A stretch of 64,000 bases of DNA from Pelagibacterales bacterium SAG-MED28 (GTDB lineage: Bacteria; Pseudomonadota; Alphaproteobacteria; Pelagibacterales; Pelagibacteraceae), in NCBI GenBank assembly GCA_014653835.1, contig JACWDY010000001.1, positions 62,001-126,000 of the forward strand. Reading direction: 5' to 3'. Of the stretch, positions 1 to 64,000 are shown piece by piece; within the stretch, counting starts at the first letter, position 1; each line of letters begins with the position of its first letter. The notes under the pieces were generated by a model that saw only the letters and a program-made list of their open reading frames with translations, did not search any database and had not been told where the DNA came from. Both the position numbers and the translations under genes were made by a program.

Positions 1-296
1 TAGATGGAGGATTAAAATTTGCTAAAAAATTTATACATTATTTTTGGGAAGAATATTTGTTAAAATCAAATATTACACTAATTGACTCTAAAACGAAACT
101 ACAAGAATTTAGTTTAAAAAAATTTAAAGTCCTTCCAAAGTATATATTTTCAAAAAAAACTGGCCCTCAACATAGACCGTTGTTTAAAACTGAAGTTCAA
201 ATACCAAATTCTAAAAAAGTTATTGGAATTGGTTCATCCAAAAAAAATGCTCAACAGGACGCAGCATATAAACTTTTAAGACTTTTAGATATATGA
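1..296 (+). CDS. rnc: Ribonuclease III, C-terminal part (5' truncated by window edge)
   Basis: Cleaves double-stranded RNA during rRNA and mRNA processing in the cytoplasm. The open frame reaches the window edge; the first complete codon is at 3. The first visible residues (DGG, then a helix ending WEEYL) match the end of the RNase III catalytic domain. A double-stranded RNA-binding domain follows, from about the DSKTKLQEF motif to the C-terminal AAYKLL helix. An internal TTG at 57 is not the real start, because coding similarity continues upstream of it. The stop overlaps the recO start (ATGA at 293-296), so the two genes are translationally coupled. Confidence 0.92.
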   Translation, partial: DGGLKFAKKFIHYFWEEYLLKSNITLIDSKTKLQEFSLKKFKVLPKYIFSKKTGPQHRPLFKTEVQIPNSKKVIGIGSSKKNAQQDAAYKLLRLLDI

Positions 297-973
297 TTTG
301 GGAAGATGAATGTTATTTATTATCAAAAAGAAAGTTTAGGGAAAATGCAAATATAATAAACATTTTTACTCAAAAAAAAGGGAGAGTAGATGGCATTGTT
401 TACGGAGGTAATTCTAGAAAAATAAGAAATTATTTGCAAATTTCAAATAAACTATTCGTCTCACACAATGCCAAAAGTGAAAATAAAATTGGATATTTAA
501 AGACAGAATTAATCAAGCCTGTTTCACCTTTATATTTTAACGATAAAGAAAGAACCTCTGCATTAATTTCTATTTGTTCTCTTTTAAATGTTTTACTCCC
601 TGAGTCTCAACCTAACAAAAATATTTACAACTCATTTGAAAAGCTAATTGTTTCACTAAATTTAGAAAATTGGATTTATTTATATATTTTTTTTGAATTA
701 AATCTTATTAAAGAATTAGGTTACGATACTAATCTTAGTCAAAATAAATTCGAAAATATAAATATAAATGATTTCAATAAAATTAAAATCGATAGTTACA
801 TTTACGAAGTTCCTAATTTTCTTATTTTAAAAAAAATACCTGATAAATTTTCAAATACATTAATTAAAAAATCGCTTAATTTTACAAGATATGTTATGCA
901 AAATAAGTTTTTTATGCCAAATAATATTATATTTCCAAAATCTAGAGTAATTTTAGAAAATTATTTCAACTAA
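293..973 (+). CDS. recO: DNA repair protein RecO
   Basis: RecO works with RecF/RecR to load RecA on SSB-coated gapped DNA. The 226-residue protein is close to the usual 230-250. It starts with the RecO OB-fold pattern (WEDECYLLSKRKF, then an IINIFT strand and GRVDGIVYGG). A helical region with a poorly conserved C-terminus follows. The start ATG overlaps the rnc stop. Many alphaproteobacteria have era between rnc and recO, and it is absent here. The 3' end overlaps the convergent hemB stop by 4 bases (970-973). Confidence 0.85.
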   Translation: MIWEDECYLLSKRKFRENANIINIFTQKKGRVDGIVYGGNSRKIRNYLQISNKLFVSHNAKSENKIGYLKTELIKPVSPLYFNDKERTSALISICSLLNVLLPESQPNKNIYNSFEKLIVSLNLENWIYLYIFFELNLIKELGYDTNLSQNKFENININDFNKIKIDSYIYEVPNFLILKKIPDKFSNTLIKKSLNFTRYVMQNKFFMPNNIIFPKSRVILENYFN

Positions 974-1962
974 TTGCTAAGTTTTCTTGCTATATCTATC
1001 GCAAAGTAAGAAACAATTGCTGATGCGCCAGCTCTTTTAAAACCCATTAAACTTTCAAAAATAGCATCTTCTTTAATAAGTTTATTTTTAATGCCATTTT
1101 TTATTAAACTATACTCTCCGGAAACTTGATAAGCCAGAACTGGTATTTTAAAACTATCTTTTACATTTCTAATAATATCCAAGTAGGGCATACCAGGTTT
1201 AACCATTACCATATCAGCACCTTCTTTAATATCGAGAGCAACTTCTCTCATCGACTCATTGTTATTTGCATAATCCATTTGGTAATTCTTCTTGTTACCT
1301 ACTAAAGATTTTTTTGATCCAATTGCATCTCTAAAAGGACCATAAAAATTAGATGCATATTTTACTGCGTAAGAAAGTAATTGTACGTCGTGGTAACTAT
1401 TTCTATCTAAAAATTTTCTTATTTTACCAATTCTTCCATCCATCATGTCTGATGGGGCTATAACATCACAGCCCATTTCAGCCTGTAGCAAAGATTGTTT
1501 TTTTAAAACTTCAATTGTTTTATCATTTAAAACATAATTTTTTTTTAACAATCCATCGTGACCATGAGATGTATATGGATCTAAGGCTACATCACACATG
1601 ATGCCAATATCATTTTTAAATCTTTTTTTTATATATCGAATAGCTCTACAAACTAAATTATTTTCATTTAATGCTTCATTGCCATTATAATCTTTTTTTT
1701 TATTTGGTGTGGAAGGAAAAAGAGCAATCATAGGTATTTTATTTTTTATAGCATTACTTACTAAGCCACCAAGCTTGTCTATAGTATGTCTATACACGCC
1801 AGGCATTGACTTAATAGACTGTTTGTTATTTTTTCCTTCTATTAAAAATATAGGGTAGATAAAATCGTTACTTGACAAGTTATTTTCCTGTATCAATCTT
1901 CTTGACCAGGTGTATTTTCTAGTTCTACGTAGTCTTAAGTTGGGATATTTACCGGTAATCAT
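970..1962 (-). CDS. hemB: Delta-aminolevulinic acid dehydratase (porphobilinogen synthase)
   Basis: Condenses two 5-aminolevulinate molecules to porphobilinogen in heme synthesis. The 330-residue length is normal. The metal loop reads DVALDPYTSHGHDG (about residues 124-137), with Asp/Ala where zinc-type enzymes have cysteines, so this is the Mg/K-type variant common in alphaproteobacteria. The Schiff-base lysine lies in MVKPGMPY (K255). The gene is monocistronic on the reverse strand, with a 74-base intergenic region shared with the divergent dioxygenase gene. Confidence 0.96.
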   Translation of the reverse strand: MITGKYPNLRLRRTRKYTWSRRLIQENNLSSNDFIYPIFLIEGKNNKQSIKSMPGVYRHTIDKLGGLVSNAIKNKIPMIALFPSTPNKKKDYNGNEALNENNLVCRAIRYIKKRFKNDIGIMCDVALDPYTSHGHDGLLKKNYVLNDKTIEVLKKQSLLQAEMGCDVIAPSDMMDGRIGKIRKFLDRNSYHDVQLLSYAVKYASNFYGPFRDAIGSKKSLVGNKKNYQMDYANNNESMREVALDIKEGADMVMVKPGMPYLDIIRNVKDSFKIPVLAYQVSGEYSLIKNGIKNKLIKEDAIFESLMGFKRAGASAIVSYFAIDIARKLSN

Positions 1963-2036
1963 GCTTTAATTTAATTTAAAATGCGACAAATGTATTATAC
2001 AAATATATAGTACAAAACGATAAATAACAATAACTC

Positions 2037-2678
2037 ATGGACACAAATTTAAGAAACATAGTCAAATTAGATTTACAAAGAGAAGATAAATTTTTAAGTT
2101 TTAATGATTTTCAAAAACAAAATATTAAATTTGATATTTTAAAGTTACAAGAAGCATATAGACAAATAATAAAAACTAAAAAATTTGAGGATGGTGGGGG
2201 AATATCACATTTTGGAGCTATCTGTTTAACAAGAAAACCTGGTGATCCTGAATCTGTCAAGGGTAGTAAAGCGAGAGGAATTTATTGGACGAAGCCAGAT
2301 AAATCCGGTGTAGAAGTTTCTAGAGATATAAATATTGATGAGTCAGAATATTCAGAATTTATTCCTGATTATGAAAATACATATTTCAAAGAAGTTTTTG
2401 ACGCTTTATCTTCTAAATACAAACTTGGAAGAGTTAGAATTTTGTTAAAAGAACCTAGATCGACATTAAGTTGGCATAGAGATCCTGAACCAAGATTACA
2501 TATTCCAATAATTACGAACCCAGGATGTATAATGGTTATTGACAATGTTGCAAAACATATGCCAGCTGACGGATCTGTTTGGATCACTAATAACACTAAA
2601 TACCACAACGCATTCAATGGTGGAGAAGAGAATAGAATTCATCTTGTTGCCTGTGTATTAGATTATAAATTTAATTAA
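2037..2678 (+). CDS. Aspartyl/asparaginyl beta-hydroxylase-like 2-oxoglutarate dioxygenase
   Basis: This is a 213-residue soluble protein with a double-stranded beta-helix signature. H147-x-D149 (WHRDPEPRLH) and H190 (KYHNAFNGG) would form the Fe(II) facial triad, and R200 is placed to bind 2-oxoglutarate. This matches the Asp/Asn hydroxylase-like family; the substrate (protein or small molecule) cannot be read from the sequence. It is divergent from hemB and ends one base before the TTG start of rpiB, so it probably heads the rpiB-glyA-nrdR-rib transcript. The family call is fairly sure, the specific function unknown. Confidence 0.7.
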   Translation: MDTNLRNIVKLDLQREDKFLSFNDFQKQNIKFDILKLQEAYRQIIKTKKFEDGGGISHFGAICLTRKPGDPESVKGSKARGIYWTKPDKSGVEVSRDINIDESEYSEFIPDYENTYFKEVFDALSSKYKLGRVRILLKEPRSTLSWHRDPEPRLHIPIITNPGCIMVIDNVAKHMPADGSVWITNNTKYHNAFNGGEENRIHLVACVLDYKFN

Positions 2679-2679
2679 A

Positions 2680-3117
2680 TTGAACTTTTTATTTAAAAAA
2701 ATCTGCATAGCCTCAGATCATGCCGGTTACAATCTTAAAGAGCAAATAAAAGATCATCTTATTAATAAGTATGTATCAATATTTGACTTAGGTCCTTATC
2801 AAAATAAATCAGTTGATTATCCTGATTACGCAAAAAAACTTGCTAACCGTCTTAAAAAGCAAAAAAGCGATATTGGTATTTTAGTGTGTGGATCTGGTAC
2901 AGGTATGGCTATAAGTGCAAATAAAATTAAAGGTATTAGAGCGGCAGTTTGCTACAACACTACGTCAACAAGATTGTCTAGACAACACAATAATGCTAAT
3001 ATAATCGCATTAGGAGCAAGATTAACAAAAAAAAGTTTATCACTAAAATTAGTTGAACTATTTTTAAAAACTAAATTTGAAGGCGGTAGACATTTAAAAA
3101 GGATCAAAAAGATATAA
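2680..3117 (+). CDS. rpiB: Ribose-5-phosphate isomerase B
   Basis: Interconverts ribose 5-phosphate and ribulose 5-phosphate in the pentose phosphate pathway. The 145-residue RpiB fold shows [10 protein letters not shown] at the N-terminus, SVDYPDYA, and the phosphate/catalytic loop [14 protein letters not shown] containing the catalytic Cys. The start is a TTG one base after the upstream stop; no ATG is available before the conserved ASDHAG strand. The stop overlaps the glyA ATG by one base (TAATG). The rpiB-glyA order is common in alphaproteobacteria. Confidence 0.93.
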
Positions 3118-4415
3118 TGTCAGTAATAAAATTAAATAAATATTTAAACAGCTTTTTTAAATTAAAACTTCAGGACGCTGATAAAGAACTTTACAACTCA
3201 ATTAGAGATGAGTTTATACGACAGGAAAACCACATAGAGTTAATTGCGTCAGAAAATATTGTGTCAAAAGCAGTTTTGGAAGCCCAAGGATCTGTTTTAA
3301 CAAACAAGTATGCAGAGGGTTATCCTGGAAAAAGATATTATGGTGGATGCGAGCATGTAGATGTATCTGAAAATCTAGCTATCGAAAGAGCAAAAAAATT
3401 ATTTGATTGCAAATTTGCAAATGTTCAACCACACTCTGGTGCACAAGCTAATGGAGCAGTTTATTTGGCTTTATTAAAACCAGGCGATACTACTCTAGCG
3501 ATGAGTTTAAACTCAGGTGGACACTTGACACATGGTGCTAAACCAGCCCAATCAGGTAAATGGTTCAATGCTCTCCACTATGAAGTGGATAAAGAAACTG
3601 GTTTAATTGATTATAATTCTGTCGAAAAACTTGCTGTTGAAAATAAACCAAAACTTATAATTGCTGGTGGTAGTGCATACTCGAGAATAATTGATTTTAA
3701 AAGATTTAGAGAAATATGTGATAAAGTTGGTGCATACCTATTAGTAGACATGGCGCATTTTTCAGGTTTAGTAGCTGGTGGTGCTTATCCTAATCCTACT
3801 AAATATGCAGATGTAGTAACTTCAACAACGCATAAAGTTTTAAGGGGTCCAAGAGGCGGAATTATCTTAACCAATAATGAGGAGTTAATTAAAAAATTTA
3901 ATAGTGCAATTTTTCCAGGTTTACAAGGTGGACCATTAATGCATGTTATAGCAGCCAAAGCAGTTTGTTTTAAAGAGGCTCTTTCGGAAGATTTTAGGGA
4001 ATATACTAAAAATGTAATCAATAATGCCAAAGTTCTCTCCAACAATTTAATGAAAAAAGGTTTTGAAATTTTTTCTGGCGGAACAGATACTCACTTAGTG
4101 TTAATTGATTTAAGATCATTTAATGTCACTGGCAAAGATGCTCAAGCCTCTTTGGGACGAGCCAATATAACGTGTAACAAAAATGGCATACCTTTTGACT
4201 CTGAAAGCCCGATGATTACATCAGGAATAAGATTAGGTACACCAGCTTGTACAACAAGAGGTTTTGGCGAACAAGAATTTAAGCAAATTGCAGAATTAAT
4301 ATATAAAGTTATAAAAGGATTAAGTGAAAATAAATCAGATAATTCAAGAATAGAAAAAGAAGTTAAAAAAGAAATAATTGATCTTTGTTCAACTTTTCCT
4401 ATATATGATAATTAA
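3117..4415 (+). CDS. glyA: Serine hydroxymethyltransferase
   Basis: PLP enzyme that converts serine and tetrahydrofolate to glycine and methylene-tetrahydrofolate. The 432-residue protein contains [10 protein letters not shown] (residues 41-50), the substrate loop [13 protein letters not shown], and the PLP lysine K240 in [14 protein letters not shown]. All features are complete. It is translationally coupled to rpiB and followed 9 bases later by nrdR. No riboswitch space exists upstream because the gene overlaps rpiB; if glycine controls this operon, it does so from elsewhere. Confidence 0.97.
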
Positions 4416-4424
4416 TTAAAAATT

Positions 4425-4886
4425 ATGCTTTGCCCATTTTGTAGAGAAAAAGACACTTCAGTAGTAGACTCAAGACCAACAGAAGATGGGACTGCTATCA
4501 GGAGAAGAAGGCTTTGCGGTTGTGATAGAAAAGAAAGATTTACAACTTTTGAACGCGTTCAATTTCAAGAGCTTACCGTTATAAAAGGAAATGGAAAAAG
4601 AGAACCTTTTGATAGAGATAAAATTTCAAAATCAATAAGAATAGCTACTAGAAAAAGACCAATTGACTCTGAAACAATTGAAAAATTTATATCTAAGATA
4701 GTAAGAAATCTTGAAGGATTAGGTGAAAGTGAAATACCCACACCTACAATTGGTAAATTTATAATGGATGGTTTATCTTCACTAGACAAAGTTGCTTATG
4801 TTCGTTTTGCTTCTGTATATAAAAACTTTAAAGAAGCGAAAGATTTTGAACAGTTTGTGGGCAATCTAGATGACAACAAATCATAA
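4425..4886 (+). CDS. nrdR: Transcriptional repressor NrdR with altered zinc ribbon
   Basis: NrdR is the ATP-cone repressor of ribonucleotide reductase genes. Length (153) and both domains fit: a zinc ribbon at 1-45 and an ATP-cone from about 46 ([16 protein letters not shown]). The ribbon is unusual. The first pair is C3-x2-C6, but the second pair is C31-x-C33 rather than C-x2-C, with one extra residue before RFTTFER. It sits between glyA and ribD and overlaps ribD by 17 bases. The nrdR-ribD-ribE-ribBA-ribH-nusB order is typical of alphaproteobacteria. Confidence 0.93.
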
Positions 4887-5934
4887 ATTTTTTTTAAATC
4901 TAGCTTTTCAAATAGCAGAAAAAAACCTTGGACAAACAGGTCAAAATCCATCGGTAGGTTCAATTGTTGTTAAAAATAACACAGTAATTTCCTCTGGTGT
5001 TACCTCAATTAATGGCAGACCACATGCTGAGTATAATGCATTAAATAAAGCTAAAAATACTACTGGATCAACTCTGTACACATCCTTAGAACCTTGTATA
5101 CACTTCGGAAAAACTCCTCCTTGTACTGATATTATTATAAAAAAAAAAATTAAAAGTGTTTACTTTGGACTTGAGGATCCAGATTTAAGAACTTTCCAAA
5201 AAGCAAAAAAAATTCTTAAAAAAAAAGGTATCAAAACAAAATTAATTAAATCAAAAAAATATAATAATTTTTACAAGAGTTACCTCATAAATAAAAAATA
5301 TAATAAGCCTTTTATTTCAGCAAAGATCGCTATATCTAAAGATTATTATACAATAAATAAAAAAGAAAAATGGATTACAAATATCTTTTCAAGAAAAGTA
5401 ACTCATTTAATAAGATCAAGACATGATGGAATAATATCAACGTCACAAAGTATTAATTCCGATAATGCTTTACTTAATTGCAGATTAGAAGGTCTTACTG
5501 AATATAAACCTGATTTATTTATAATAGATTTAAATTTAAAATTAAAAAAAAATCTTTTGTTAAATAAAATTCTTAAAAAAAGAAAAACTTATTTAATTAC
5601 TTACAAAGTAAATAAAGAAAAAGCACGAGCTTATAAAAAAAAGGGATATAAAATTATATCTATTGACTCTTTAAGAGATAAAGAAGATTTTGACTTGTTA
5701 TTAAAAAAAATTTACAAAATGGGTTACTCTAGAATTCTAGTTGAATCTGGACTTACTTTTCTTAATACCTTAATAAAAAATAGAATAATTAATGATTTAT
5801 ATATTTTTAGCAGTAATTACAATTTAAAAAAAAAAGGTAAAAATAACGCTACATTGAAATATCTTAAAAATATTTCACCAAAGACGATGTCAATTAATTT
5901 AAATAATGATAAACTGTTTAAAATGGAATTTTAA
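4870..5934 (+). CDS. ribD: Riboflavin biosynthesis protein RibD (deaminase/reductase)
   Basis: Bifunctional enzyme for steps two and three of riboflavin synthesis. The N-terminal deaminase domain (about 1-145) carries the zinc site H52-A-E54 and C76...C85 in [11 protein letters not shown]. The C-terminal reductase domain follows, with KIAISKDYY and a late [11 protein letters not shown] motif. The protein is 354 residues, near normal, but very lysine-rich. The start overlaps nrdR. The reductase half is more diverged than the deaminase half. Confidence 0.93.
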
Positions 5935-5937
5935 AAA

Positions 5938-6525
5938 ATGTTTAATGGAATTATTTACAATACAGGAAATATTCACAGCATAAATAAAACAAAAAATAGT
6001 TTATTTATTGGCATAAAGTCTAAATTAAGATTTAATCTAAAAGAGTTAGGGTCTTCAGTTTGCTGCGATGGCATTTGCTTGACTCTAGTAAAGATTAAAA
6101 AAAATATTATATATTTTTATATTTCTAATGAGACTTTAATGCGTTCTAATTTTAAGTTTTTAAAAAAAAAACAGATTATTAATTTAGAAAAATCAATTTC
6201 CTATGGACAAAAAATATCTGGTCATTTCATTCAAGGTCATGTTGATTCTGTAGCTAAAATCCGAAATATTAAAATTATAGACAAGACTTGGATAATAAAT
6301 CTTCAAATTTTAAACAAAAACCTTACTAAATTTTTAATTGAAAAAGCATCAATATCTATCAACGGTGTATCGTTGACTATTTCTAAAGTTATAAAAAACT
6401 CTTTTGAAATAAATATAATTCCGCATACTTTAAAGCTTACAAATTTACGAAATTTAAAAAACAAGAATTTAGTAAATATTGAATTGGATATTTTTAGTAA
6501 ATATATTCATAAGTATTCAAATTAA
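5938..6525 (+). CDS. ribE: Riboflavin synthase alpha subunit
   Basis: Dismutates two 6,7-dimethyl-8-ribityllumazine molecules to riboflavin. The 195-residue protein shows the two tandem lumazine-binding barrels. The first starts MFNGIIYNTG and contains VCCDGICLTL; the second starts after GHFIQGHVDS and contains INGVSLTISK. It begins 3 bases after ribD and ends directly against the ribBX ATG. All family hallmarks are present, so the call is firm. Confidence 0.94.
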   Translation: MFNGIIYNTGNIHSINKTKNSLFIGIKSKLRFNLKELGSSVCCDGICLTLVKIKKNIIYFYISNETLMRSNFKFLKKKQIINLEKSISYGQKISGHFIQGHVDSVAKIRNIKIIDKTWIINLQILNKNLTKFLIEKASISINGVSLTISKVIKNSFEINIIPHTLKLTNLRNLKNKNLVNIELDIFSKYIHKYSN

Positions 6526-7581
6526 ATGTCTAATAATAAATTTTCTAATATATCATCAATAATTCAAGATGCTAAAAAAGGTAAAATGTTTATTTTAGTA
6601 GACGACAAAAATAGAGAAAATGAAGGTGATTTGATAATACCTGGCTCAAAATGCAATTCTAAAAATATCAACTTTATGGCTAAGCATGGAAGAGGTTTGA
6701 TTTGTTTAGCTTTAACAAAAAAACAAATTGATAATCTTAAATTACCATTAATGTCTCCAAATAATAAATCTAGAATGCAAACCGCATTTACGATTTCAAT
6801 CGAAGCAAGGAAGGGAATTACTACAGGTATTTCTGCTCAAGATAGAGCTAAAACAATTAAAATAGCTATTAATCCTAAAGTCAAAAAAAAAGATATTGTA
6901 TCTCCAGGTCACGTTTTTCCTTTAGTAGCAAAAAACGGAGGTGTCTTAGAAAGAGCAGGACACACTGAAGCTTCAGTTGATATTTCAAAATTATCTAATC
7001 TCAATCCAAGTTCAGTGATTTGTGAAGTAATGAACGAGGACGGAAGGATGGCAAGATTAAAAGATCTTTATAAGTTTTCTGAAAAACATAAGATTAAATT
7101 AGCTTCAATAGAAGACTTAATTTCATATCGTTTAAAGTATGAAAAGTTAGTAATTAAATTAAATACAAAAACAGTCTATTTAAATAAGAATATAAAATTA
7201 AATATTAATTATTATAAAAATAAATTAGAAAATAATATCAATTTAGCAATTACAAGAGGTAGTTTAAATCGAAAGAAATCTGTGCCTGTTAGAGTAATTT
7301 CAATTGGAGTAAATAAAAGAAATATTTTGAAAAATATTAAAGTAAGAAAATCTTTAAGAACATTATCAAAATTTAAAAGTTATTTATTATTAATAATCAA
7401 CAATCAAAATAAAACCCCAAAATACAGCAATATTAATACATTGAGATATTATGGCATCGGAGCTCAAATAATTAAAGACTTGAATGTTAAAAATATGATA
7501 CTGCTATCTAGAAGTAGAAAAAAAATCATTGGTCTTGATGGATTTGATTTAAAAATTAAAAAACAAATAATTATAAAATGA
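6526..7581 (+). CDS. ribB: 3,4-dihydroxy-2-butanone 4-phosphate synthase fused to degenerate GTP cyclohydrolase II domain (RibBX type)
   Basis: The N-terminal domain (about 1-205) makes the four-carbon riboflavin precursor from ribulose 5-phosphate. It keeps RENEGD near residues 25-30, the HGRGLICLAL strand and GHTEASVD. The C-terminal domain (about 210-351) has the GTP cyclohydrolase II layout, recognisable by RYYGIGAQIIKDL and KKIIGLDGFDL, but contains no cysteine at all, so the zinc site of RibA is gone. Such RibBX fusions are known in proteobacteria and are not expected to open GTP. A true ribA must lie elsewhere. Confidence 0.9.
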   Translation: MSNNKFSNISSIIQDAKKGKMFILVDDKNRENEGDLIIPGSKCNSKNINFMAKHGRGLICLALTKKQIDNLKLPLMSPNNKSRMQTAFTISIEARKGITTGISAQDRAKTIKIAINPKVKKKDIVSPGHVFPLVAKNGGVLERAGHTEASVDISKLSNLNPSSVICEVMNEDGRMARLKDLYKFSEKHKIKLASIEDLISYRLKYEKLVIKLNTKTVYLNKNIKLNINYYKNKLENNINLAITRGSLNRKKSVPVRVISIGVNKRNILKNIKVRKSLRTLSKFKSYLLLIINNQNKTPKYSNINTLRYYGIGAQIIKDLNVKNMILLSRSRKKIIGLDGFDLKIKKQIIIK

Positions 7582-8003
7582 AAAAAATTTTAATTGTAAA
7601 TTCTATCTATTATAAGGAAATATCTAACAATCTAGTTTTGAACAGTAAAAAAAGATTGTTAGATGTTAAATTTAAAGTAAGTATTTTAAATATTCCAGGT
7701 TCTTTTGAAATCCCAATAGCAATTAGAAAAAATATAAATAAGTTTGATGGATTTATTGCCTTAGGGTGTGTAATAAAAGGTCAAACACCTCATTTCGATC
7801 TATTATGCTCTTCATTATTTAATTCAATCTTAAATCTTTCAGTAAAATTCAATAAACCAATTGGAAACGGTGTAATAACAGCTTTAAATTTAAATCAAGC
7901 TAAACAAAGAAGCAAAAAAAATAAATCTAAAAAGCCAAATAAAGGGTCAGAAGCTGCAAACGCAGTGATATCTATTTTGAAAAATGAACCCAAAAAAGAT
8001 TAA
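7578..8003 (+). CDS. ribH: 6,7-dimethyl-8-ribityllumazine synthase
   Basis: Joins the ribityl-uracil and the butanone phosphate to give lumazine, the substrate of RibE. The 141-residue protein has NIPGSFEIPIAI, then ALGCVIKGQTPHFD, including the catalytic His, and a C-terminal GSEAANAVISI helix. A lysine/asparagine-rich insertion lies near residues 115-125. It overlaps ribBX by 4 bases and nusB by 20 bases, which implies coupled translation. Confidence 0.94.
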   Translation: MKKILIVNSIYYKEISNNLVLNSKKRLLDVKFKVSILNIPGSFEIPIAIRKNINKFDGFIALGCVIKGQTPHFDLLCSSLFNSILNLSVKFNKPIGNGVITALNLNQAKQRSKKNKSKKPNKGSEAANAVISILKNEPKKD

Positions 8004-8385
8004 GAATTCATCACCTAGAATCAAAGTAATTCAAAAATTATATAATTCTTTAATGAATCCAGAAGCGGAAATCGAATACCCTAAAAGTCAGTATAAAAAA
8101 TTTATAAAAGATGTAGTTAAAGGCACATTAGAAAGATTGGACCTAATAGAGTATACAATAAACTCTCATTTATCCGGTGATATAAATCTTTCTAAAACAG
8201 ATAAGTTGTTAAAGATTATATTGTTCGCAGCTATATTTGAACTTATGTTTAAGCACAATACTCCAAAAAATGTAATAATTAATGAGTATTTATTAGCTTC
8301 AGAATATTTTCTTGAAAAAATTCAAATTGGTTATTTAAACGCTATTCTTGATAAATTATCTAAAGAATTAAGGATAGGTGATTAA
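7984..8385 (+). CDS. nusB: Transcription antitermination factor NusB
   Basis: Small all-helical RNA-binding protein that acts with NusE (S10) in rRNA antitermination. The 133-residue protein shows the family pattern: an N-terminal VIQKLYNSLMN helix, a middle LIEYTINSHLSGDINLSKTD region, and the final RILL-type helices ending GYLNAILDKLSKEL. It is the last gene of the riboflavin operon, as in many bacteria. The start lies inside ribH. Confidence 0.88.
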   Translation: MNPKKIKNSSPRIKVIQKLYNSLMNPEAEIEYPKSQYKKFIKDVVKGTLERLDLIEYTINSHLSGDINLSKTDKLLKIILFAAIFELMFKHNTPKNVIINEYLLASEYFLEKIQIGYLNAILDKLSKELRIGD

Positions 8386-8453
8386 AAATTGTTATTTATT
8401 CGAAGTTTAGCTTGCGTTTTTAATATTAATTTGGCATTTATGCGCTTTATATC

Positions 8454-10556
8454 ATGAACAATTATTTAGAATTACTTTATCTAATTTCATTTACTGGTGT
8501 TTTAGCTGTCGCTTATAGCTATTTACTTTCGGGACAAATAATTTCATCAAGTGCAGGAAATTCAAGAATGCAAGAAATCGCTGAAGCTATTCAAATTGGT
8601 GCTAAAGCTTATCTAAATAGACAATATAAAACTATCGCAGTTGTGGGTGTGATTGTTTTAGCAATAGTAACATATTTTTTTAGTTACCTGGTAGGTATTG
8701 GTTATTTTATAGGAGCCTTTCTCTCCGGTGTTGCCGGCTATATTGGAATGCTTATATCAGTAAAAGCTAATGTTCGTACTGCAGAGGCAGCAAGACATAG
8801 TTTGCAAGCAGGTTTAACAATAGCGTTTAAATCTGGTGCAATAACTGGATTACTAGTTGCCGGTTTGGCTTTATTAGCTATTACTTTGTATTATATAATT
8901 TTAATCTACTTAAATGTTGATAATAGAGAAATTATTAATTCCTTAGTTGCTTTAGGATTTGGAGCATCTCTTATTTCTATTTTTGCTAGACTTGGAGGAG
9001 GTATTTTTACAAAAGGTGCTGATGTAGGTGCTGATTTGGTCGGTAAAGTAGAAGCTGGAATACCTGAAGATGATCCAAGAAACCCAGCTGTGATTGCTGA
9101 TAACGTTGGAGACAATGTTGGCGATTGTGCTGGTATGGCTGCAGATTTATTTGAAACTTACGCTGTTACTATAGTTGCTACAATGGTTTTATCTTCTATA
9201 TTTTTTCCATCTGACTACAATTTAATGATCTATCCCTTAGCTATTGGTGGTGCTTGTATATTAACATCAATTATAGGTACATGGTTTGTCAAACTTGGAA
9301 AAAATAAAAATATAATGGGGGCTTTATATAAAGGTTTTATTGTAACCGCTATCTCATCTCTAATAATTTTATATCCAGTCACAAACTCAATAGTTGGACT
9401 TTCAGAAACTTATACCAATAGTGGAAAAACTTTTAATGGAATGGATTTATACATATGTGGTGTAGTAGGTTTTATAATCACTGGATTATTAATTTGGATT
9501 ACGGAGTATTATACAGGTACTAATTATAGACCAGTTAAATCAGTTGCTCAGTCCTCAACAACCGGTCACGGAACCAATGTTATTCAAGGTCTTGCTATAT
9601 CTATGGAGGCAACAGCTATACCTGCTTTAATTATTGTTTCAGGAATTTTATATACTAATGAACTTGCAGGACTATACGGAATAGCCATTGCAGTAACAGC
9701 AATGTTAGCTCTTACTGGAATGGTGGTCGCCCTAGACGCTTATGGACCAGTTACTGATAATGCTGGAGGTATAGCTGAGATGTCTAAACTTCCAAAAAAT
9801 GTAAGAAAAACTACTGACGCTCTTGACGCTGTTGGCAATACTACAAAAGCAGTAACCAAGGGTTACGCTATTGGTTCAGCAGGATTAGGCGCATTAGTAT
9901 TATTCGCTGCTTATACTGAAGATATTAAATATTTTTCAACTGTTAAGGGATCGTCACTAGAGGGTGTAAATGTTACATTTGATTTATCAAATCCTTTTGT
10001 AGTAGCTGGATTACTTATCGGTGGAATGTTGCCATATTTATTCGGGTCGATGGGAATGCAAGCAGTTGGAAGAGCAGGAGGAGCAGTTGTTATAGAGGTG
10101 AGAAGACAGTTTAAAAAAATTCCAGGTATCATGAAAGGAAAAAGAAAGCCAGATTACGGAAGGCTAGTTGATTTACTAACTAGAGCTGCAATTAAAGAAA
10201 TGATTATTCCTTCTTTATTACCTGTACTATCACCAGTAATTTTATATTTTATAATTTTACAAATTGGTGGCATGGAGGCAGCACTTTCATCATTAGGTGC
10301 AATGTTATTAGGTGTTATAATAACTGGACTATTCGTAGCTGTGTCAATGACTGCTGGTGGAGGTGCTTGGGATAATGCTAAAAAATTCATAGAAGATGGC
10401 AATTATGGAGGCAAAGGTTCAGAAGCTCATAAGGCTGCTGTAACAGGCGATACAGTTGGTGATCCATATAAAGATACAGCGGGTCCAGCAGTGAACCCAA
10501 TGATAAAAATAACTAATATAGTTGCATTACTTTTATTGGCAGTTATAGCTCATTAA
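8454..10556 (+). CDS. hppA: K+-insensitive H+-translocating membrane pyrophosphatase
   Basis: Integral membrane pump coupling pyrophosphate hydrolysis to proton export. The 700-residue protein has about 16 membrane segments. The substrate motif [20 protein letters not shown] and the acidic [12 protein letters not shown] loop are intact. K465 and T468 in [10 protein letters not shown] are the residues that mark the K+-independent class. It gives this energy-limited cell a way to use biosynthetic pyrophosphate. It stands alone, 68 bases after nusB, and converges on bamE. Confidence 0.97.
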
Positions 10557-10559
10557 TTA

Positions 10560-11024
10560 TTATTTACGATTTCCATACATTTTTTGCTTTATACTTTCTA
10601 AAAATGATTGGACAAAACTCTTTTCAGAAAAAACATTTTTTGTGGTTTGTTTTGAAAAATCAATATTGTTTAAATCGCCCTTATTTAGTAAATTTTTGTT
10701 TGTTAAAACTCCATACTTGTCAAAGTTAAGTACTAATACATTATTATCTTTTAAAACGTGTTTACCCAACTTATGAAATTTACCTTTAGTTAAAGTTCTT
10801 TCTAAGTAAATCCAGCTATCATCTATTTCACTTTTAATTTGCGGTAAACCCATTATGTTTATAATGTCGTTTTTATTAGAATTATTTATAATGAGTTTAT
10901 TTGACCTGTTTTCTAAGTAGATTATACCATGCGTTTTATTAGGATCTTGCAACTTGCATGATGATAAAATAATAAGCAATATAATATTTATAAAAATAAT
11001 ATGATTTTTAAAGCAAGAAAGCAT
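10560..11024 (-). CDS. bamE: Outer membrane assembly lipoprotein, BamE/SmpA-like
   Basis: BamE is a lipoprotein of the outer-membrane beta-barrel assembly complex. The 154-residue protein has a hydrophobic signal ending in a lipobox (LSSC near residue 23). The SmpA/OmlA fold follows, with the typical short helix NKNDIINIMGLPQ and a W-Y strand. Gene context supports the call, since bamE divergent from the bc1 chaperone gene is common in alphaproteobacteria. The first ATG makes the 5' ends of the divergent genes overlap by 24 bases, so a later start (a TTG in the signal peptide) is possible. Confidence 0.82.
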   Translation of the reverse strand: MLSCFKNHIIFINIILLIILSSCKLQDPNKTHGIIYLENRSNKLIINNSNKNDIINIMGLPQIKSEIDDSWIYLERTLTKGKFHKLGKHVLKDNNVLVLNFDKYGVLTNKNLLNKGDLNNIDFSKQTTKNVFSEKSFVQSFLESIKQKMYGNRK

Positions 11025-11492
11025 AATTCTATTCTTTACAATACATTGTTAACTTTGTCTCGTAATATATTCTTTTATAAAATTCTTAATTTTAAAGACA
11101 CTTATGAAACTCGTATTTATTTAATGTTTTTACATTATTCAGTTATGCTTTTTTCACAAAAAATTAAGGGAAACAAGCCTGATCAAATTAATTATAATAA
11201 TTTGTTTTTTTTTATTGAAAATAACCTAAGAGAATTAGGCTTCGGCGATGTATCCGTAAATAAGAAAATGAAAGACTTAAATAAAATTTTCTATGATATT
11301 TTAATAAAACTTAGTGAAAAACAAACAAATCTTAAAATTAATCAAAAATTATTAGATAAATACTTCGAAATACCAATAAATGAGCTCCAAAAAAGAGAAA
11401 AATTTGCACTTTATTTAAATAATTTTTATAAATTTTGTTTTGAATTACCAACTAAAAATATGATAGAAGATCTAAAAAACTTTAAATTTTAA
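11001..11492 (+). CDS. Ubiquinol-cytochrome c chaperone family protein (Cbp3-like)
   Basis: This 163-residue protein is weakly conserved but matches the helical bc1-complex chaperone family. It shows an early YETRIYLMFLHYSVML-type helix, LRELGFGDVSVNKKMKDL, and a C-terminal YLNNFYKF helix. The family assists assembly of cytochrome b / complex III at the inner membrane. Position next to bamE and ahead of rpmF-plsX matches alphaproteobacterial order, though the DUF177 gene usually found between it and rpmF is missing. The start codon overlaps the opposite-strand bamE start. Confidence 0.75.
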   Translation: MIFKARKHNSILYNTLLTLSRNIFFYKILNFKDTYETRIYLMFLHYSVMLFSQKIKGNKPDQINYNNLFFFIENNLRELGFGDVSVNKKMKDLNKIFYDILIKLSEKQTNLKINQKLLDKYFEIPINELQKREKFALYLNNFYKFCFELPTKNMIEDLKNFKF

Positions 11493-11495
11493 TTT

Positions 11496-11669
11496 ATGGC
11501 CGTACCTAAAAGAAAAACATCAACATCTAAAAAAAGAATGAGGAGATCACATCATAAGATTTCATCAATTAACATTGTTGAGGATAAAAAAAGCGGTGAG
11601 TACAAACTTTCACATCACGTAGATTTAAAATCTGGTTATTATAACGGAAAAAAAATTCTAGATATTTAA
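11496..11669 (+). CDS. rpmF: 50S ribosomal protein L32
   Basis: This 57-codon gene lies three bases after the chaperone gene. The predicted protein begins [17 protein letters not shown] and continues SHHKI, the conserved start of L32, then a basic tail ending YNGKKILDI. It has no cysteines, so it is the zinc-free form usual in alphaproteobacteria. Its place immediately before plsX is the standard rpmF-plsX arrangement. Stop TAA is at 11667-11669. Confidence 0.93.
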
Positions 11670-11677
11670 CTATTATT

Positions 11678-12715
11678 ATGTCAAAAAAAATCTCTATTGC
11701 AATCGATGCAATGGGCGGTGACAACTCTCCTGAAAAGACTATAGAAGGAATAAATATTTTTTTAGATAAAAATGCATACAAAGGCGATTTTATATTGAAT
11801 ATTTTTGGTAAAGAAGACGATATAAATAAAAGATTAAAAAAAACCAATATAAACGAAAATTTAATAAACATTATTCATTCAAACACTGTTGTATCTGACA
11901 AAGAATCTCCAATGACAGCAGTTAAAAATTCCAAAAATACAAGTATGTGGAATTGCATTAATCATCAACTCGAAGGAAAATCTGATATCAGTCTATCTGC
12001 TGGGAATACAGGTGTTCTGTTAGTAATATCCAGGATGATTTTAAAAATGATGAGTGAAGTAAGTAAACCAGCTCTAGCAGGTTTATGGCCGAGTCAAAGT
12101 GGAACGAGTGTGGTTTTAGATTTAGGTGCAAATATAGAATGCAATACGGAAAATCTTATAGATTTTTCCGAATTAGGCTCAGCGTTATTTAAATCTTTAT
12201 ACCCAAATGGAACACCCAAAGTTTCATTATTAAATGTCGGTTCAGAAGAAATAAAAGGAACAGAAATAATAAAATCTGCTTCAAAAAAACTTAAAGATTT
12301 ATCAAACGAAAACAATTTTATTTACAAAGGATACATAGAAGGAAATAATATTATGAGTGGAAACTCCAATGTAATTGTTACAGATGGTTTTACTGGTAAC
12401 ATCGCTTTAAAGACAGCTGAGGGAACTGCAAGCTTTATAACAAAAAATTTAAAAAAATCACTCACAGAAAATTTATTTACAAAAATGTCTCTAATATTTT
12501 CCTATTTTTCTCTTAAAAAATTTAGAGATAAATTAGATCCTAGAAAATACAACGGAGCTATTTTTTTAGGATTAAATGGACCAGTTGTTAAAAGTCATGG
12601 AGGTATTGACCCAATAGGATTTTATTATTCTATTGATTTATGTTATAAAATCATAAAAGGAAATTTAATGTCTCAAATTAGAAAAAATTTAAAACATTCT
12701 AAAAGTGTTAGATAA
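11678..12715 (+). CDS. plsX: Phosphate acyltransferase PlsX
   Basis: Makes acyl-phosphate from acyl-ACP for phosphatidic acid synthesis. The 345-residue protein has the hallmark IAIDAMGGDNSPE start, SAGNTGVLL, a VVLDLGANIEC strand and VTDGFTGNIALKTAEG. It begins 8 bases after rpmF. In most alphaproteobacteria fabH follows plsX, but here ihfA starts inside the plsX 3' end (GTG at 12705) and fabH is absent. Confidence 0.96.
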   Translation: MSKKISIAIDAMGGDNSPEKTIEGINIFLDKNAYKGDFILNIFGKEDDINKRLKKTNINENLINIIHSNTVVSDKESPMTAVKNSKNTSMWNCINHQLEGKSDISLSAGNTGVLLVISRMILKMMSEVSKPALAGLWPSQSGTSVVLDLGANIECNTENLIDFSELGSALFKSLYPNGTPKVSLLNVGSEEIKGTEIIKSASKKLKDLSNENNFIYKGYIEGNNIMSGNSNVIVTDGFTGNIALKTAEGTASFITKNLKKSLTENLFTKMSLIFSYFSLKKFRDKLDPRKYNGAIFLGLNGPVVKSHGGIDPIGFYYSIDLCYKIIKGNLMSQIRKNLKHSKSVR

Positions 12716-12998
12716 AAATTTAAAAAAAAAAGATTTAACAAAAATTTTAAGTACAAAAACTGGTTTTTCCTATAATTATTCAAAAAAAATTATAGATGAT
12801 TTAATTGAAGTTATTGTTCAGGGTATTAAAGACGGTTATTTAAATTTAAAAAATGTTGGATCTTTTAAAATTATTCATAAAAATGAGAGGTTAGGAAGAA
12901 ATCCTAAAACAAAAGAAAAATTCATAATTACTGCGAGAAAATCAATTAAATATATTCCCTCGAAAAAAATAGTAGAAAAATTAGATGAAATAATATGA
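12705..12998 (+). CDS. ihfA: Integration host factor alpha subunit (HU/IHF family)
   Basis: A DNA-bending histone-like protein of 97 residues. It has the HU/IHF helix pair (LTKILSTKTGFS...KIIDDLIEVIV), the VGSFKIIHKNERLGRNPKT arm region typical of the IHF alpha type, and a C-terminal PSKKIVEKL helix. The start is GTG and overlaps plsX by 11 bases. Its neighbours (plsX before, merR after) support the alpha rather than the HU assignment. Confidence 0.88.
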   Translation: MLDKNLKKKDLTKILSTKTGFSYNYSKKIIDDLIEVIVQGIKDGYLNLKNVGSFKIIHKNERLGRNPKTKEKFIITARKSIKYIPSKKIVEKLDEII

Positions 12999-13375
12999 AT
13001 AAGCTTATATCAATTTCAGAAACATCAAAAATTTTAAATTTAGTAGATCCAGTTTCCAAAAAACCTCTTAATCATATACTGAGATATTGGGAAAAAGAAT
13101 TTAAACAAATAAGAGCAAGAAAAATCAATAACAGAAGATATTATTCAATTAAACAGCTGGAAATCTTAAAAAAAATTAAATTTTTACTTAAATCTAAAGG
13201 AATGACTATTTCAGGCGCAAGAAATCTACTAGATAAAAATACAAATAAACTTGACGATTATAACTTTGATAGTTTAAAAGCTGAATATTATAAAGATAAA
13301 ATTAAAAGCAAAAGTAGGTTGCTTTTAAACAAATTGAATAACATTAAAAATTATGGCAAAAAAAACTCATCTTAA
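12995..13375 (+). CDS. MerR family transcriptional regulator
   Basis: The 126-residue protein has an N-terminal MerR winged helix: SISETSKILNL, then the HILRYWEKEF turn and NNRRYYSIKQLEILKKI. A short coiled-coil tail replaces a ligand-binding domain. This HTH protein next to ihfA is conserved in alphaproteobacteria and its ligand is unknown. No cysteine cluster for metal sensing is present. The start overlaps ihfA (ATGA) and the 3' end overlaps rpmG by 23 bases. Confidence 0.85.
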   Translation: MNKLISISETSKILNLVDPVSKKPLNHILRYWEKEFKQIRARKINNRRYYSIKQLEILKKIKFLLKSKGMTISGARNLLDKNTNKLDDYNFDSLKAEYYKDKIKSKSRLLLNKLNNIKNYGKKNSS

Positions 13376-13544
13376 AATTAGAATGGTTCCTGAAAGTAAT
13401 CCAGATAGTAAATTTATATACTATGCAAAAAAGCCTACCAAAGGAGAAAAAGCAAAAGATAAGTTAAAGCTAAAAAAATATAATCCAAATACACGAAAAC
13501 ATGAATTCTTTATTGAAAAAAAATTGCCTCCTCACAGTAAATAA
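13353..13544 (+). CDS. rpmG: 50S ribosomal protein L33
   Basis: The 63-residue basic protein starts MAKKTHLKIRMVPES, then FIYYAKKPTKG, LKLKKYNPNTRKHEFF and ends in lysines. This is the L33 pattern in the cysteine-free form. The gene starts within the last codons of merR and ends directly against the convergent chorismate mutase stop. Slightly longer than usual (about 55). Confidence 0.87.
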   Translation: MAKKTHLKIRMVPESNPDSKFIYYAKKPTKGEKAKDKLKLKKYNPNTRKHEFFIEKKLPPHSK

Positions 13545-13826
13545 TTATTTTTTTTTAAAATTTCTATACTCGTAATCGATAAAAGCACCGATCATTGACT
13601 TCCATATTTTTTTTGTAATTTTTGGATCAATTTTTTTTGTTTTAGATTTTTTTGATATATTTTTTAAAATTATTGAAATTCTTTTTTTATCAACTATATC
13701 TTTTTTAAAAGTCTTATTTTGAATAACTTGATTAACTAAATTTGTACGTTTTTTTATAATGTCCAATAATTCATTATCTAATATGTCCAATTTTTTTCTG
13801 ATTTTAAGTATATTTCTGTTCACCAT
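13545..13826 (-). CDS. Chorismate mutase (AroQ type)
   Basis: Stand-alone helical mutase converting chorismate to prephenate for Phe/Tyr synthesis. The 93-residue protein starts with an IRKKLDILDNELLDIIKKR helix, the classic AroQ start with the active-site Arg and the D-x-E-L pattern. The middle helix and final KKIWKSMIGAFIDYE helix fit. It lies between rpmG (convergent) and ctaA (divergent, 51 bases away). No prephenate dehydratase domain is fused to it. Confidence 0.85.
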   Translation of the reverse strand: MVNRNILKIRKKLDILDNELLDIIKKRTNLVNQVIQNKTFKKDIVDKKRISIILKNISKKSKTKKIDPKITKKIWKSMIGAFIDYEYRNFKKK

Positions 13827-13877
13827 AGCGACAATAATTAAATATAAGATTAATAATTTAAATATATATTATAAATT

Positions 13878-14903
13878 ATGTATTCAAACGAGAGAAAAAT
13901 AAATAAAATTTTTCTAAATTGGTTATTCGCTTCTTTAATATTAGTATTTTTAATAATAATTGTAGGGGGATTAACCAGGTTAACAGACTCAGGTCTATCA
14001 ATAACAGAATGGGAGTTATTCAAAGGTTTATTACCTCCTTTAAATGCTAATTCTTGGAATGAGTATTTTAATGAATACAAAAAAATCCCCCAATATAAAT
14101 TGTTAAATTCAAATATGTCAATTGATGAATTTAAAGTAATTTTTTACTGGGAATATCTTCACAGGATACTCGCAAGATTAATAGGCTTATTTTTTTTATT
14201 ACCTTTAATTTACTTTTATTTTTCCAAAAAAATTAGAAGTGAATACATTAAAATTTGTTTTTTAATTTTCATATTAATTATCTTACAAGGAATTATTGGT
14301 TGGTTTATGGTCCAAAGTGGTTTAGTTAATGATACCACTGTAAGTCATTATAGATTGTCGATACATTTAACCACTGCAATAATAATTATATCATCTATTT
14401 TTTGGCTAATAATGAATGTTTATTCAAAACAAAATAAAACTTTTTTTAAAATTTCCAATAATAATTTACCTTTTCAAATGTTAATATTATTAATTTTATT
14501 TCAAATAATAATGGGCGCTTTTGTTTCAGGTTTAGACGCGGGTAGAATTTATCAAACATGGCCATTAATGGGTGCAAATTATTTACCTAACGATTACTAT
14601 TTTATTAATTTCAAAAGTTTATTAGAATTAGATAATCATTCGTTGGTTCAATTTTACCACCGTAACTTAGCATATCTAATAATTATATACGTAATTCTTT
14701 TGACAGTGTTTATTTATAAAAAAAAAATTCGAAACTTATATTTCCCATTGAAATTGTTATTAATTTTTTTATTTTTTCAAGTAATTTTAGGAATTTTAAC
14801 TCTGGTCACTGGTCTTAATATTTATTTAGCCTCAGCTCATCAAATTACCAGCGTCTTATTGGCGTTTAGTGCATTAAATTTATATTATTTTAGAACTAAA
14901 TAA
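13878..14903 (+). CDS. ctaA: Heme A synthase (COX15/CtaA)
   Basis: Inner-membrane enzyme that oxidises heme O to heme A for cytochrome aa3 oxidase. The 341-residue protein has about eight membrane segments. The family motifs are IVGGLTRLTDSGLSITEW near residue 30, WEYLHRILAR with a heme ligand His, the central SHYRLSIHLTTA His, and paired histidines QFYHRNLAY and SAHQITS in the second half. It is followed by an apparent promoter for the ribosomal pair rplM-rpsI. Confidence 0.95.
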   Translation: MYSNERKINKIFLNWLFASLILVFLIIIVGGLTRLTDSGLSITEWELFKGLLPPLNANSWNEYFNEYKKIPQYKLLNSNMSIDEFKVIFYWEYLHRILARLIGLFFLLPLIYFYFSKKIRSEYIKICFLIFILIILQGIIGWFMVQSGLVNDTTVSHYRLSIHLTTAIIIISSIFWLIMNVYSKQNKTFFKISNNNLPFQMLILLILFQIIMGAFVSGLDAGRIYQTWPLMGANYLPNDYYFINFKSLLELDNHSLVQFYHRNLAYLIIIYVILLTVFIYKKKIRNLYFPLKLLLIFLFFQVILGILTLVTGLNIYLASAHQITSVLLAFSALNLYYFRTK

Positions 14904-14904
14904 A

Positions 14905-14933
14905 TTGACTTTGTTTAACATTCTTTGTATTTA
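14905..14933 (+). promoter_or_regulatory. Putative sigma70-type promoter for rplM-rpsI
   Basis: A TTGACT hexamer at 14905-14910, a 17-base spacer and TATTTA at 14928-14933 lie between the ctaA stop and the rplM ATG at 14946. The -35 box is strong (5/6 to consensus), the -10 box weak. Transcription starting about seven bases later would leave a leader of only a few bases. No ribosome-feedback leader structure could fit here. Confidence 0.4.
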
Positions 14934-14945
14934 TCGCCCAATATT

Positions 14946-15401
14946 ATGACACCTTTTATTAAAAAGAAAGATATCAAGAAAGACTGGTATATCATTAATG
15001 CTCAGAATGCTGTAGTAGGCAGATTAGCAGCATATATTTCAAAAGTTTTAAGAGGAAAAAACAAACCAACTTTTAATCCTCACATAGATAATGGTGATTT
15101 TGTTGTGGTAACTAACATTGATAAAATTAAATTTACAGGTAAAAAATTTTCAGATAAAAAATATTACAGACACACTGGACATCCAGGCGGAATAAAAATA
15201 TCCACTCCTTCATTTTTAAAAGAAAAAAATAAAACAGGTGAAATACTTAAATTAGCAGTTAAAAGAATGTTACCAGGCGGCCCGCTTGCTAAAAAACAAC
15301 TTACAAAACTTAAAATCTATGCAGGTGATACACACCCTCATGATGTTCAAAAACCAAAAATTATTGAATTTGAAAAGTTAAATAAAAGAAATATAATTTA
15401 A
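14946..15401 (+). CDS. rplM: 50S ribosomal protein L13
   Basis: L13 is an early-assembling large-subunit protein. The sequence starts MTPFIKKKDIKKDWYIINA, then VVGRLAAYISKVLRGKNKP, and later RMLPGGPLAKKQL and KLKIYAGDTHPH, all L13 hallmarks. The ATG at 14946 is chosen over an in-frame TTG at 14925, because the extra seven residues have no family counterpart and would run through the putative promoter. It is followed two bases later by rpsI. Confidence 0.96.
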   Translation: MTPFIKKKDIKKDWYIINAQNAVVGRLAAYISKVLRGKNKPTFNPHIDNGDFVVVTNIDKIKFTGKKFSDKKYYRHTGHPGGIKISTPSFLKEKNKTGEILKLAVKRMLPGGPLAKKQLTKLKIYAGDTHPHDVQKPKIIEFEKLNKRNII

Positions 15402-15403
15402 TA

Positions 15404-15844
15404 ATGGAAGCTAATAATCAATCAATTAACAAAATAAAAAAAGTTAAGCTAAATTTTAAAGATAGCAAGTATGCTACTGGAAGAAGAAAAAGATCTATTG
15501 CTAAGGTTTGGGTAAAAAGAGGATCAGGTAATATTCATGTGAATGGTTTAAAAATGAATGAATATTTTAAAAGGCCAGTCCATCAAATAATTGTAACGAG
15601 ACCTTTAGAAATTTCTGAGGTTGCAACTAGTTTTGATGTGAAATGCTCTGTAAAAGGTGGGGGATTGTCTGGTCAAGCCGGAGCCATAATATTAGGCATA
15701 TCAAAAGCTCTAATATCTCATGATGAAAATTTGAAGAAAAATTTAAAAAAAGATAAACTTACCACCAGAGACTCTAGAGTTGTCGAGCGTAAAAAATACG
15801 GTCATAGGAAAGCTAGAAGAAGCTTCCAATTTTCAAAAAGATAA
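15404..15844 (+). CDS. rpsI: 30S ribosomal protein S9
   Basis: S9 contacts the P-site tRNA through its C-terminal tail. The protein has YATGRRKRSIAKVWVKRGSG, then VKGGGLSGQAGAIILGISKAL and the conserved end DSRVVERKKYGHRKARRSFQFSKR region. It carries an N-terminal extension of about 20 residues. It is co-transcribed with rplM, the universal bacterial pairing. Confidence 0.97.
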   Translation: MEANNQSINKIKKVKLNFKDSKYATGRRKRSIAKVWVKRGSGNIHVNGLKMNEYFKRPVHQIIVTRPLEISEVATSFDVKCSVKGGGLSGQAGAIILGISKALISHDENLKKNLKKDKLTTRDSRVVERKKYGHRKARRSFQFSKR

Positions 15845-15888
15845 ACATTTAAATTTAACTATTATAAAGGACGATGATATAAGTACTT

Positions 15889-16926
15889 ATGTCAATTGAT
15901 AATAAAATAAATATAGCCATAATTGGTGCAACGGGATATACGGGGTTAGATCTTGTTAACATTTTATCAAAGCATCCAAAAGTTGTGATTAAACACCTTT
16001 GTGCTACTAAAAATCTAGGAAAAAAAATAAGTTTTTTTGACAAAAGAATAAAAAAAAAATTACCAAAAATTTCTTCTATAGAAAAAGTTAATTGGATGAA
16101 TTTAGATTTAGCTTTTTTATCTTTACCAAATGGTGAAGCGCAAAAATTAGTTAAGAAGATTTATTTTAAAAATAAAGATTTAAGATTTATAGACTTATCT
16201 GCCGATTTTAGAATTTCGGATACGAAAGTGTTCGAAAAAAACTATAATTTTAAGCATAAAGCTAAAAATTTTATTAAAGAATCATGCTATTCAATGCCAG
16301 AATTAAATAATCAAAAAATAGATAAATTCAGAATAATCTCTAATCCAGGATGCTACCCAACTTCAATACAATTACCTTTAGTTCCACTAATCAAAAAAAA
16401 TTTAATTAAAACGAGAAATATCACAATCGACTCTAAATCCGGTTATTCTGGTGCAGGTAAGAATTTAAAAAAAAAGTTTAATCATAAAAATTTATTTTCA
16501 TCTACATTTGCTTATAATACAAAAAATCATAGACATGTTTGTGAAATTGACCAACAATTGTTAAAGTTAACAAGAAAGAAAATCTTTTTTTCTTTTAACC
16601 CTCATCTACTTCCAACATTTAGAGGAATCTTAACTTCAATTTATGTTCAAACCAATAAAGATAAATCAGGTAATATTTTAAGAAAATCACTTATTAAATA
16701 TTATAGAAATTCAAAATTTATTAAAATTTTAAAATTAAATTCATCTATTGGATCTGGAAATGTTTTAAATACAAATAATTGTGAAATATCTATTTGCCAA
16801 ACTAGAATTAAAAATAAATTTGTTATTTTTTCTGCAATAGATAATTTAATTAAAGGGGCATCTGGTCAAGCAGTACAAAATATGAATCTTTTATTCAAAT
16901 TTCCAGAACATCAAGGATTAGAATGA
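15889..16926 (+). CDS. argC: N-acetyl-gamma-glutamyl-phosphate reductase
   Basis: NADPH-dependent third step of arginine synthesis. The 345-residue protein has the Rossmann start IAIIGATGYTGLDL, the catalytic C155 in SNPGCYPTS, and a C-terminal NLIKGASGQAVQNMN motif. Both domains are complete. It follows rpsI by 44 bases and overlaps the next gene, encoding a lipoprotein, by 4 bases. The argC-after-rpsI order occurs in other alphaproteobacteria. Confidence 0.95.
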   Translation: MSIDNKINIAIIGATGYTGLDLVNILSKHPKVVIKHLCATKNLGKKISFFDKRIKKKLPKISSIEKVNWMNLDLAFLSLPNGEAQKLVKKIYFKNKDLRFIDLSADFRISDTKVFEKNYNFKHKAKNFIKESCYSMPELNNQKIDKFRIISNPGCYPTSIQLPLVPLIKKNLIKTRNITIDSKSGYSGAGKNLKKKFNHKNLFSSTFAYNTKNHRHVCEIDQQLLKLTRKKIFFSFNPHLLPTFRGILTSIYVQTNKDKSGNILRKSLIKYYRNSKFIKILKLNSSIGSGNVLNTNNCEISICQTRIKNKFVIFSAIDNLIKGASGQAVQNMNLLFKFPEHQGLE

Positions 16927-17477
16927 AGTTTTTTTTGCTAGTTATTAGTGTTTTATTGTTAAGTAATTGTGGCAAACCTAAAACAGTTTTTATTTGTGGT
17001 GATCATGTTTGTGTCAACAAAATTGAAGCAAAACAATATTTTCAAGAAAATTTATCACTTGAAGTAAAGTTAGTGCATAAAAAAATTAAGAATGAGATAG
17101 ATTTAGTTGAATTAAATTTAAAAGAAAACCAAAATGGTGAAAAGAAAATTAGTATTTTTTCAAAAAACAAAACAAACAAAGATTTGAAAACTCTATCTAA
17201 CGAAGAAATTACTAAGATAAAAAAGAATATTAAGAATAAAAGAAAAAAAAGGCAAATTGTAAGGAAAACTATCGATAATGAAAAAAAAATGAATAATAAA
17301 GAAAAGAAAATTATTCGAGAGAAAAATAAAATTTTAAAAAATAATGTTAACAAAAGACGTAAAGATGTTGTTGATGTTTGTCATATATTAGAAAAATGTA
17401 ATATTGATGAAATATCTAAATATTTATTAAAACAAGGAAAAAAAAAAAGATTTCCTGATATTAATACCAGACAATAA
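16923..17477 (+). CDS. Uncharacterised lysine-rich lipoprotein
   Basis: I do not recognise this protein. Its first 16 residues form a lipoprotein signal with a lipobox ending in C16 (LSNC), so it is probably membrane-anchored on the periplasmic side. A short region with two closely spaced cysteines (CGDHVC) follows, then roughly 100 residues dominated by Lys, Glu and Asn that should be a flexible or coiled segment, then a C-terminal CHILEKCNIDEISKYLL motif. The Cys pairs could form disulfides. It lies between argC and hom with tight spacing. Confidence 0.6.
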   Translation: MKFFLLVISVLLLSNCGKPKTVFICGDHVCVNKIEAKQYFQENLSLEVKLVHKKIKNEIDLVELNLKENQNGEKKISIFSKNKTNKDLKTLSNEEITKIKKNIKNKRKKRQIVRKTIDNEKKMNNKEKKIIREKNKILKNNVNKRRKDVVDVCHILEKCNIDEISKYLLKQGKKKRFPDINTRQ

Positions 17478-17484
17478 TAAAGAT

Positions 17485-18771
17485 ATGAAAAAATTAAATA
17501 TTGCAATAATTGGTTTAGGTAATATTGGATGCTATCTGTACAAGTATCTTAATGAAAATAAAAAGATTTTAACTGAAAAAAATAATTGCTTACCATATGT
17601 AAAATACGTATCTGCTAGAAATAAAAAGAAAAAAAGAAATATCAAAATTAAAGAAAGTCAATGGTTAAATAATTATTTAGACTCTACAAAAATTAAAGAT
17701 GTTGATTTAATCGTAGAGCTTATTGGTGGTTCTGAAGGTCCAGCCAAAAAATTAGTTTTTAACGCTCTTAAAAACAAGAAACATGTAGTTACAGCTAACA
17801 AAGCCTTAATAGCTAAATACGGAGATCAGCTTGCTCAAATTGCTGAAAAAAATAAGGTCAATTTGGAGTTTGAGGCTTCTGTGTGTGGTGGAGTTCCTAT
17901 TATTAGATCTTTAAAAGAAAGTTTAATTGCCAACAAGATATCTAAAATTTACGGAATATTAAACGGGACTTCAAATTATATTTTGTCTTCTATGGATAAA
18001 AAAAACAAAAATTTTGAAGAAGTACTATTAATTGCAAAAAAACTTGGCTATGCTGAAACTAATCCTTCTGCAGACTTAAACGGAGACGATGTTTCAGCAA
18101 AACTAAAAATCTTATCTTCCTTATGTTTTAATTCATTTTTAAGCGATAATATTTATGTAGAAGGAATTAGAGAAATTGACGCAACAGATATAAAAAATGC
18201 TAACAAATTAGGTTATAAAATTAAATTATTAGGGTTTGCAGAACTATTAAATAACAATATTTACCAAAGAGTACATCCTACACTAATTAAAAAAGACTCC
18301 TACGTAGCTAGTATTGATGGTGTTTTAAATGCTGTAATTATTGATGGTAAACCGGTAGGTCAAAGCATAATTCAAGGTGAAGGTGCAGGTCCATCAGCAA
18401 CAACTTCAGCTTTAGTATCGGATATTTCTTCAATTTTAAGAGGTAACGTTAAATTTCCTTTTTCTTTATCAAACAAGGAGAGGAAAAAACTAAAATTTAA
18501 TTCTATAGAAGAACGATTATTTTCTGCTTATTTACGTTTTGAAGTTATAGATAAACCAGGTGTTTTATCAAATATTACAAGCATTTTTTCTAAAAATAAA
18601 GTGTCAATAAAAAGATTAGTTCAGAACCCTGACAAAAATAAAAAAATTTCATCAATAATAATTGTTACTCATGAATCAAAAAATAAATTTTTAAACAAAA
18701 TATTAAAAGAAGTAGCTAAAAAGAACTTTATAAAGAAAAAACCCAAACTTATAAGGATTGATAGTAATTAA
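17485..18771 (+). CDS. hom: Homoserine dehydrogenase
   Basis: Reduces aspartate semialdehyde to homoserine for threonine and methionine synthesis. The 428-residue protein has the NAD(P) motif IIGLGNIGCYL at the N-terminus, VVTANKALIAKYG, FEASVCGGVPIIRSL and GILNGTSNYILSSM in the catalytic core. A C-terminal ACT domain begins near residue 350 (YLRFEVIDKPGVL), implying feedback control by an amino acid. Eight bases follow the lipoprotein gene; the stop overlaps the glpX ATG by one base. Confidence 0.96.
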   Translation: MKKLNIAIIGLGNIGCYLYKYLNENKKILTEKNNCLPYVKYVSARNKKKKRNIKIKESQWLNNYLDSTKIKDVDLIVELIGGSEGPAKKLVFNALKNKKHVVTANKALIAKYGDQLAQIAEKNKVNLEFEASVCGGVPIIRSLKESLIANKISKIYGILNGTSNYILSSMDKKNKNFEEVLLIAKKLGYAETNPSADLNGDDVSAKLKILSSLCFNSFLSDNIYVEGIREIDATDIKNANKLGYKIKLLGFAELLNNNIYQRVHPTLIKKDSYVASIDGVLNAVIIDGKPVGQSIIQGEGAGPSATTSALVSDISSILRGNVKFPFSLSNKERKKLKFNSIEERLFSAYLRFEVIDKPGVLSNITSIFSKNKVSIKRLVQNPDKNKKISSIIIVTHESKNKFLNKILKEVAKKNFIKKKPKLIRIDSN

Positions 18772-19712
18772 TGTCAATCGACAAAAAATTTTTAAACCTT
18801 TTCATTAAAGTTACTGAAAAAGCAGCTATCGGAGCTTCGAAGTTTATAGGAAAAAAAGACAAAATAGGAGCAGATAAAGGCGCCGTGGACCCTATGAGAA
18901 GGGAATTAAATAAGATTAATATGGAAGGAACGGTAGTGATTGGTGAAGGTGAGATGGATGAAGCTCCAATGCTGTATATAGGAGAAAAACTTGGAACTTT
19001 AAAAGGACCAAAGTTTGATATTGCTGTTGATCCACTAGAAGGGACAAAATTTACAGCAAATGGCGAGTCTAATGCCTTTTCCGTTTTAGCTATTTCTGAA
19101 GAAGGAGGTTTGTTATCAGCACCAGACACATATATGGAAAAAATCGTAATTGGCACAAATCTTCCAGATAATCTGATGGATATAGATAATGGTGTAAAAA
19201 AAAATATTAAGTTGTTAGCAGAAGCTAAAGGTAAAAAAATTTCTGATATAAAAGCATGCGTATTAAAAAGACCTAGACATGATAATATAGTTAAAGAATT
19301 AACAAAGTTAAATGTAAGGATTAATTATATAACAGATGGAGATATTGCAGGTGCTCTCAGTGTTATTGGTGATAAACCTAAAAATGATATTTATTATAGC
19401 ACAGGAGGAGGTCCAGAGGGTGTTATAGTTGCGGCTGCTCTTTCTTGCTACGGAGGTCAGATCCAAGGTAGATTAGTTTTAGATGATGAAGAAAAAATAA
19501 GAGCAAAGAAAATGGGCATCAAAGACTTTAATAGAAAATATAATATTAGTGATATGGTTAAAGGTGACGTAATATTTTGTGCTACAGGAGTTACATCAGG
19601 AGATTTAGCAAGTGGTGTGAAAGACCTGGGAAATGAATTTGAAGTTAATACTTTCGCTCTTCATAAAAGCAATAATATCATAAAGTCAGTTAAAAATATT
19701 TATAATAAATGA
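18771..19712 (+). CDS. glpX: Fructose-1,6-bisphosphatase class II
   Basis: Gluconeogenic phosphatase of the GlpX family. The 313-residue protein has the phosphatase motif GEGEMDEAPMLYIGE and the metal-binding VDPLEGT, then TGGGPEGVIVAAAL for substrate. It is translationally coupled to hom on one side and recJ on the other, the hom-glpX-recJ order common in alphaproteobacteria. No class I enzyme is seen in the window. Confidence 0.96.
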   Translation: MSIDKKFLNLFIKVTEKAAIGASKFIGKKDKIGADKGAVDPMRRELNKINMEGTVVIGEGEMDEAPMLYIGEKLGTLKGPKFDIAVDPLEGTKFTANGESNAFSVLAISEEGGLLSAPDTYMEKIVIGTNLPDNLMDIDNGVKKNIKLLAEAKGKKISDIKACVLKRPRHDNIVKELTKLNVRINYITDGDIAGALSVIGDKPKNDIYYSTGGGPEGVIVAAALSCYGGQIQGRLVLDDEEKIRAKKMGIKDFNRKYNISDMVKGDVIFCATGVTSGDLASGVKDLGNEFEVNTFALHKSNNIIKSVKNIYNK

Positions 19713-21493
19713 ACTCACTTTCTATAAGTGGCAAAAACTGGATTTTAAAAAAATATAATAAAGAAGTTTTGACTTTTATAAAAGAAACTTTTTCATTAGA
19801 TGAAATAACATCTAAACTTTTGTCCATTAGAGATATCAAAAAAGAGGAAATCGACTCTTTTTTAAATCCATCAATAAAAAACTTTCTACCAAATCCAAAT
19901 AATTTAATTGATATGGAAAAATCAACATTAAGAACTGTAGAAGCTATATCCAATAATGAAAAAATAGGTATTTTCGGAGATTATGATGTTGATGGTGCTT
20001 CTTCTACAGCTTTATTGGGAAATTATTTTAATGAACTAAATCTAAATTATGAAATTTATATACCCGATCGTAAAAAAGAGGGATACGGGCCTTCTATTAA
20101 AAGTTTTACAGAATTATTAAAAAAGAATGTAAAAATAATTTTTACAGTAGATTGTGGAACCCTATCTTTCGAAGCAATCAACTTTGCAAAAGAAAAAGAA
20201 ATCGATGTTATAGTCCTTGATCATCATCAATCAGAAATTAAGTTACCTAACGCGTTCTCTGTAATAAACCCTAATCGTCTAGATGATAAATCTGATTTAC
20301 AATATTTATGCGCTGCGGGAGTCTCTTTTATGTTTCTTGTGTCACTAAATAGAGCGTTGAGATCAAAAAAATGGTTTAATAATAATGGTATAAATGAACC
20401 GAATTTAATAGATTATTTAGATTTGGTTTCACTGGGTACAGTTTGCGATGTTGTTCCATTAATAGGCTTAAACAGAGCTATAGTTAAACAAGGTTTAAAA
20501 GTGATCAAATTAAAAAAAAATTTAGGGCTAAAGACTTTATTAGATTTATGTAAGATTGAGTCAAATCCCTCAATTTATCATCTTGGATATTTAATTGGGC
20601 CTAGAATAAATGCAGGTGGTAGAGTTGGCAAATGCTCGCATGGTGCAAATTTACTACTAAATAAAGATCCTAAGAATAGTTTTCTATTAGCTTCAGAGCT
20701 AGATCAATATAATAAGGAAAGACAACTACTAGAAAAAGATCTTTTACAAAAAATTTTAAATAAAACAAAGAATTATTCTAATGATCCTGTTTTAATTTTA
20801 AGTGGGTCTAATTGGCATGAAGGTGTCATCGGAATTGTAGCAGCTAGGCTAAAAGATAAATTTAATAAACCAGTTATAATAATTTCTTTAGACGGAGATA
20901 TAGGAAAAGCCTCAGCGAGATCTATAATAGGTTTTGATATTGGTGCAGTTATAATCGCTGCGACTCATGAAAATATATTATTAAAAGGAGGAGGACATAA
21001 AATGGCGGGTGGCTTCTCCATCAAGGTTGAGAATATAGAAAAATTTAAGGATTTCGTATTTAAAAAATTTAGAAGCATAAATATAGATTTAAAATCTGAG
21101 AGACCTTTACTTTTAGATAGCATTATTTCTCCCTCAGCAATAAATTTAGAATTTTATAATAAAGTAGCATTATTATCTCCTTTTGGTTCAGGTAACCCAG
21201 AGCCAAAGTTTATTATTGAAGATGTTAAAACAATTAATGGAAAAATTGTTGGAGAAAAACATGTTAAATCAGTTTTAATAGGTAGTGATGGCTCTATAAT
21301 TAAATGTATAGCTTTTAATGCAGTTGAAAACGATATTGGAGCTTATCTACTCAAATCGAATAAAAAATCATTTAATATTGCGGGGAAATTATCCCTAAAT
21401 GAGTGGAAGGGGCAATCAAATGTAGAGTTTATTATCGATGATATATCTGTTAATAAGACTTTCAAAAAAATGGTCCCATCGTCTATCGGTTAG
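19709..21493 (+). CDS. recJ: Single-stranded-DNA-specific exonuclease RecJ
   Basis: 5'-3' exonuclease for recombination and mismatch repair. The 594-residue protein shows the DHH-family motifs: FGDYDVDGASSTA, FTVDCGT, DHHQ and GPRINAGGRVG. The DHHA1 motif GGGHKMAGGFS and a C-terminal OB-like domain follow. The last seven codons, including the TAG stop at 21491-21493, lie within the tRNA-Glu gene. The stop is supplied by the tRNA D-loop. Confidence 0.95.
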   Translation: MNSLSISGKNWILKKYNKEVLTFIKETFSLDEITSKLLSIRDIKKEEIDSFLNPSIKNFLPNPNNLIDMEKSTLRTVEAISNNEKIGIFGDYDVDGASSTALLGNYFNELNLNYEIYIPDRKKEGYGPSIKSFTELLKKNVKIIFTVDCGTLSFEAINFAKEKEIDVIVLDHHQSEIKLPNAFSVINPNRLDDKSDLQYLCAAGVSFMFLVSLNRALRSKKWFNNNGINEPNLIDYLDLVSLGTVCDVVPLIGLNRAIVKQGLKVIKLKKNLGLKTLLDLCKIESNPSIYHLGYLIGPRINAGGRVGKCSHGANLLLNKDPKNSFLLASELDQYNKERQLLEKDLLQKILNKTKNYSNDPVLILSGSNWHEGVIGIVAARLKDKFNKPVIIISLDGDIGKASARSIIGFDIGAVIIAATHENILLKGGGHKMAGGFSIKVENIEKFKDFVFKKFRSINIDLKSERPLLLDSIISPSAINLEFYNKVALLSPFGSGNPEPKFIIEDVKTINGKIVGEKHVKSVLIGSDGSIIKCIAFNAVENDIGAYLLKSNKKSFNIAGKLSLNEWKGQSNVEFIIDDISVNKTFKKMVPSSIG

Positions 21494-21546
21494 GACAGTT
21501 GGTTTTCATCCAACAAAGAGGGGTTCGATTCCCCTTGGGACCGCCA
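21472..21546 (+). tRNA. tRNA-Glu (anticodon TTC)
   Basis: A full cloverleaf can be drawn. The acceptor stem pairs GGTCCCA with TGGGACC, followed by G and an encoded CCA. The anticodon stem GTTGG/CCAAC encloses loop TTTTCAT with anticodon TTC. The T-arm is GGGG-TTCGATT-CCCC. The gene overlaps the last 22 bases of recJ and ends 6 bases before the next ATG, so it must be cut out of a shared transcript unless it has its own promoter inside recJ. Confidence 0.96.
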
Positions 21547-21552
21547 AAAACT

Positions 21553-22509
21553 ATGAAGAAAATAGCAGTTATTGAAAAAATTCACAAAGATGGCTTAGAG
21601 TTAATAGATAAGAATTCTGATTATATATATGAATTGATCAGTGATGTATCAGAAGAAAATCTTAAAAAAAAACTCCCTAATTTTGATGCCTGTACTCTTA
21701 GAGTTTCAAAATTAAATGAAAATATTCTTAAACACTGTCCCAAACTAAAAGTAATTTCAAGACATGGGGTAGGCTTTGATAATGTTGATTTAGAATATAT
21801 AAAAAAAAATAATATTACTCTATTAATTACAGCTACAGCTAACGCAGTTGCAGTAGCTGAGCATGTAATTTACATGATGTTGTCAATATCAAAAAGTATT
21901 AGTAGATATGATAATGAAGTAAGATTAGGAAATTTTAAAAAAAATACTTTAGAAATTGAAACTTTAGAATTGTTTAATAAAGAAGTTTTGATTGTAGGTT
22001 TTGGTCGAATAGGAAAAAGTTTGATAAAAAGATGCTTAGGATTTGAAATGAAAGTAAATGTATATGATCCTTTTGTCTCAAAAGAAATTATTTCTGAATT
22101 TGGAGGTAATAAAATTGATAATTTAGATGATGGTTTGAAAAGTTGTGATTATTTATCCTTACATATACCTTTAAATAAAAAAACTAAGAATATGATTAAT
22201 AGTTCAAAACTTTATTCAATGAAAAAAACTGCAATAATTATAAATACTTCTAGAGGTGGTATAATAAATGAGATTGATTTAGACAATGCATTGAATGATA
22301 AGATTATATTTGGCGCAGGTTTAGACGTGTTTGAAAAAGAACCCGTAAACAAAGATAACCCCCTATTGAAAAACAAAAGGGTTTTGCTTAGTCCTCACTC
22401 TGCCACTTTCACAAATGAGTGTAAATCAAGAATGTCTATAGAAACAACAAAAAATATAATTGATTTTTTTGAAAATAAGTTAAATAAATCTATGATTGTA
22501 AAATTATGA
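21553..22509 (+). CDS. D-2-hydroxyacid dehydrogenase, phosphoglycerate dehydrogenase-like
   Basis: NAD-dependent dehydrogenase of 318 residues. It has ISRHGVGFDNVDL, the nucleotide motif VGFGRIGKSL, NTSRGGIINE with the catalytic Arg, a GLDVFEKEP segment with the catalytic Glu, and the final SPHSAT with the catalytic His. The ATG at 21553 is used because an upstream in-frame start (21499) lies inside tRNA-Glu. No regulatory ACT domain is present, so this could act on phosphoglycerate or another hydroxyacid; the substrate is uncertain. Confidence 0.85.
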   Translation: MKKIAVIEKIHKDGLELIDKNSDYIYELISDVSEENLKKKLPNFDACTLRVSKLNENILKHCPKLKVISRHGVGFDNVDLEYIKKNNITLLITATANAVAVAEHVIYMMLSISKSISRYDNEVRLGNFKKNTLEIETLELFNKEVLIVGFGRIGKSLIKRCLGFEMKVNVYDPFVSKEIISEFGGNKIDNLDDGLKSCDYLSLHIPLNKKTKNMINSSKLYSMKKTAIIINTSRGGIINEIDLDNALNDKIIFGAGLDVFEKEPVNKDNPLLKNKRVLLSPHSATFTNECKSRMSIETTKNIIDFFENKLNKSMIVKL

Positions 22510-23015
22510 TTGATATTAGAAGGAAATTAAAAAATTTTGGCCCCTTAGAATTGTTAGTATTAAGTTCATTTTTTTATGTAGTGGTTATGTTAATATGGAC
22601 CGCATCCACTCGTGCTTCAGTTCTTCAAAAAGCAAATGATATAAAATCAAATCACAAAATAATTGTAGAATTTATGAATGATGAAATTAATAAATGTAGT
22701 TCTAACGAGGATAATTTAACCTCTTGGGGAGAAAATTGTAACTCTTTATGGAATTCATCAAAAATTGTTAATTATATATTAGATAATTTTAAACTTAATA
22801 ATCCATATAGTATTGAAAAACCATTAATACAAACTTCACAAGATCCACGTATACAAGCGGAAGGAAAGGCGGGTCAATCTACTGATAAAGGTATTATTTT
22901 TGTATCAGAAAAAAATTTTGAGTCTGAGGCTGGCTCTGAGTGGATAATTGGTACTTGTATTAAATCACCTTGTGTTGCTGCAGGAAATAATGAACTAGTT
23001 TCTGCTTATCGTTAA
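22506..23015 (+). CDS. Pilin-like single-span membrane protein of unknown function
   Basis: No confident family match. A short basic N-terminus is followed by one hydrophobic helix (about 11-32) beginning FGPLELLVLSSFFYVVV. The Phe...Glu spacing recalls class III pilins and pseudopilins (F+1, E+5), but the residue before the Phe is Asn rather than Gly. The exported remainder of about 135 residues holds four cysteines in two pairs (KC...NC and TCIKSPC) that could form disulfides. It overlaps the preceding dehydrogenase gene by 4 bases and converges on iolE with a 4-base overlap. Confidence 0.5.
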   Translation: MIDIRRKLKNFGPLELLVLSSFFYVVVMLIWTASTRASVLQKANDIKSNHKIIVEFMNDEINKCSSNEDNLTSWGENCNSLWNSSKIVNYILDNFKLNNPYSIEKPLIQTSQDPRIQAEGKAGQSTDKGIIFVSEKNFESEAGSEWIIGTCIKSPCVAAGNNELVSAYR

Positions 23016-23911
23016 TTTATAATTTCAAAACCACATTTTTGAGCAGTTTTACTTAAATAATTATATCCAATTTTAGCATATTCAAATGGATTTGCTTTAG
23101 CCGGATCTTGCTCAGCTTCAACCACAAGCCATCCTGAGTAAGCTTTTTTTTTTAAAGCGTTTAAGAAAGGAACATAATCAATACATCCATCACCTGGTAC
23201 AGTGAAAGCTCCATCTAAAAATGCCTGCCTGAAAGTTGAATCATTTTTTAATGATTTATCTAAAATATCTTTTCTAATATCTTTACAATGAACATGAATT
23301 ATTCTTTCATAAAAATTTTCTACTAAATTAATCGAATTTCCTTGAGCAAACAGCATGTGACCTGTATCAACGAGTAATTTAACCGAATCTTTAGTCTTTT
23401 CAATAAGTTTACTCACATCTTCCTCGGTTTCTATAACTGTTCCCATGTGATGATGGTATGCAAGCGGCATATTTTCATCTATCATCATTTTACTTATTTC
23501 GTTAATTGATTGTATAAATTTTTCCCAATTCTCTTTTGATAATTTAGGTCTTTTTGACAAAGGTTTAGTAGGATCGGTCTGCACGGAATCCGTTACCTCT
23601 GCAAAGACCATGCATGGAGCGTTACAATCTTTAAATAGCTTAAGTTGCTTTTGCATAAGTTCAAATTCTTCTTTTGGTGATCTTTTTAAGAGTTGGGCCC
23701 CGTACCAACCAGAACATAGTTTAAGATTTTCTTTATTTAGCTTAGGAATAAGCTTTTTCGAATCCATCGGAAACTTCCCACCAGATTCAATTCCAGTAAA
23801 GCCTGCCATGCTTGCTTCTTTTAAGCATTGTTCTAATGAAGTTTTACCTCCCAATTCTGGCATATCATCATTGCTCCATGCAATTGGTGCTATTCCTAAT
23901 TTTATCGACAT
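23012..23911 (-). CDS. iolE: Myo-inosose-2 dehydratase
   Basis: Removes water from 2-keto-myo-inositol to give the trihydroxycyclohexane-dione. The 299-residue TIM barrel has the family start KLGIAPIAWSNDDMPELGG, GFTGIESGGKFP, AYHHHMGTVIE with likely metal-binding His, VDTGHMLFAQG and HVHCKDIR. It lies divergent from iolG with 59 bases between, probably a shared control region. The full set of conserved residues makes the call firm. Confidence 0.93.
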   Translation of the reverse strand: MSIKLGIAPIAWSNDDMPELGGKTSLEQCLKEASMAGFTGIESGGKFPMDSKKLIPKLNKENLKLCSGWYGAQLLKRSPKEEFELMQKQLKLFKDCNAPCMVFAEVTDSVQTDPTKPLSKRPKLSKENWEKFIQSINEISKMMIDENMPLAYHHHMGTVIETEEDVSKLIEKTKDSVKLLVDTGHMLFAQGNSINLVENFYERIIHVHCKDIRKDILDKSLKNDSTFRQAFLDGAFTVPGDGCIDYVPFLNALKKKAYSGWLVVEAEQDPAKANPFEYAKIGYNYLSKTAQKCGFEIIN

Positions 23912-23970
23912 AGTTTTAAGAAAGTATTATCATTTTATATTATAAATATAATAAAGTTACAAAAGAATTT

Positions 23971-24966
23971 ATGGTTAATGTAGCACTTTTTGGTTTTGGA
24001 AGAATAGGGCAAATGCATGCTCAAAATATATATCAAAATAAAAGTCTTAAACTTTTATATGTTTATGAAAAAATAGATAAATTAAGTAAAAAAGCAAAAA
24101 AACTTTATAATTGTATTATTGAAAATAACTATAAAAAGATTTTTTTAGACAAAAAAGTAGATATAATTTTTATTTCTAGCCCTACAAATACACATATAAA
24201 ATTTATTGAAGAAGGAATTAAGTACAATAAGACTATATTCTGCGAAAAACCATTAGATTTAAACATACAAAAAATAATTAAAACTTTTAAAAAAGTTAAA
24301 AAAAATAATTCAAAAATACAACTAGGATTTAATCGTAGATTTGATCCTGGGCACCACTCTATTAAAAAAGATTTAGAATATGGCAAAATAGGAAGATTGG
24401 AAAAAATAATAATTACTAGCAGAGATCCGGCTCCACCATCTAAGTCTTACCTTCAATCATCTGGAGGTATTTTTAGGGATATGATGATTCATGATTTTGA
24501 TTTATGTAGATATTATTTAAAAAATGACGAAATTTCAGAAATAAGTTCTTCTACAAGCTCATTTGAACATTTTTATAAAAATATTAATGATCATGAATTA
24601 GCTGCAGTGACGATGAAATCAAAAAAGGGTGTTATATGTGTAATAACAAATTCTAGACATTGTTCATTTGGTTATGATCAAAGAGTTGAATTGTTTGGAA
24701 AGAAAGGGATGCTTCTATCAGGTAATCTTAAAAATAACGCTGCAGAGACCTTTAATTCAAATCAATCACACTCACAAAAACCATTTCTAAATTTTTTTAT
24801 TGAAAGATATAAGGAAGCTTATAATCTTCAACTGAATGAACTTGTTGCGCTTCATAGAAAAAAAATAAAACCAAGATCAACTTTCGAGGATGGTTATTTA
24901 GCACTAAAAATTGCTAATGCTGCATATCAATCATTAAACCAAAAAAGATTAATAAAATTAAAGTAA
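23971..24966 (+). CDS. iolG: Myo-inositol 2-dehydrogenase (Gfo/Idh/MocA family)
   Basis: NAD-dependent oxidation of myo-inositol to 2-keto-myo-inositol. The 331-residue protein has the Rossmann motif FGFGRIGQMHAQN, FCEKPLDLN with catalytic K93, the substrate segment GFNRRFDPGHHS and MMIHDFDLCRYY with the Asp/His pair of inositol dehydrogenases. Proximity to iolE and a sugar transporter supports inositol as substrate. A related polyol substrate is possible. Confidence 0.88.
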   Translation: MVNVALFGFGRIGQMHAQNIYQNKSLKLLYVYEKIDKLSKKAKKLYNCIIENNYKKIFLDKKVDIIFISSPTNTHIKFIEEGIKYNKTIFCEKPLDLNIQKIIKTFKKVKKNNSKIQLGFNRRFDPGHHSIKKDLEYGKIGRLEKIIITSRDPAPPSKSYLQSSGGIFRDMMIHDFDLCRYYLKNDEISEISSSTSSFEHFYKNINDHELAAVTMKSKKGVICVITNSRHCSFGYDQRVELFGKKGMLLSGNLKNNAAETFNSNQSHSQKPFLNFFIERYKEAYNLQLNELVALHRKKIKPRSTFEDGYLALKIANAAYQSLNQKRLIKLK

Positions 24967-25003
24967 ATGTAACTACCTAGAGTTGTAAATGTTTTTTTTC
25001 CTT

Positions 25004-25032
25004 TTGAATTTTAATTAATTTTAGGTTTTAAT
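25004..25032 (+). promoter_or_regulatory. Putative promoter for the inositol-type ABC transporter operon
   Basis: TTGAAT at 25004-25009, a 17-base spacer and TTTAAT at 25027-25032 lie in the 98-base gap upstream of the binding-protein gene. A predicted start near 25039 gives a short leader containing a clear GAGGG ribosome-binding site (about 25054-25058) ahead of the ATG at 25065. AT-rich sequence makes chance matches likely. Confidence 0.35.
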
Positions 25033-25064
25033 TGCCGAAAATTAACAAACAAACGAGGGAAATA

Positions 25065-25988
25065 ATGAAAAAAATATACTTAACAATTGCTGCTCTTTTG
25101 AGTTGGGCAATGATGTCAGTATCTGCATTAGCGGTTGATATTATTGTTGTATCTCACGGACAAGCAAATGATCCTTTTTGGTCTGTTGCTAAAAATGGAG
25201 TTGATAAGGCTTGTAAAGATATGAAAGTGTCTTGCAAATATACTGCTCCAGCAACATTTGACATGGTAGAAATGGCAAAATTAATTGATAACGCTGTTTC
25301 ACAAAAGCCGAAAGGTATAGTCATCACTTTACCAGATGCTGCCGCTTTAGGTAAATCTGTTAAAGCAGCTATATCTGCTGGTATTCCAGTTATCTCTATG
25401 AACTCCGGTTCTGATGACTACATGAAACTTGGTATAAGTGCTCACGTAGGTCAAACTGAGTTTGAAGCAGGAGTAGGTGGAGGACAAAAAATGAAAGCCG
25501 CTGGTGGAAAAAAAGCATTATGTGTTAACCATGAAGTTGGTAACGTTGCTTTAGATAGAAGATGTGCTGGTTTCAAAAAAGGTTTTGGTGGTTCTGTAGA
25601 TATACTTGGAACATCAAATGACCCTACTGAAATTCAAAAAGCTGTTGCTGCTAAATTAGGTGGTGGATATGACACTATCCTTACTTTAGGAGCTGGTCTC
25701 GCAGGAGAAGCCGCTCTTAAAGCATTAGAGTCAGCTGGTAAAGTTGGAAATGTAAAACTTGGAACATTTGATATGTCTCCAGGCATGCTTAAAGCTGCTG
25801 CTGCTGGAAAAGTTGAATTCTTAATTGATCAACAACAGTATCTACAAGGTTATTTACCTATAGCTATCTTTTCTCAATATATGAGATATGGAACTATGCC
25901 AGCTGGTGTAGTTATGACAGGACCTGGTTTTGTTACACCTAACAATGCAAAAGATGTAATAAAATGGGCTGCTCAAGGTTATAGATAA
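25065..25988 (+). CDS. Periplasmic sugar/inositol-binding protein of an ABC transporter
   Basis: Type I periplasmic binding protein (ribose/inositol class), 307 residues from the ATG at 25065. That start is preferred over 25032 because it follows a strong GAGGG ribosome-binding site and opens a standard signal peptide cleaved after ALA (about residue 23). The mature protein starts VDIIVVSHGQANDPFWSVAKNG, and later NSGSDD, an LTLGAGLAGEAAL strand and IDQQQYLQGYLP, which are typical of the family. Codon use is richer in GC than most neighbours, fitting high expression. A terminator follows the gene. Confidence 0.9.
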   Translation: MKKIYLTIAALLSWAMMSVSALAVDIIVVSHGQANDPFWSVAKNGVDKACKDMKVSCKYTAPATFDMVEMAKLIDNAVSQKPKGIVITLPDAAALGKSVKAAISAGIPVISMNSGSDDYMKLGISAHVGQTEFEAGVGGGQKMKAAGGKKALCVNHEVGNVALDRRCAGFKKGFGGSVDILGTSNDPTEIQKAVAAKLGGGYDTILTLGAGLAGEAALKALESAGKVGNVKLGTFDMSPGMLKAAAAGKVEFLIDQQQYLQGYLPIAIFSQYMRYGTMPAGVVMTGPGFVTPNNAKDVIKWAAQGYR

Positions 25989-25998
25989 GAAATATATT

Positions 25999-26035
25999 AA
26001 AAAGGCCTAGTGAAATTTCACTGGGCCTTTTTTTT
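25999..26035 (+). terminator. Intrinsic terminator between binding-protein and permease genes
   Basis: A 13-bp stem (26001-26013 pairing with 26018-26030, one G-T wobble) with an AATT loop is followed by an eight-base T run. This is the strongest terminator seen in the window. It sits between genes of one transporter, so it probably lets only part of transcription continue. That would keep the binding protein in excess over the membrane parts. Confidence 0.9.
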
Positions 26036-26047
26036 GATTTTTTTATT

Positions 26048-27175
26048 ATGTCAACTAAGTCTAAAAGTATAAATACAAAAACTGATTCTAATCATGACGA
26101 AAGACTTAAAAAAGTTTCAAAGTTAAAATTATTATTAAACAGACCCGAACTAGGTGCTCTTGGAGGAGCAATTTTAGTCTTTATTTTTTTTGGGATTGTT
26201 GCTGGTGATACTGGAATGTTTAGTGCTTATGGTATGCTAAATTTTTTAGATGTTTCAGCTAATCTTGGTATTATAGCAATTGCTGCCGCGATGTTAATGA
26301 TCGGCGGAGAATTTGACTTGTCAATTGGATCCATGATTGGTTTTGCAGGAATATGTATTGCAATACCGGCAATTTATTGGGGTTGGCCATTATGGATGAG
26401 TATAGTATTTGCATTTTCAATGGCAGTATTAGTTGGTTACTTTAACGGGATACTTGTTGTTAAAACTGGCCTTCCATCTTTTATTGTGACACTTGCGATG
26501 CTTTTTATCTTAAGAGGTGCAACTTTAGCATTAACAAGGTTAATTACAGGGCGAACTCAAGTGCCCGGCTTAAGGGTTTTGATAGAGAATGATCCGGTAG
26601 CATGGATCTTTGCTACTGATACCTTTAAATGGTTGTTTACATGGCTAGGTTCAATGAAACTAATTGCATTAAGAACTGATGGAACTCCATTAGCAACCGG
26701 TATACCACCGTCAGTTATTTGGTTTATTTTTTTAGCTATAGTCACAACATGGATATTAATGAAAACTAGATATGGCAATTGGATTTTTGCATCTGGTGGA
26801 GATAAAATTGGGGCAAATAATGTAGGTGTTCCAGTTGGAAGAGTTAAAATTAGTTTATTTATAGGAACTGCCGTTGCAGCTACAATTTTTGCAACAATTC
26901 AAGTTTTAGATGCAGGATCTGCTGACACCATGAGAGGGACTCTTAAAGAACTAGAAGCGATTGCAGCTGCTGTAGTAGGTGGATGTCTATTAACAGGAGG
27001 CTATGGATCAGCTATAGGAGCAGCCTTTGGAGCTATTATTTTTGGGACTGTATCAATGGGAATTTTTTATACGGATGTAGATACTGATTGGTTTAAAGTA
27101 TTCTTAGGAGCAATGATGCTGATAGCAGTAATTTTTAATAATTATATAAGACGAAAGGTTACCGAAAGCAAATAA
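26048..27175 (+). CDS. Sugar/inositol ABC transporter permease
   Basis: Inner-membrane permease of the RbsC/BPD_transp_2 family, 375 residues. A hydrophilic N-terminal tail of about 40 residues precedes roughly ten membrane segments. Typical motifs are [32 protein letters not shown] and [26 protein letters not shown]. It overlaps the ATPase gene by one base. Genes for this permease class next to IolE/IolG genes usually serve inositol. Confidence 0.92.
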
Positions 27176-27969
27176 TGCCTGATTATCTAGTCCAATTTAA
27201 CAATATAAGTAAATTTTTTGGCAAAGTAATAGCTTTGAAAGACGTCACAATGAAATTACGAAAGGGCGAGATAATGTGCTTATTAGGTGATAACGGTGCA
27301 GGTAAGTCAACTCTTATTAAAACATTGGCAGGTGTTCACAAACCAGATGAAGGTGAAATCATAGTAGATGGGCAAAAAATAACTTTCGATAGTCCTAAAG
27401 ATGCTTTAGATATTGGCATAGCAACAGTTTATCAAGATTTAGCTTTGGTTTCACTTATGAGCGTCACTAGAAACTTTTTTATGGGAAGAGAGCCTATGAA
27501 AGGTCCGCCTTTTTTTAAAACTTTCGACATCGAAAAAGCAAACAAAATTGCAGCTGAAAGAATGGGTCAAATAGGTATAGATGTTAGAGATCCATCACAG
27601 GCTGTTGGGACGATGTCTGGTGGTGAAAGACAGTGTTTGGCTATTAGTAGAGCAATTTATTTTGGTGCAAAGGTTTTAATTTTAGATGAACCAACTTCAG
27701 CTTTAGGAGTTCACCAGGCTTCGGTTGTGTTGAAATATATTGTAAAAGCAGCATCTCAAGGTTTGGCAGTGATTTTGATTACTCATAATGTTCATCATGC
27801 ATATCCTGTTGGAAATAGTTTCACAGTTCTAAATAGAGGAAAAAGTTTAGGTACATATGAGAAAAAAGATATTACTAGAGAAAAACTTTTAAGTATGATG
27901 GCTGGTGGTGAAGAGTTAGACAAGTTAGAAGTAGAATTGAAAGAGATGAATAGGCTCTCTGCTCAATAA
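27175..27969 (+). CDS. Sugar/inositol ABC transporter ATP-binding protein
   Basis: Single-domain ATPase of 264 residues, unlike the tandem ~500-residue RbsA type; it resembles FrcA-type subunits. Walker A is GDNGAGKST, the signature MSGGERQ, Walker B VLILDEP followed by TSALG, and the switch His lies in [13 protein letters not shown]. It overlaps the permease gene and the ROK gene by one base each, so the three are co-translated. Confidence 0.93.
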
Positions 27970-28868
27970 TGCAAATAGGCATAGACTTAGGCGCTACTAA
28001 AATTGAGTACGTTTTAATAGACAACGATAGTAAAGAATTAATAAGAAATAGGGTACGAACTCCCAATACTTACAATTTAACAATCTCAGAAATAATTTCA
28101 ATTGTCAAAAATTTAGAGGATAAAAATAAAGGTTTAAATATTGGCATATGTCATCCCGGAGCTACTGATAAAACCACGGGACTTATTAAAAATGCACATA
28201 ATTCGCAGTGGTTAAATGGAAAAAATATTGTTAAAGATTTGAAAACAAAAATTAATAATAACATCTTTTCTGAAAATGATGCAAATTGTTTTTGCTTATC
28301 AGAAGCTTACGATGGATCTGCAAGCCATTATGAAAGTGTTTTTGGTATCATACTGGGAACAGGATGCGGTGGGGGATTTGTAGTTAATAAAAAAATTATT
28401 TCTGGTTCGAACGGTTTAGGTGGAGAGTGGAGTCTGAACCAAATGCCTGAAACAAATATTCCAAATTTGAAAAATGAAAGAAAATTAACTTTTTCGAGTA
28501 GAATTGAGGGCTTTTTATCTGGTAAATCTATTGAAAATAACTTTTTTTTAAGTTTTAAAAAAAGACTCACAACTAAAGAAATATTTTTAAACTATAGAAA
28601 CAAAGATAAAAATGCCAAAAGCTTTATAAATGATTATAAGGAAAAACTTGCTAGATCTTTGATAATTATAATTACAACAATAGATCCTGATGCAATAGTA
28701 TTTGGTGGTGGAATATCTAATGAAATTGATTTCCTTGATGAATTAAAATCAATAACATCTAAATTAATAAATGAACCTAATTTAAAAACAGTATTCCTTA
28801 AACCTTTGTATGGAGATGCTAGTGGTGTAAGAGGTGCAGCTTTATTAGGAAGAGAAAATTTTATCTAA
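27969..28868 (+). CDS. ROK family sugar kinase lacking the zinc motif
   Basis: The 299-residue protein has the ROK/hexokinase ATP fold: IGIDLGATKIEYVLID, the catalytic Asp in SENDANCF, and ILGTGCGGGFVVNKK. The LGGEW motif follows, but the next residues are SLNQ instead of GH. The CxCGxxGC zinc loop of standard ROK kinases is replaced by a cysteine-free segment ending EGFLSGKSI. It is coupled to the ABC transporter, so it may phosphorylate the imported compound or a breakdown product. Its substrate cannot be read. Confidence 0.82.
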   Translation: MQIGIDLGATKIEYVLIDNDSKELIRNRVRTPNTYNLTISEIISIVKNLEDKNKGLNIGICHPGATDKTTGLIKNAHNSQWLNGKNIVKDLKTKINNNIFSENDANCFCLSEAYDGSASHYESVFGIILGTGCGGGFVVNKKIISGSNGLGGEWSLNQMPETNIPNLKNERKLTFSSRIEGFLSGKSIENNFFLSFKKRLTTKEIFLNYRNKDKNAKSFINDYKEKLARSLIIIITTIDPDAIVFGGGISNEIDFLDELKSITSKLINEPNLKTVFLKPLYGDASGVRGAALLGRENFI

Positions 28869-30018
28869 TTATACTTTTGATTTCTTGTTTTGTGAATATT
28901 GTTGGACGTTTACATAAATAACTAATTTTTTGTTTTTTTCTTTTTCTTGCTGATTTATGTATTGAGTCAATTATACTTAAGACATGCAAAGATAAATCCC
29001 CATTACATTTATGTATTTTTTTGGTTTGAATTGCTTTTATCATTTCAGATAAGCCAACACCTCTATAATTAGCATTAGTAGGAGACTCATTAGCTCTAGA
29101 ACTTTGTGATTTGATATTTATTTTACCTAGAGTCATTTTATTGGTCTTAAAATTTTTCCAAGTACTACCTAATTTCTTACTTATTAGGACTGATCCACCA
29201 AACATATTAGGATCAGGAACTATCATAGAGCCTCTATCGCCATACAATTCTATGTGATTTCTGAGATGTGAGATTACATCAAAAGATAGTGTTAATCTAA
29301 TCACGGTACCATTTAAGAATTTTATTGTAGAGAAATAGGTTGTAGGACACTTCACCTTAAATTTTTTTCCTTTTTTTGGTCCTATGCCTATGATTCTTGT
29401 TTCTCTACCTTTTTCAGATTGACTTAATACTTCTTTTGCAGGACCTAGAAGATTGACTAAGGCTGTTAAATAATATGGACCCATGTCAACTACAGGACCT
29501 CCACCTTTTTTTGCAAACCAAGATTCTGGATTTGGGTGATATGATTGAATTCCAGGATAGGCAAATATAGCATTACCAAATATTACTTTACCAATTACTT
29601 TTTTATCTAAAAGGTCTCTAGATTTTTGAGATCCACCACCTAAAAATGTATCAGGTGCATTTCCAACATATAATTTCTTTTTTTTAGCCAGTTTAATTAA
29701 TTTTTTTCCATCTTGAAAATTTATTGCCAATGGTTTCTCTGAATAAACATGTTTCCCGTTTAATAATGCTTGTTTTGCTACTTCGTAGTGCGCTGCCGGA
29801 ATAGTTAAATTAAGTATTATCTTTATATCTGTGTCATGCAGTAATTCTTTAATAGTAACAGCTTTTATTTTATTAATTTTAGCACATTTATAAGCAGCAT
29901 TTTGATTTATATCTGCACATTTAGTTATTTTGAAATTATTGAAATATTTATGAGCTCTAAAGTAAGTTTCGGCTATGTGGCCACAGCCGATGAGCCCGAC
30001 GTTAAAAACTTTAGCCAT
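28861..30018 (-). CDS. Gfo/Idh/MocA family oxidoreductase
   Basis: This 385-residue NAD(P)-dependent dehydrogenase has VGLIGCGHIAETYFRAH at the N-terminus and SEKPLAIN with the catalytic Lys. It also has GGGPVVDMGPYYLTALVNLLGP, the conserved glycine-rich loop followed by an Asp. It may oxidise an inositol isomer or inosose. It lies five bases downstream of iolD on the same strand and converges on the ROK gene with an 8-base overlap. It is about 30% longer than simple inositol dehydrogenases in its C-terminal half. The exact substrate is unknown. Confidence 0.85.
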   Translation of the reverse strand: MAKVFNVGLIGCGHIAETYFRAHKYFNNFKITKCADINQNAAYKCAKINKIKAVTIKELLHDTDIKIILNLTIPAAHYEVAKQALLNGKHVYSEKPLAINFQDGKKLIKLAKKKKLYVGNAPDTFLGGGSQKSRDLLDKKVIGKVIFGNAIFAYPGIQSYHPNPESWFAKKGGGPVVDMGPYYLTALVNLLGPAKEVLSQSEKGRETRIIGIGPKKGKKFKVKCPTTYFSTIKFLNGTVIRLTLSFDVISHLRNHIELYGDRGSMIVPDPNMFGGSVLISKKLGSTWKNFKTNKMTLGKINIKSQSSRANESPTNANYRGVGLSEMIKAIQTKKIHKCNGDLSLHVLSIIDSIHKSARKRKKQKISYLCKRPTIFTKQEIKSIIR

Positions 30019-30023
30019 TAAAT

Positions 30024-31868
30024 TTAAACACCTTTTCTTTGTTTCTTTTTACCCTCAAGATGTTCTTTAAGTGATTTCTTATTTGCTTCAGTAGAAGGTA
30101 TTCCTAGGGTTGGACTTTCCCAATATGCAGATCCCTCTAACCACTGATATCCATCAGTTTGTATTGAGATAACGTAAGTTTTTTTCGATTTTTTTGCTCT
30201 TTTAAAAGCTTCTTCTAATTCAGCAATTGAATTTACTTTCTCTCCATCTGCACCCATACTTTTAGCATGATTTGCAAAATCTACAGGAACTAAATTAGGT
30301 GTTTTTGAACTTTTTAAAAGACAATTAAATTCTTTACCGCCTTTGAATAATTGTAATCTATTTATAACTGCGTGTCCGCCATTATCACATACAATGATAA
30401 TTAATTTATTATTTGTTATTACAGAACTGTAAATATCAGAATTAAATAAAAGATATGACCCGTCTCCTACAAAAGATACTACCTCTTTATCTGGGTTTGC
30501 CATTTTAATACCAAGAGCACCTGAAATTTCATAGCTCATACAACTAAAACCCCATTCGGTTTCATGAGTATTGAGCTCTCTTGGTTTCCACACTTGAATA
30601 ACTTCTCCAACTAAACCTCCCGCAGCTGTTACGGCTATATCTGATGGATCTGAATTTCTATAACAAGCACCAATAACATGGGCATAACTAGGAAGTTTTT
30701 GATTTGTTGGACCGCTTTCTTTATCGACGTAAGACTCCCAATTTTTTAATTCAATTCTTGATTTTTTATACCAATTATCATCTGCTTTCCAATTACCTAA
30801 GGCTTGAGAAAGTTCCATTAATGAAACTTTGGCATCACCAACTATAGCTTGAGCCATATGTTTGTTTGCATCAAATCTCGCAGCATTTATAGATACTAAT
30901 TTGAAATCAGGATTTTCAAAATTAGTCCACGATCCAGTAGTAAAATCAGCTAATTTAGTTCCTATTGCAATAGCTATATCTGTTTCTTTGCTTAAATTGT
31001 TTGCAGCACGACCCCCTAAACCACCAATAGCACCTAGATAATGAGAATGATCTTTTCTCATTGTTGAATAGCCCATTACTGTTTGAGTTACGGGAATATT
31101 ATGTCTAGTTGCAAAAGAACTTAATTCATCTGTTGCATCTGAATAGAAAACTCCGCCACCTGAAATAATTAAAGGTTTTTTTGATTTTTTAATAAGTTCA
31201 GCGGCTTCTTTGATTTGATAATCATCAGGTTTTGGTCTTCTAATTACATGAACTCTTTCTTTAAAAAAATCTTCTGGATAATCAAATACTTCACCTTGAA
31301 CGTCTTGACTTAAAGAAATACAAGCTGGACCACAATCTGCTGGATCTAACATTACTTGAATTGCTTGCTGTATACTTGAAATTATTTGTTCTGGTCTAGT
31401 AATTCTATCAAAATATCTTACAACAGGCTTAAATCCATCATTCGCTGTTATGCCTGGGTTATTAAAATTTTCCACTTGTTGAAGTACAGGATCGGGCATT
31501 CTATTGGCAAAAGTATCTCCAGGTAAAAATAAAATTGGAATTCTATTGCTCATTGCCACGGCTGCAGCTGTAATCATATTTGTTGAACCGGGGCCGACTG
31601 AAGATGTTGCAATAAAAATTTGTTTTCTTCTTTTTGCTCTTGAATAGGCGATACCCGTTAATCCCATATTTTGTTCATGATGGCCTCGCCAAGTAGGTAA
31701 ATCTTTTTGATTTTCCTGAAGTGCTTGACCTAAACAAGCTACATTACCATGACCAAAAATTCCAAACACACCAGGAAATAATGGTACTTTTTTTCCATCT
31801 ATAAGAGTTTTTTGGGCTATTAGATACTTAATTAATGCATGAGCACAAGTGAGTTGAATATTTTTCAT
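30024..31868 (-). CDS. iolD: 3D-(3,5/4)-trihydroxycyclohexane-1,2-dione hydrolase
   Basis: Thiamine diphosphate enzyme that opens the inositol-derived ring to 5-deoxy-glucuronate. The 614-residue protein has the IolD start MKNIQLTCAHALIKYL, FGIFGHGNVACLGQAL and the catalytic Glu E65 in WRGHHEQNMG. It also has SSVGPGSTNMITAA and the C-terminal TPP/Mg motif from GDGSYLLFNSDIY to CDNGG. With iolE and iolG it fixes the cluster as inositol catabolism. The next enzyme (IolB) is not in the window. Confidence 0.94.
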   Translation of the reverse strand: MKNIQLTCAHALIKYLIAQKTLIDGKKVPLFPGVFGIFGHGNVACLGQALQENQKDLPTWRGHHEQNMGLTGIAYSRAKRRKQIFIATSSVGPGSTNMITAAAVAMSNRIPILFLPGDTFANRMPDPVLQQVENFNNPGITANDGFKPVVRYFDRITRPEQIISSIQQAIQVMLDPADCGPACISLSQDVQGEVFDYPEDFFKERVHVIRRPKPDDYQIKEAAELIKKSKKPLIISGGGVFYSDATDELSSFATRHNIPVTQTVMGYSTMRKDHSHYLGAIGGLGGRAANNLSKETDIAIAIGTKLADFTTGSWTNFENPDFKLVSINAARFDANKHMAQAIVGDAKVSLMELSQALGNWKADDNWYKKSRIELKNWESYVDKESGPTNQKLPSYAHVIGACYRNSDPSDIAVTAAGGLVGEVIQVWKPRELNTHETEWGFSCMSYEISGALGIKMANPDKEVVSFVGDGSYLLFNSDIYSSVITNNKLIIIVCDNGGHAVINRLQLFKGGKEFNCLLKSSKTPNLVPVDFANHAKSMGADGEKVNSIAELEEAFKRAKKSKKTYVISIQTDGYQWLEGSAYWESPTLGIPSTEANKKSLKEHLEGKKKQRKGV

Positions 31869-31885
31869 AAATTCAATATAAACTA

Positions 31886-31895
31886 GTTAATTAAC
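31886..31895. promoter_or_regulatory. Perfect 10-bp palindrome in the iolD/aldehyde dehydrogenase divergent region
   Basis: GTTAATTAAC sits near the centre of the 49-base gap between divergent iolD and the aldehyde dehydrogenase gene, a good place for an operator. It is short and made mostly of A/T, so chance is a real possibility. No regulator gene (RpiR, LacI or IolR type) is present in the window. Confidence 0.25.
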
Positions 31896-31917
31896 ATTCT
31901 TATTTCAACAATAATAT

Positions 31918-33363
31918 ATGTACGAAAAGTTTGGACAATTCATTGATGGCAAATGGCAACAATCTGCTAGTGGCGAAACTTATGATGTAATTAATCCTGC
32001 AACTGAAGAAATAATCGGTAAAGCTTCTAAAGCAAATAGTGAGGATGTACAAAAAGCTCTCAAATCTGCTGAGAAAGGACTAGAAGTTTGGAAAAATACT
32101 TCACCATGGGAAAGATCAAAAGTTATTAGAAAGATTTCAGAATTACTAAGAGAAAGAGTTGATGTACTGGCTAAATGGTTAACACTTGAGGTTGGAAAAC
32201 CAATAACAGAGGGACCAGGTGAAGTGGGGGGCGCTGCAGATATTTTCGAATGGAATTCTGAAGAGACAAAAAGAATTTTTGGTGAAATTAATCAAAGTCG
32301 TTTTCCAAATACAAGAATACATGTTGTTTACCAACCAGTTGGAGTGGTAGCTGCTTTGGTACCATGGAATTTTCCTGTTATTTTAGCATCAAGAAAAATT
32401 TCAACAGCATTAGCAGCTGGCTGTTCAGTAATAGTAAAGCCTGACGTAATAACACCAGGAAGCGTGATGGAAATCGTCGACATTTGCCGAGAAGCGGGTG
32501 TTCCGCCCGGTGTAGTGAATTTATTATCAGGAGATCCAGCTGGTATTTCAGCGGAACTTATTAAATCAGATATAGTGAAAAAAATTTCAATTACTGGATC
32601 AACTAGAGTAGGTAAATTAATTTTAAAACAAGCTGCAGATAAAGTTCAAAGAGTTACTATGGAATTAAGTGGTCATTCACCATTTATAGTATTTGATGAT
32701 GTTGATTTAAACAAAGTAACAGATATGGCTATTACGGCCAAATTTAGAAACAATGGCCAAGTCTGTATATCACCAAATAGATTTTATATTCATGAGAAGA
32801 AAAAAGATGAATTTGCAAACCTGATGGTAAAAAAAACTAAGAAATTGAAAATTGGCAATGGGATGGACAAAGATACTTTATTAGGTCCCTTATGCACTAA
32901 ACAGAGATTAGAGGGAGTAGAAAAATTAGTTGAGACCACAAAAAAAGAAGGTGGTAAAGTTTTATTAGGTGGTAAAAGGTCTGCGAAATTTAATAAAGGT
33001 TACTATTATGAACCAACAATTTTTGATGATGTTAAAGATAATTTCACAGTAATGAAAGAGGAGCCGTTTGGTCCAATAGTACCTATTCTTACATTTAAAG
33101 ATTTTGATGAAGTTATGAAAAGGGCAAATGAAAATGATCTAGGCCTTTGTAGTTATATTTATACAACAGATTTAAAAAAAGCCAATAAAGCCTCTGAAAT
33201 AATTGAGTCGGGATGTGTGGCTGTTAATACTCCGGTAGTAGCTGTAGCAGAAGCCCCGTTCGGTGGTATCAAACAAACTGGATATGGTAGAGAAGGAGGA
33301 TCCATGGCAATTAAAGATTACTTAAATATTAAATACACACATTTTGGTATTTCATACGAATGA
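31918..33363 (+). CDS. NAD(P)-dependent aldehyde dehydrogenase (succinate-semialdehyde type)
   Basis: The 481-residue protein has the aldehyde dehydrogenase core: VPWNFPV, VKPDVITPG, SITGSTRVGKLI, catalytic Glu in MELSGHSP, and catalytic C283 in NNGQVCIS. The overall pattern resembles succinate-semialdehyde or glycolaldehyde dehydrogenases rather than the CoA-acylating methylmalonate-semialdehyde dehydrogenase (IolA) expected for inositol. It overlaps the aldolase gene by 4 bases, so an aldolase product is the likely substrate. Confidence 0.88.
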   Translation: MYEKFGQFIDGKWQQSASGETYDVINPATEEIIGKASKANSEDVQKALKSAEKGLEVWKNTSPWERSKVIRKISELLRERVDVLAKWLTLEVGKPITEGPGEVGGAADIFEWNSEETKRIFGEINQSRFPNTRIHVVYQPVGVVAALVPWNFPVILASRKISTALAAGCSVIVKPDVITPGSVMEIVDICREAGVPPGVVNLLSGDPAGISAELIKSDIVKKISITGSTRVGKLILKQAADKVQRVTMELSGHSPFIVFDDVDLNKVTDMAITAKFRNNGQVCISPNRFYIHEKKKDEFANLMVKKTKKLKIGNGMDKDTLLGPLCTKQRLEGVEKLVETTKKEGGKVLLGGKRSAKFNKGYYYEPTIFDDVKDNFTVMKEEPFGPIVPILTFKDFDEVMKRANENDLGLCSYIYTTDLKKANKASEIIESGCVAVNTPVVAVAEAPFGGIKQTGYGREGGSMAIKDYLNIKYTHFGISYE

Positions 33364-34151
33364 GAAAAAATAAATTAAAAGAAATTTTTAAAAATGGTAA
33401 ATCTGCAATCAACGGATGGCTACAAATACCAAATTCATTTACAGCAGAATTAATGGCCAACCAAAGCTGGGACTCGTTAACTTTAGATATGCAACATGGA
33501 GTAATCGACTACCCTAATGCGGTAGGAATGCTACAGTCTATCTCAACGACAAACGTGGTTCCGCTAGCAAGAGTAAATTGGAATGAACCTGGTCAAATAA
33601 TGAAAATTTTAGATGCCGGTGCTTATGGTATTATTTGTCCTATGGTTAGCAACAGGCAAGAAGCTGATAATTTTGTGAAGGCTTGTATGTATCCACCAAA
33701 AGGATTCAGAAGTTATGGACCAATAAGAGGTTTGGTCTATGGAGGGCCAGATTATGCTGACAAAGCAAACGATGAAATTTTGAAATTTGCAATGATTGAA
33801 ACAAAAGAGTCCCTAAATAACTTAGACGAAATTATGCAGACACCAGGTTTAGATGGAATTTACATTGGTCCTGCAGATTTGAGTTTAGCATTAGGTGAAA
33901 AACCAAGCTTTGACAAACCTGAAGGCGATCCGGTTTACAAAATCATCTTGAAAATATTAGATCATGCGAAAAAAAATAAAATTATAGCTGGGATTCAAAA
34001 CGGACAACCGGAATATGCAGAAAAAATGATTAAATTAGGTTTTCAATTAGTTACAATAGGCTCCGATCAAAGATATATGACTGCTGCTTCAAAAGCTGCA
34101 TTAAGTAAACTCAAAAAAGACGTAGAGTCTGACTCAGTAAAAGGATATTAA
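33360..34151 (+). CDS. HpcH/HpaI family class II aldolase
   Basis: TIM-barrel metal-dependent aldolase of 263 residues. It has LTLDMQHGVIDY with the catalytic H46, R71, metal ligands E147 (AMIETKES) and D173 (YIGPADLSLALG). Family members cleave 2-keto-3-deoxy acids to pyruvate and an aldehyde. It is coupled to the aldehyde dehydrogenase gene, which suggests consecutive steps. It may replace the usual class II fructose-bisphosphate-like aldolase IolJ, but this is inference. Confidence 0.85.
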   Translation: MRKNKLKEIFKNGKSAINGWLQIPNSFTAELMANQSWDSLTLDMQHGVIDYPNAVGMLQSISTTNVVPLARVNWNEPGQIMKILDAGAYGIICPMVSNRQEADNFVKACMYPPKGFRSYGPIRGLVYGGPDYADKANDEILKFAMIETKESLNNLDEIMQTPGLDGIYIGPADLSLALGEKPSFDKPEGDPVYKIILKILDHAKKNKIIAGIQNGQPEYAEKMIKLGFQLVTIGSDQRYMTAASKAALSKLKKDVESDSVKGY

Positions 34152-34163
34152 ATTAATATTTCA

Positions 34164-34427
34164 ATGGGTTATTGCGTCTACATGCTCAAGTCATTGGGTA
34201 AAAAAAAAGTAACTTATGTTGGTTATACAAATAACTTAAAAGAGCGGATTAAAAGACATAATTCAGGCAAGGGGGCTAAGTTCACTAGAGGCAGAAAATG
34301 GACATTAATTTACAAAGAAAATTTCAAATCTAAAAAAGAAGCAATTTCTCGAGAATATTATATAAAGAAAAATAGAGTTTTAAGAAATAGATTAAAAAAT
34401 GAAAATTTCCATTCTTCTACCATATAA
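34164..34427 (+). CDS. GIY-YIG nuclease domain protein (UPF0213/YhbQ type)
   Basis: The 87-residue protein has the GIY-YIG core: CVYMLKSL, TYVGYTNNLKERIKRHNSGKGAKFTRGRKW and LIYKENFKSKKEAISREYYIK with the catalytic Glu. These single-domain proteins are common in bacteria; their cell role is unclear. It lies 12 bases after the aldolase gene, and its 3' end overlaps the glycosyltransferase start by 29 bases. Confidence 0.88.
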   Translation: MGYCVYMLKSLGKKKVTYVGYTNNLKERIKRHNSGKGAKFTRGRKWTLIYKENFKSKKEAISREYYIKKNRVLRNRLKNENFHSSTI

Positions 34428-36510
34428 AGAAAATTTCTCTCCTACTTATCCTGGTGCTGTATCAATTTTTCTTAATGCAGTTATCAAAAAAAGCAAATAT
34501 AGAAAATTTATTACTGTTTATGGAAATACTGAATATAAAAAAATTTTTCCAATCAAATATAAGAATATATCAATTTCTAATAAGATTTTAGGTCTAGGTA
34601 GTCAAACTTCAAAATATATAAGAAATTTTATTAGGTTAGAAAATAAAAGGCCTTCAGACATTATAGAAGTCCATAATAGACCTTTCTATATTCAACTTTT
34701 ACCTGATGGAAAAGCCAAAAAGATCTTATATTTTCACAATGATCCTTTAAGCATGAATGGATCAAAAATGATAAGTGAACGAGAAGAATTATTAAACAAA
34801 TGTTCTAAAATTATTTTTAATAGTGAATGGTCGAAAAATAGGTTTTTGACAAAATTAAGCGAAATATTTATTAAATCGCCAAAACTGATTGTAATTAAAC
34901 AAAGTGCTGATACACAAAATATAAATATTAATAAAAAAAAGAAAATAATTACATTTGTTGGAAAACTAAATAGAGCAAAAGGTTATGATATTTTTGGATC
35001 AGCTATTATTGACATCTTAAATGACAACACAGATTGGAGTGCAATTGTGATTGGTGATGAGGAAAGAGAAAAATTGGAATTTAATCATGAACGTTTAAAT
35101 CTTTTAGGTTTTAAAAACCACGATGAAGTAATTAAAATTTTTAAAAAAACAAGTATTTCTGTAGTTTGTTCTAGATGGGAAGAGCCTTTTGGTAGAACTA
35201 GTCTTGAGTCAGCTAGTTGTGGATGTGCAGTAATTATAACTAATAGAGGTGGTTTGCCAGAGACGATAACTAATGGAATAATTTTAAAAAATTTATCAAA
35301 AAAAAATCTTTATGATGAAATTTCTAACTTGATTAAAAATACAAAATATAGAAGAGAAATACAGAGACTATCACTTCGTAATTTTAACCTTACCCACAAA
35401 AACGCATCCATAGAAATTGATAATTATAGAAATGAAATATTATTAGGTTCAAATTCAAATAAAAATTCGCTAATGACAAAAATTAAAATTTTACATGTTA
35501 CCAACTTTAACGAAAGACATAATGGTAGATTGTTTTATAATACTGGAAAAAGAATAAATAATGGATTTGTGAGACTAAATCATAGTGTCTTAGAATTTAG
35601 CGACAGAGATATAGTAAGTTATTATAGAAAACTAAATGATATAAATGGTTCAAAAAAACTTAATAAAAAATTTATTGAGGTAATCAGTAATTATTTACCT
35701 GACTTAATAGTATTTGGTCATGCAGATTTAATTAAAAGAGATACTATTAAATTCATAAAATCAGCCTATCCAAATATAAAGTTTTGTCAGTGGTTTTTAG
35801 ATAGAATGGATTCAAAATGGATAAATAATTTAAAAAGATTTGAGCACAAATTAGACTTAATGGATGCAAACTTTTGCACTAGTGATCCTAAAATTTTAAA
35901 AATTAATAAAACAAAGCCGATTTATTACATCCCTAATCCAGTAGACGATTCCTTTGAAAAGCTTAAAAATGATCAAAATAAATATCTCAATAACGATGTC
36001 TTTTTTGCCATGAGTCATGGTGTCCATAGAGGAATACTTAAAAAAGGTAAATTTGATGAAAGAGAAATACTCATAGAAAAACTAAAAAAATTAACACCAA
36101 ATATAAAATATGATCTTTATGGAATGGAAAAAAATCAACCAATATGGGCAGACAACTTTATTAATAAGATTTCTAAATCAAAAATGGGAATCAATTTAAG
36201 TCAAGGTAAGCCTATCAAGTATTATAGTAGCGATAGATTTGCTCAACTTATAGGTAATGGTCTATTAGTTTTTATAGATAAAAGAACTAAATTCAGCAAT
36301 TTCCTAAATTCAAAAGAAATTGTTACTTACAAAAATATCAATGATCTAGCAAAAAAAATTATTAAATTTAATAAAAATGATAAAATGAGAAAAAAAGTAG
36401 CAAGGAGAGGCAGAGAAAAATACCACAAATATTTTAATTCTAAAATAGTTGCTGAATATATAATAAACAGATCATTTGGAATAAATTATAAGAAATATTA
36501 TTGGGAATAG
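34399..36510 (+). CDS. Two-domain GT-B glycosyltransferase (GT4 + CgeB-like)
   Basis: The 703-residue protein holds two glycosyltransferase units. Residues 1-355 form a GT4 enzyme (ITFVGKLNRAKGYDIF, then EPFGRTSLESASCGC, the E-x7-E donor site). Residues about 359-703 form a second GT-B unit of the CgeB type (KILHVTNFNERHNGRLFYN, then MGINLSQGKPIKYYSSDRFAQLI). An internal ATG at 35473 marks where the second unit could start, so this looks like a fusion. Likely role: surface polysaccharide or protein glycan synthesis. The substrate is unknown. Confidence 0.8.
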   Translation: MKISILLPYKENFSPTYPGAVSIFLNAVIKKSKYRKFITVYGNTEYKKIFPIKYKNISISNKILGLGSQTSKYIRNFIRLENKRPSDIIEVHNRPFYIQLLPDGKAKKILYFHNDPLSMNGSKMISEREELLNKCSKIIFNSEWSKNRFLTKLSEIFIKSPKLIVIKQSADTQNININKKKKIITFVGKLNRAKGYDIFGSAIIDILNDNTDWSAIVIGDEEREKLEFNHERLNLLGFKNHDEVIKIFKKTSISVVCSRWEEPFGRTSLESASCGCAVIITNRGGLPETITNGIILKNLSKKNLYDEISNLIKNTKYRREIQRLSLRNFNLTHKNASIEIDNYRNEILLGSNSNKNSLMTKIKILHVTNFNERHNGRLFYNTGKRINNGFVRLNHSVLEFSDRDIVSYYRKLNDINGSKKLNKKFIEVISNYLPDLIVFGHADLIKRDTIKFIKSAYPNIKFCQWFLDRMDSKWINNLKRFEHKLDLMDANFCTSDPKILKINKTKPIYYIPNPVDDSFEKLKNDQNKYLNNDVFFAMSHGVHRGILKKGKFDEREILIEKLKKLTPNIKYDLYGMEKNQPIWADNFINKISKSKMGINLSQGKPIKYYSSDRFAQLIGNGLLVFIDKRTKFSNFLNSKEIVTYKNINDLAKKIIKFNKNDKMRKKVARRGREKYHKYFNSKIVAEYIINRSFGINYKKYYWE

Positions 36511-36543
36511 GATGTCTTTAAAAATAATTTTACTTCAATTTTA

Positions 36544-37392
36544 ATGTTTTCAATAATTATACCAACTTTTAATAACCTTAATTACTTAAGATTATGTTTG
36601 GATAGTATTAAAAAAAATTCTAAATTTAATCATGAAATATTAGTTCACGTAAATGATGGTTCAGACGGAACAATTGAACATTTAAAATCAAATAAGATTA
36701 GCTACACTCATTCATATAAGAATATAGGATTATGTAGTTCTTTAAATTTAGTGGCCAAACAATCTTCAAAGAAATATTTATTATATTCTCATGATGATAT
36801 GTATTTTTGTCCTGGATGGGATATTTGCTTATCTGAAGAATTAAATAATACAAAGCATGATCTATTTTATTTTTCAGGAACTATGATTGAACCATTTCGT
36901 GGAGCTCATCTAAGTTATGATTGTGGAAAATCAATTGACACTTTTAATGAAAAAAAACTTATAGAAAATTTTTCATCTTTATCCTTCTACGATCACCAGG
37001 GAACACATTTTGCCCCTCATCTAATATCAAAAAGAATTTGGGATTTAGTAGGAGGCTTTAGTGAAGAATTTAATCCTGGGATGGGTTCTGATCCTGATTT
37101 TAATATGAAATTATGGAATGAAGGAGTCCGCATATTTAAAGGAATAAACGATTTCAGAGTTTATCATTTTAGTTCAATTACAACTAGAAAAAAAATAGAG
37201 GTTAAAAAAAATAGGGGAGAAATAACTTTTTTAAAAAAATGGGGTTTTTCAACCAAATTTTTTAAAAAATATTATTTAAAGTCTAGGTCTATATACGACG
37301 GAGAATTATCCAACCCCGTAAAAAATATTTTTTATTTTCTTGATTTATATCTTTGTAAATTAAAAAAGTTTTATTTTACGTTATTTGATTAA
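36544..37392 (+). CDS. Family 2 glycosyltransferase
   Basis: GT-A fold enzyme of 282 residues. It has FSIIIPTFNNLNYLRLCLDSI, VNDGSDGT, SHDDMYFCPGWD as the DxD-type metal motif and GGFSEEFNPGMGSDPDFNMKL. No membrane segment is visible, so it is cytoplasmic or peripheral. It follows the two-domain glycosyltransferase by 33 bases and is followed almost at once by the FkbM methyltransferase, a typical polysaccharide cassette. Confidence 0.88.
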   Translation: MFSIIIPTFNNLNYLRLCLDSIKKNSKFNHEILVHVNDGSDGTIEHLKSNKISYTHSYKNIGLCSSLNLVAKQSSKKYLLYSHDDMYFCPGWDICLSEELNNTKHDLFYFSGTMIEPFRGAHLSYDCGKSIDTFNEKKLIENFSSLSFYDHQGTHFAPHLISKRIWDLVGGFSEEFNPGMGSDPDFNMKLWNEGVRIFKGINDFRVYHFSSITTRKKIEVKKNRGEITFLKKWGFSTKFFKKYYLKSRSIYDGELSNPVKNIFYFLDLYLCKLKKFYFTLFD

Positions 37393-37393
37393 T

Positions 37394-38092
37394 ATGATTT
37401 TGGATTATTTAAGTTTATTTAAAAAAAAATTTAGTTCTAAAAAAGAGTCTTACTCATATGGAACTATTGATATTTTAGTAAATTATTTTTTTAAAAATAA
37501 ATACAATGGGATTTATGTTGACGTAGGGTGTCAAAATCCTATTTCAAACAATAATACTTATCTTTTATATAAAAATAAAAATTGGAAAGGAGTGAATATT
37601 GATTTAGATCAAAAAAATATTGATTTATTTAATCTTGTAAGAAAACGAGACTTAAATATAAAAGCAGCAGTTTCATCAGGTAATTTTAAACAAAAAATTT
37701 ACTTCTATCACCATAAGTCAGCCATTAACACACTTGAAAAAAAAATATCAAATTTTCAAAACGCTAAAGTAAAAAAAATTATTGACGTTAATACAGTTAC
37801 TTTAAACCAATTATTATCTAAAAATAGTATAAAAAAAATAGATTTTCTGTCTGTTGATGTTGAAGGACATGAAATAAATGTTTTAAAAGGATTTAATATT
37901 AAAAAATATTCACCGCAATTAGTTGTTATCGAGTTTCTTGACCTAAAAATGAAAGAATTTGAATTTTATAATAACTCTATTAAAAATATTTTAAACTCTG
38001 ATATATATAAATATTTTATTAAGAATAATTATTCTTTTGTAAATTGGAATCATGGAGACTTAGTATTTGTTAATAATAAAATTAGAGATTAA
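37394..38092 (+). CDS. FkbM family methyltransferase
   Basis: SAM-dependent methyltransferase domain of 232 residues. It has GIYVDVGCQNPISNNNTYLLY with the SAM glycine motif, IDLDQKNIDLF, an VDFLSVDVEGHE strand and LVVIEFL. The ATG at 37394 is preferred over an in-frame TTG at 37385, because it starts one base after the GT2 stop. FkbM enzymes methylate sugar hydroxyls in polysaccharide clusters. The stop overlaps the convergent recombinase stop by 4 bases. Confidence 0.86.
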   Translation: MILDYLSLFKKKFSSKKESYSYGTIDILVNYFFKNKYNGIYVDVGCQNPISNNNTYLLYKNKNWKGVNIDLDQKNIDLFNLVRKRDLNIKAAVSSGNFKQKIYFYHHKSAINTLEKKISNFQNAKVKKIIDVNTVTLNQLLSKNSIKKIDFLSVDVEGHEINVLKGFNIKKYSPQLVVIEFLDLKMKEFEFYNNSIKNILNSDIYKYFIKNNYSFVNWNHGDLVFVNNKIRD

Positions 38093-39045
38093 AATTTTAT
38101 CTTATTTAGAGCGTTATTTTTAAATAGATTAGCTTCTTTAATATATCTCCTTACCATTTCTGTTGATTTATGGCCTGTAATTGCCATAATACTTCTTTCT
38201 TCCGCTCCTGCCTCTGCTGCAGATGTTGCAAACCCAGATCTAAGACTGTGACCGGAATAATTTTGATTGTCTATACCGGCTTTTGATAAGTAATCTTTAA
38301 TTATTAAAGCAACTGATTGATTAGATAGTCTTATGTTCGTAATTTTTGATCCTTTAGAAAATCTTGTAAACAATGGTCCTTTTTTTATTTTTGACATATT
38401 TATCCATGTTTTTAAGGTAGAAACTGGACAATAAATTGAGTTTTCGAAGTGGGGAATGCCTTTTGTAAAACCTTCGCCAAATTGATCAGTTTTTGAGTTT
38501 TTTAATCTAATTTTAAGACCCTCAAATACAAACTCGATGTCCTCGTGATTTATTGACACTAATTCATTCCGTCTAAAACCACCTGAAAAACCCAATAATA
38601 GTAAAGCTTTATTTCTTATTTTTTTAATATCTGGGTCATTTTGTTTATTAATTACATCAATTATATGTTTTAAGTTATTGATTAATAGCGGTTTTTTTGC
38701 TTTTTGATAAGTGCCTTTTCTTCTTCTGATTCCCATTAAGTTTTCTATAATAACCGGATGTTTGGTATCAAGGTAATAACCTTTTATCTTGTGTATCAAA
38801 CCTATGGACACTAATCTCCGTTTAATAGTGCTAATTTTTATGTTCTTACTAGCTAAATAAGTCAGATATAAAGATACTATCTTTGGTTCAGAAGGTAAGT
38901 TTTTAAATGAATTTTTTACGCAAAATAACTCAAAATCGTCAAAATCTGATTTGTATGCTCTTACAGTATTTGCTGCTTTAGAGCTTTTTAAATTTTTTAA
39001 AGTTTCATTTTGTAAAACTTTGATATCTGTAATTAACTCACTCAT
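38089..39045 (-). CDS. Tyrosine recombinase / site-specific integrase
   Basis: The 318-residue protein has an N-terminal SAM-like core-binding domain (about 15-100) and a C-terminal catalytic domain. The catalytic set is R159 (GGFRRNEL), K185, H266-x2-R269 (SGHSLRSGFA), H292 (TGHKS) and nucleophile Y301 (RRYIKEA). All are present, so it should be active. It is not obviously XerC or XerD and has no phage genes nearby. A long inverted repeat lies six bases upstream of its start. Confidence 0.9.
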   Translation of the reverse strand: MSELITDIKVLQNETLKNLKSSKAANTVRAYKSDFDDFELFCVKNSFKNLPSEPKIVSLYLTYLASKNIKISTIKRRLVSIGLIHKIKGYYLDTKHPVIIENLMGIRRRKGTYQKAKKPLLINNLKHIIDVINKQNDPDIKKIRNKALLLLGFSGGFRRNELVSINHEDIEFVFEGLKIRLKNSKTDQFGEGFTKGIPHFENSIYCPVSTLKTWINMSKIKKGPLFTRFSKGSKITNIRLSNQSVALIIKDYLSKAGIDNQNYSGHSLRSGFATSAAEAGAEERSIMAITGHKSTEMVRRYIKEANLFKNNALNKIKF

Positions 39046-39051
39046 ATTTTA

Positions 39052-39090
39052 ATATTACTATTGATAACCATTAATTATCGTTAGTAATAT
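39052..39090. repeat. Inverted repeat upstream of the tyrosine recombinase (possible core or operator site)
   Basis: Two 16-base arms, 39052-39067 and 39075-39090, match in inverted orientation at 14 of 16 positions and are separated by a 7-base spacer (CCATTAA). The layout of two arms around a 6-8 base centre is that of tyrosine-recombinase crossover sites such as dif or lox. It lies six bases upstream of the recombinase ATG, so an autoregulatory operator is the main alternative. Confidence 0.6.
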
Positions 39091-39132
39091 ATTAAATGAT
39101 TTTAGATGTCAATACATATAATTTGAAATCTC

Positions 39133-39297
39133 ATGATTAAATTTATTTTTCCTATCGCAGTATTTATTGCTGCTGTTTACGGAATTTCTTACTTCTGGAC
39201 TAACTCAAGTTCAAAAGGAAAAAAAATGATAGCTTTAGGGTTAATACTAGCCCTTATAATAGGCATTTCGATTACAATTTACCTAATATTTGACTAA
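39133..39297 (+). CDS. Small two-span membrane protein
   Basis: This 54-codon gene starts MIKFIFPIAVFIAAVYGISYFW, then a short polar loop with SSSKGKK and a second hydrophobic helix ending YLIFD. The stop overlaps the ATG of the alkyltransferase gene (TAATG at 39295-39299). That coupling and the clear membrane pattern argue that it is real. Its function is unknown. Confidence 0.65.
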   Translation: MIKFIFPIAVFIAAVYGISYFWTNSSSKGKKMIALGLILALIIGISITIYLIFD

Positions 39298-39572
39298 TGA
39301 AGCTAATAGGTACTGAATTTCAATTAAAAGTGTGGACTTATTTGAAGAAAATTCCCTTTGGAACCGTTAAAACATACTCTCAGGTGGCAAAAGCCATAGG
39401 AAAACCGCTTGCTGCACGTGCTGTGGCCAATGCTATTGGAAAAAACCCCTATGCACCCAAAATACCTTGCCATAGAGTTGTAAGATCTGACGGATCGCTT
39501 GGAGGCTATTCAGGCAAGGGAGGTGTAAAAATTAAGAGATTTTTGCTAAAAAAAGAGGGTATAAGCCTCTAG
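39297..39572 (+). CDS. Methylated-DNA--protein-cysteine methyltransferase domain protein
   Basis: The 91-residue protein is the DNA-binding/active-site domain of O6-alkylguanine-DNA alkyltransferase. It has FQLKVWTYLKKIPFGTVKTYSQVAKAIG, RAVANAIGKNP, and the alkyl-acceptor C58 in PCHRVV. No N-terminal domain is present, so it is a minimal form. The acceptor Cys is intact, unlike the ATL proteins that carry Trp. It repairs O6-alkylguanine. Translationally coupled to the upstream small membrane protein. Confidence 0.88.
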   Translation: MKLIGTEFQLKVWTYLKKIPFGTVKTYSQVAKAIGKPLAARAVANAIGKNPYAPKIPCHRVVRSDGSLGGYSGKGGVKIKRFLLKKEGISL

Positions 39573-39983
39573 AATTGTTATTTGACAGGCAATCGGGTCT
39601 ATTAGCCCCTATTTTACAATATTTTTTATCCACACACCAGTCAGTTGCACTCTAAAATCAAAGATTGCAAAATAAACACCCTCTATGGCCGTTTAAACAC
39701 TATATTCAGTATACGCAAAGCTTGAAGAATTATTGATTATTGTTGCTTTCAGAGTAGTCTAAAACACTCTATTTTGGATGATTTAAGCCTTTCAATCTTT
39801 AATATATCAGTGTTTATTAAGTAAATTCTGAATTTTTAGAACCTCTTTAAACTGATTTACTTTTTTTTAAACTTAAATAAGCTTTATTTTTCAATCTTTA
39901 TTTATATTTTCCTTTTTATATATAAATAATACTTACCTATTACTTAACATATTACTTTAACTATATGTTTTAAGTAACTGTAT
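39573..39983. other. 411-base gene-free region with short repeats and a hairpin
   Basis: No open frame with coding character was found. The left half is less AT-rich than the rest. Several AAACAC-based short repeats (near 39677, 39704 and 39762) and two copies of TTCAATCTTT about 100 bases apart are visible. A near-perfect hairpin with a two-base bulge spans about 39940-39977, just past the AEC transporter stop. It could end that reverse-strand operon, but no T tract follows. Confidence 0.4.
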
Positions 39984-40883
39984 TTATTGAAAATATTTAA
40001 GACTTAAAAAAACTACTATTGGAATAGTAATAAACGACATAACTGTTGAAGTTACGATAACACTAGCTACACTATCAACTACCCTTTTTTCAGAATACAT
40101 TGAGCCAACCAAATAAGTTAACACTGCGCTTGGCATACATGATTGAATTAAAAGAACACCAGCAGCAAAACCGTCTAAATTTAGAAATTTAATTAATCCA
40201 AACCCAATTAAAGGTCCAATGATTACTCTAACTGCTCCTAAAATTGATGCATGAGTCCAAGAAACTACCTTTAATCTTGATAAGGCAATACCTAAGGACA
40301 TTAAGACTAAAAATATAGTAGCGTATGTAAGTAAAAAAGTTGTGTTTTCTAAATACCCAGGAACATCCCACTCAAAATATAAAAATATTACTGAAACAAT
40401 TATTCCGTAAATTGGCATATTCTTAATTAGTATTTCAAGTGAAAAACTTTTTTTTGCCAGCAAAACTCCAAGTGTAAAGTGAAGAAGAATAATAACTGAT
40501 GCAATTGCAGAAGCGACCCCTAGCCCGGCTGTTCCGTAAGCGAATAAACAAATAGGTATACCCATATTACCTGTATTAGGTAAAATTAATGGTGGTAATT
40601 CACTAATAAAATCTTTTTTGAGTAAAAGTAGAAATAAAATGCCTACAAGAGAAAAACCTCCAATAATGATTAATGCATAAATAAAGTATTCAGTAAAAAC
40701 ACTTAAAGTTACTCCAGTAGTTGTTATCGTATAAAAAATCATTGCAGGTGTACCTACATTACCTGCAAATGTAGTTATGAAATCTGTACTAATTTCTGGA
40801 TTTTTTCTTCCAAGATAATATCCTACACCAATAACAAAAAAAACAGGGACAATTACATCAATAAGTTTAAGGTAGAGCTCCAT
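39984..40883 (-). CDS. AEC family transporter (auxin efflux carrier-like)
   Basis: Inner-membrane carrier of 299 residues with about ten hydrophobic segments. It starts LIDVIVPVFFVIGVGYYLGRKNPE and has the conserved LILPNTGNMGIPICLFAYG and the C-terminal IQSCMPSAVLTYLVG motif of this family. Members carry malate or other organic anions; the substrate is uncertain. The start overlaps the sbmA-like stop by one base (TAATG on the reverse strand). Confidence 0.85.
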   Translation of the reverse strand: MELYLKLIDVIVPVFFVIGVGYYLGRKNPEISTDFITTFAGNVGTPAMIFYTITTTGVTLSVFTEYFIYALIIIGGFSLVGILFLLLLKKDFISELPPLILPNTGNMGIPICLFAYGTAGLGVASAIASVIILLHFTLGVLLAKKSFSLEILIKNMPIYGIIVSVIFLYFEWDVPGYLENTTFLLTYATIFLVLMSLGIALSRLKVVSWTHASILGAVRVIIGPLIGFGLIKFLNLDGFAAGVLLIQSCMPSAVLTYLVGSMYSEKRVVDSVASVIVTSTVMSFITIPIVVFLSLKYFQ

Positions 40884-41887
40884 TAAGCTCTTACATCAGA
40901 TTTACGTGGTTTTCTCAACTTTTTTTTAAAGTTAATAGCAGTTTCAAATTCCATTAACCTTTTATGAATAGATCTTAATTCTGTAATTCTAGTCCAATTT
41001 TGTAAAAATAGAGAAAAGCTACTTTGAACCTCTCTAAAGGCACTAGATGTTTGAATTAAAACTCCTAGTGTCATTGCACCTGTAAATAGACCTGGACCCA
41101 TCAACAAATAAGGTACAATTATCATAGTCTGATTGTACATTATTATCCAAAGATCAAAATATCCATAATGCAAGAAAAGCCTATGGTAATTAAATCTTAT
41201 TCCAGTAAATAGCTGTAGAACAGTTGGTGCTTGAGCGTAATTCTTTCTATCATCTTCACCATAAACAAGTTCCTTTCTAAATGCAGCTTCTACTTTTTGA
41301 TTGTTATATTCTAAACCAGGAAGTTTAATTCCTACTATCCAACTTACAACTAAACCACCTAAACTAGCTGTTAATGAGACCCATACTAATGATCCTGAAA
41401 TATCTTTAAAAAAAGGTATGACTACGTTTGATGAAAGACCCCAAAGAATTGGAAGAAAAGCTATAAGTAACATAATTGCTCTAACAATTTGCAATCCGAG
41501 GCTCTCTACAATTTTTGCGAAATTCATTGCATCTTCTTGGATACGTTGTGAGGCTCCTTCTACTTTAGCATCTACTGCTCGCCAATAAGGCATGTAAGAG
41601 AATGTCATTGCTTCTCGCCATCTAAAAGCCCATAATCTTGTGAAATAATTAGTTATTGTGTAAATAATTACATATGGGATAGCGAGTTTCATGAATAAAG
41701 CTATACCATCATAAAATTCAGATAACTCTCGATTAGGTGCATCTTGCAATAGATCGTAAAAACCCTTGTACCATTCGTTAATTTTAACATCGATGTAAGT
41801 TTGAGCTAAAAGAGATAAAATTATAAATGCAAAACCACCCCAGGACCAAAGTAGCCACTTATTTTCTGTAAAATAACTACGCCACAT
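40883..41887 (-). CDS. SbmA/BacA-like peptide transporter
   Basis: Inner-membrane protein of 334 residues matching SbmA/BacA: INEWYKGFYDLLQDA, GASQRIQEDAMNFAKIVESLGL, VGIKLPGLEYNNQKVEAAFRKELVYGEDD and a late SIHKRLMEFE. It lacks the first membrane segments (roughly 85 residues) of E. coli SbmA. No ATP-binding domain is present. SbmA imports peptides and related antibiotics using the proton gradient; here the substrate is unknown. It is separated from the NDUFS4-like gene by two bases. Confidence 0.85.
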   Translation of the reverse strand: MWRSYFTENKWLLWSWGGFAFIILSLLAQTYIDVKINEWYKGFYDLLQDAPNRELSEFYDGIALFMKLAIPYVIIYTITNYFTRLWAFRWREAMTFSYMPYWRAVDAKVEGASQRIQEDAMNFAKIVESLGLQIVRAIMLLIAFLPILWGLSSNVVIPFFKDISGSLVWVSLTASLGGLVVSWIVGIKLPGLEYNNQKVEAAFRKELVYGEDDRKNYAQAPTVLQLFTGIRFNYHRLFLHYGYFDLWIIMYNQTMIIVPYLLMGPGLFTGAMTLGVLIQTSSAFREVQSSFSLFLQNWTRITELRSIHKRLMEFETAINFKKKLRKPRKSDVRA

Positions 41888-41889
41888 AT

Positions 41890-42174
41890 CTAGTTTTTAA
41901 GAAAATTATCAGCATAAGATTTAATTATAAATTTTTTCTTTTTTGGTTCAATCACTGAGTATGAAATATTGTTTTTTTCAGCATATTCTATTGCTTTTTC
42001 TTTAGTGGAAAATTTAAGTATAACCTCTTCTAGAGTATCAGTTGAAGTTTCCCAGCCCATAAGAGGATTAATAGAAGGGTCTTTCGTTTCAAATTCTAAA
42101 ACCCATTTTCTCAGTTTACCCCTCCCCGATTGCATCGCAGTTTTTGAAGGTATATAAATTTTAGCTTTTTTCAT
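41890..42174 (-). CDS. NDUFS4-like complex I accessory subunit
   Basis: The 94-residue protein matches the alphaproteobacterial homologue of mitochondrial NDUFS4: KAKIYIPSKTAMQSGRGK, WVLEFETKDPSINPLMGWETSTDT and AIEYAEKNNISYSVIEP. NDUFS4 stabilises the NADH-binding arm of complex I. The gene sits directly downstream of tRNA-Pro on the same strand and likely shares its transcript. Confidence 0.88.
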   Translation of the reverse strand: MKKAKIYIPSKTAMQSGRGKLRKWVLEFETKDPSINPLMGWETSTDTLEEVILKFSTKEKAIEYAEKNNISYSVIEPKKKKFIIKSYADNFLKN

Positions 42175-42181
42175 AAATTAA

Positions 42182-42258
<77 letters not shown>

Positions 42259-42267
42259 AAAGACTGT

Positions 42268-42296
42268 TTTATAGGTTAATTATACCTTTTTGGCAA
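42268..42296 (-). promoter_or_regulatory. Putative sigma70 promoter for tRNA-Pro
   Basis: On the reverse strand, TTGCCA (42296-42291), a 17-base spacer and TATAAA (42273-42268) lie just upstream of the tRNA 5' end at 42258. Spacing to a start about seven bases later gives almost no leader. It shares this 73-base gap with the divergent nhaA. Confidence 0.5.
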
Positions 42297-42331
42297 TTGA
42301 AAGATCAGCACTATACAAGTAAATAGTACAT

Positions 42332-43504
42332 ATGATCCAACAAATTACTAAACCATTTAGAGATTTTTTTAAGCTAGAAGCTTCATCTGGAATAATGCTT
42401 TTACTGGCTGCAATTTTAGCTTTGATTATTAGTAATGGTTCATACAGCGATGAGTATTTTTCAATACTAAAAAAATACATAACTCTTGGTACCGAAAGTT
42501 TTGGTTTAAAGTTAAGTGTTTTGCATTGGATTAACGATGTGCTCATGGCAGTTTTTTTCTTTTTTGTTTCGTTGGAAATCAAGAGAGAATTTTTACAAGG
42601 TGAGTTATCTAATCCAAAACAGGCTTTATTACCAATCATAGGAGCAGTTGGGGGGATGGTTGTTCCTGCATTATTTTATATAGTTATTAATTACGAGGAT
42701 AGCACAACATTAAATGGTTGGGCTATTCCCTCTGCAACCGATATAGCTTTTTCTCTTGGTGTATTATCTTTATTAGGAAAAAGAGTTCCTATTTCCTTAA
42801 AAGTGTTTTTAACTGCTTTAGCAATAATAGATGATCTTGGCGCAATTGTAATCATTGCATTTTTCTATTCGGGAAATATACAAGCTATGTATTTAGTGTT
42901 AATGTTAGTTGCTTTAATAATTTTAGTATTATTAAATAAATTTAAAATAAATAAATTTTTACCATACTTAATAGTTGGAATTTTTTTATGGGACTTTACT
43001 CATCAATCTGGCATACATGCAACGATTGCAGGTGTACTTTTAGCTTTGACTATTCCTCACAACACTAAAATTAATAAAAATTCTCTACTTTTAAAGTTAG
43101 AGCACGGACTCTCCCCTTACGTTGCATTCGGTATCATGCCTATTTTTGCTTTCGCGAACGCAGGCGTTTCTCTCGAGGGTCTAACTTTTTTAAGCTTGTT
43201 AAACCCAGTTCCTCTTGGAATTGTTTTGGGTCTTTTCTTTGGTAAACAAATAGGTGTCTTTGTTTTATCTTATTTAGCAGTAAAATTTAAGATCGCAGAC
43301 AAGCCGACAAATTCATCATGGCCTGCTTTCTATGCGGTTTCAATTTTAACCGGAATTGGATTCACCATGAGCTTGTTTGTTGGAAATTTAGCTTTTGCTA
43401 ACGATATGCAGTATATCGATGGAGTAAAAATTGGTGTACTGGCTGGTTCTTTACTATCTACAGTCTTTGGTTATGTCCTATTATTATTATTTGCAAAAAA
43501 ATGA
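42332..43504 (+). CDS. nhaA: Na+/H+ antiporter NhaA
   Basis: Inner-membrane antiporter that exports sodium, of 390 residues and about 12 segments. The sensor/transport residues are in AIIDDLGAIVIIAFFYS (paired Asp), with SATDIAFSLGVLSLLGKR and GIHATIAGVLLALTIP. FANAGV and GIGFTMSLFVGNLAF near the C-terminus are also typical. It overlaps the IscU-like gene by 4 bases. Suits a marine organism. Confidence 0.96.
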   Translation: MIQQITKPFRDFFKLEASSGIMLLLAAILALIISNGSYSDEYFSILKKYITLGTESFGLKLSVLHWINDVLMAVFFFFVSLEIKREFLQGELSNPKQALLPIIGAVGGMVVPALFYIVINYEDSTTLNGWAIPSATDIAFSLGVLSLLGKRVPISLKVFLTALAIIDDLGAIVIIAFFYSGNIQAMYLVLMLVALIILVLLNKFKINKFLPYLIVGIFLWDFTHQSGIHATIAGVLLALTIPHNTKINKNSLLLKLEHGLSPYVAFGIMPIFAFANAGVSLEGLTFLSLLNPVPLGIVLGLFFGKQIGVFVLSYLAVKFKIADKPTNSSWPAFYAVSILTGIGFTMSLFVGNLAFANDMQYIDGVKIGVLAGSLLSTVFGYVLLLLFAKK

Positions 43505-43902
43505 TAACAAATGAAATTATAAAGATAGCATCTAATACCACAAATGTTGGCTTAACTAACAAGTATACTTTCAAATCTATTAAAAAAAACTCAACATGCG
43601 GTGACCTAATAAAGATTGAATTAATTTCAACCAATTCTAAAATTAGTTCAATGAAATATGAAACTGAATCTTGTGTTTATTGCGAAGCAAGCGCTAGTTT
43701 ATTAGCTAAAAAAATTAAAGCTTTGCCCATAAATATTATAAAAAAAGAGTTAAATCGTGTTAAAGAGAGTGTCAAAGTTAATAAAGATTTTAATTTTCAT
43801 AAAAAATTTGAAGAATTTAAGTTTTTGATTAATAAAAAAAACTTTAAAAGAATTAACTGCGTATTGTTACCTATTGAAGCAGTGTTAAAAGCTTTAAAAT
43901 AA
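43501..43902 (+). CDS. IscU/NifU-N-like iron-sulfur scaffold protein
   Basis: The 133-residue protein keeps the scaffold residues: C33-G-D35 (STCGDLI), C58 (ESCVYCEAS) and C120 (RINCVLLP). The fold matches the IscU/NifU N-terminal family. No isc or suf genes are nearby. It is coupled to nhaA upstream (ATGA) and glutathione peroxidase downstream (TAATG). It may be an alternative scaffold or a trafficking relative rather than the main IscU. Confidence 0.78.
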   Translation: MITNEIIKIASNTTNVGLTNKYTFKSIKKNSTCGDLIKIELISTNSKISSMKYETESCVYCEASASLLAKKIKALPINIIKKELNRVKESVKVNKDFNFHKKFEEFKFLINKKNFKRINCVLLPIEAVLKALK

Positions 43903-44447
43903 TGAAAAAAATACTTATCATATGTATAATTATGTTTAGTTTTCTTAGTAAGACCAATGCTAGTTATGAGCAATTAGCTTATGAATTTAGTTTTAAGAAT
44001 ATTGATGGAGGTAAAATTAATCTTCAAAATTATAAAGATCATGTAATAGTTGTGGTTAATGTTGCATCAAGATGTGGTTTTACAAATCAATATGAAGATC
44101 TTCAGAATTTATGGTCAACATATAAGGATAAAAATCTAGTAGTTGTTGGTGTACCTACAAATAATTTTAAACAAGAACCTGGTTCTAATAAAGATATAAA
44201 AGATTTTTGTGAAACTAATTTTAATATAGACTTTCCAATGACAGAAAAAATGGATGTAATTGGTGGTAACGCTCATCCTTTTTTTAAGTGGACAAAGGAA
44301 AATCACGGGAGAAGTGCTGTCCCGAAATGGAATTTTCATAAAATAATTATTGGAAAAGACGGTAAAGTTGCAGATACATTTACATCAATCACCAAACCTT
44401 CCTCTAAAAAATTTATCGATTTAATTGAGAAAGAGATTAAAAATTAA
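43902..44447 (+). CDS. Glutathione peroxidase family protein, exported
   Basis: The 181-residue protein has a signal peptide (about 1-20, ending TNA). The peroxidase core follows: VVNVASRCGFTNQY with active-site C58 in the Sec position, VPTNNFKQEPGSN and WNFHKIIIGKDG. Gln is replaced by Lys/Asn neighbours at some active-site positions, so the electron donor could be thioredoxin. It removes peroxides in the periplasm. It converges on the MBL hydrolase gene with an 11-base overlap. Confidence 0.88.
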   Translation: MKKILIICIIMFSFLSKTNASYEQLAYEFSFKNIDGGKINLQNYKDHVIVVVNVASRCGFTNQYEDLQNLWSTYKDKNLVVVGVPTNNFKQEPGSNKDIKDFCETNFNIDFPMTEKMDVIGGNAHPFFKWTKENHGRSAVPKWNFHKIIIGKDGKVADTFTSITKPSSKKFIDLIEKEIKN

Positions 44448-45204
44448 AACTTAAACCATCGTATGCAGGTATAATATTTTTTGGCAACTTTTTCTTAAGT
44501 TTAAAATAATCTAAATCAATATGTAAATTAGTTAATATTGCTTTTTTTGGTTTAACTAATTTTATAAAATTCATAGCATCCTCATAGTTAAAATGTGATG
44601 GATGCTTATCTTTTCTTAAGCAATCAATTATTAAGAAATTTAAATTCATTAATTTTTTTGTGACTGCTTTACTAATTTTATTACAATCACTAATATAGGC
44701 AATCTTATCAAATAAATAACCAGTAGCTTTAATCATTCCATGTTTAACATCAAAAGGTAAGATTTCTATTTTATTATTTGACTTAGAAATTGTAAATTTT
44801 TTTTTTATCATAGTGGATGTCATAATTGGCTTGTATCCACTACTTTGTTTGAAACAAAAAGTGTATTTTTCCCTTAATTTTTTGATAGTTCTTGTAGATC
44901 CATAGACTGGAATTTTTTTTTTATTTTTCCAATAAAAAGGACGCATTTCAAAAATTCCTGTCGTTTGGTCGGCATGCTCATGAGTGTAAATTATTGCATC
45001 TAATGATTTAATATTGTTAGTTAAAAATTGATATTTAATATCAGGAGATGTGTCAATCAAGATTGATAGATCATTTTTTTGAATATGAGCACAACACCTA
45101 GTCCTTATATTTTTCGGATTTTTTTTTAGCTTTGCAGAATAGTTAGTTATCCAGGGTGAACCGAGAGAACTTCCGCATCCTAAAATTGTAAATTTATTTT
45201 TCAA
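44437..45204 (-). CDS. MBL-fold metallohydrolase (PhnP-like)
   Basis: The 255-residue protein starts KFTILGCGSSLGSPW, then ILIDTSPDIKYQF, YTHEHADQTTGIFEMRPF (the metal-binding H-x-H-x-D-Q variant), and a late DCLRKDKHPSHF. This matches the PhnP/RNase Z-like hydrolases that sit next to tatD in alphaproteobacteria. It probably acts on cyclic phosphates or RNA-derived substrates. It overlaps tatD by 4 bases. Confidence 0.86.
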   Translation of the reverse strand: MKNKFTILGCGSSLGSPWITNYSAKLKKNPKNIRTRCCAHIQKNDLSILIDTSPDIKYQFLTNNIKSLDAIIYTHEHADQTTGIFEMRPFYWKNKKKIPVYGSTRTIKKLREKYTFCFKQSSGYKPIMTSTMIKKKFTISKSNNKIEILPFDVKHGMIKATGYLFDKIAYISDCNKISKAVTKKLMNLNFLIIDCLRKDKHPSHFNYEDAMNFIKLVKPKKAILTNLHIDLDYFKLKKKLPKNIIPAYDGLSFNF

Positions 45205-45983
45205 TTTAGTTTTCCAAATAAGTTGAAGAAATTCCTAGTAGTAATGCTGCAAAAATCTTCAAATGAAATTTCTTTTAATTTAGATAAAAATTTAATTGTG
45301 TGAACTATATTACTTGGTTCGTTTGGTTTACCTCTAAGCGGCACAGGAGATAGATAAGGAGAATCTGTTTCTACTAATATTCTGTCATTTGGTAAATTTT
45401 TAAAAGTATTAGCTAAATCGTCGGATTTTTTAAAAGTAACTACTCCACTAGCTGAAATATATGCACCAAGGTCAAGTAATTTGAATGCAAATTCTTTGGA
45501 ACCTGTAAAACAATGGATCAAAATTTTAAAATTCTTTCTTTTTAATTTTTTCTCAAGTATTTCAAAAGTATCAATTTCAGCGTTTCTAGTGTGAACAATT
45601 AATGGAAGCTGAGTTTCTTGAGCTGCAGAAATATGTTCTTCGAAACATTTAATTTGATCTTTTTTGTCCGAATAATTGTAATAAAAATCTAATCCACTTT
45701 CTCCTATTCCAATAATTTTTTTATTAAGGTTAACTTTATTAATTATATCGATTGACTTAATTGATTGATGGTGTTTTGCCTCATGAGGATGGATCCCGTA
45801 AGAACCATAAACACACTTGTTATTATTAATTATACTTAAAATTTTACCAAAACTTTTGTCCTCCGTTGAAATTGTAAGTAAATATTTAACACCATCTTTA
45901 TTTGCTCTTTGAATTGTTTCCTTAAGGGACAAAGATATTGGTTCATAATTTAAATGGCAGTGTGAATCAATTATCATTTTCAA
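45201..45983 (-). CDS. tatD: TatD family metal-dependent hydrolase (deoxyribonuclease)
   Basis: TIM-barrel nuclease of 260 residues. It has IDSHCHLNYE at the N-terminus, YGIHPHEAKHH, GIGESGLDFYYNYS, LPLIVHTRNA, HCFTGSKEFA and VETDSPYLSP, all metal or core motifs. Acts on DNA 3'-ends or in peptide processing. It lies between metG and the MBL gene, overlapping both, an arrangement common in proteobacteria (metG-tatD). Confidence 0.93.
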   Translation of the reverse strand: MKMIIDSHCHLNYEPISLSLKETIQRANKDGVKYLLTISTEDKSFGKILSIINNNKCVYGSYGIHPHEAKHHQSIKSIDIINKVNLNKKIIGIGESGLDFYYNYSDKKDQIKCFEEHISAAQETQLPLIVHTRNAEIDTFEILEKKLKRKNFKILIHCFTGSKEFAFKLLDLGAYISASGVVTFKKSDDLANTFKNLPNDRILVETDSPYLSPVPLRGKPNEPSNIVHTIKFLSKLKEISFEDFCSITTRNFFNLFGKLN

Positions 45984-47508
45984 TTTTATTAAATAATATT
46001 TCTAAATTATCAAGTTCTTTATCATGATTTAAACAATTATCATCATTAATTTTATCAATCTTAATATCATTGCTAGAAAAATTTATGATGCTAAGAACTT
46101 TTTTGGTAGCATTTGGAATTATAGGATTAAGAAGAATACTTATATTTTTTATTTGTTGAACAATTGTAAATAAAATAGTTTTCATTCTATCCGGGTCTTT
46201 TTTTTTAACAGCCCACGGTTCTGAGTCATTGAAATACTTATTTGCATCAAAAGAAAAACTTACAACGATTTTTATATATTCATTTAATTCTTGATTATTC
46301 ATTAAATTGATAAGTTTAGGTAGGTTATTTTTAAGATTATTTAATAATTGCTTATCCGAAATACTTAACCTTTTACTTTTTGGTATTTTATTTTCACAAT
46401 TTTTTTTAATAAAAGAAAAAACTCTTTGACATAAATTTCCATAATTATTAGCTAAGTCGTTATTGATACAGTTTTTCAAATTCTCCATTGAAATGGACCC
46501 ATCATTACCTAACGAAACTTCTTTGACTAAGTAATATCGTAGTTGATCAATTCCATATTTATTTATAATTTCTAAAGGATCTAAAATATTTCCTAGTGAC
46601 TTTGACATTTTTTTTTCATCAGAAAGTATCCACCCATGACCAAAAACTCTTTTTGGGGGTGATAGCTTGGCTGCTAATAAAAATGCTGGCCAGAAAACTG
46701 CGTGAAATCTTAAGATATCTTTACCAATAATATGTACATCTGCTGGCCAATAATCTTTATATTTTTTATTCTCTACGTCTGGAAAATTAAGTGCACTAAT
46801 ATAATTTGTTAAAGCATCTAACCAAACATATATTACGTGTTTTTCATTTTTAGGCACCGGTATGCCCCATGAAAAGGAAGTTCTACTGATAGAGAGATCT
46901 TTTAAACCTTTTTCAACAAATTTAATAACTTCATTTCTTCTAGATGATGGTAAAATAAATTGTGGGTTTTTATTATAAAATTCTAAAAGTTTTTTTGACC
47001 AAACAGATAATTTGAAAAAATATGACTCCTCCTCTACCCACTCAACATTTGAACCAGATGATTTTGATACTTTATTTCCATTAACAATTTCTATTTCATC
47101 TTCATCATAAAAAGCTTCATCAGAAACTGAGTACCACCCACTATATTTATCTAAATAAATATCTCCTGACGTTACAAGCCTGTTCCATAGATCGACTACT
47201 GATTTATGATGTCTTTTTTCTGTTGTTCTAATAAAATCATTATTTGATAAATTTAATACCTTTGTCAGAGATCTGAATGTTTCAGAAAGCTCATCACAAA
47301 ACTCTTTGGGGTCTTTATTGTTTTTTTTAGCTTCTTTTTGTATTTTTTGTCCATGTTCATCTGTACCAGTTAAAAACAACACATTGTAATTTTCTAATTT
47401 TTTAAAGCGTGCAAAAATATCTGCAACAATGCTGGAATAAGCATGACCCATGTGAGGTTTACCAGATGGATAATAAATTGGTGTGGTTATATAAAAGTTT
47501 TTACTCAT
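45967..47508 (-). CDS. metG: Methionyl-tRNA synthetase
   Basis: Charges tRNA-Met. The 513-residue enzyme has the HIGH-type motif PHMGHAYSS, DEHGQKI, and KMSKS in EKKMSKSLGN. The connective domain has no zinc-binding cysteines and reads YSVSDEAFYDEDEI, the zinc-free class seen in alphaproteobacteria. No C-terminal tRNA-binding domain follows the anticodon domain. It is overlapped by holB upstream and tatD downstream. Confidence 0.95.
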   Translation of the reverse strand: MSKNFYITTPIYYPSGKPHMGHAYSSIVADIFARFKKLENYNVLFLTGTDEHGQKIQKEAKKNNKDPKEFCDELSETFRSLTKVLNLSNNDFIRTTEKRHHKSVVDLWNRLVTSGDIYLDKYSGWYSVSDEAFYDEDEIEIVNGNKVSKSSGSNVEWVEEESYFFKLSVWSKKLLEFYNKNPQFILPSSRRNEVIKFVEKGLKDLSISRTSFSWGIPVPKNEKHVIYVWLDALTNYISALNFPDVENKKYKDYWPADVHIIGKDILRFHAVFWPAFLLAAKLSPPKRVFGHGWILSDEKKMSKSLGNILDPLEIINKYGIDQLRYYLVKEVSLGNDGSISMENLKNCINNDLANNYGNLCQRVFSFIKKNCENKIPKSKRLSISDKQLLNNLKNNLPKLINLMNNQELNEYIKIVVSFSFDANKYFNDSEPWAVKKKDPDRMKTILFTIVQQIKNISILLNPIIPNATKKVLSIINFSSNDIKIDKINDDNCLNHDKELDNLEILFNKIENDN

Positions 47509-48436
47509 GACCTAGTTTCTCGTTTATGGCGTTTATTAAGGAATTTTGATTTATGTTGTATATAACAAAATTATTTAAATTATCCAAAATATAATTTTTA
47601 ATTTCAAAAATTTTATCATTTTTAAGTAAATTTTTACCTTTAATATATTTCAAATATTGATCAGTTAAATGAAATAATAAATTTATTATCAGGATATCTT
47701 TTTTTTTTTTATATAAATCTAATAAAAGTGAAAGATTTTCTTCAAAATTATTTGTTGGTAAAATATCATATTCTCTACATAAAAAATTAAATTTTACAAA
47801 GTTTCCAGGTGATAATTGAGAAGATTTTGGATCTAAAATCAAATCTAATTTGTGTAAATTTACAAGCTTATTAATAATTTCTAATCTTTGTTTTTCACTT
47901 AGAATAATTTTTACTTCCAAAGCTCTAGACTTAATAGTTTCTATTAATGGTTTTCCTTTGTTGTTTATTAAAAAAAAATAGTTTTTTTGTGAAGGCTCTT
48001 CTATTATTTTAAGCAAAGCATTAAGGCTATTCTGATTAAAAAGTTCAATATCATCAAAAATAATAAACCTATCCTTTTTAGAAATTGTAGATTGTAAAAT
48101 TTGATTTTTAAGATTTCGGATATCTTCAATCTTTACAGATTTATAATCTCCACCATTTATATAAATTATGTTTGGGAACATATTTTTTTGAAATTGTTTT
48201 AAAATCATTGAGTTCTTAGAAATTGAAAATGTTTTTTTATCATAATTTTCTATGTCAAAAATTGAATACAAAAAATGATTAATAAGAGTTGATTTACCTG
48301 ATCCTTTATTACCAGTAAACATCAATACTTTGGGTAAGTTTTTCTTTAAATACAGTTGAGATATAAACTTAAAATTCTCTTCTAAACTGAATAAGTTTAA
48401 AGAATTTTTGGTATCAAAAAAAACAGGATAATTCAT
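47501..48436 (-). CDS. holB: DNA polymerase III delta' subunit
   Basis: Clamp-loader subunit. The 311-residue protein has a Walker A motif [12 protein letters not shown] near residue 45, KIEDIRNLKNQ, FIIFDDIELFNQNSLNALLKIIEEPS and KSRALEVKI, all typical of delta'. Cysteines of the zinc module are absent, as in other alphaproteobacteria. It overlaps tmk (4 bases) and metG (8 bases) in the tmk-holB-metG-tatD order. Confidence 0.92.
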   Translation of the reverse strand: MNYPVFFDTKNSLNLFSLEENFKFISQLYLKKNLPKVLMFTGNKGSGKSTLINHFLYSIFDIENYDKKTFSISKNSMILKQFQKNMFPNIIYINGGDYKSVKIEDIRNLKNQILQSTISKKDRFIIFDDIELFNQNSLNALLKIIEEPSQKNYFFLINNKGKPLIETIKSRALEVKIILSEKQRLEIINKLVNLHKLDLILDPKSSQLSPGNFVKFNFLCREYDILPTNNFEENLSLLLDLYKKKKDILIINLLFHLTDQYLKYIKGKNLLKNDKIFEIKNYILDNLNNFVIYNINQNSLINAINEKLGHE

Positions 48437-49080
48437 TTAATATTTAAATATTTTTGGCATACATCAAAAATTTTATGTTCCAAAAAATTATCATTATTCG
48501 AAGAGTCTAAAATGAAATAATTTTTTTTATTTTTTGCTATTCTAATGAATGAATTTTGAGCTTTGTTATAAAAAGATTGATCAAAATTATCATACCGATT
48601 TTTTGTTTTTCTTTTTATTAATCTTTTTCTTGATGTTTGCTTAGAAACTTTCAAAACAAAAACAATATTTGGTTTAATTCCATGTAGTATTCTTTTGTGT
48701 ATATTTTCAATAAAATTTAATTCAACTTTTTTCCCATAAACTTGATAAGCTATAGTGGAGTCAGTAAATCTATCGCAAATAACTACTTTTTTTTTTAAAA
48801 GAGCTGGTTTAATCTTGTTTTTAATATGTTCATTTCTAGCTGCTAAATATAATAGTGTATCAGTATATTTATCAAACTTTTCTTTACTGTCCTTGGCAAA
48901 ATAATCCTTAAGAATTAAATTTCTAATTAATTCTGAGCTCTTTGTGCCACCTGGTTCTCTAGTTAGAATAGTATCAATTTTTTTTTTTTTTAATTTATTA
49001 TAAAGTTTTTTACTTTGATAGGATTTGCCACAACCCTCAACACCTTCAAAAACAATAAAGAATGGTTTTTTTTTATACAT
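48433..49080 (-). CDS. tmk: Thymidylate kinase
   Basis: Phosphorylates dTMP to dTDP. The 215-residue protein has FIVFEGVEGCGKSYQSK with the P-loop, TREPGGTKSSELIR, CDRFTDSTIAYQVYG and a lid region RKTKNRYDNFD. The order of motifs and length are normal. It overlaps holB by 4 bases and dacC by 8 bases, keeping the dacC-tmk-holB operon intact. Confidence 0.94.
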   Translation of the reverse strand: MYKKKPFFIVFEGVEGCGKSYQSKKLYNKLKKKKIDTILTREPGGTKSSELIRNLILKDYFAKDSKEKFDKYTDTLLYLAARNEHIKNKIKPALLKKKVVICDRFTDSTIAYQVYGKKVELNFIENIHKRILHGIKPNIVFVLKVSKQTSRKRLIKRKTKNRYDNFDQSFYNKAQNSFIRIAKNKKNYFILDSSNNDNFLEHKIFDVCQKYLNIK

Positions 49081-50221
49081 CTCCCCAAATCAAATAATTT
49101 AGAGATGTTATTAGACTTTTAAAAAAATTTACTTTTTTAAGATCTTCTATAGCATAAAGTGGTAAGGATTTTATAATTTCATCTTTATTCTTAACTGTCA
49201 TAGTCGCAATTTGTGTCCCCTTTGTCACTGGAGCTAGAATAGGTCCCTCATAATCTAAAGATACAGTTAGATGGCTAATATTTTTTTTATTAATAGTTAA
49301 ATAAAAATCCTCTTTTGTTGTAGCTTTAATCTTATTAGAAGTTCCTAGCCATGTATCTAATTCGAATATTGTTTCATTTTTTTTTGATATTTCAAATGTA
49401 TTTGTATTTCTAAAGCCCCAATTAAGTAATTTTAAGGACTCTGAACTTCTTAAATTTTTTGTATTAAAACCTGACGCAACAGCAATTACTCTTCTATCTT
49501 TCTTTTTCATTGTGCTAGCCAAAGAATATTTTTCAACTGCAAGGTAGCCGGTCTTAACTCCATCAACACCAACGTTTTTATACAATAATGGATTACGGTT
49601 CCCTTGTTTAATTGGTTCACCGCCAGTTCTATCCCAGGTAAAGGTTTTTTCCGCAAACAACTCATAATAAATTGGGTAATTTTTAATTAAATGCTTAGAC
49701 ATGATAGCTATGTCTCTGACAGTAGAAACATTGTCAGGATCGTTTATTCCAGATGAATTAGTAAAATTTGTAGAGGTCATACCTATCTCTCCTGCTTTTT
49801 CATTCATCATATCTGCAAAATTTGACTCTGAACCAGCTATGCCTTCAGCTAAAGCTATACAAGCATCATTTCCCGAAGCTATAATTATTCCTTTTAAAAG
49901 ATTTTCAACTGAAACTTGATCATTTATCATTATAAACATGGAAGAATAGCCGGCTTGAGATAAACGCCATGCATTTTCTGAAATTGTAAACTTATCATCT
50001 AATGACAATTTATTTTTTTTGAGCAAATCAAAAGCAACTATAGCCGTCATGATTTTAGTCATTGAAGCTGGATAAATTTGAGAGTCAGGATCTAACTCAT
50101 ATAAAACTTCATCTGAGTGATAATCCATAAGTATACCTGTTCTTGCTTGTATATTTGGGTTTGCAAATAAATTAAGACTCAAGTTTACGTATAAAAATAT
50201 AAAAATAAGAATTTTATTCAT
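49073..50221 (-). CDS. dacC: D-alanyl-D-alanine carboxypeptidase (PBP5/6 family)
   Basis: Trims peptidoglycan stem peptides in the periplasm. The 382-residue protein has a signal peptide cleaved after LFA (about residue 20). The serine site is S53-x2-K56 in PASMTKIM, followed by IIASGNDAC (SGN) and GVKTGYLAVEK (KTG). The C-terminal beta-domain and a final amphipathic stretch (FFKSLITSLNYLIWG) suggest membrane attachment. It overlaps the upstream RlpA-like gene by 8 bases and tmk by 8. Confidence 0.93.
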   Translation of the reverse strand: MNKILIFIFLYVNLSLNLFANPNIQARTGILMDYHSDEVLYELDPDSQIYPASMTKIMTAIVAFDLLKKNKLSLDDKFTISENAWRLSQAGYSSMFIMINDQVSVENLLKGIIIASGNDACIALAEGIAGSESNFADMMNEKAGEIGMTSTNFTNSSGINDPDNVSTVRDIAIMSKHLIKNYPIYYELFAEKTFTWDRTGGEPIKQGNRNPLLYKNVGVDGVKTGYLAVEKYSLASTMKKKDRRVIAVASGFNTKNLRSSESLKLLNWGFRNTNTFEISKKNETIFELDTWLGTSNKIKATTKEDFYLTINKKNISHLTVSLDYEGPILAPVTKGTQIATMTVKNKDEIIKSLPLYAIEDLKKVNFFKSLITSLNYLIWGDV

Positions 50222-50951
50222 TGGTGTAAATCTCTAACTCTTCGAATCCAAAGTTTTTAAGTTTAATGTAATCATTTTTTAATAAATTAACAGAAGTATA
50301 TGGACCTGAAATAACATGGGTTTCTTTATTATTGATCTGTTTGATTTTTAACTTATTAATATCGAAATCTGACACCTCTTTGACAATTCTTTGTTTTAAA
50401 AAATTAGCCGTATCTACAGAATAAAAAGAGGCTATGAGTATAAAAATTTTTTTTGATTTGGTAGTCATTTCCCCTTTTTTATCTTTAGAAATATTAGAAA
50501 TTTTTACAGAAGTCACCGGAGCATTTGAAGATATTTTTTTTTCTTCATTATAAATTTTTGCTTTTTCAGCAATAAAAGACTTATTTTTCTTTATTTCTAT
50601 AATTTCTAATATAGGTAGCTCTACACTTAAATCTAATTCATCCATAATAGGTTTTGTTATTAATATCTTATAAAAGTCAGGATACTTAATACGTTTTAAA
50701 TTTTTAAGAATGATACTTTTATTATTTTTTGGGTTTATAATCTTAATTAATGTCCCTGTTTTAAGATTTTGGTGGGAAATTTGTAATTTTTCATTATTTA
50801 ATTTTCCTAGAATAATTTTATTTTTAAAATCATAATCATTATAAACATAAGCAAAACCAGTTGCAGAATATGATTTTTTCTGATTCAAGGTTTTTAATGC
50901 GGGTGAACAAGAAAAAAGAATAAAAATTAAAATAAAAAAACTAAATTTCAT
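50214..50951 (-). CDS. rlpA: RlpA-like lipoprotein with SPOR domain
   Basis: The 245-residue protein has a lipobox ending at C15 (LFSC). A double-psi beta-barrel-like segment follows (YSATGFAYVY...LKTGTLIKIINP), then a C-terminal SPOR domain (about 170-245, IFILIASFYSVDTANFLKQR). The RlpA catalytic Asp/His residues are not recognisable, so it may bind glycan without cleaving it. RlpA proteins work at division sites. The mltB-rlpA-dacC order is standard in alphaproteobacteria. Confidence 0.8.
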   Translation of the reverse strand: MKFSFFILIFILFSCSPALKTLNQKKSYSATGFAYVYNDYDFKNKIILGKLNNEKLQISHQNLKTGTLIKIINPKNNKSIILKNLKRIKYPDFYKILITKPIMDELDLSVELPILEIIEIKKNKSFIAEKAKIYNEEKKISSNAPVTSVKISNISKDKKGEMTTKSKKIFILIASFYSVDTANFLKQRIVKEVSDFDINKLKIKQINNKETHVISGPYTSVNLLKNDYIKLKNFGFEELEIYTNE

Positions 50952-51951
50952 TTTTAAAACCTTCTTTAAGAGTGCAAACAGCTAAGGCAAATCTTAATGA
51001 TCTATTCCAATTTAATATTTTTTCATAATTTTCAAAAATCATATATGCTGGAGACAAAGTTTCAGCTCCAGGAATTATATCTTTATCAGGAATAATTATT
51101 GCTGTAATCAAATTATCTTGAATTTTTAGATCATCAAAATTTCTAATGTATTTTTTAAAAAAATTAACTCGTTTTTTATTTTTGATATCTCTCGCTGAAG
51201 AATTAAGATATTTATTTGGAATATTGTCTTTAAGATCTATTTTTAAAAAACAAGGTTGATTTTTCTTCCAACCTATAGTCTTAAGGTAATTGGCTGCAGA
51301 CGCAAAAGAATCTTCTGTATCTTTGAGTTCAATAGTTTTATTTTTATTATAATCAATTGCGTAATTTTTTATCGTCCTTGGCATAAATTGAAAATTTCCA
51401 AATGCACCAGCCCAAGATCCATATAAAATATTTTTATTTATAATATTCGTATCTACAAGTTTTAATAAAATTAATAATTCTTCGGAAAAAAAAGCACTTC
51501 TACGTTTATCAAAACTAAGTGTGGCCAGTGAAGAAACTATATCCATTTTTCCAAGATATTTACCAAAGTTTGTTTCGATTCCCATTAATGCCAGCAGTAA
51601 TTCTTTTTCAACTTGAAAATCTTTTTCGATTTTCTCAATTATAATTTTTTCTTGATTATACAGTTTTACTCCTGCTTTAATTTTACGATTAGACGATCTT
51701 TTTTTAATATATGTAAACGTGTCTTCATAGAACTCTGGTTGATAGCGATCGTATTCTATTACTTTTGGCAAAAATTTAGCGTTTGACATAATATCGTTTA
51801 CTACTTTTTTTGATATTCCTGATTCAATAGCTCTAGTTTGAAATTTTTTTAACCAATGATCGAAATCCTGGTTAGCAAAAACATTAGAAAAAAACACTAA
51901 ATATAAAAAGAAAGATTTAATTATTAAATTTAACATTTCATTAATTATCAT
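50941..51951 (-). CDS. mltB: Lytic murein transglycosylase (MltB family)
   Basis: Cuts peptidoglycan glycan strands in the periplasm. The 336-residue protein has a hydrophobic signal (about 10-26), then FDHWLKKFQTRAIESGIS, ALMGIETNFGKYLG with the catalytic Glu, and SWAGAFGNFQFMPRTIKNYAID, family hallmarks. It overlaps the RlpA-like gene by 11 bases and lies 92 bases downstream (reverse) of tRNA-Ser. Confidence 0.92.
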   Translation of the reverse strand: MIINEMLNLIIKSFFLYLVFFSNVFANQDFDHWLKKFQTRAIESGISKKVVNDIMSNAKFLPKVIEYDRYQPEFYEDTFTYIKKRSSNRKIKAGVKLYNQEKIIIEKIEKDFQVEKELLLALMGIETNFGKYLGKMDIVSSLATLSFDKRRSAFFSEELLILLKLVDTNIINKNILYGSWAGAFGNFQFMPRTIKNYAIDYNKNKTIELKDTEDSFASAANYLKTIGWKKNQPCFLKIDLKDNIPNKYLNSSARDIKNKKRVNFFKKYIRNFDDLKIQDNLITAIIIPDKDIIPGAETLSPAYMIFENYEKILNWNRSLRFALAVCTLKEGFKNEI

Positions 51952-51994
51952 AATTAATAACTATTAAATAGTTTTACTAAATTCCACTTATTTA

Positions 51995-52023
51995 TTGTTA
52001 TTTAACCTCTTTGATAGTATTAA
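51995..52023 (+). promoter_or_regulatory. Putative sigma70 promoter for tRNA-Ser
   Basis: TTGTTA at 51995-52000, a 17-base spacer and TATTAA at 52018-52023 precede the tRNA at 52044. Both boxes match consensus at 4 of 6 positions. The predicted start leaves a short leader for 5' processing. Confidence 0.4.
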
Positions 52024-52043
52024 AGAACCTTAATAAATTTCAA

Positions 52044-52133
52044 GGAGAGGTGGCTGAGCGGTTGAAAGCACTGGTCTTGAAAACCAGCAACGAGGCAACT
52101 CGTTCGTGGGTTCGAATCCCACCCTCTCCGCCA
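52044..52133 (+). tRNA. tRNA-Ser (anticodon TGA)
   Basis: Class II tRNA of 90 bases with a long variable arm (ACGAGGCAACTCGT). Acceptor GGAGAGG pairs with CCTCTCC, followed by G and an encoded CCA. The anticodon stem CTGGT/ACCAG encloses CTTGAAA, with anticodon TGA. The D-arm carries TGGCTGAGCGG. It lies one base from the convergent sdhE stop. Confidence 0.96.
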
Positions 52134-52391
52134 TCAAATTCTAAATTTTTTAAAAATTTTTGAAACCTTATTTTGATCGATTTTTTTTTCGACTATATTA
52201 AAATTATAAAAATTTAATATTATTTCATCTTCAAAATCTAAAAATTTTTCAAGTTCAGCTAAAAGACTATCTTCAAAATCATTGATATATTTATTAACAA
52301 AAGAACTTAATAAAATATCCATTTCTTTTGTTCCTCTGTATCCTGCTCGATAAATTAATTTTTTTTTAAATATTTCTAATTTATTGTTCAT
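52134..52391 (-). CDS. sdhE: SdhE/Sdh5-like flavinylation factor
   Basis: The 85-residue protein has the short motif YRAGYRGTKEMDILLSSF (RGxxE), then an acidic segment. This matches SdhE/SDHAF2, which helps attach FAD to succinate dehydrogenase. It lies divergent from recG, the common recG-sdhE pairing of alphaproteobacteria. It is flanked by tRNA-Ser at its 3' end. Confidence 0.9.
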   Translation of the reverse strand: MNNKLEIFKKKLIYRAGYRGTKEMDILLSSFVNKYINDFEDSLLAELEKFLDFEDEIILNFYNFNIVEKKIDQNKVSKIFKKFRI

Positions 52392-52423
52392 AAATTTGTA
52401 TTATACATAATTTATTCGTTGAA

Positions 52424-54469
52424 ATGAAAAAAAATTTTATATTATCTGATATTAACAATTTAAAAGGTGTTGGCCCTCAATTAACCAAGTATTTAAAAAA
52501 AAAGAAGATTGAAAAAATTAAAGATATAATCTTAAGTTTACCTTATTCAGAAACCGATAGATCTAAAATTTACAAATTAAAAGATTTACAGGTGGGTAAA
52601 ATTCAAACCGTTAAAGTTTTAGTAAAAAAATTGAATTTCCCTAGAATAAGAAATTTACCAAATAAAATTTCATGTGAGGATGAAACTGGAAAAATAGAAA
52701 TAGTTTATTTTAATAGCAGAGAGGGATATCTTAGAAAATTATTTCTGTTGAATAAATTTGTGATTATTAGTGGCAAAGTTAGCTATTATAATAATAAATA
52801 TCAAATTACAAATCCTGATTATGTTACATCATTAGAAAATCAAGAATATGTAGTAAAAAATATTCCTAAATATAATTTAACAAAAGGTATTAACGAAAAA
52901 AAGTATCGTAATATAAGTGAACAAGTAATTGGTAATTTACCTAAGATTGTTGACTGGCTTGATGAAAAATTTATTAAAGATAACAAATTACTTAATTGGA
53001 ATGAATGTATAAAAAAATTACATAATTCAAAAGAAGGACAAAATAATCAATCTAAAAGTTTCAGAAGAATAGTTTTTGATGAACTATGCGCAAACTTTTT
53101 GACACTTTCTGAAAATAGGAAAAGAATTAGAATAAATAAATCTCCAAAAAAATTCACTAATAAAAATTCTGAATTAATAAAAAAAAGTTTACCGTTTAAA
53201 TTAACCAATGATCAAGAAACAGTTATTAACGAGATAAATCAAGATTTATTAAGTGATAGAAGAATGTTTAGAATTATTCAGGGGGATGTTGGTTCTGGTA
53301 AAACTATAGTCTCTATTTTATCCATTCTAAATGTCATTAAGAGCGGTTATCAATGCGCTTTGATGAGTCCGACAGAGATACTAGCTAAACAACACTACAC
53401 ATTAATAAAAAAAATTTTTAAAAATGAAAATTTTGATATTGAGTTTTTAACTGGAAAAACTGAGTATAAATCAAGAAATGTTATTTTAACTAATTTAATA
53501 TCTGGTAAAATTAAACTTTTAATAGGAACTCATGCACTTTTTCAAAAAAAAATAAACTTTCAAAAACTAGGTTTAGTAATTATTGATGAACAACATAAAT
53601 TTGGTGTAAAACAAAGAAGTGAGCTAGCAAAAAAAGGAGGTAACGAATGTGACGTATTGCTTATGTCGGCAACACCTATTCCTAGAACGATGATGATGTC
53701 CATTTACGGAGATATGGATATTTCAAAAATTACAGAAAAACCGTCTAAACGTAAAAAAATAATTACTTTAAGTAAACCTGAAAAAAAAATAAGTGAACTT
53801 TGGCCTTTTATTAAAAAACAATTATTAAATAACAATCAAGTTTTTTGGGTTTGTCCTTTAATAGAGGATTCTGCATTTTTAGATTACTCTTCAGCTAAAG
53901 AAAAATTTAAAATAATTGATAAAATATTTCCTAATAAAGTTGGTCTCATTCACGGTGGGCTAAAAAATGAAGAAAAAGATAAAATTTTAAAAAGTTTTTT
54001 ACAAAAAAAAATATCAATACTAGTGACTACAACTGTTATTGAGGTTGGTATAGATTTCCCAAATGCAAATTTGATAGTAATAGAAAATGCTAATAAATTT
54101 GGTCTCGCGCAGCTTCATCAGCTAAGAGGTAGAGTTGGTAGAGGTGAAAAACAAGGCACGTGTATTTTATTATTTAAAGACGGGTTAAGTAAAAATGCTA
54201 TTAAAAGAATTAAGGTTCTTAAAAATTCAAATGATGGATTTTTCATTGCAGAAGAAGATTTAAAATTAAGAGGATTTGGAGATTTAATTGGATTCCAGCA
54301 AAGCGGAGTAAAAAGTTTTAGGTTTGCTGATCCAGTAATCCACGAAGATTTATTTAAATTAGCAGAAAAATACGTACAAAATTTAAGAGGGTATATGGAT
54401 CAAAATAAATACTCATTCTTGCTTAAACTTTTTGATAGAGCAGAAATAATTAACACAAGCGAGCTCTAA
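52424..54469 (+). CDS. recG: ATP-dependent DNA helicase RecG
   Basis: Branch-migration helicase for stalled forks. The 681-residue protein has a wedge/OB domain (about 1-150) with GVGPQLTKYLKKKKI, Walker A GDVGSGKTIVSIL, the DEQH box in VIIDEQHKFGVKQRSELAKKG and helicase motifs LMSATPIPRTM and QLRGRVGRGEK. The C-terminal LKLRGFGDLIGFQQSG motif is also present. Divergent from sdhE by 32 bases; convergent overlap of 4 bases with the DUF502 gene. Confidence 0.96.
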   Translation: MKKNFILSDINNLKGVGPQLTKYLKKKKIEKIKDIILSLPYSETDRSKIYKLKDLQVGKIQTVKVLVKKLNFPRIRNLPNKISCEDETGKIEIVYFNSREGYLRKLFLLNKFVIISGKVSYYNNKYQITNPDYVTSLENQEYVVKNIPKYNLTKGINEKKYRNISEQVIGNLPKIVDWLDEKFIKDNKLLNWNECIKKLHNSKEGQNNQSKSFRRIVFDELCANFLTLSENRKRIRINKSPKKFTNKNSELIKKSLPFKLTNDQETVINEINQDLLSDRRMFRIIQGDVGSGKTIVSILSILNVIKSGYQCALMSPTEILAKQHYTLIKKIFKNENFDIEFLTGKTEYKSRNVILTNLISGKIKLLIGTHALFQKKINFQKLGLVIIDEQHKFGVKQRSELAKKGGNECDVLLMSATPIPRTMMMSIYGDMDISKITEKPSKRKKIITLSKPEKKISELWPFIKKQLLNNNQVFWVCPLIEDSAFLDYSSAKEKFKIIDKIFPNKVGLIHGGLKNEEKDKILKSFLQKKISILVTTTVIEVGIDFPNANLIVIENANKFGLAQLHQLRGRVGRGEKQGTCILLFKDGLSKNAIKRIKVLKNSNDGFFIAEEDLKLRGFGDLIGFQQSGVKSFRFADPVIHEDLFKLAEKYVQNLRGYMDQNKYSFLLKLFDRAEIINTSEL

Positions 54470-55080
54470 TTTATGTTTGTGGTTCCGGCAGAAACAATGA
54501 ATTTTGAGGCTTGCTCAAAAGATACATCAAGATAAATTAATTCTTTTTTTGGAACCATAAGTAGAAAACCACTTGTTGGGTTAGGAGTTGTTGGAACAAA
54601 GACATTTATAATATCCTCACCTACTTTATTTCTTATTATACCGTCGTTTTCTCTTGTTGCAAAACCAACAGCCCAAATACCTTTACGTGGGTACTCTAAA
54701 AGAACTACAGTTTTCTGTTTACTATCTGATTTAGTGAATGTTTCTGTCATTTGACCTATTGCAGAATAAATAGTTCTAAGAATAGGTATTTTTCTTAAAA
54801 TATTATTGAATAATTCAAAGAATTTTTTTCCTAAAAAAGATAGGGATAACCAACCTATAAAAGTAATGACCAATAAAGCAATTATGATTTCAACACCAGG
54901 AATATTAAATGGTAGATAATTATTAGGGTTAATTTCTTTTGGGATAATTTTTCCTGAAATTCTTATAATGAATAATGTTAGATAAAGGGTTATTCCTATA
55001 GGAATTAAAACAACAATACCAGCTATGAAATTGTTTCTAATTGAAGAAAATAAAGATTTTTTTATGTTTTGTTTTGACAT
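54466..55080 (-). CDS. DUF502 family membrane protein
   Basis: The 204-residue protein has two membrane segments near its N-terminus (about 16-36 and 57-80), then a soluble region with PILRTIYSAIGQMTET, VVLLEYPRKGIWAVGFATRE and FVPTTPNPTSGFLLMVPK. These are the hallmarks of the DUF502 family, which is widely conserved. Its function is not established. Convergent with recG. Confidence 0.88.
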   Translation of the reverse strand: MSKQNIKKSLFSSIRNNFIAGIVVLIPIGITLYLTLFIIRISGKIIPKEINPNNYLPFNIPGVEIIIALLVITFIGWLSLSFLGKKFFELFNNILRKIPILRTIYSAIGQMTETFTKSDSKQKTVVLLEYPRKGIWAVGFATRENDGIIRNKVGEDIINVFVPTTPNPTSGFLLMVPKKELIYLDVSFEQASKFIVSAGTTNIN

Positions 55081-55172
55081 TAATTATGAGTAACTAGAAT
55101 ATATAATAAATATTATTATTAAGATAAAAATTGCAATTAACAATTTATTATTTAAAATCATGAGTCTGAAAT

Positions 55173-56006
55173 ATGTATAACATAAATAGAAGAAAATTTC
55201 TTGGGTATTTTGGATGTAGTTGCTTTTCGTTGGTTCTTCCTTCTTGTTCAACGGTGCCAATTACGGAAAGAAGACAGTTAAGTATAATTCCGGAGTCGCG
55301 AATAAACCAACAAGCTGCAGCTGCTTATGAGACATTTAGAAGTAAAACCAAATTAATTACAAGCGGTCGACAATTAAATGAAATTAGAGCTATAGGAAAA
55401 AAAATTGAATATGCTGTTAGTACATTTTTTGAAAAGCAAGGAAAAGAAGATCCGACTAAAAACTTTGGTTGGGATTATATTCTTGTTGACAATGATAAAG
55501 TTGTAAATGCATGGTGTATGCCGGGTGGAAAAATTGCTGTTTACACCGGATTACTAAAAGTTACGAAAAATATTAATGCACTTTCAATTGTAATGGGTCA
55601 TGAAATTGCTCATGCTGTAGCTAGACATTCTGTTGAGAGAATGAGTCATGCTATGACTATTAATTTAGGAACAACTGTTGCTGATATTTTTCTAGGTGGT
55701 GCAATTAACAGAACTAGAAATACTGTTGGTAGTAATACTGGTTTAGACATTTTTCAATTGGGTATTATGAATCCATTTGGAAGAAAACAGGAAACTGAAG
55801 CAGATTATTTAGGTTTGATTTTTTCTTCATTATCAGGTTATGACATTAGGGAGTCAGTGAAACTATGGGAGAGAATGTCTGAGAAAAATAAAGGGAAAGA
55901 ACCACCAGTTTTTTTAAGCACTCATCCAAGCAGTAAGAAAAGAATTGATAATTTAAATGAATGGATAAGTGATGTTATGATTGAATATCCACCAATAAAG
56001 ACTTAA
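55173..56006 (+). CDS. M48 family metallopeptidase, Tat-type lipoprotein
   Basis: The 277-residue protein starts with a twin-arginine motif (NRRKFLG) and a lipobox ending at C25 (LPSC), so it may be exported folded and lipid-anchored. The zinc site is H143-E144-x2-H147 (MGHEIAHAVARH), with the third ligand in ETEADYLG. FLSTHPSSKKRI is the family's substrate motif. It resembles the periplasmic BepA/LoiP class acting on misassembled outer-membrane proteins. Confidence 0.9.
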   Translation: MYNINRRKFLGYFGCSCFSLVLPSCSTVPITERRQLSIIPESRINQQAAAAYETFRSKTKLITSGRQLNEIRAIGKKIEYAVSTFFEKQGKEDPTKNFGWDYILVDNDKVVNAWCMPGGKIAVYTGLLKVTKNINALSIVMGHEIAHAVARHSVERMSHAMTINLGTTVADIFLGGAINRTRNTVGSNTGLDIFQLGIMNPFGRKQETEADYLGLIFSSLSGYDIRESVKLWERMSEKNKGKEPPVFLSTHPSSKKRIDNLNEWISDVMIEYPPIKT

Positions 56007-56010
56007 TTAT

Positions 56011-56086
56011 TGGTGAGCCCTGATGGACTCGAACCATCGACACCCTCCTTAAAAGGGAGGTGCTCTACCAACTGAGCTAAGGGCCC
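56011..56086 (-). tRNA. tRNA-Lys (anticodon TTT)
   Basis: Reverse-strand cloverleaf of 76 bases. The acceptor GGGCCCT pairs with AGGGCTC (one G-T wobble), followed by A and an encoded CCA at 56011-56013. The anticodon stem CCTCC/GGAGG encloses CTTTTAA, with anticodon TTT. The D-arm has TTAGCTCAGTTGGTAGAGC. It lies 5 bases past the M48 gene stop on the other strand. Confidence 0.96.
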
Positions 56087-56130
56087 TAAAGAATGTTCTT
56101 TTATATACATATCAAATAAATTTCAAATAA

Positions 56131-57246
56131 TTAATCGAGCAAATTTATATACTTTTTATAAAATGAGTTAAAAGTGCCATTCTTAATATTTTTTCGAATT
56201 TCGCCCATAAATTGTTGATAAAAATATATATTGTGCAAAGAAATCAGCATTGATGCCATCATTTCATTTGATTTAATTAGGTGATTTAAATAACTTTTTG
56301 AATACTTATTTAACTCCCTTATTTCGCAATTCTCATCTAGCGGCATTTTATCATACTGGTATTTTGAATTTTTTAAATTAACCCTACCTTCCCAAGTAAA
56401 GGCTAATCCGGTCCTTCCCGATCTTGTGGGCATAACACAATCAAACATGTCGATACCCTCTTTAACTGCACCTAATATGTCTGAAGGTGTTCCAACACCC
56501 ATAAGATATCTTGGTTTATCTTTAGGTAGATAATCTGTTGTTTCATTTAAAATCTTAAACATGTCAGATTGTTTTTCACCTACTGCTAATCCTCCCATAG
56601 CATAACCATTAAAATTGATTTCAATTAATCTTTCTATGCTTTCAATCCTTAAATCTTTAAATAATCCCCCTTGAGTGATTCCAAATAATGCTTTTGATTT
56701 ATTATTTCCAAATTCAATTTTACTTCTTTTAGCCCAATGAGTTGAAACATCTATTGCTTTAGATAAAATTTTTTTGTCATTAGTTAGTTTGGGGCATTCA
56801 TCTAAAACCATAATGATGTCAGAATTTATAGATTTTTGTACTTGAATACTTTTTTCTGGACTTAAAATTATTTTTTTTCCATCTAAATGAGAGCTAAAAA
56901 TAGCTCCTATTTCATAGTCAATTTTATTAAATTTTGATAAAGACATTATTTGATAACCACCTGAGTCAGTTAAAATAGGTTTATTCCAATTCATAAAATT
57001 ATGAAGACCATTAAAATTTTCTAATCTCTTAATTCCCGGTCTTAAAAGTAAATGATAAGTATTACCTAAAATAATTTGAGTATTTGTTTTAAGAATATCA
57101 TCCGTAAAAATTCCTTTCACGGTGCCTTGGGTTCCGACTGGCATAAATGTTGGGGTATTAATAGTACCTCTTGAAGTAATTATTTTTCCCAATCTTGCCT
57201 TATCATTTTGAGTAATTAACTCAAAAGAAAATTCTTTACTCGGCAT
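56131..57246 (-). CDS. tgt: Queuine tRNA-ribosyltransferase with incomplete zinc site
   Basis: Exchanges guanine-34 for preQ1/queuine in tRNA(His, Asp, Asn, Tyr). The 371-residue protein has FMPVGTQGTVKG, LTDSGGYQIMSLS with D94, GGLAVGEKQ and the nucleophile D269 in FDCVMPTR. The zinc site is unusual: C307 and the late His (H338, SLHNIYFY) are present, but the C-x-C-x2-C pattern reads CEIREL, so two Cys ligands are missing. It could be zinc-free. The tgt-ppi-coaD-gyrA order is common. Confidence 0.93.
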   Translation of the reverse strand: MPSKEFSFELITQNDKARLGKIITSRGTINTPTFMPVGTQGTVKGIFTDDILKTNTQIILGNTYHLLLRPGIKRLENFNGLHNFMNWNKPILTDSGGYQIMSLSKFNKIDYEIGAIFSSHLDGKKIILSPEKSIQVQKSINSDIIMVLDECPKLTNDKKILSKAIDVSTHWAKRSKIEFGNNKSKALFGITQGGLFKDLRIESIERLIEINFNGYAMGGLAVGEKQSDMFKILNETTDYLPKDKPRYLMGVGTPSDILGAVKEGIDMFDCVMPTRSGRTGLAFTWEGRVNLKNSKYQYDKMPLDENCEIRELNKYSKSYLNHLIKSNEMMASMLISLHNIYFYQQFMGEIRKNIKNGTFNSFYKKYINLLD

Positions 57247-57252
57247 TAAATG

Positions 57253-57810
57253 TTATTTTGATTTAAGAGAAATTATTTTGTCTGGATTTGGAACTGCACC
57301 ACTTCTAGGATCACCTTTTTTAATCATATTAACAAATTCCATACCTTTGATTACTTTACCAAACGCTGAGTATTGTCTGTCTAAATGAGGAGCAGAGTCG
57401 AAGCATATAAAAAATTGACTATTTGCACTATCAGGATCAGCTGATCTTGCAGCTGAAAGAATACCTCTGGTATGAGCAATATCTGTAAATTCAGCTTTTA
57501 GATTTGGTAGATCTGATCCTCCTGTTCCTGCTAAAGATAAATTAAAATCAGGACTATTCGTGTTTCCAAATTTTACATCACCTGTTTGTGCCATAAAACC
57601 ATCTATTACTCTATGGAAAACTACACCATCATATTTTCCACTGTCAGCTAATTCTTTAAATCTTTTAACATGATTAGGAGCTTTCTCAGGATAGAGCTCA
57701 ATTTCTACATCGCCATAAGTTAATTTTAAAATCATAAGATTGTTTTGGGCAAATATATTTGTATTATGTAAACTATAAAATACTATAAATAAATAGATAA
57801 CTTTTCTCAT
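57253..57810 (-). CDS. Peptidyl-prolyl cis-trans isomerase, cyclophilin type, exported
   Basis: Folding helper of 185 residues with a signal peptide ending near FAQ (residue 22). The cyclophilin core follows: VKRFKELADSGKYDGVVFHRVIDGFMAQTGD (active-site FHR-IDGFMxQ-GD), LSAARSADPDSANSQFFI and LDRQYSAFGKVI. It acts in the periplasm. It overlaps coaD by one base and lies six bases ahead of tgt, so the three form an operon. Confidence 0.93.
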   Translation of the reverse strand: MRKVIYLFIVFYSLHNTNIFAQNNLMILKLTYGDVEIELYPEKAPNHVKRFKELADSGKYDGVVFHRVIDGFMAQTGDVKFGNTNSPDFNLSLAGTGGSDLPNLKAEFTDIAHTRGILSAARSADPDSANSQFFICFDSAPHLDRQYSAFGKVIKGMEFVNMIKKGDPRSGAVPNPDKIISLKSK

Positions 57811-58298
57811 TACAGATTATTTTTTAGAACCTTCACAGTCGATTTAGTAACAAATCTGTCTATATTACCTCCTAAATTTGCTATTTCTTTAACAAATTTA
57901 GATGAAATAATTTGATTTTCAACATCAGACATCAAAAACATTGTTTCAATATTAGAATTTAATTTTTTATTCATTCCGGCTAATTGAAATTCATATTCAA
58001 AATCTGATACGGCTCTTAAACCTCTAATAATAGTGCCTGCCTTATACTTTTTACACAAATTTATTGTAAGAATATCAAAGGGTACCACTTTTATTTTTTT
58101 TTTATTTAGCTTTAGATCTTTAAATAAAGAATTATTAATAATATTTAGTCTATCATTTATAGAAAAATGATAATTTTTGTTAATATTATCTGTAGTCGCT
58201 ACTATTAATTTATCGAAAATATTTAGTGATTTTTTAATAACATCTATATGTCCGTAAGTAATAGGATCAAATGTGCCTGGATAAATAGCAGTATTCAT
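57810..58298 (-). CDS. coaD: Phosphopantetheine adenylyltransferase
   Basis: Penultimate step of coenzyme A synthesis. The 162-residue protein has the nucleotidyltransferase motif YPGTFDPITYGHIDVI (T/HxGH), IRGLRAVSDFEYEFQLAGMN and ISSKFVKEIANLGGNI (ISSxxxR-like). Length and motif order are normal. It starts two bases after the gyrA stop, a common alphaproteobacterial arrangement. Confidence 0.95.
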   Translation of the reverse strand: MNTAIYPGTFDPITYGHIDVIKKSLNIFDKLIVATTDNINKNYHFSINDRLNIINNSLFKDLKLNKKKIKVVPFDILTINLCKKYKAGTIIRGLRAVSDFEYEFQLAGMNKKLNSNIETMFLMSDVENQIISSKFVKEIANLGGNIDRFVTKSTVKVLKNNL

Positions 58299-58300
58299 AA

Positions 58301-60874
58301 TTATTGTATATTATCCTCAATTTTTATTACTGATACAACTTTTTCAGTTCCTGATAATTTTTTAATTCTTACCCCTTGTGTATTACGACCAGCCACTCTA
58401 ATTTCTTTAACTGCACATCTCATTATGCTGCCTTTATCAGTAGATAAAATAATTTCGTCAGTCTCATTAACAACTAAAGATGCTGATATATTTCCATTTC
58501 TTGGAGAATTAACAATTCCAATAATTCCTTTTCCTCCTCTATTGGTAACTCTATAATCAAGATAAGATGATCTTTTACCATAACCATTTTCTGAAACTGA
58601 TAAAATAAATTTATCTACTCCGTTTTTAATTTTTTTATCTTTGTTAATTATTTTAGAGTAAATTTTGGAATTTTCTAAAATAGCTAAAGATATTAATTTA
58701 TCTTTGTCATTTAACTGAATACCTTTAATGCCCTTTGAAGATCTTCCTTTAAATAATCTCAATTTTTTTGATTTAAATCTAATACATTTTCCAAATTGAG
58801 TGCTTAATAAAATATCTTGATCATCACTGCATATTTTTACTCCTATAATTCTATCGTTTTGGTCCAATTTCATTGCAATTTTTCCGCTATTATTAATATT
58901 AACGAAATCTTCTAAAGTATTTTTTCGTACATTCCCTTTTGCGGTTGCAAAAATTACCATTAAATTTTTCCATTCAGATTCATCTTCAGGTAAAGGCATG
59001 ATAGAACTTATAGAATGATGACTTTTTAAAGGAAGGATATTAAATATTGATTTACCTTTGGAAGCAGCTGTTCCTTCAGGTATTTTATGGGCTTTAATTT
59101 TATAAACCAATCCCTGTGTAGAAAAAAACAACACAGGCGTATGAGTATTAGCTGTAAATATTTGGACTACAAAATCCTCCTCTCTTGTTGATATACCAGT
59201 CTTTCCTTTGCCGCCTCTTTTTTGTGCTTTCAAAGAACTTAAAGGACTTCGCTTAATATAACCTTGGTTTGTAATACTTATAACTACAGATTCTTTTTGA
59301 ATAGTTTCCTCAATGTTGTAATTAAGAACGGCATCTATAATCTTCGTTCTTCTAGGAGTTGAAAATTTGTCTTTTATTTTTTCTAATTCTGAAGTAATGA
59401 GTTTATAAAGTTCTTTCTTAGAATTAATTATTTTATTATATTCGATTATTAATTGGGCCAACTTATTTATTTCACTCTCAATTTCTCCAATACCATAAGC
59501 GGTAAGTTTTTGTAATCTTAATTCTAAAATTGCATTAACTTGTTCGTCTGTAAGAGAATAACCTGAAATATTTTTTTTCTTTTCAATTATAGTAATTAGT
59601 TTTAAACTCTTTTTAATTTTCCATTTTTTCGAAAGCAGATTTTTTTTAGCGATTTCCGTATCTTTCGAATTTTTTATAATCTTTATAATTTCATCGATAT
59701 TCTCAACCGCTGTGGCTAAACCAATTAATATATGTGCTCTTTCCTCTGCTTTTTTTAGATCAAATTTTACTCTTTTAATTACAGTATCTTCTCTAAATTT
59801 TAAAAATTCTGAGATAAATTCTTTTAAATTTAAAATCTTTGGTTTGCTATTTACAATTGCTAAAGTATTAAAACCAAAAGAACTTTCAATGTTAGTTAAT
59901 TTATATAATTGTCTTCTTATTGTTTCGGGTTCAACTGCTTTTCTTAATTCTATCACAACTCTTATACCTTCTCTATTAGACTCATCTCTTATATCCCTAA
60001 TTCCTTCAATCTTTTTATCACGAACTAGCTGTGCTATTTTTTCAATTAATAGAGATTTATTTACTTGATAAGGAATAGATTTAATAATTAAAGTTTCTCT
60101 TCCGCCCTTCTTTTCCTCGAGATCTATTTCTCCTCTAATTTTAAATGAACCTCTTCCACTATTGTAGCCTTGTTTAATAATATCTTTTCCAATTATTATT
60201 CCACCTGTGGGAAAATCAGGACCTGGAACATGTTTCATTAATTGAGCAATAGTGATGTCTTTATTATTTATATAAGCAATCGTTCCATCAATAATTTCAC
60301 CTAGATTGTGTGGAGGAATACTTGTAGCCATCCCGACTGCAATACCTCCTGCTCCGTTGACCAAAATGTTTGGATATTGTGAAGGTAAAACTTCAGGTTC
60401 TTTTTCTGTTTCATCATAATTACTTCGATAGACAACAGTATTTTTTTCTAAATCCTCAGTTAAAAATTGTGCAATTCTTCCAAGTTTTGTCTCGGTGTAT
60501 CTCATTGCAGCAGGAGGATCGCCGTCTATTGATCCAAAATTACCCTGACCTGTTATTAGTGGAACACTCATAGAGAAATCTTGAACAAGTCTAACTAAAG
60601 CATCGTAAACTGATTGATCACCGTGAGGATGATATTTACCTATTACATCTCCAACTATTCTTGCTGATTTCCTAAATGGTTTTGACCAATCGTAACCACC
60701 TTTGTACATTGCATAAATTATTCTTCTATGTACTGGTTTTAATCCATCTCTAACATCTGGTAATGCTCTACTGACTATTACACTCATAGCGTAAGATAAA
60801 TATGATGAACTCATTTCATCTTGAACAAAGATAGGTTTAAAAGATTTATTTTTCTCTACGGTATTTTTTTCCAT
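58301..60874 (-). CDS. gyrA: DNA gyrase subunit A
   Basis: Introduces negative supercoils with GyrB. The 857-residue protein has the catalytic Y126 in AAMRYTE and the DNA-gate region [15 protein letters not shown]. Position Q87 matches E. coli Ser83, the main quinolone-contact residue; D91 matches Asp87. The C-terminal wrapping domain keeps the GyrA box as QKRGGKG. Six blade repeats can be followed to the end. It lies six bases downstream of ssb. Confidence 0.96.
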
Positions 60875-60880
60875 GAAATT

Positions 60881-61339
60881 TTAAAAAGGAATTTCATCAT
60901 CTAAATCTGAACTATCTTGATTTAGATTATCGTTAGGCAATGAACTTTTATTTTCTGAAACTAAATTAGAATTATTATTATTTCCCCTGCTATCAAGCAT
61001 AGTTAAACTTGAATTATATCCTTGAAGGATAACTTCTGTTGAATATTTATCCTGGCCTGTCGACTCATCTTTCCATTTCCTGGTGCTCAATTGACCTTCT
61101 ACGTAAACATTTGCTCCCTTTTTAACGTATTGTTGGACAACGTTAACTAAACCCTCGTTAAAAATAACAACTCTATGCCACTCTGTTTTTTCTTTTTTTT
61201 CTCCGCTAGATTTATCCTTCCAGGTCTGACTTGTGGCTAGACTCAACCTTGCAACATTTTTACCGTTAACCATTTGTTTGATTTCAGGGTCTGCGCCTAA
61301 ACGACCTATTAATTGCACTTTATTTAAACTTCCGGCCAT
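60881..61339 (-). CDS. ssb: Single-stranded DNA-binding protein
   Basis: Binds single-stranded DNA during replication and repair. The 152-residue protein has the OB-fold start SLNKVQLIGRLGADPEIK, WHRVVIFNEGLVNVVQQYVKKG, VYVEGQLSTRKW and a disordered linker. The C-terminal acidic tip (DLDDEIPF) binds partner proteins. It is divergent from uvrA, the classic ssb/uvrA arrangement, and lies just upstream of gyrA. Confidence 0.96.
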   Translation of the reverse strand: MAGSLNKVQLIGRLGADPEIKQMVNGKNVARLSLATSQTWKDKSSGEKKEKTEWHRVVIFNEGLVNVVQQYVKKGANVYVEGQLSTRKWKDESTGQDKYSTEVILQGYNSSLTMLDSRGNNNNSNLVSENKSSLPNDNLNQDSSDLDDEIPF

Positions 61340-61440
61340 ACTAATTTTGAGTAATATTTGATTATTTATTTATTAATTTAAACTTTTTATATCATAATAA
61401 GCTAATAAATATAAGGTGTATGTTATTTTAAGAAAAAAAT

Positions 61441-64000
61441 ATGTTGAAAAAAATCGTTGTAAAAGGCGCAAAAGAACACAACTTAAAAAATGTTTCTCTT
61501 GAAATACCAAAAGAGAAATTAGTTGTCATAACTGGTCTATCTGGGTCAGGAAAATCATCTTTGGCATTTGATACAATCTATGCCGAAGGTCAAAGAAGAT
61601 ATGTTGAAAGTCTCTCCTCTTATGCAAGACAGTTCTTGGATAAAATGAAAAAACCTAAGGTTGATTTAATTGAAGGTCTTAGTCCGGCTATATCTATTGA
61701 ACAAAAAAATACTTCTAAAAATCCCAGATCTACAGTTGCGACTGTAACAGAAATATACGACTATATGAGAGTTTTATTTGCTCGGGTGGGTATTCCTTAC
61801 TCCCCTTTCACGGGTAAACCTATTGTTTCTCAGCCAATAAGTGAAATGGTTGATAAAATTAAAAGATTGCCTAAAGACAGTACAATTTATTTACTTGCAC
61901 CAATAGTGAGAGGCAGAAAGGGAGAGTATAAAAAAGAAATTTTAAACTATAAAAAAAGAGGTTTTACCAAAATTAAAGTAGATGGAAAATATTTAAATAT
62001 AGATGAATTTCCAAATTTAAATAAAAAAATAAAACATGAAATTTCAATAATTGTTGATAGAGTGATACTTAATTCAAACCTTGGAAACAGATTAGCAGAT
62101 AGCGTGGAGACTGCTGTTAATCTCTCAAATGGCTTATTGATTGTAGAGTATGAAAATGAAACATTGCCAAAAAAATTCAGAAAAATTGAAACGATTACAT
62201 TTTCATCTAAATTTTCATGCCCCGAAAGCGGTTTTACAATTGAGGAGATAGAACCAAGATTGTTTTCTTTTAATTCACCTTATGGAGCTTGTGAAGAATG
62301 TGAAGGAATAGGTCATAATTTAAACGTAGATCCAAATTTAGTAATTTCTGATCCAAAAAAAAATCTTCAAGATGGTGTGATTGAACCTTGGGCTAAATCG
62401 ACATCTTTATACTATGCTCAAACTTTAGCCTCTATAGCTAAACACTATAAAATTTCTATGTCAGATCCTTGGAGAAAAATATCTAAAAAAGTGCAAGATA
62501 TTATTCTTTATGGATCAGACGAAGAGGAAATAAAGTTCTCTTATGATGATGGGTACGAAGCTTACACAACCAAAAAGGCTTTTGAAGGTGTAATTAATAA
62601 TCTTGAAAGGCGATATCTGGAAACAGATAGTGAATGGAAAAGAGAGGAAATATCTCAATACCAAAGCGAGTCAAAATGTGAAAAATGTAAAGGGATGAGA
62701 TTAAAAGATGAAGCCCTTTGTATAAAAATAAATTCTTTAAATATTAGCGAAGTAACGGAAAAATCAATAGATGATGCACAAGAATGGTTTGAAAATTTAC
62801 AAAATGCATTAACTGAGCGTGAAAATAAAATTGCTCAACATATATTAAAAGAAATTAATGAAAGATTAAATTTCCTTTTAAATGTTGGATTAAATTATCT
62901 TACCCTCTCAAGGGAGTCTGGAACGTTATCTGGTGGAGAAGCTCAAAGAATAAGGTTAGCCTCCCAAATTGGTTCTGGTCTTACCGGAGTTTTATATGTT
63001 CTTGATGAACCTTCAATTGGATTGCATCAAAGAGATAACAAAAAATTAATTACAGCACTTAAAAAATTAAGAGATCTTGGTAATACTGTTATCGTAGTTG
63101 AGCATGATATTGAAACTATGGAAAATTCAGATCATATTATTGATATAGGCCCAGAAGCTGGATTAAATGGTGGTCAAATTGTTGCAGATGGCACAGTTCA
63201 AGAAATAATAAAAAATAATAAAAGTATTACTGGAGATTATCTATCTGGCAAAAAATATATTCCTATTCCGAGAAAAAGAAGATCAGCAAAAAATGGAAGA
63301 TTTATAGAAATAAGTGGCGCAAGTGGTAATAATTTAAAAAAAGTTAATCTAAAAATTCCTGTTGGTACATTTACATGTGTAACAGGTGTCTCTGGAAGTG
63401 GAAAGTCTACTCTAATTTTACACACTTTGTATAATGCCTTTAACTTAATGCTTAACAAAAATAAAAGCCGTAAAGTTCCTAAAGCATTCACTGGATTTAA
63501 GGGCACAGAACTTATAGATAAAATAATTGACATAGATCAATCTCCTATAGGAAGAACACCTAGATCAAATCCAGCAACATATACGGGAGCTTTTGGACCA
63601 ATTAGAGAATGGTTTGCTGGATTACCAGAATCTAAAGCCAGAGGATATAAAGTTGGAAGATATTCTTTTAACGTAAAAGGAGGTAGATGTGAAACATGCG
63701 AGGGAGATGGGGTAATTACTTACGAAATGCATTTCTTACCAGATGTGTTCATTCCTTGTGATACCTGTAAAGGTGCTAGATATAATAGAGAAACGCTAGA
63801 GATCAAATTTAAAAATAAAAACATTGCTGATGTATTAGATATGACGGTTGATGAAGGTTGCGATTTTTTTGAAAATATCCAAAATATTAGATCAAAATTA
63901 ATTACCCTTAAACATGTTGGCCTTGGGTATATGAAGATTGGTCAACAGGCAACGACTTTGTCGGGGGGAGAAGCGCAAAGAATAAAACTGGCTAAAGAGT
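61441..64000 (+). CDS. uvrA: Excinuclease ABC subunit A (3' end beyond window)
   Basis: Damage-recognition ATPase of nucleotide excision repair. The frame is open from the ATG at 61441 to the window end (853 codons visible). Walker [11 protein letters not shown] (residues 31-40), a first zinc module with C260-x2-S263 and C284-x2-C287, [27 protein letters not shown], a second P-loop [10 protein letters not shown] and CETCEGDGV...CDTCKG are present. Ser at 263 replaces a Cys ligand. The visible end is the second ABC signature, [14 protein letters not shown]. Confidence 0.97.

Follow-up and report, generated by a model that had tools for sequence, protein, structure and literature searches.

The 64,000-nt window from Pelagibacterales bacterium SAG-MED28 carries, on its minus strand, a gene for a tyrosine recombinase with an inverted repeat and a promoter directly ahead of it (Table 1). 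To compare this locus with its relatives, we kept 80 named loci from a protein search, out of 121 stretches encoding recombinase relatives; the titles of these 80 read Pelagibacter, Pelagibacteraceae, or Pelagibacterales, with one given just as alphaproteobacterium, which identifies the window as SAR11. Two upstream neighbours recur across these loci, an Ogt-type methyltransferase domain protein and a membrane transporter, the latter presumably of the AEC type. Downstream of the recombinase lie glycosyltransferase and methyltransferase genes that vary between genomes. A small GIY-YIG nuclease-domain protein is also encoded in the window (34164-34427), its end overlapping the start of a glycosyltransferase gene at 34399.

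Table 1. Features of the recombinase locus, in window coordinates
Feature	Position	Strand	Remarks
Tyrosine recombinase, single-copy, 318 aa	38089..39045	-	residues R158, K185, H266, R269, H292, Y301
Putative dif-like recombination site	39052..39090	-	gene-sense reading: ATATTACTAACGATAA-TTAATGG-TTATCAATAGTAATAT
Gene-side arm of the site	39052..39067	-	
Centre of the site, TTAATGG, 7-nt, asymmetric	39068..39074	-	CCATTAA on the plus strand; presumed strand-exchange region
Promoter-side arm of the site	39075..39090	-	
Candidate -10 box, TATTAC	39084..39089	-	17-nt spacing; within the promoter-side arm
Alternative -10 box, TATATT	39086-39091	-	15-nt spacing
-35 box of the recombinase promoter, TTGACA	39107..39112	-	
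Ogt-type methyltransferase domain protein, conserved upstream neighbour	39297..39572	+	upstream of the recombinase in 63/80 named loci
Predicted membrane transporter, conserved upstream neighbour	39984..40883	-	upstream of the recombinase in 74/80 named loci

The recombinase matched the Phage_integrase domain (5.5e-20), and alignment identified the full catalytic set, which was invariant in 30 orthologue rows. A first-pass annotation of the window had described an intact recombinase beside the repeat, in agreement with this complete set of residues. An AlphaFold2 model built from the 30-row alignment had a mean pLDDT of 61, a quality too low for searching folds. We found the gene in 150 of 197 Pelagibacteraceae genomes; among the 77 with higher completeness, 69 had it. 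When 20 genomes were searched for any Phage_integrase domain, 15 gave a match; all 11 single-contig genomes carry the recombinase, and 8 of the 11 have no further Phage_integrase match. One additional Phage_integrase gene each was present in three single-contig genomes (G009, G017, and G063) and in the window's own assembly, where it is a second tyrosine recombinase (G000:C4:280-903, L301) with an open frame of 408 aa on a 9,955-base contig, perhaps a phage integrase.

Across the order, the recombinase was absent from 29 of 149 good genomes, sister-family genomes among them. Fifteen Pelagibacteraceae genomes that are at least 90% complete have no recombinase gene; the neighbouring transporter is present in 7 of these and missing in 8. 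The contig stops short of the expected recombinase position in G070, G279, and G264, and in G084 the match ends at residue 257. Most of the 15 absences can be put down to contig ends or missing neighbours, with G012, G028, and G293 the cases that they do not account for. G012 (99% complete, 20 contigs) gave no Phage_integrase match despite a homologue of the neighbouring transporter, and is a possible case of real loss.

The repeat consists of 16-nt arms, paired at 14 of 16 positions around a 7-nt centre, and is separated from the recombinase ATG (39045) by six bases (39046-39051), so that the geometry given in the first-pass annotation, and its description of the repeat as the architecture of a tyrosine-recombinase site, both hold. 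In this AT-rich window, the bare repeat is not unusual. Counting 16-nt arms with two mismatches at most and spacers of 3-12 nt gave 8 matches in the window, some of them overlapping, and 0-7 matches in each of 30 order-1 shuffles (mean 2.7); the bare repeat is therefore not significant. What makes it notable is its conservation across relatives. Leaving out locus L042, which has a short flank, we measured conservation over the remaining 79 loci (75 distinct rows). Mean conservation was 0.94 over the 39 site positions, 0.74 over the 30 nt flanking the site towards the promoter, and 0.57 over the 20 nt flanking it towards the gene, and the parts of the site were equally conserved (left arm, 0.95; centre, 0.94; right arm, 0.94). 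The 79 loci held 45 distinct 39-mers, and the centre was TTAATGG in 43 loci and TTAATTG in 32. In 75 of the 79, the site ended 0-10 nt ahead of the matched gene start; it ended 2 nt within the gene in two loci, and 57 or 60 nt ahead of it in the other two. Conservation upstream of orthologous recombinases, the lack of which the first-pass annotation had named as a refutation of its reading, was thus checked and found.

The core 17-mer was present in 221 of 297 family genomes and never in more than one copy per genome row, many of these genomes being incomplete, and a reversed control pattern of the core had no match in the 297. Of 20 genomes searched with the longer class-I pattern, 12 had a single occurrence, which the coordinates invariably placed immediately upstream of the recombinase. 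Ten more divergent SAR11 loci retain the core GATAA-TTAATNG-TTATC, and 9 of these 10 have outer arms TTCC/GGAA (class II), the exception being L296 with class-I arms. SAR11 sites thus come in two classes that share the core and centre and carry outer arms ATTACTAAC (L031-L110) or TTCC (L291-L295, L297, and L302-L304). Because the outer arms differ between the classes, changes in the arms may have gone hand in hand with changes in the recombinase.

The site also overlaps the promoter of the recombinase gene. The motif TTGAC precedes the arm motif ATTACTA by exactly 24 nt in 76 of the 80 loci and by 23-25 nt in 3 more, and is absent in one. With this spacing, the -10 box is expected within the arm, and a bound protein should therefore block its own promoter. 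Operator and crossover site are probably the same DNA.

We then examined where the site lies on the chromosome. Stepping through the window in 4-kb intervals, we found GC skew to be almost always positive as far as ~38 kb, and thereafter of mixed sign with negative values predominating. Three complete chromosomes (G026, G078, and G022, two of them from one genus) were each sampled as 40 stretches of 20 kb. In all three the site was at the terminus: the cumulative GC-skew maximum lay 3.8 kb away in G026, 38.9 kb in G078, and 2.5 kb in G022, the chance of a random point lying as near being 0.006, 0.058, and 0.004, respectively. The cumulative-skew minimum lay 47.1-49.9% of the circle from the site, and coarse two-segment skew fits agreed (R2 0.47-0.66). 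Upstream skew exceeded downstream skew in 57 of the 59 named loci with enough flank, though these loci are non-independent because the upstream gene order is conserved (63 and 74 of 80 loci). A search for KOPS-like motifs returned just A-rich octamers, which may reflect base skew.

To define how this recombinase relates to XerC and XerD, we ran the NCBIfam XerD model at a threshold of 1e-10 over 147 genomes of the order, 53 from the sister family and 94 from Pelagibacteraceae. A match was found in 50 of the 53 sister-family genomes, 38 of which had two or more, with scores in two bands of ~306-326 and 244-258 bits. The top score, 325.8, falls just under the curated cut-off of 329.6, which 4 of 14 control genomes and none of the sister-family genomes passed. 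In Pelagibacteraceae, 85 of 94 genomes gave a match, the best being 87 bits and coming from the present recombinase, and a few had a second weak match; no match at XerC/XerD level was seen among the 94. The recombinase itself scored 74.4 bits against the XerD model and 70.2 against the XerC model, below the cut-offs of 329.6 and 335.15, and 44.6 bits against the XerS model, for which the NCBIfam cut-off is 267. When the recombinase profile was run over 247 genomes of the order, all matches listed fell in Pelagibacteraceae; class-wide, 16 of 289 genomes matched it at 1e-30, 13 of them scattered outside that family. FtsK_gamma was present in 20 of 20 genomes. The recombinase thus appears to take the place of XerC/XerD, which the sister family has apparently kept.

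A single terminus site with an asymmetric centre, a tyrosine recombinase, FtsK-gamma, and the lack of XerCD together fit chromosome dimer resolution. We consider it very probable that SAR11 (Pelagibacteraceae) resolves chromosome dimers by a dif-like system with a single recombinase, and that the repeat is where this recombinase, the product of the adjacent gene, carries out crossover. Two recombinase protomers would bind each site, one per arm, at the inner ends GATAA/TTATC. Where sister chromosomes had fused into a dimer, FtsK would bring two sites together at the septum, Y301 would cut at either end of the asymmetric 7-nt centre, and a two-step strand exchange would yield two monomers. Bound recombinase would probably repress its own synthesis, since the site overlaps the -10 region of its gene, and the protein would be a member of a plasmid-type family standing in for XerC/XerD.

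Single-recombinase systems are known, namely XerS, XerH, and archaeal XerA (as described in PMC5357621) and XerL (as described in PMC9765430). Like XerS/difSL of streptococci and lactococci and XerH/difH of Helicobacter and Campylobacter, SAR11 has one recombinase and one inverted-repeat site at the terminus, with the gene adjacent (according to accounts in PMC5357621 and PMC2731167). It differs from both in that its site overlaps the promoter of the recombinase gene, and its protein, at 318 aa, is smaller than the sizes given for XerS (~356 aa) and XerH (~354-362 aa) in PMC5357621; XerH matched the SAR11 profile at an E value of 3.2e-5, more weakly than Cre or XerD. XerCD/dif of most proteobacteria shares with SAR11 a short-centred inverted repeat at the GC-skew switch and the presence of FtsK-gamma, but uses two recombinases rather than one, and of these two systems it is that of SAR11 that has the site beside the gene. 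By its description in PMC9765430, XerL/dif of Legionellales is likewise a lineage-specific single-recombinase system from a group earlier said to be without dif/Xer, though the same source places L. pneumophila dif and xerL >400 kb apart. Cre/loxP of phages P1 and P7 is also similar, with one recombinase and a two-arm site, and Cre is the nearest solved structure by sequence. Identity to Cre is ~25%, however, and position 292 is H in SAR11 and W in Cre, while the layout of loxP is 13-8-13 as opposed to 16-7-16 in SAR11.

The closest relatives that we found outside SAR11 are plasmid-borne and 45% identical at best. These are site-specific integrases on plasmids of Alicyclobacillus, Paenibacillus, Sporosarcina, and Protochlamydia, alike over nearly the full length (37-45% identity) and with identical catalytic residues in the three compared. 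We surveyed sites in 10 of the first 15 relatives listed (37-45% identical), using stretches of ~3.7-4 kb. The strict pattern GATAA-N5-9-TTATC occurred in 7 of the 10; with the weak site of L254 set aside, we count 6, with CGATAA/TGATAA-N6/7-TTATC sites near the gene. Sites were absent or weak in the other 4, L259 having none and L261 and L262 relaxed sites only. In a Protochlamydia plasmid the arms pair at 16/16 positions around a 7-nt centre, and an Alicyclobacillus plasmid has ATATTAGTATCGATAA-N7-TTATCGCTAGTAATAC, which closely resembles the SAR11 site. When whole plasmids were scanned, 8 of 10 contained the N6-8 pattern, several with extra copies, and the reversed control matched in one. 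Unlike in SAR11, where the gene is chromosomal, these relatives reside on plasmids and are annotated in function just as integrases; their centres differ, and two of the sites lie ~0.8-0.9 kb upstream, ahead of an operon. Against the SAR11 profile, plasmid relatives scored 229-326 bits, sister-family Xer proteins 32-43, and Cre 42. In a tree of 51 rows (L273, L286, and L299 having been dropped from 54 before building), a fully supported and very long branch separated the sister-family Xer proteins from the rest; the tree gives no rooted order for the SAR11 and plasmid-type proteins, and Cre formed a long branch (4.47) of unsure place.

We also looked for the site in phages. In IMG/VR, the class-I pattern with the host centre occurred on 3 contigs, class-I arms with any 7-nt centre on 30 contigs including those 3, and the class-II site on 26. 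Among these 56 site-bearing contigs, some of them partial, no recombinase relative was found at 1e-5 in the stretches examined, and a search of IMG/VR for close relatives of the recombinase found none. A pelagiphage-type large terminase was encoded on 22 of the 26 class-II and 15 of the 30 class-I contigs, some contigs being near-copies of each other; the L283 terminase and its counterpart in phage HTVC106P share 85% identity. Sites adjoin the large-terminase gene, for example at L281:4148-4180, L282:13658-13690, and L283:1779-1811, and also on contigs within L305-L357. In 28 of the 56 contigs (17 of 30 class-I and 11 of 26 class-II), a half-site of the other class lay at most 60 bp away, the background in 1120 random windows of the same contigs being 156 with a class-I half and 76 with a class-II half. 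Centres on class-II contigs were TTAATCG (16), TTAATTG (9), and TTAATAG (1). No TTAATCG appeared among the listed host matches; most class-II phage sites therefore depart from those of the hosts at one central base; beyond the three noted above, class-I phage centres were mostly unlike that of the host.

Against annotated phages, the 39-nt site matched 51 records, mostly in short matches with E values of ~1-10, the best being HTVC100P (9e-5) and HTVC035P (1e-3). In the terminase regions of nine cultured pelagiphages, HTVC100P and HTVC035P had a recognisable class-I site with other centres and HTVC106P a degenerate class-I site; Lederberg, HTVC024P, and Skadi-4 had sites with other arms only, and HTVC010P, HTVC204P, and HTVC034P had no site at threshold. 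We found no phage integrated at the site, and none of the 297 family genome rows had two cores. The terL gene was detected in 7 of 347 genomes, lying ~180 kb from the site in G123.

These data bear on the alternatives to dimer resolution. The first-pass annotation had named an autorepressor operator as its main alternative, and such a role is probably real, with the TTGAC -35 motif in place in 76 of 80 loci; it is insufficient alone, because the conserved asymmetric centre, the terminus position, and the phage copies remain unaccounted for. That the recombinase only represses its own gene here, with the true crossover site elsewhere, we regard as improbable. Overlap with the promoter is what such a reading would expect, but the asymmetric 7-nt centre is conserved as well as the arms, no second core copy was seen in the 297 family genomes, the site sits at the skew switch, and it also occurs on phage contigs that lack the gene. 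An operator role is likely true in addition to crossover, not instead of it. Similarly improbable is that the site is what is left of a resolution module from a plasmid or phage, one that came to lie near the terminus and now serves a different end, for instance the resolution of mobile elements or phage genomes. Plasmid-borne nearest relatives and the sites on pelagiphage-like contigs are consistent with such an origin, but it is dimer resolution that predicts the skew-switch position, the single core, FtsK-gamma, and a distribution complementary to that of XerCD. Most improbable is a switch, by DNA inversion or cassette insertion, that would work on the adjacent glycan genes, which differ among genomes downstream of the recombinase, since a switch needs at least two sites per genome and no genome row has a second core, the gene and site occur family-wide, and the upstream neighbours are conserved at most loci. 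The first-pass annotation had raised a switch, a cassette insertion site, or a resolution site for the accessory block; the resolution site is supported, but the link to an accessory block falls away, as the glycan genes are just variable downstream neighbours beside two that are kept in 63 and 74 of 80 loci.

Dimer resolution at this site also bears on how SAR11 has been placed in earlier surveys. Carnoy and Roten (2009), in the text of PMC2731167 that concerns it, reported P. ubique to be without dif/Xer and held it up as a sign that streamlining can drop dif/Xer, stating that there was no evidence of loxP/Cre-like substitutes in dif/Xer-deficient proteobacteria. The excerpted text of a dif prediction survey (PMC3025954) makes no mention of Pelagibacter, and we found no report of a SAR11 dif in the open-access literature, judged by titles and abstract beginnings. 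A substitute of the general loxP/Cre-like kind appears to be present across Pelagibacteraceae, with a sister family that is XerCD-like. If the dimer-resolution reading is correct, it would mark the terminus of SAR11 chromosomes with a defined landmark, supply a short site usable for genetic tools, and illustrate how a plasmid resolvase can become chromosomal, in cells that rank among the ocean's most abundant.

For the phage copies, we can postulate a wider scenario, which we favour somewhat over its negation. SAR11 would have swapped XerCD for a plasmid-type single recombinase with its site inside its own promoter, and HTVC010P-type pelagiphages would have copied this site, in many cases with the two host classes side by side next to their packaging genes, to borrow the host dimer resolvase either for integration at the terminus or for circularising or resolving their own genomes in the manner of P1 loxP. 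In P1, loxP lies near the packaging site and helps circularisation. Were this so, self-repression would tie recombinase supply to occupancy of the site, and pelagiphages without such an integrase would have a testable route to the use of their hosts. Finally, we also note that the window's assembly contains a partial HTVC010P-type large-terminase gene on a separate contig (G000:C6:1-978, L379), which perhaps comes from an infecting or integrated phage.
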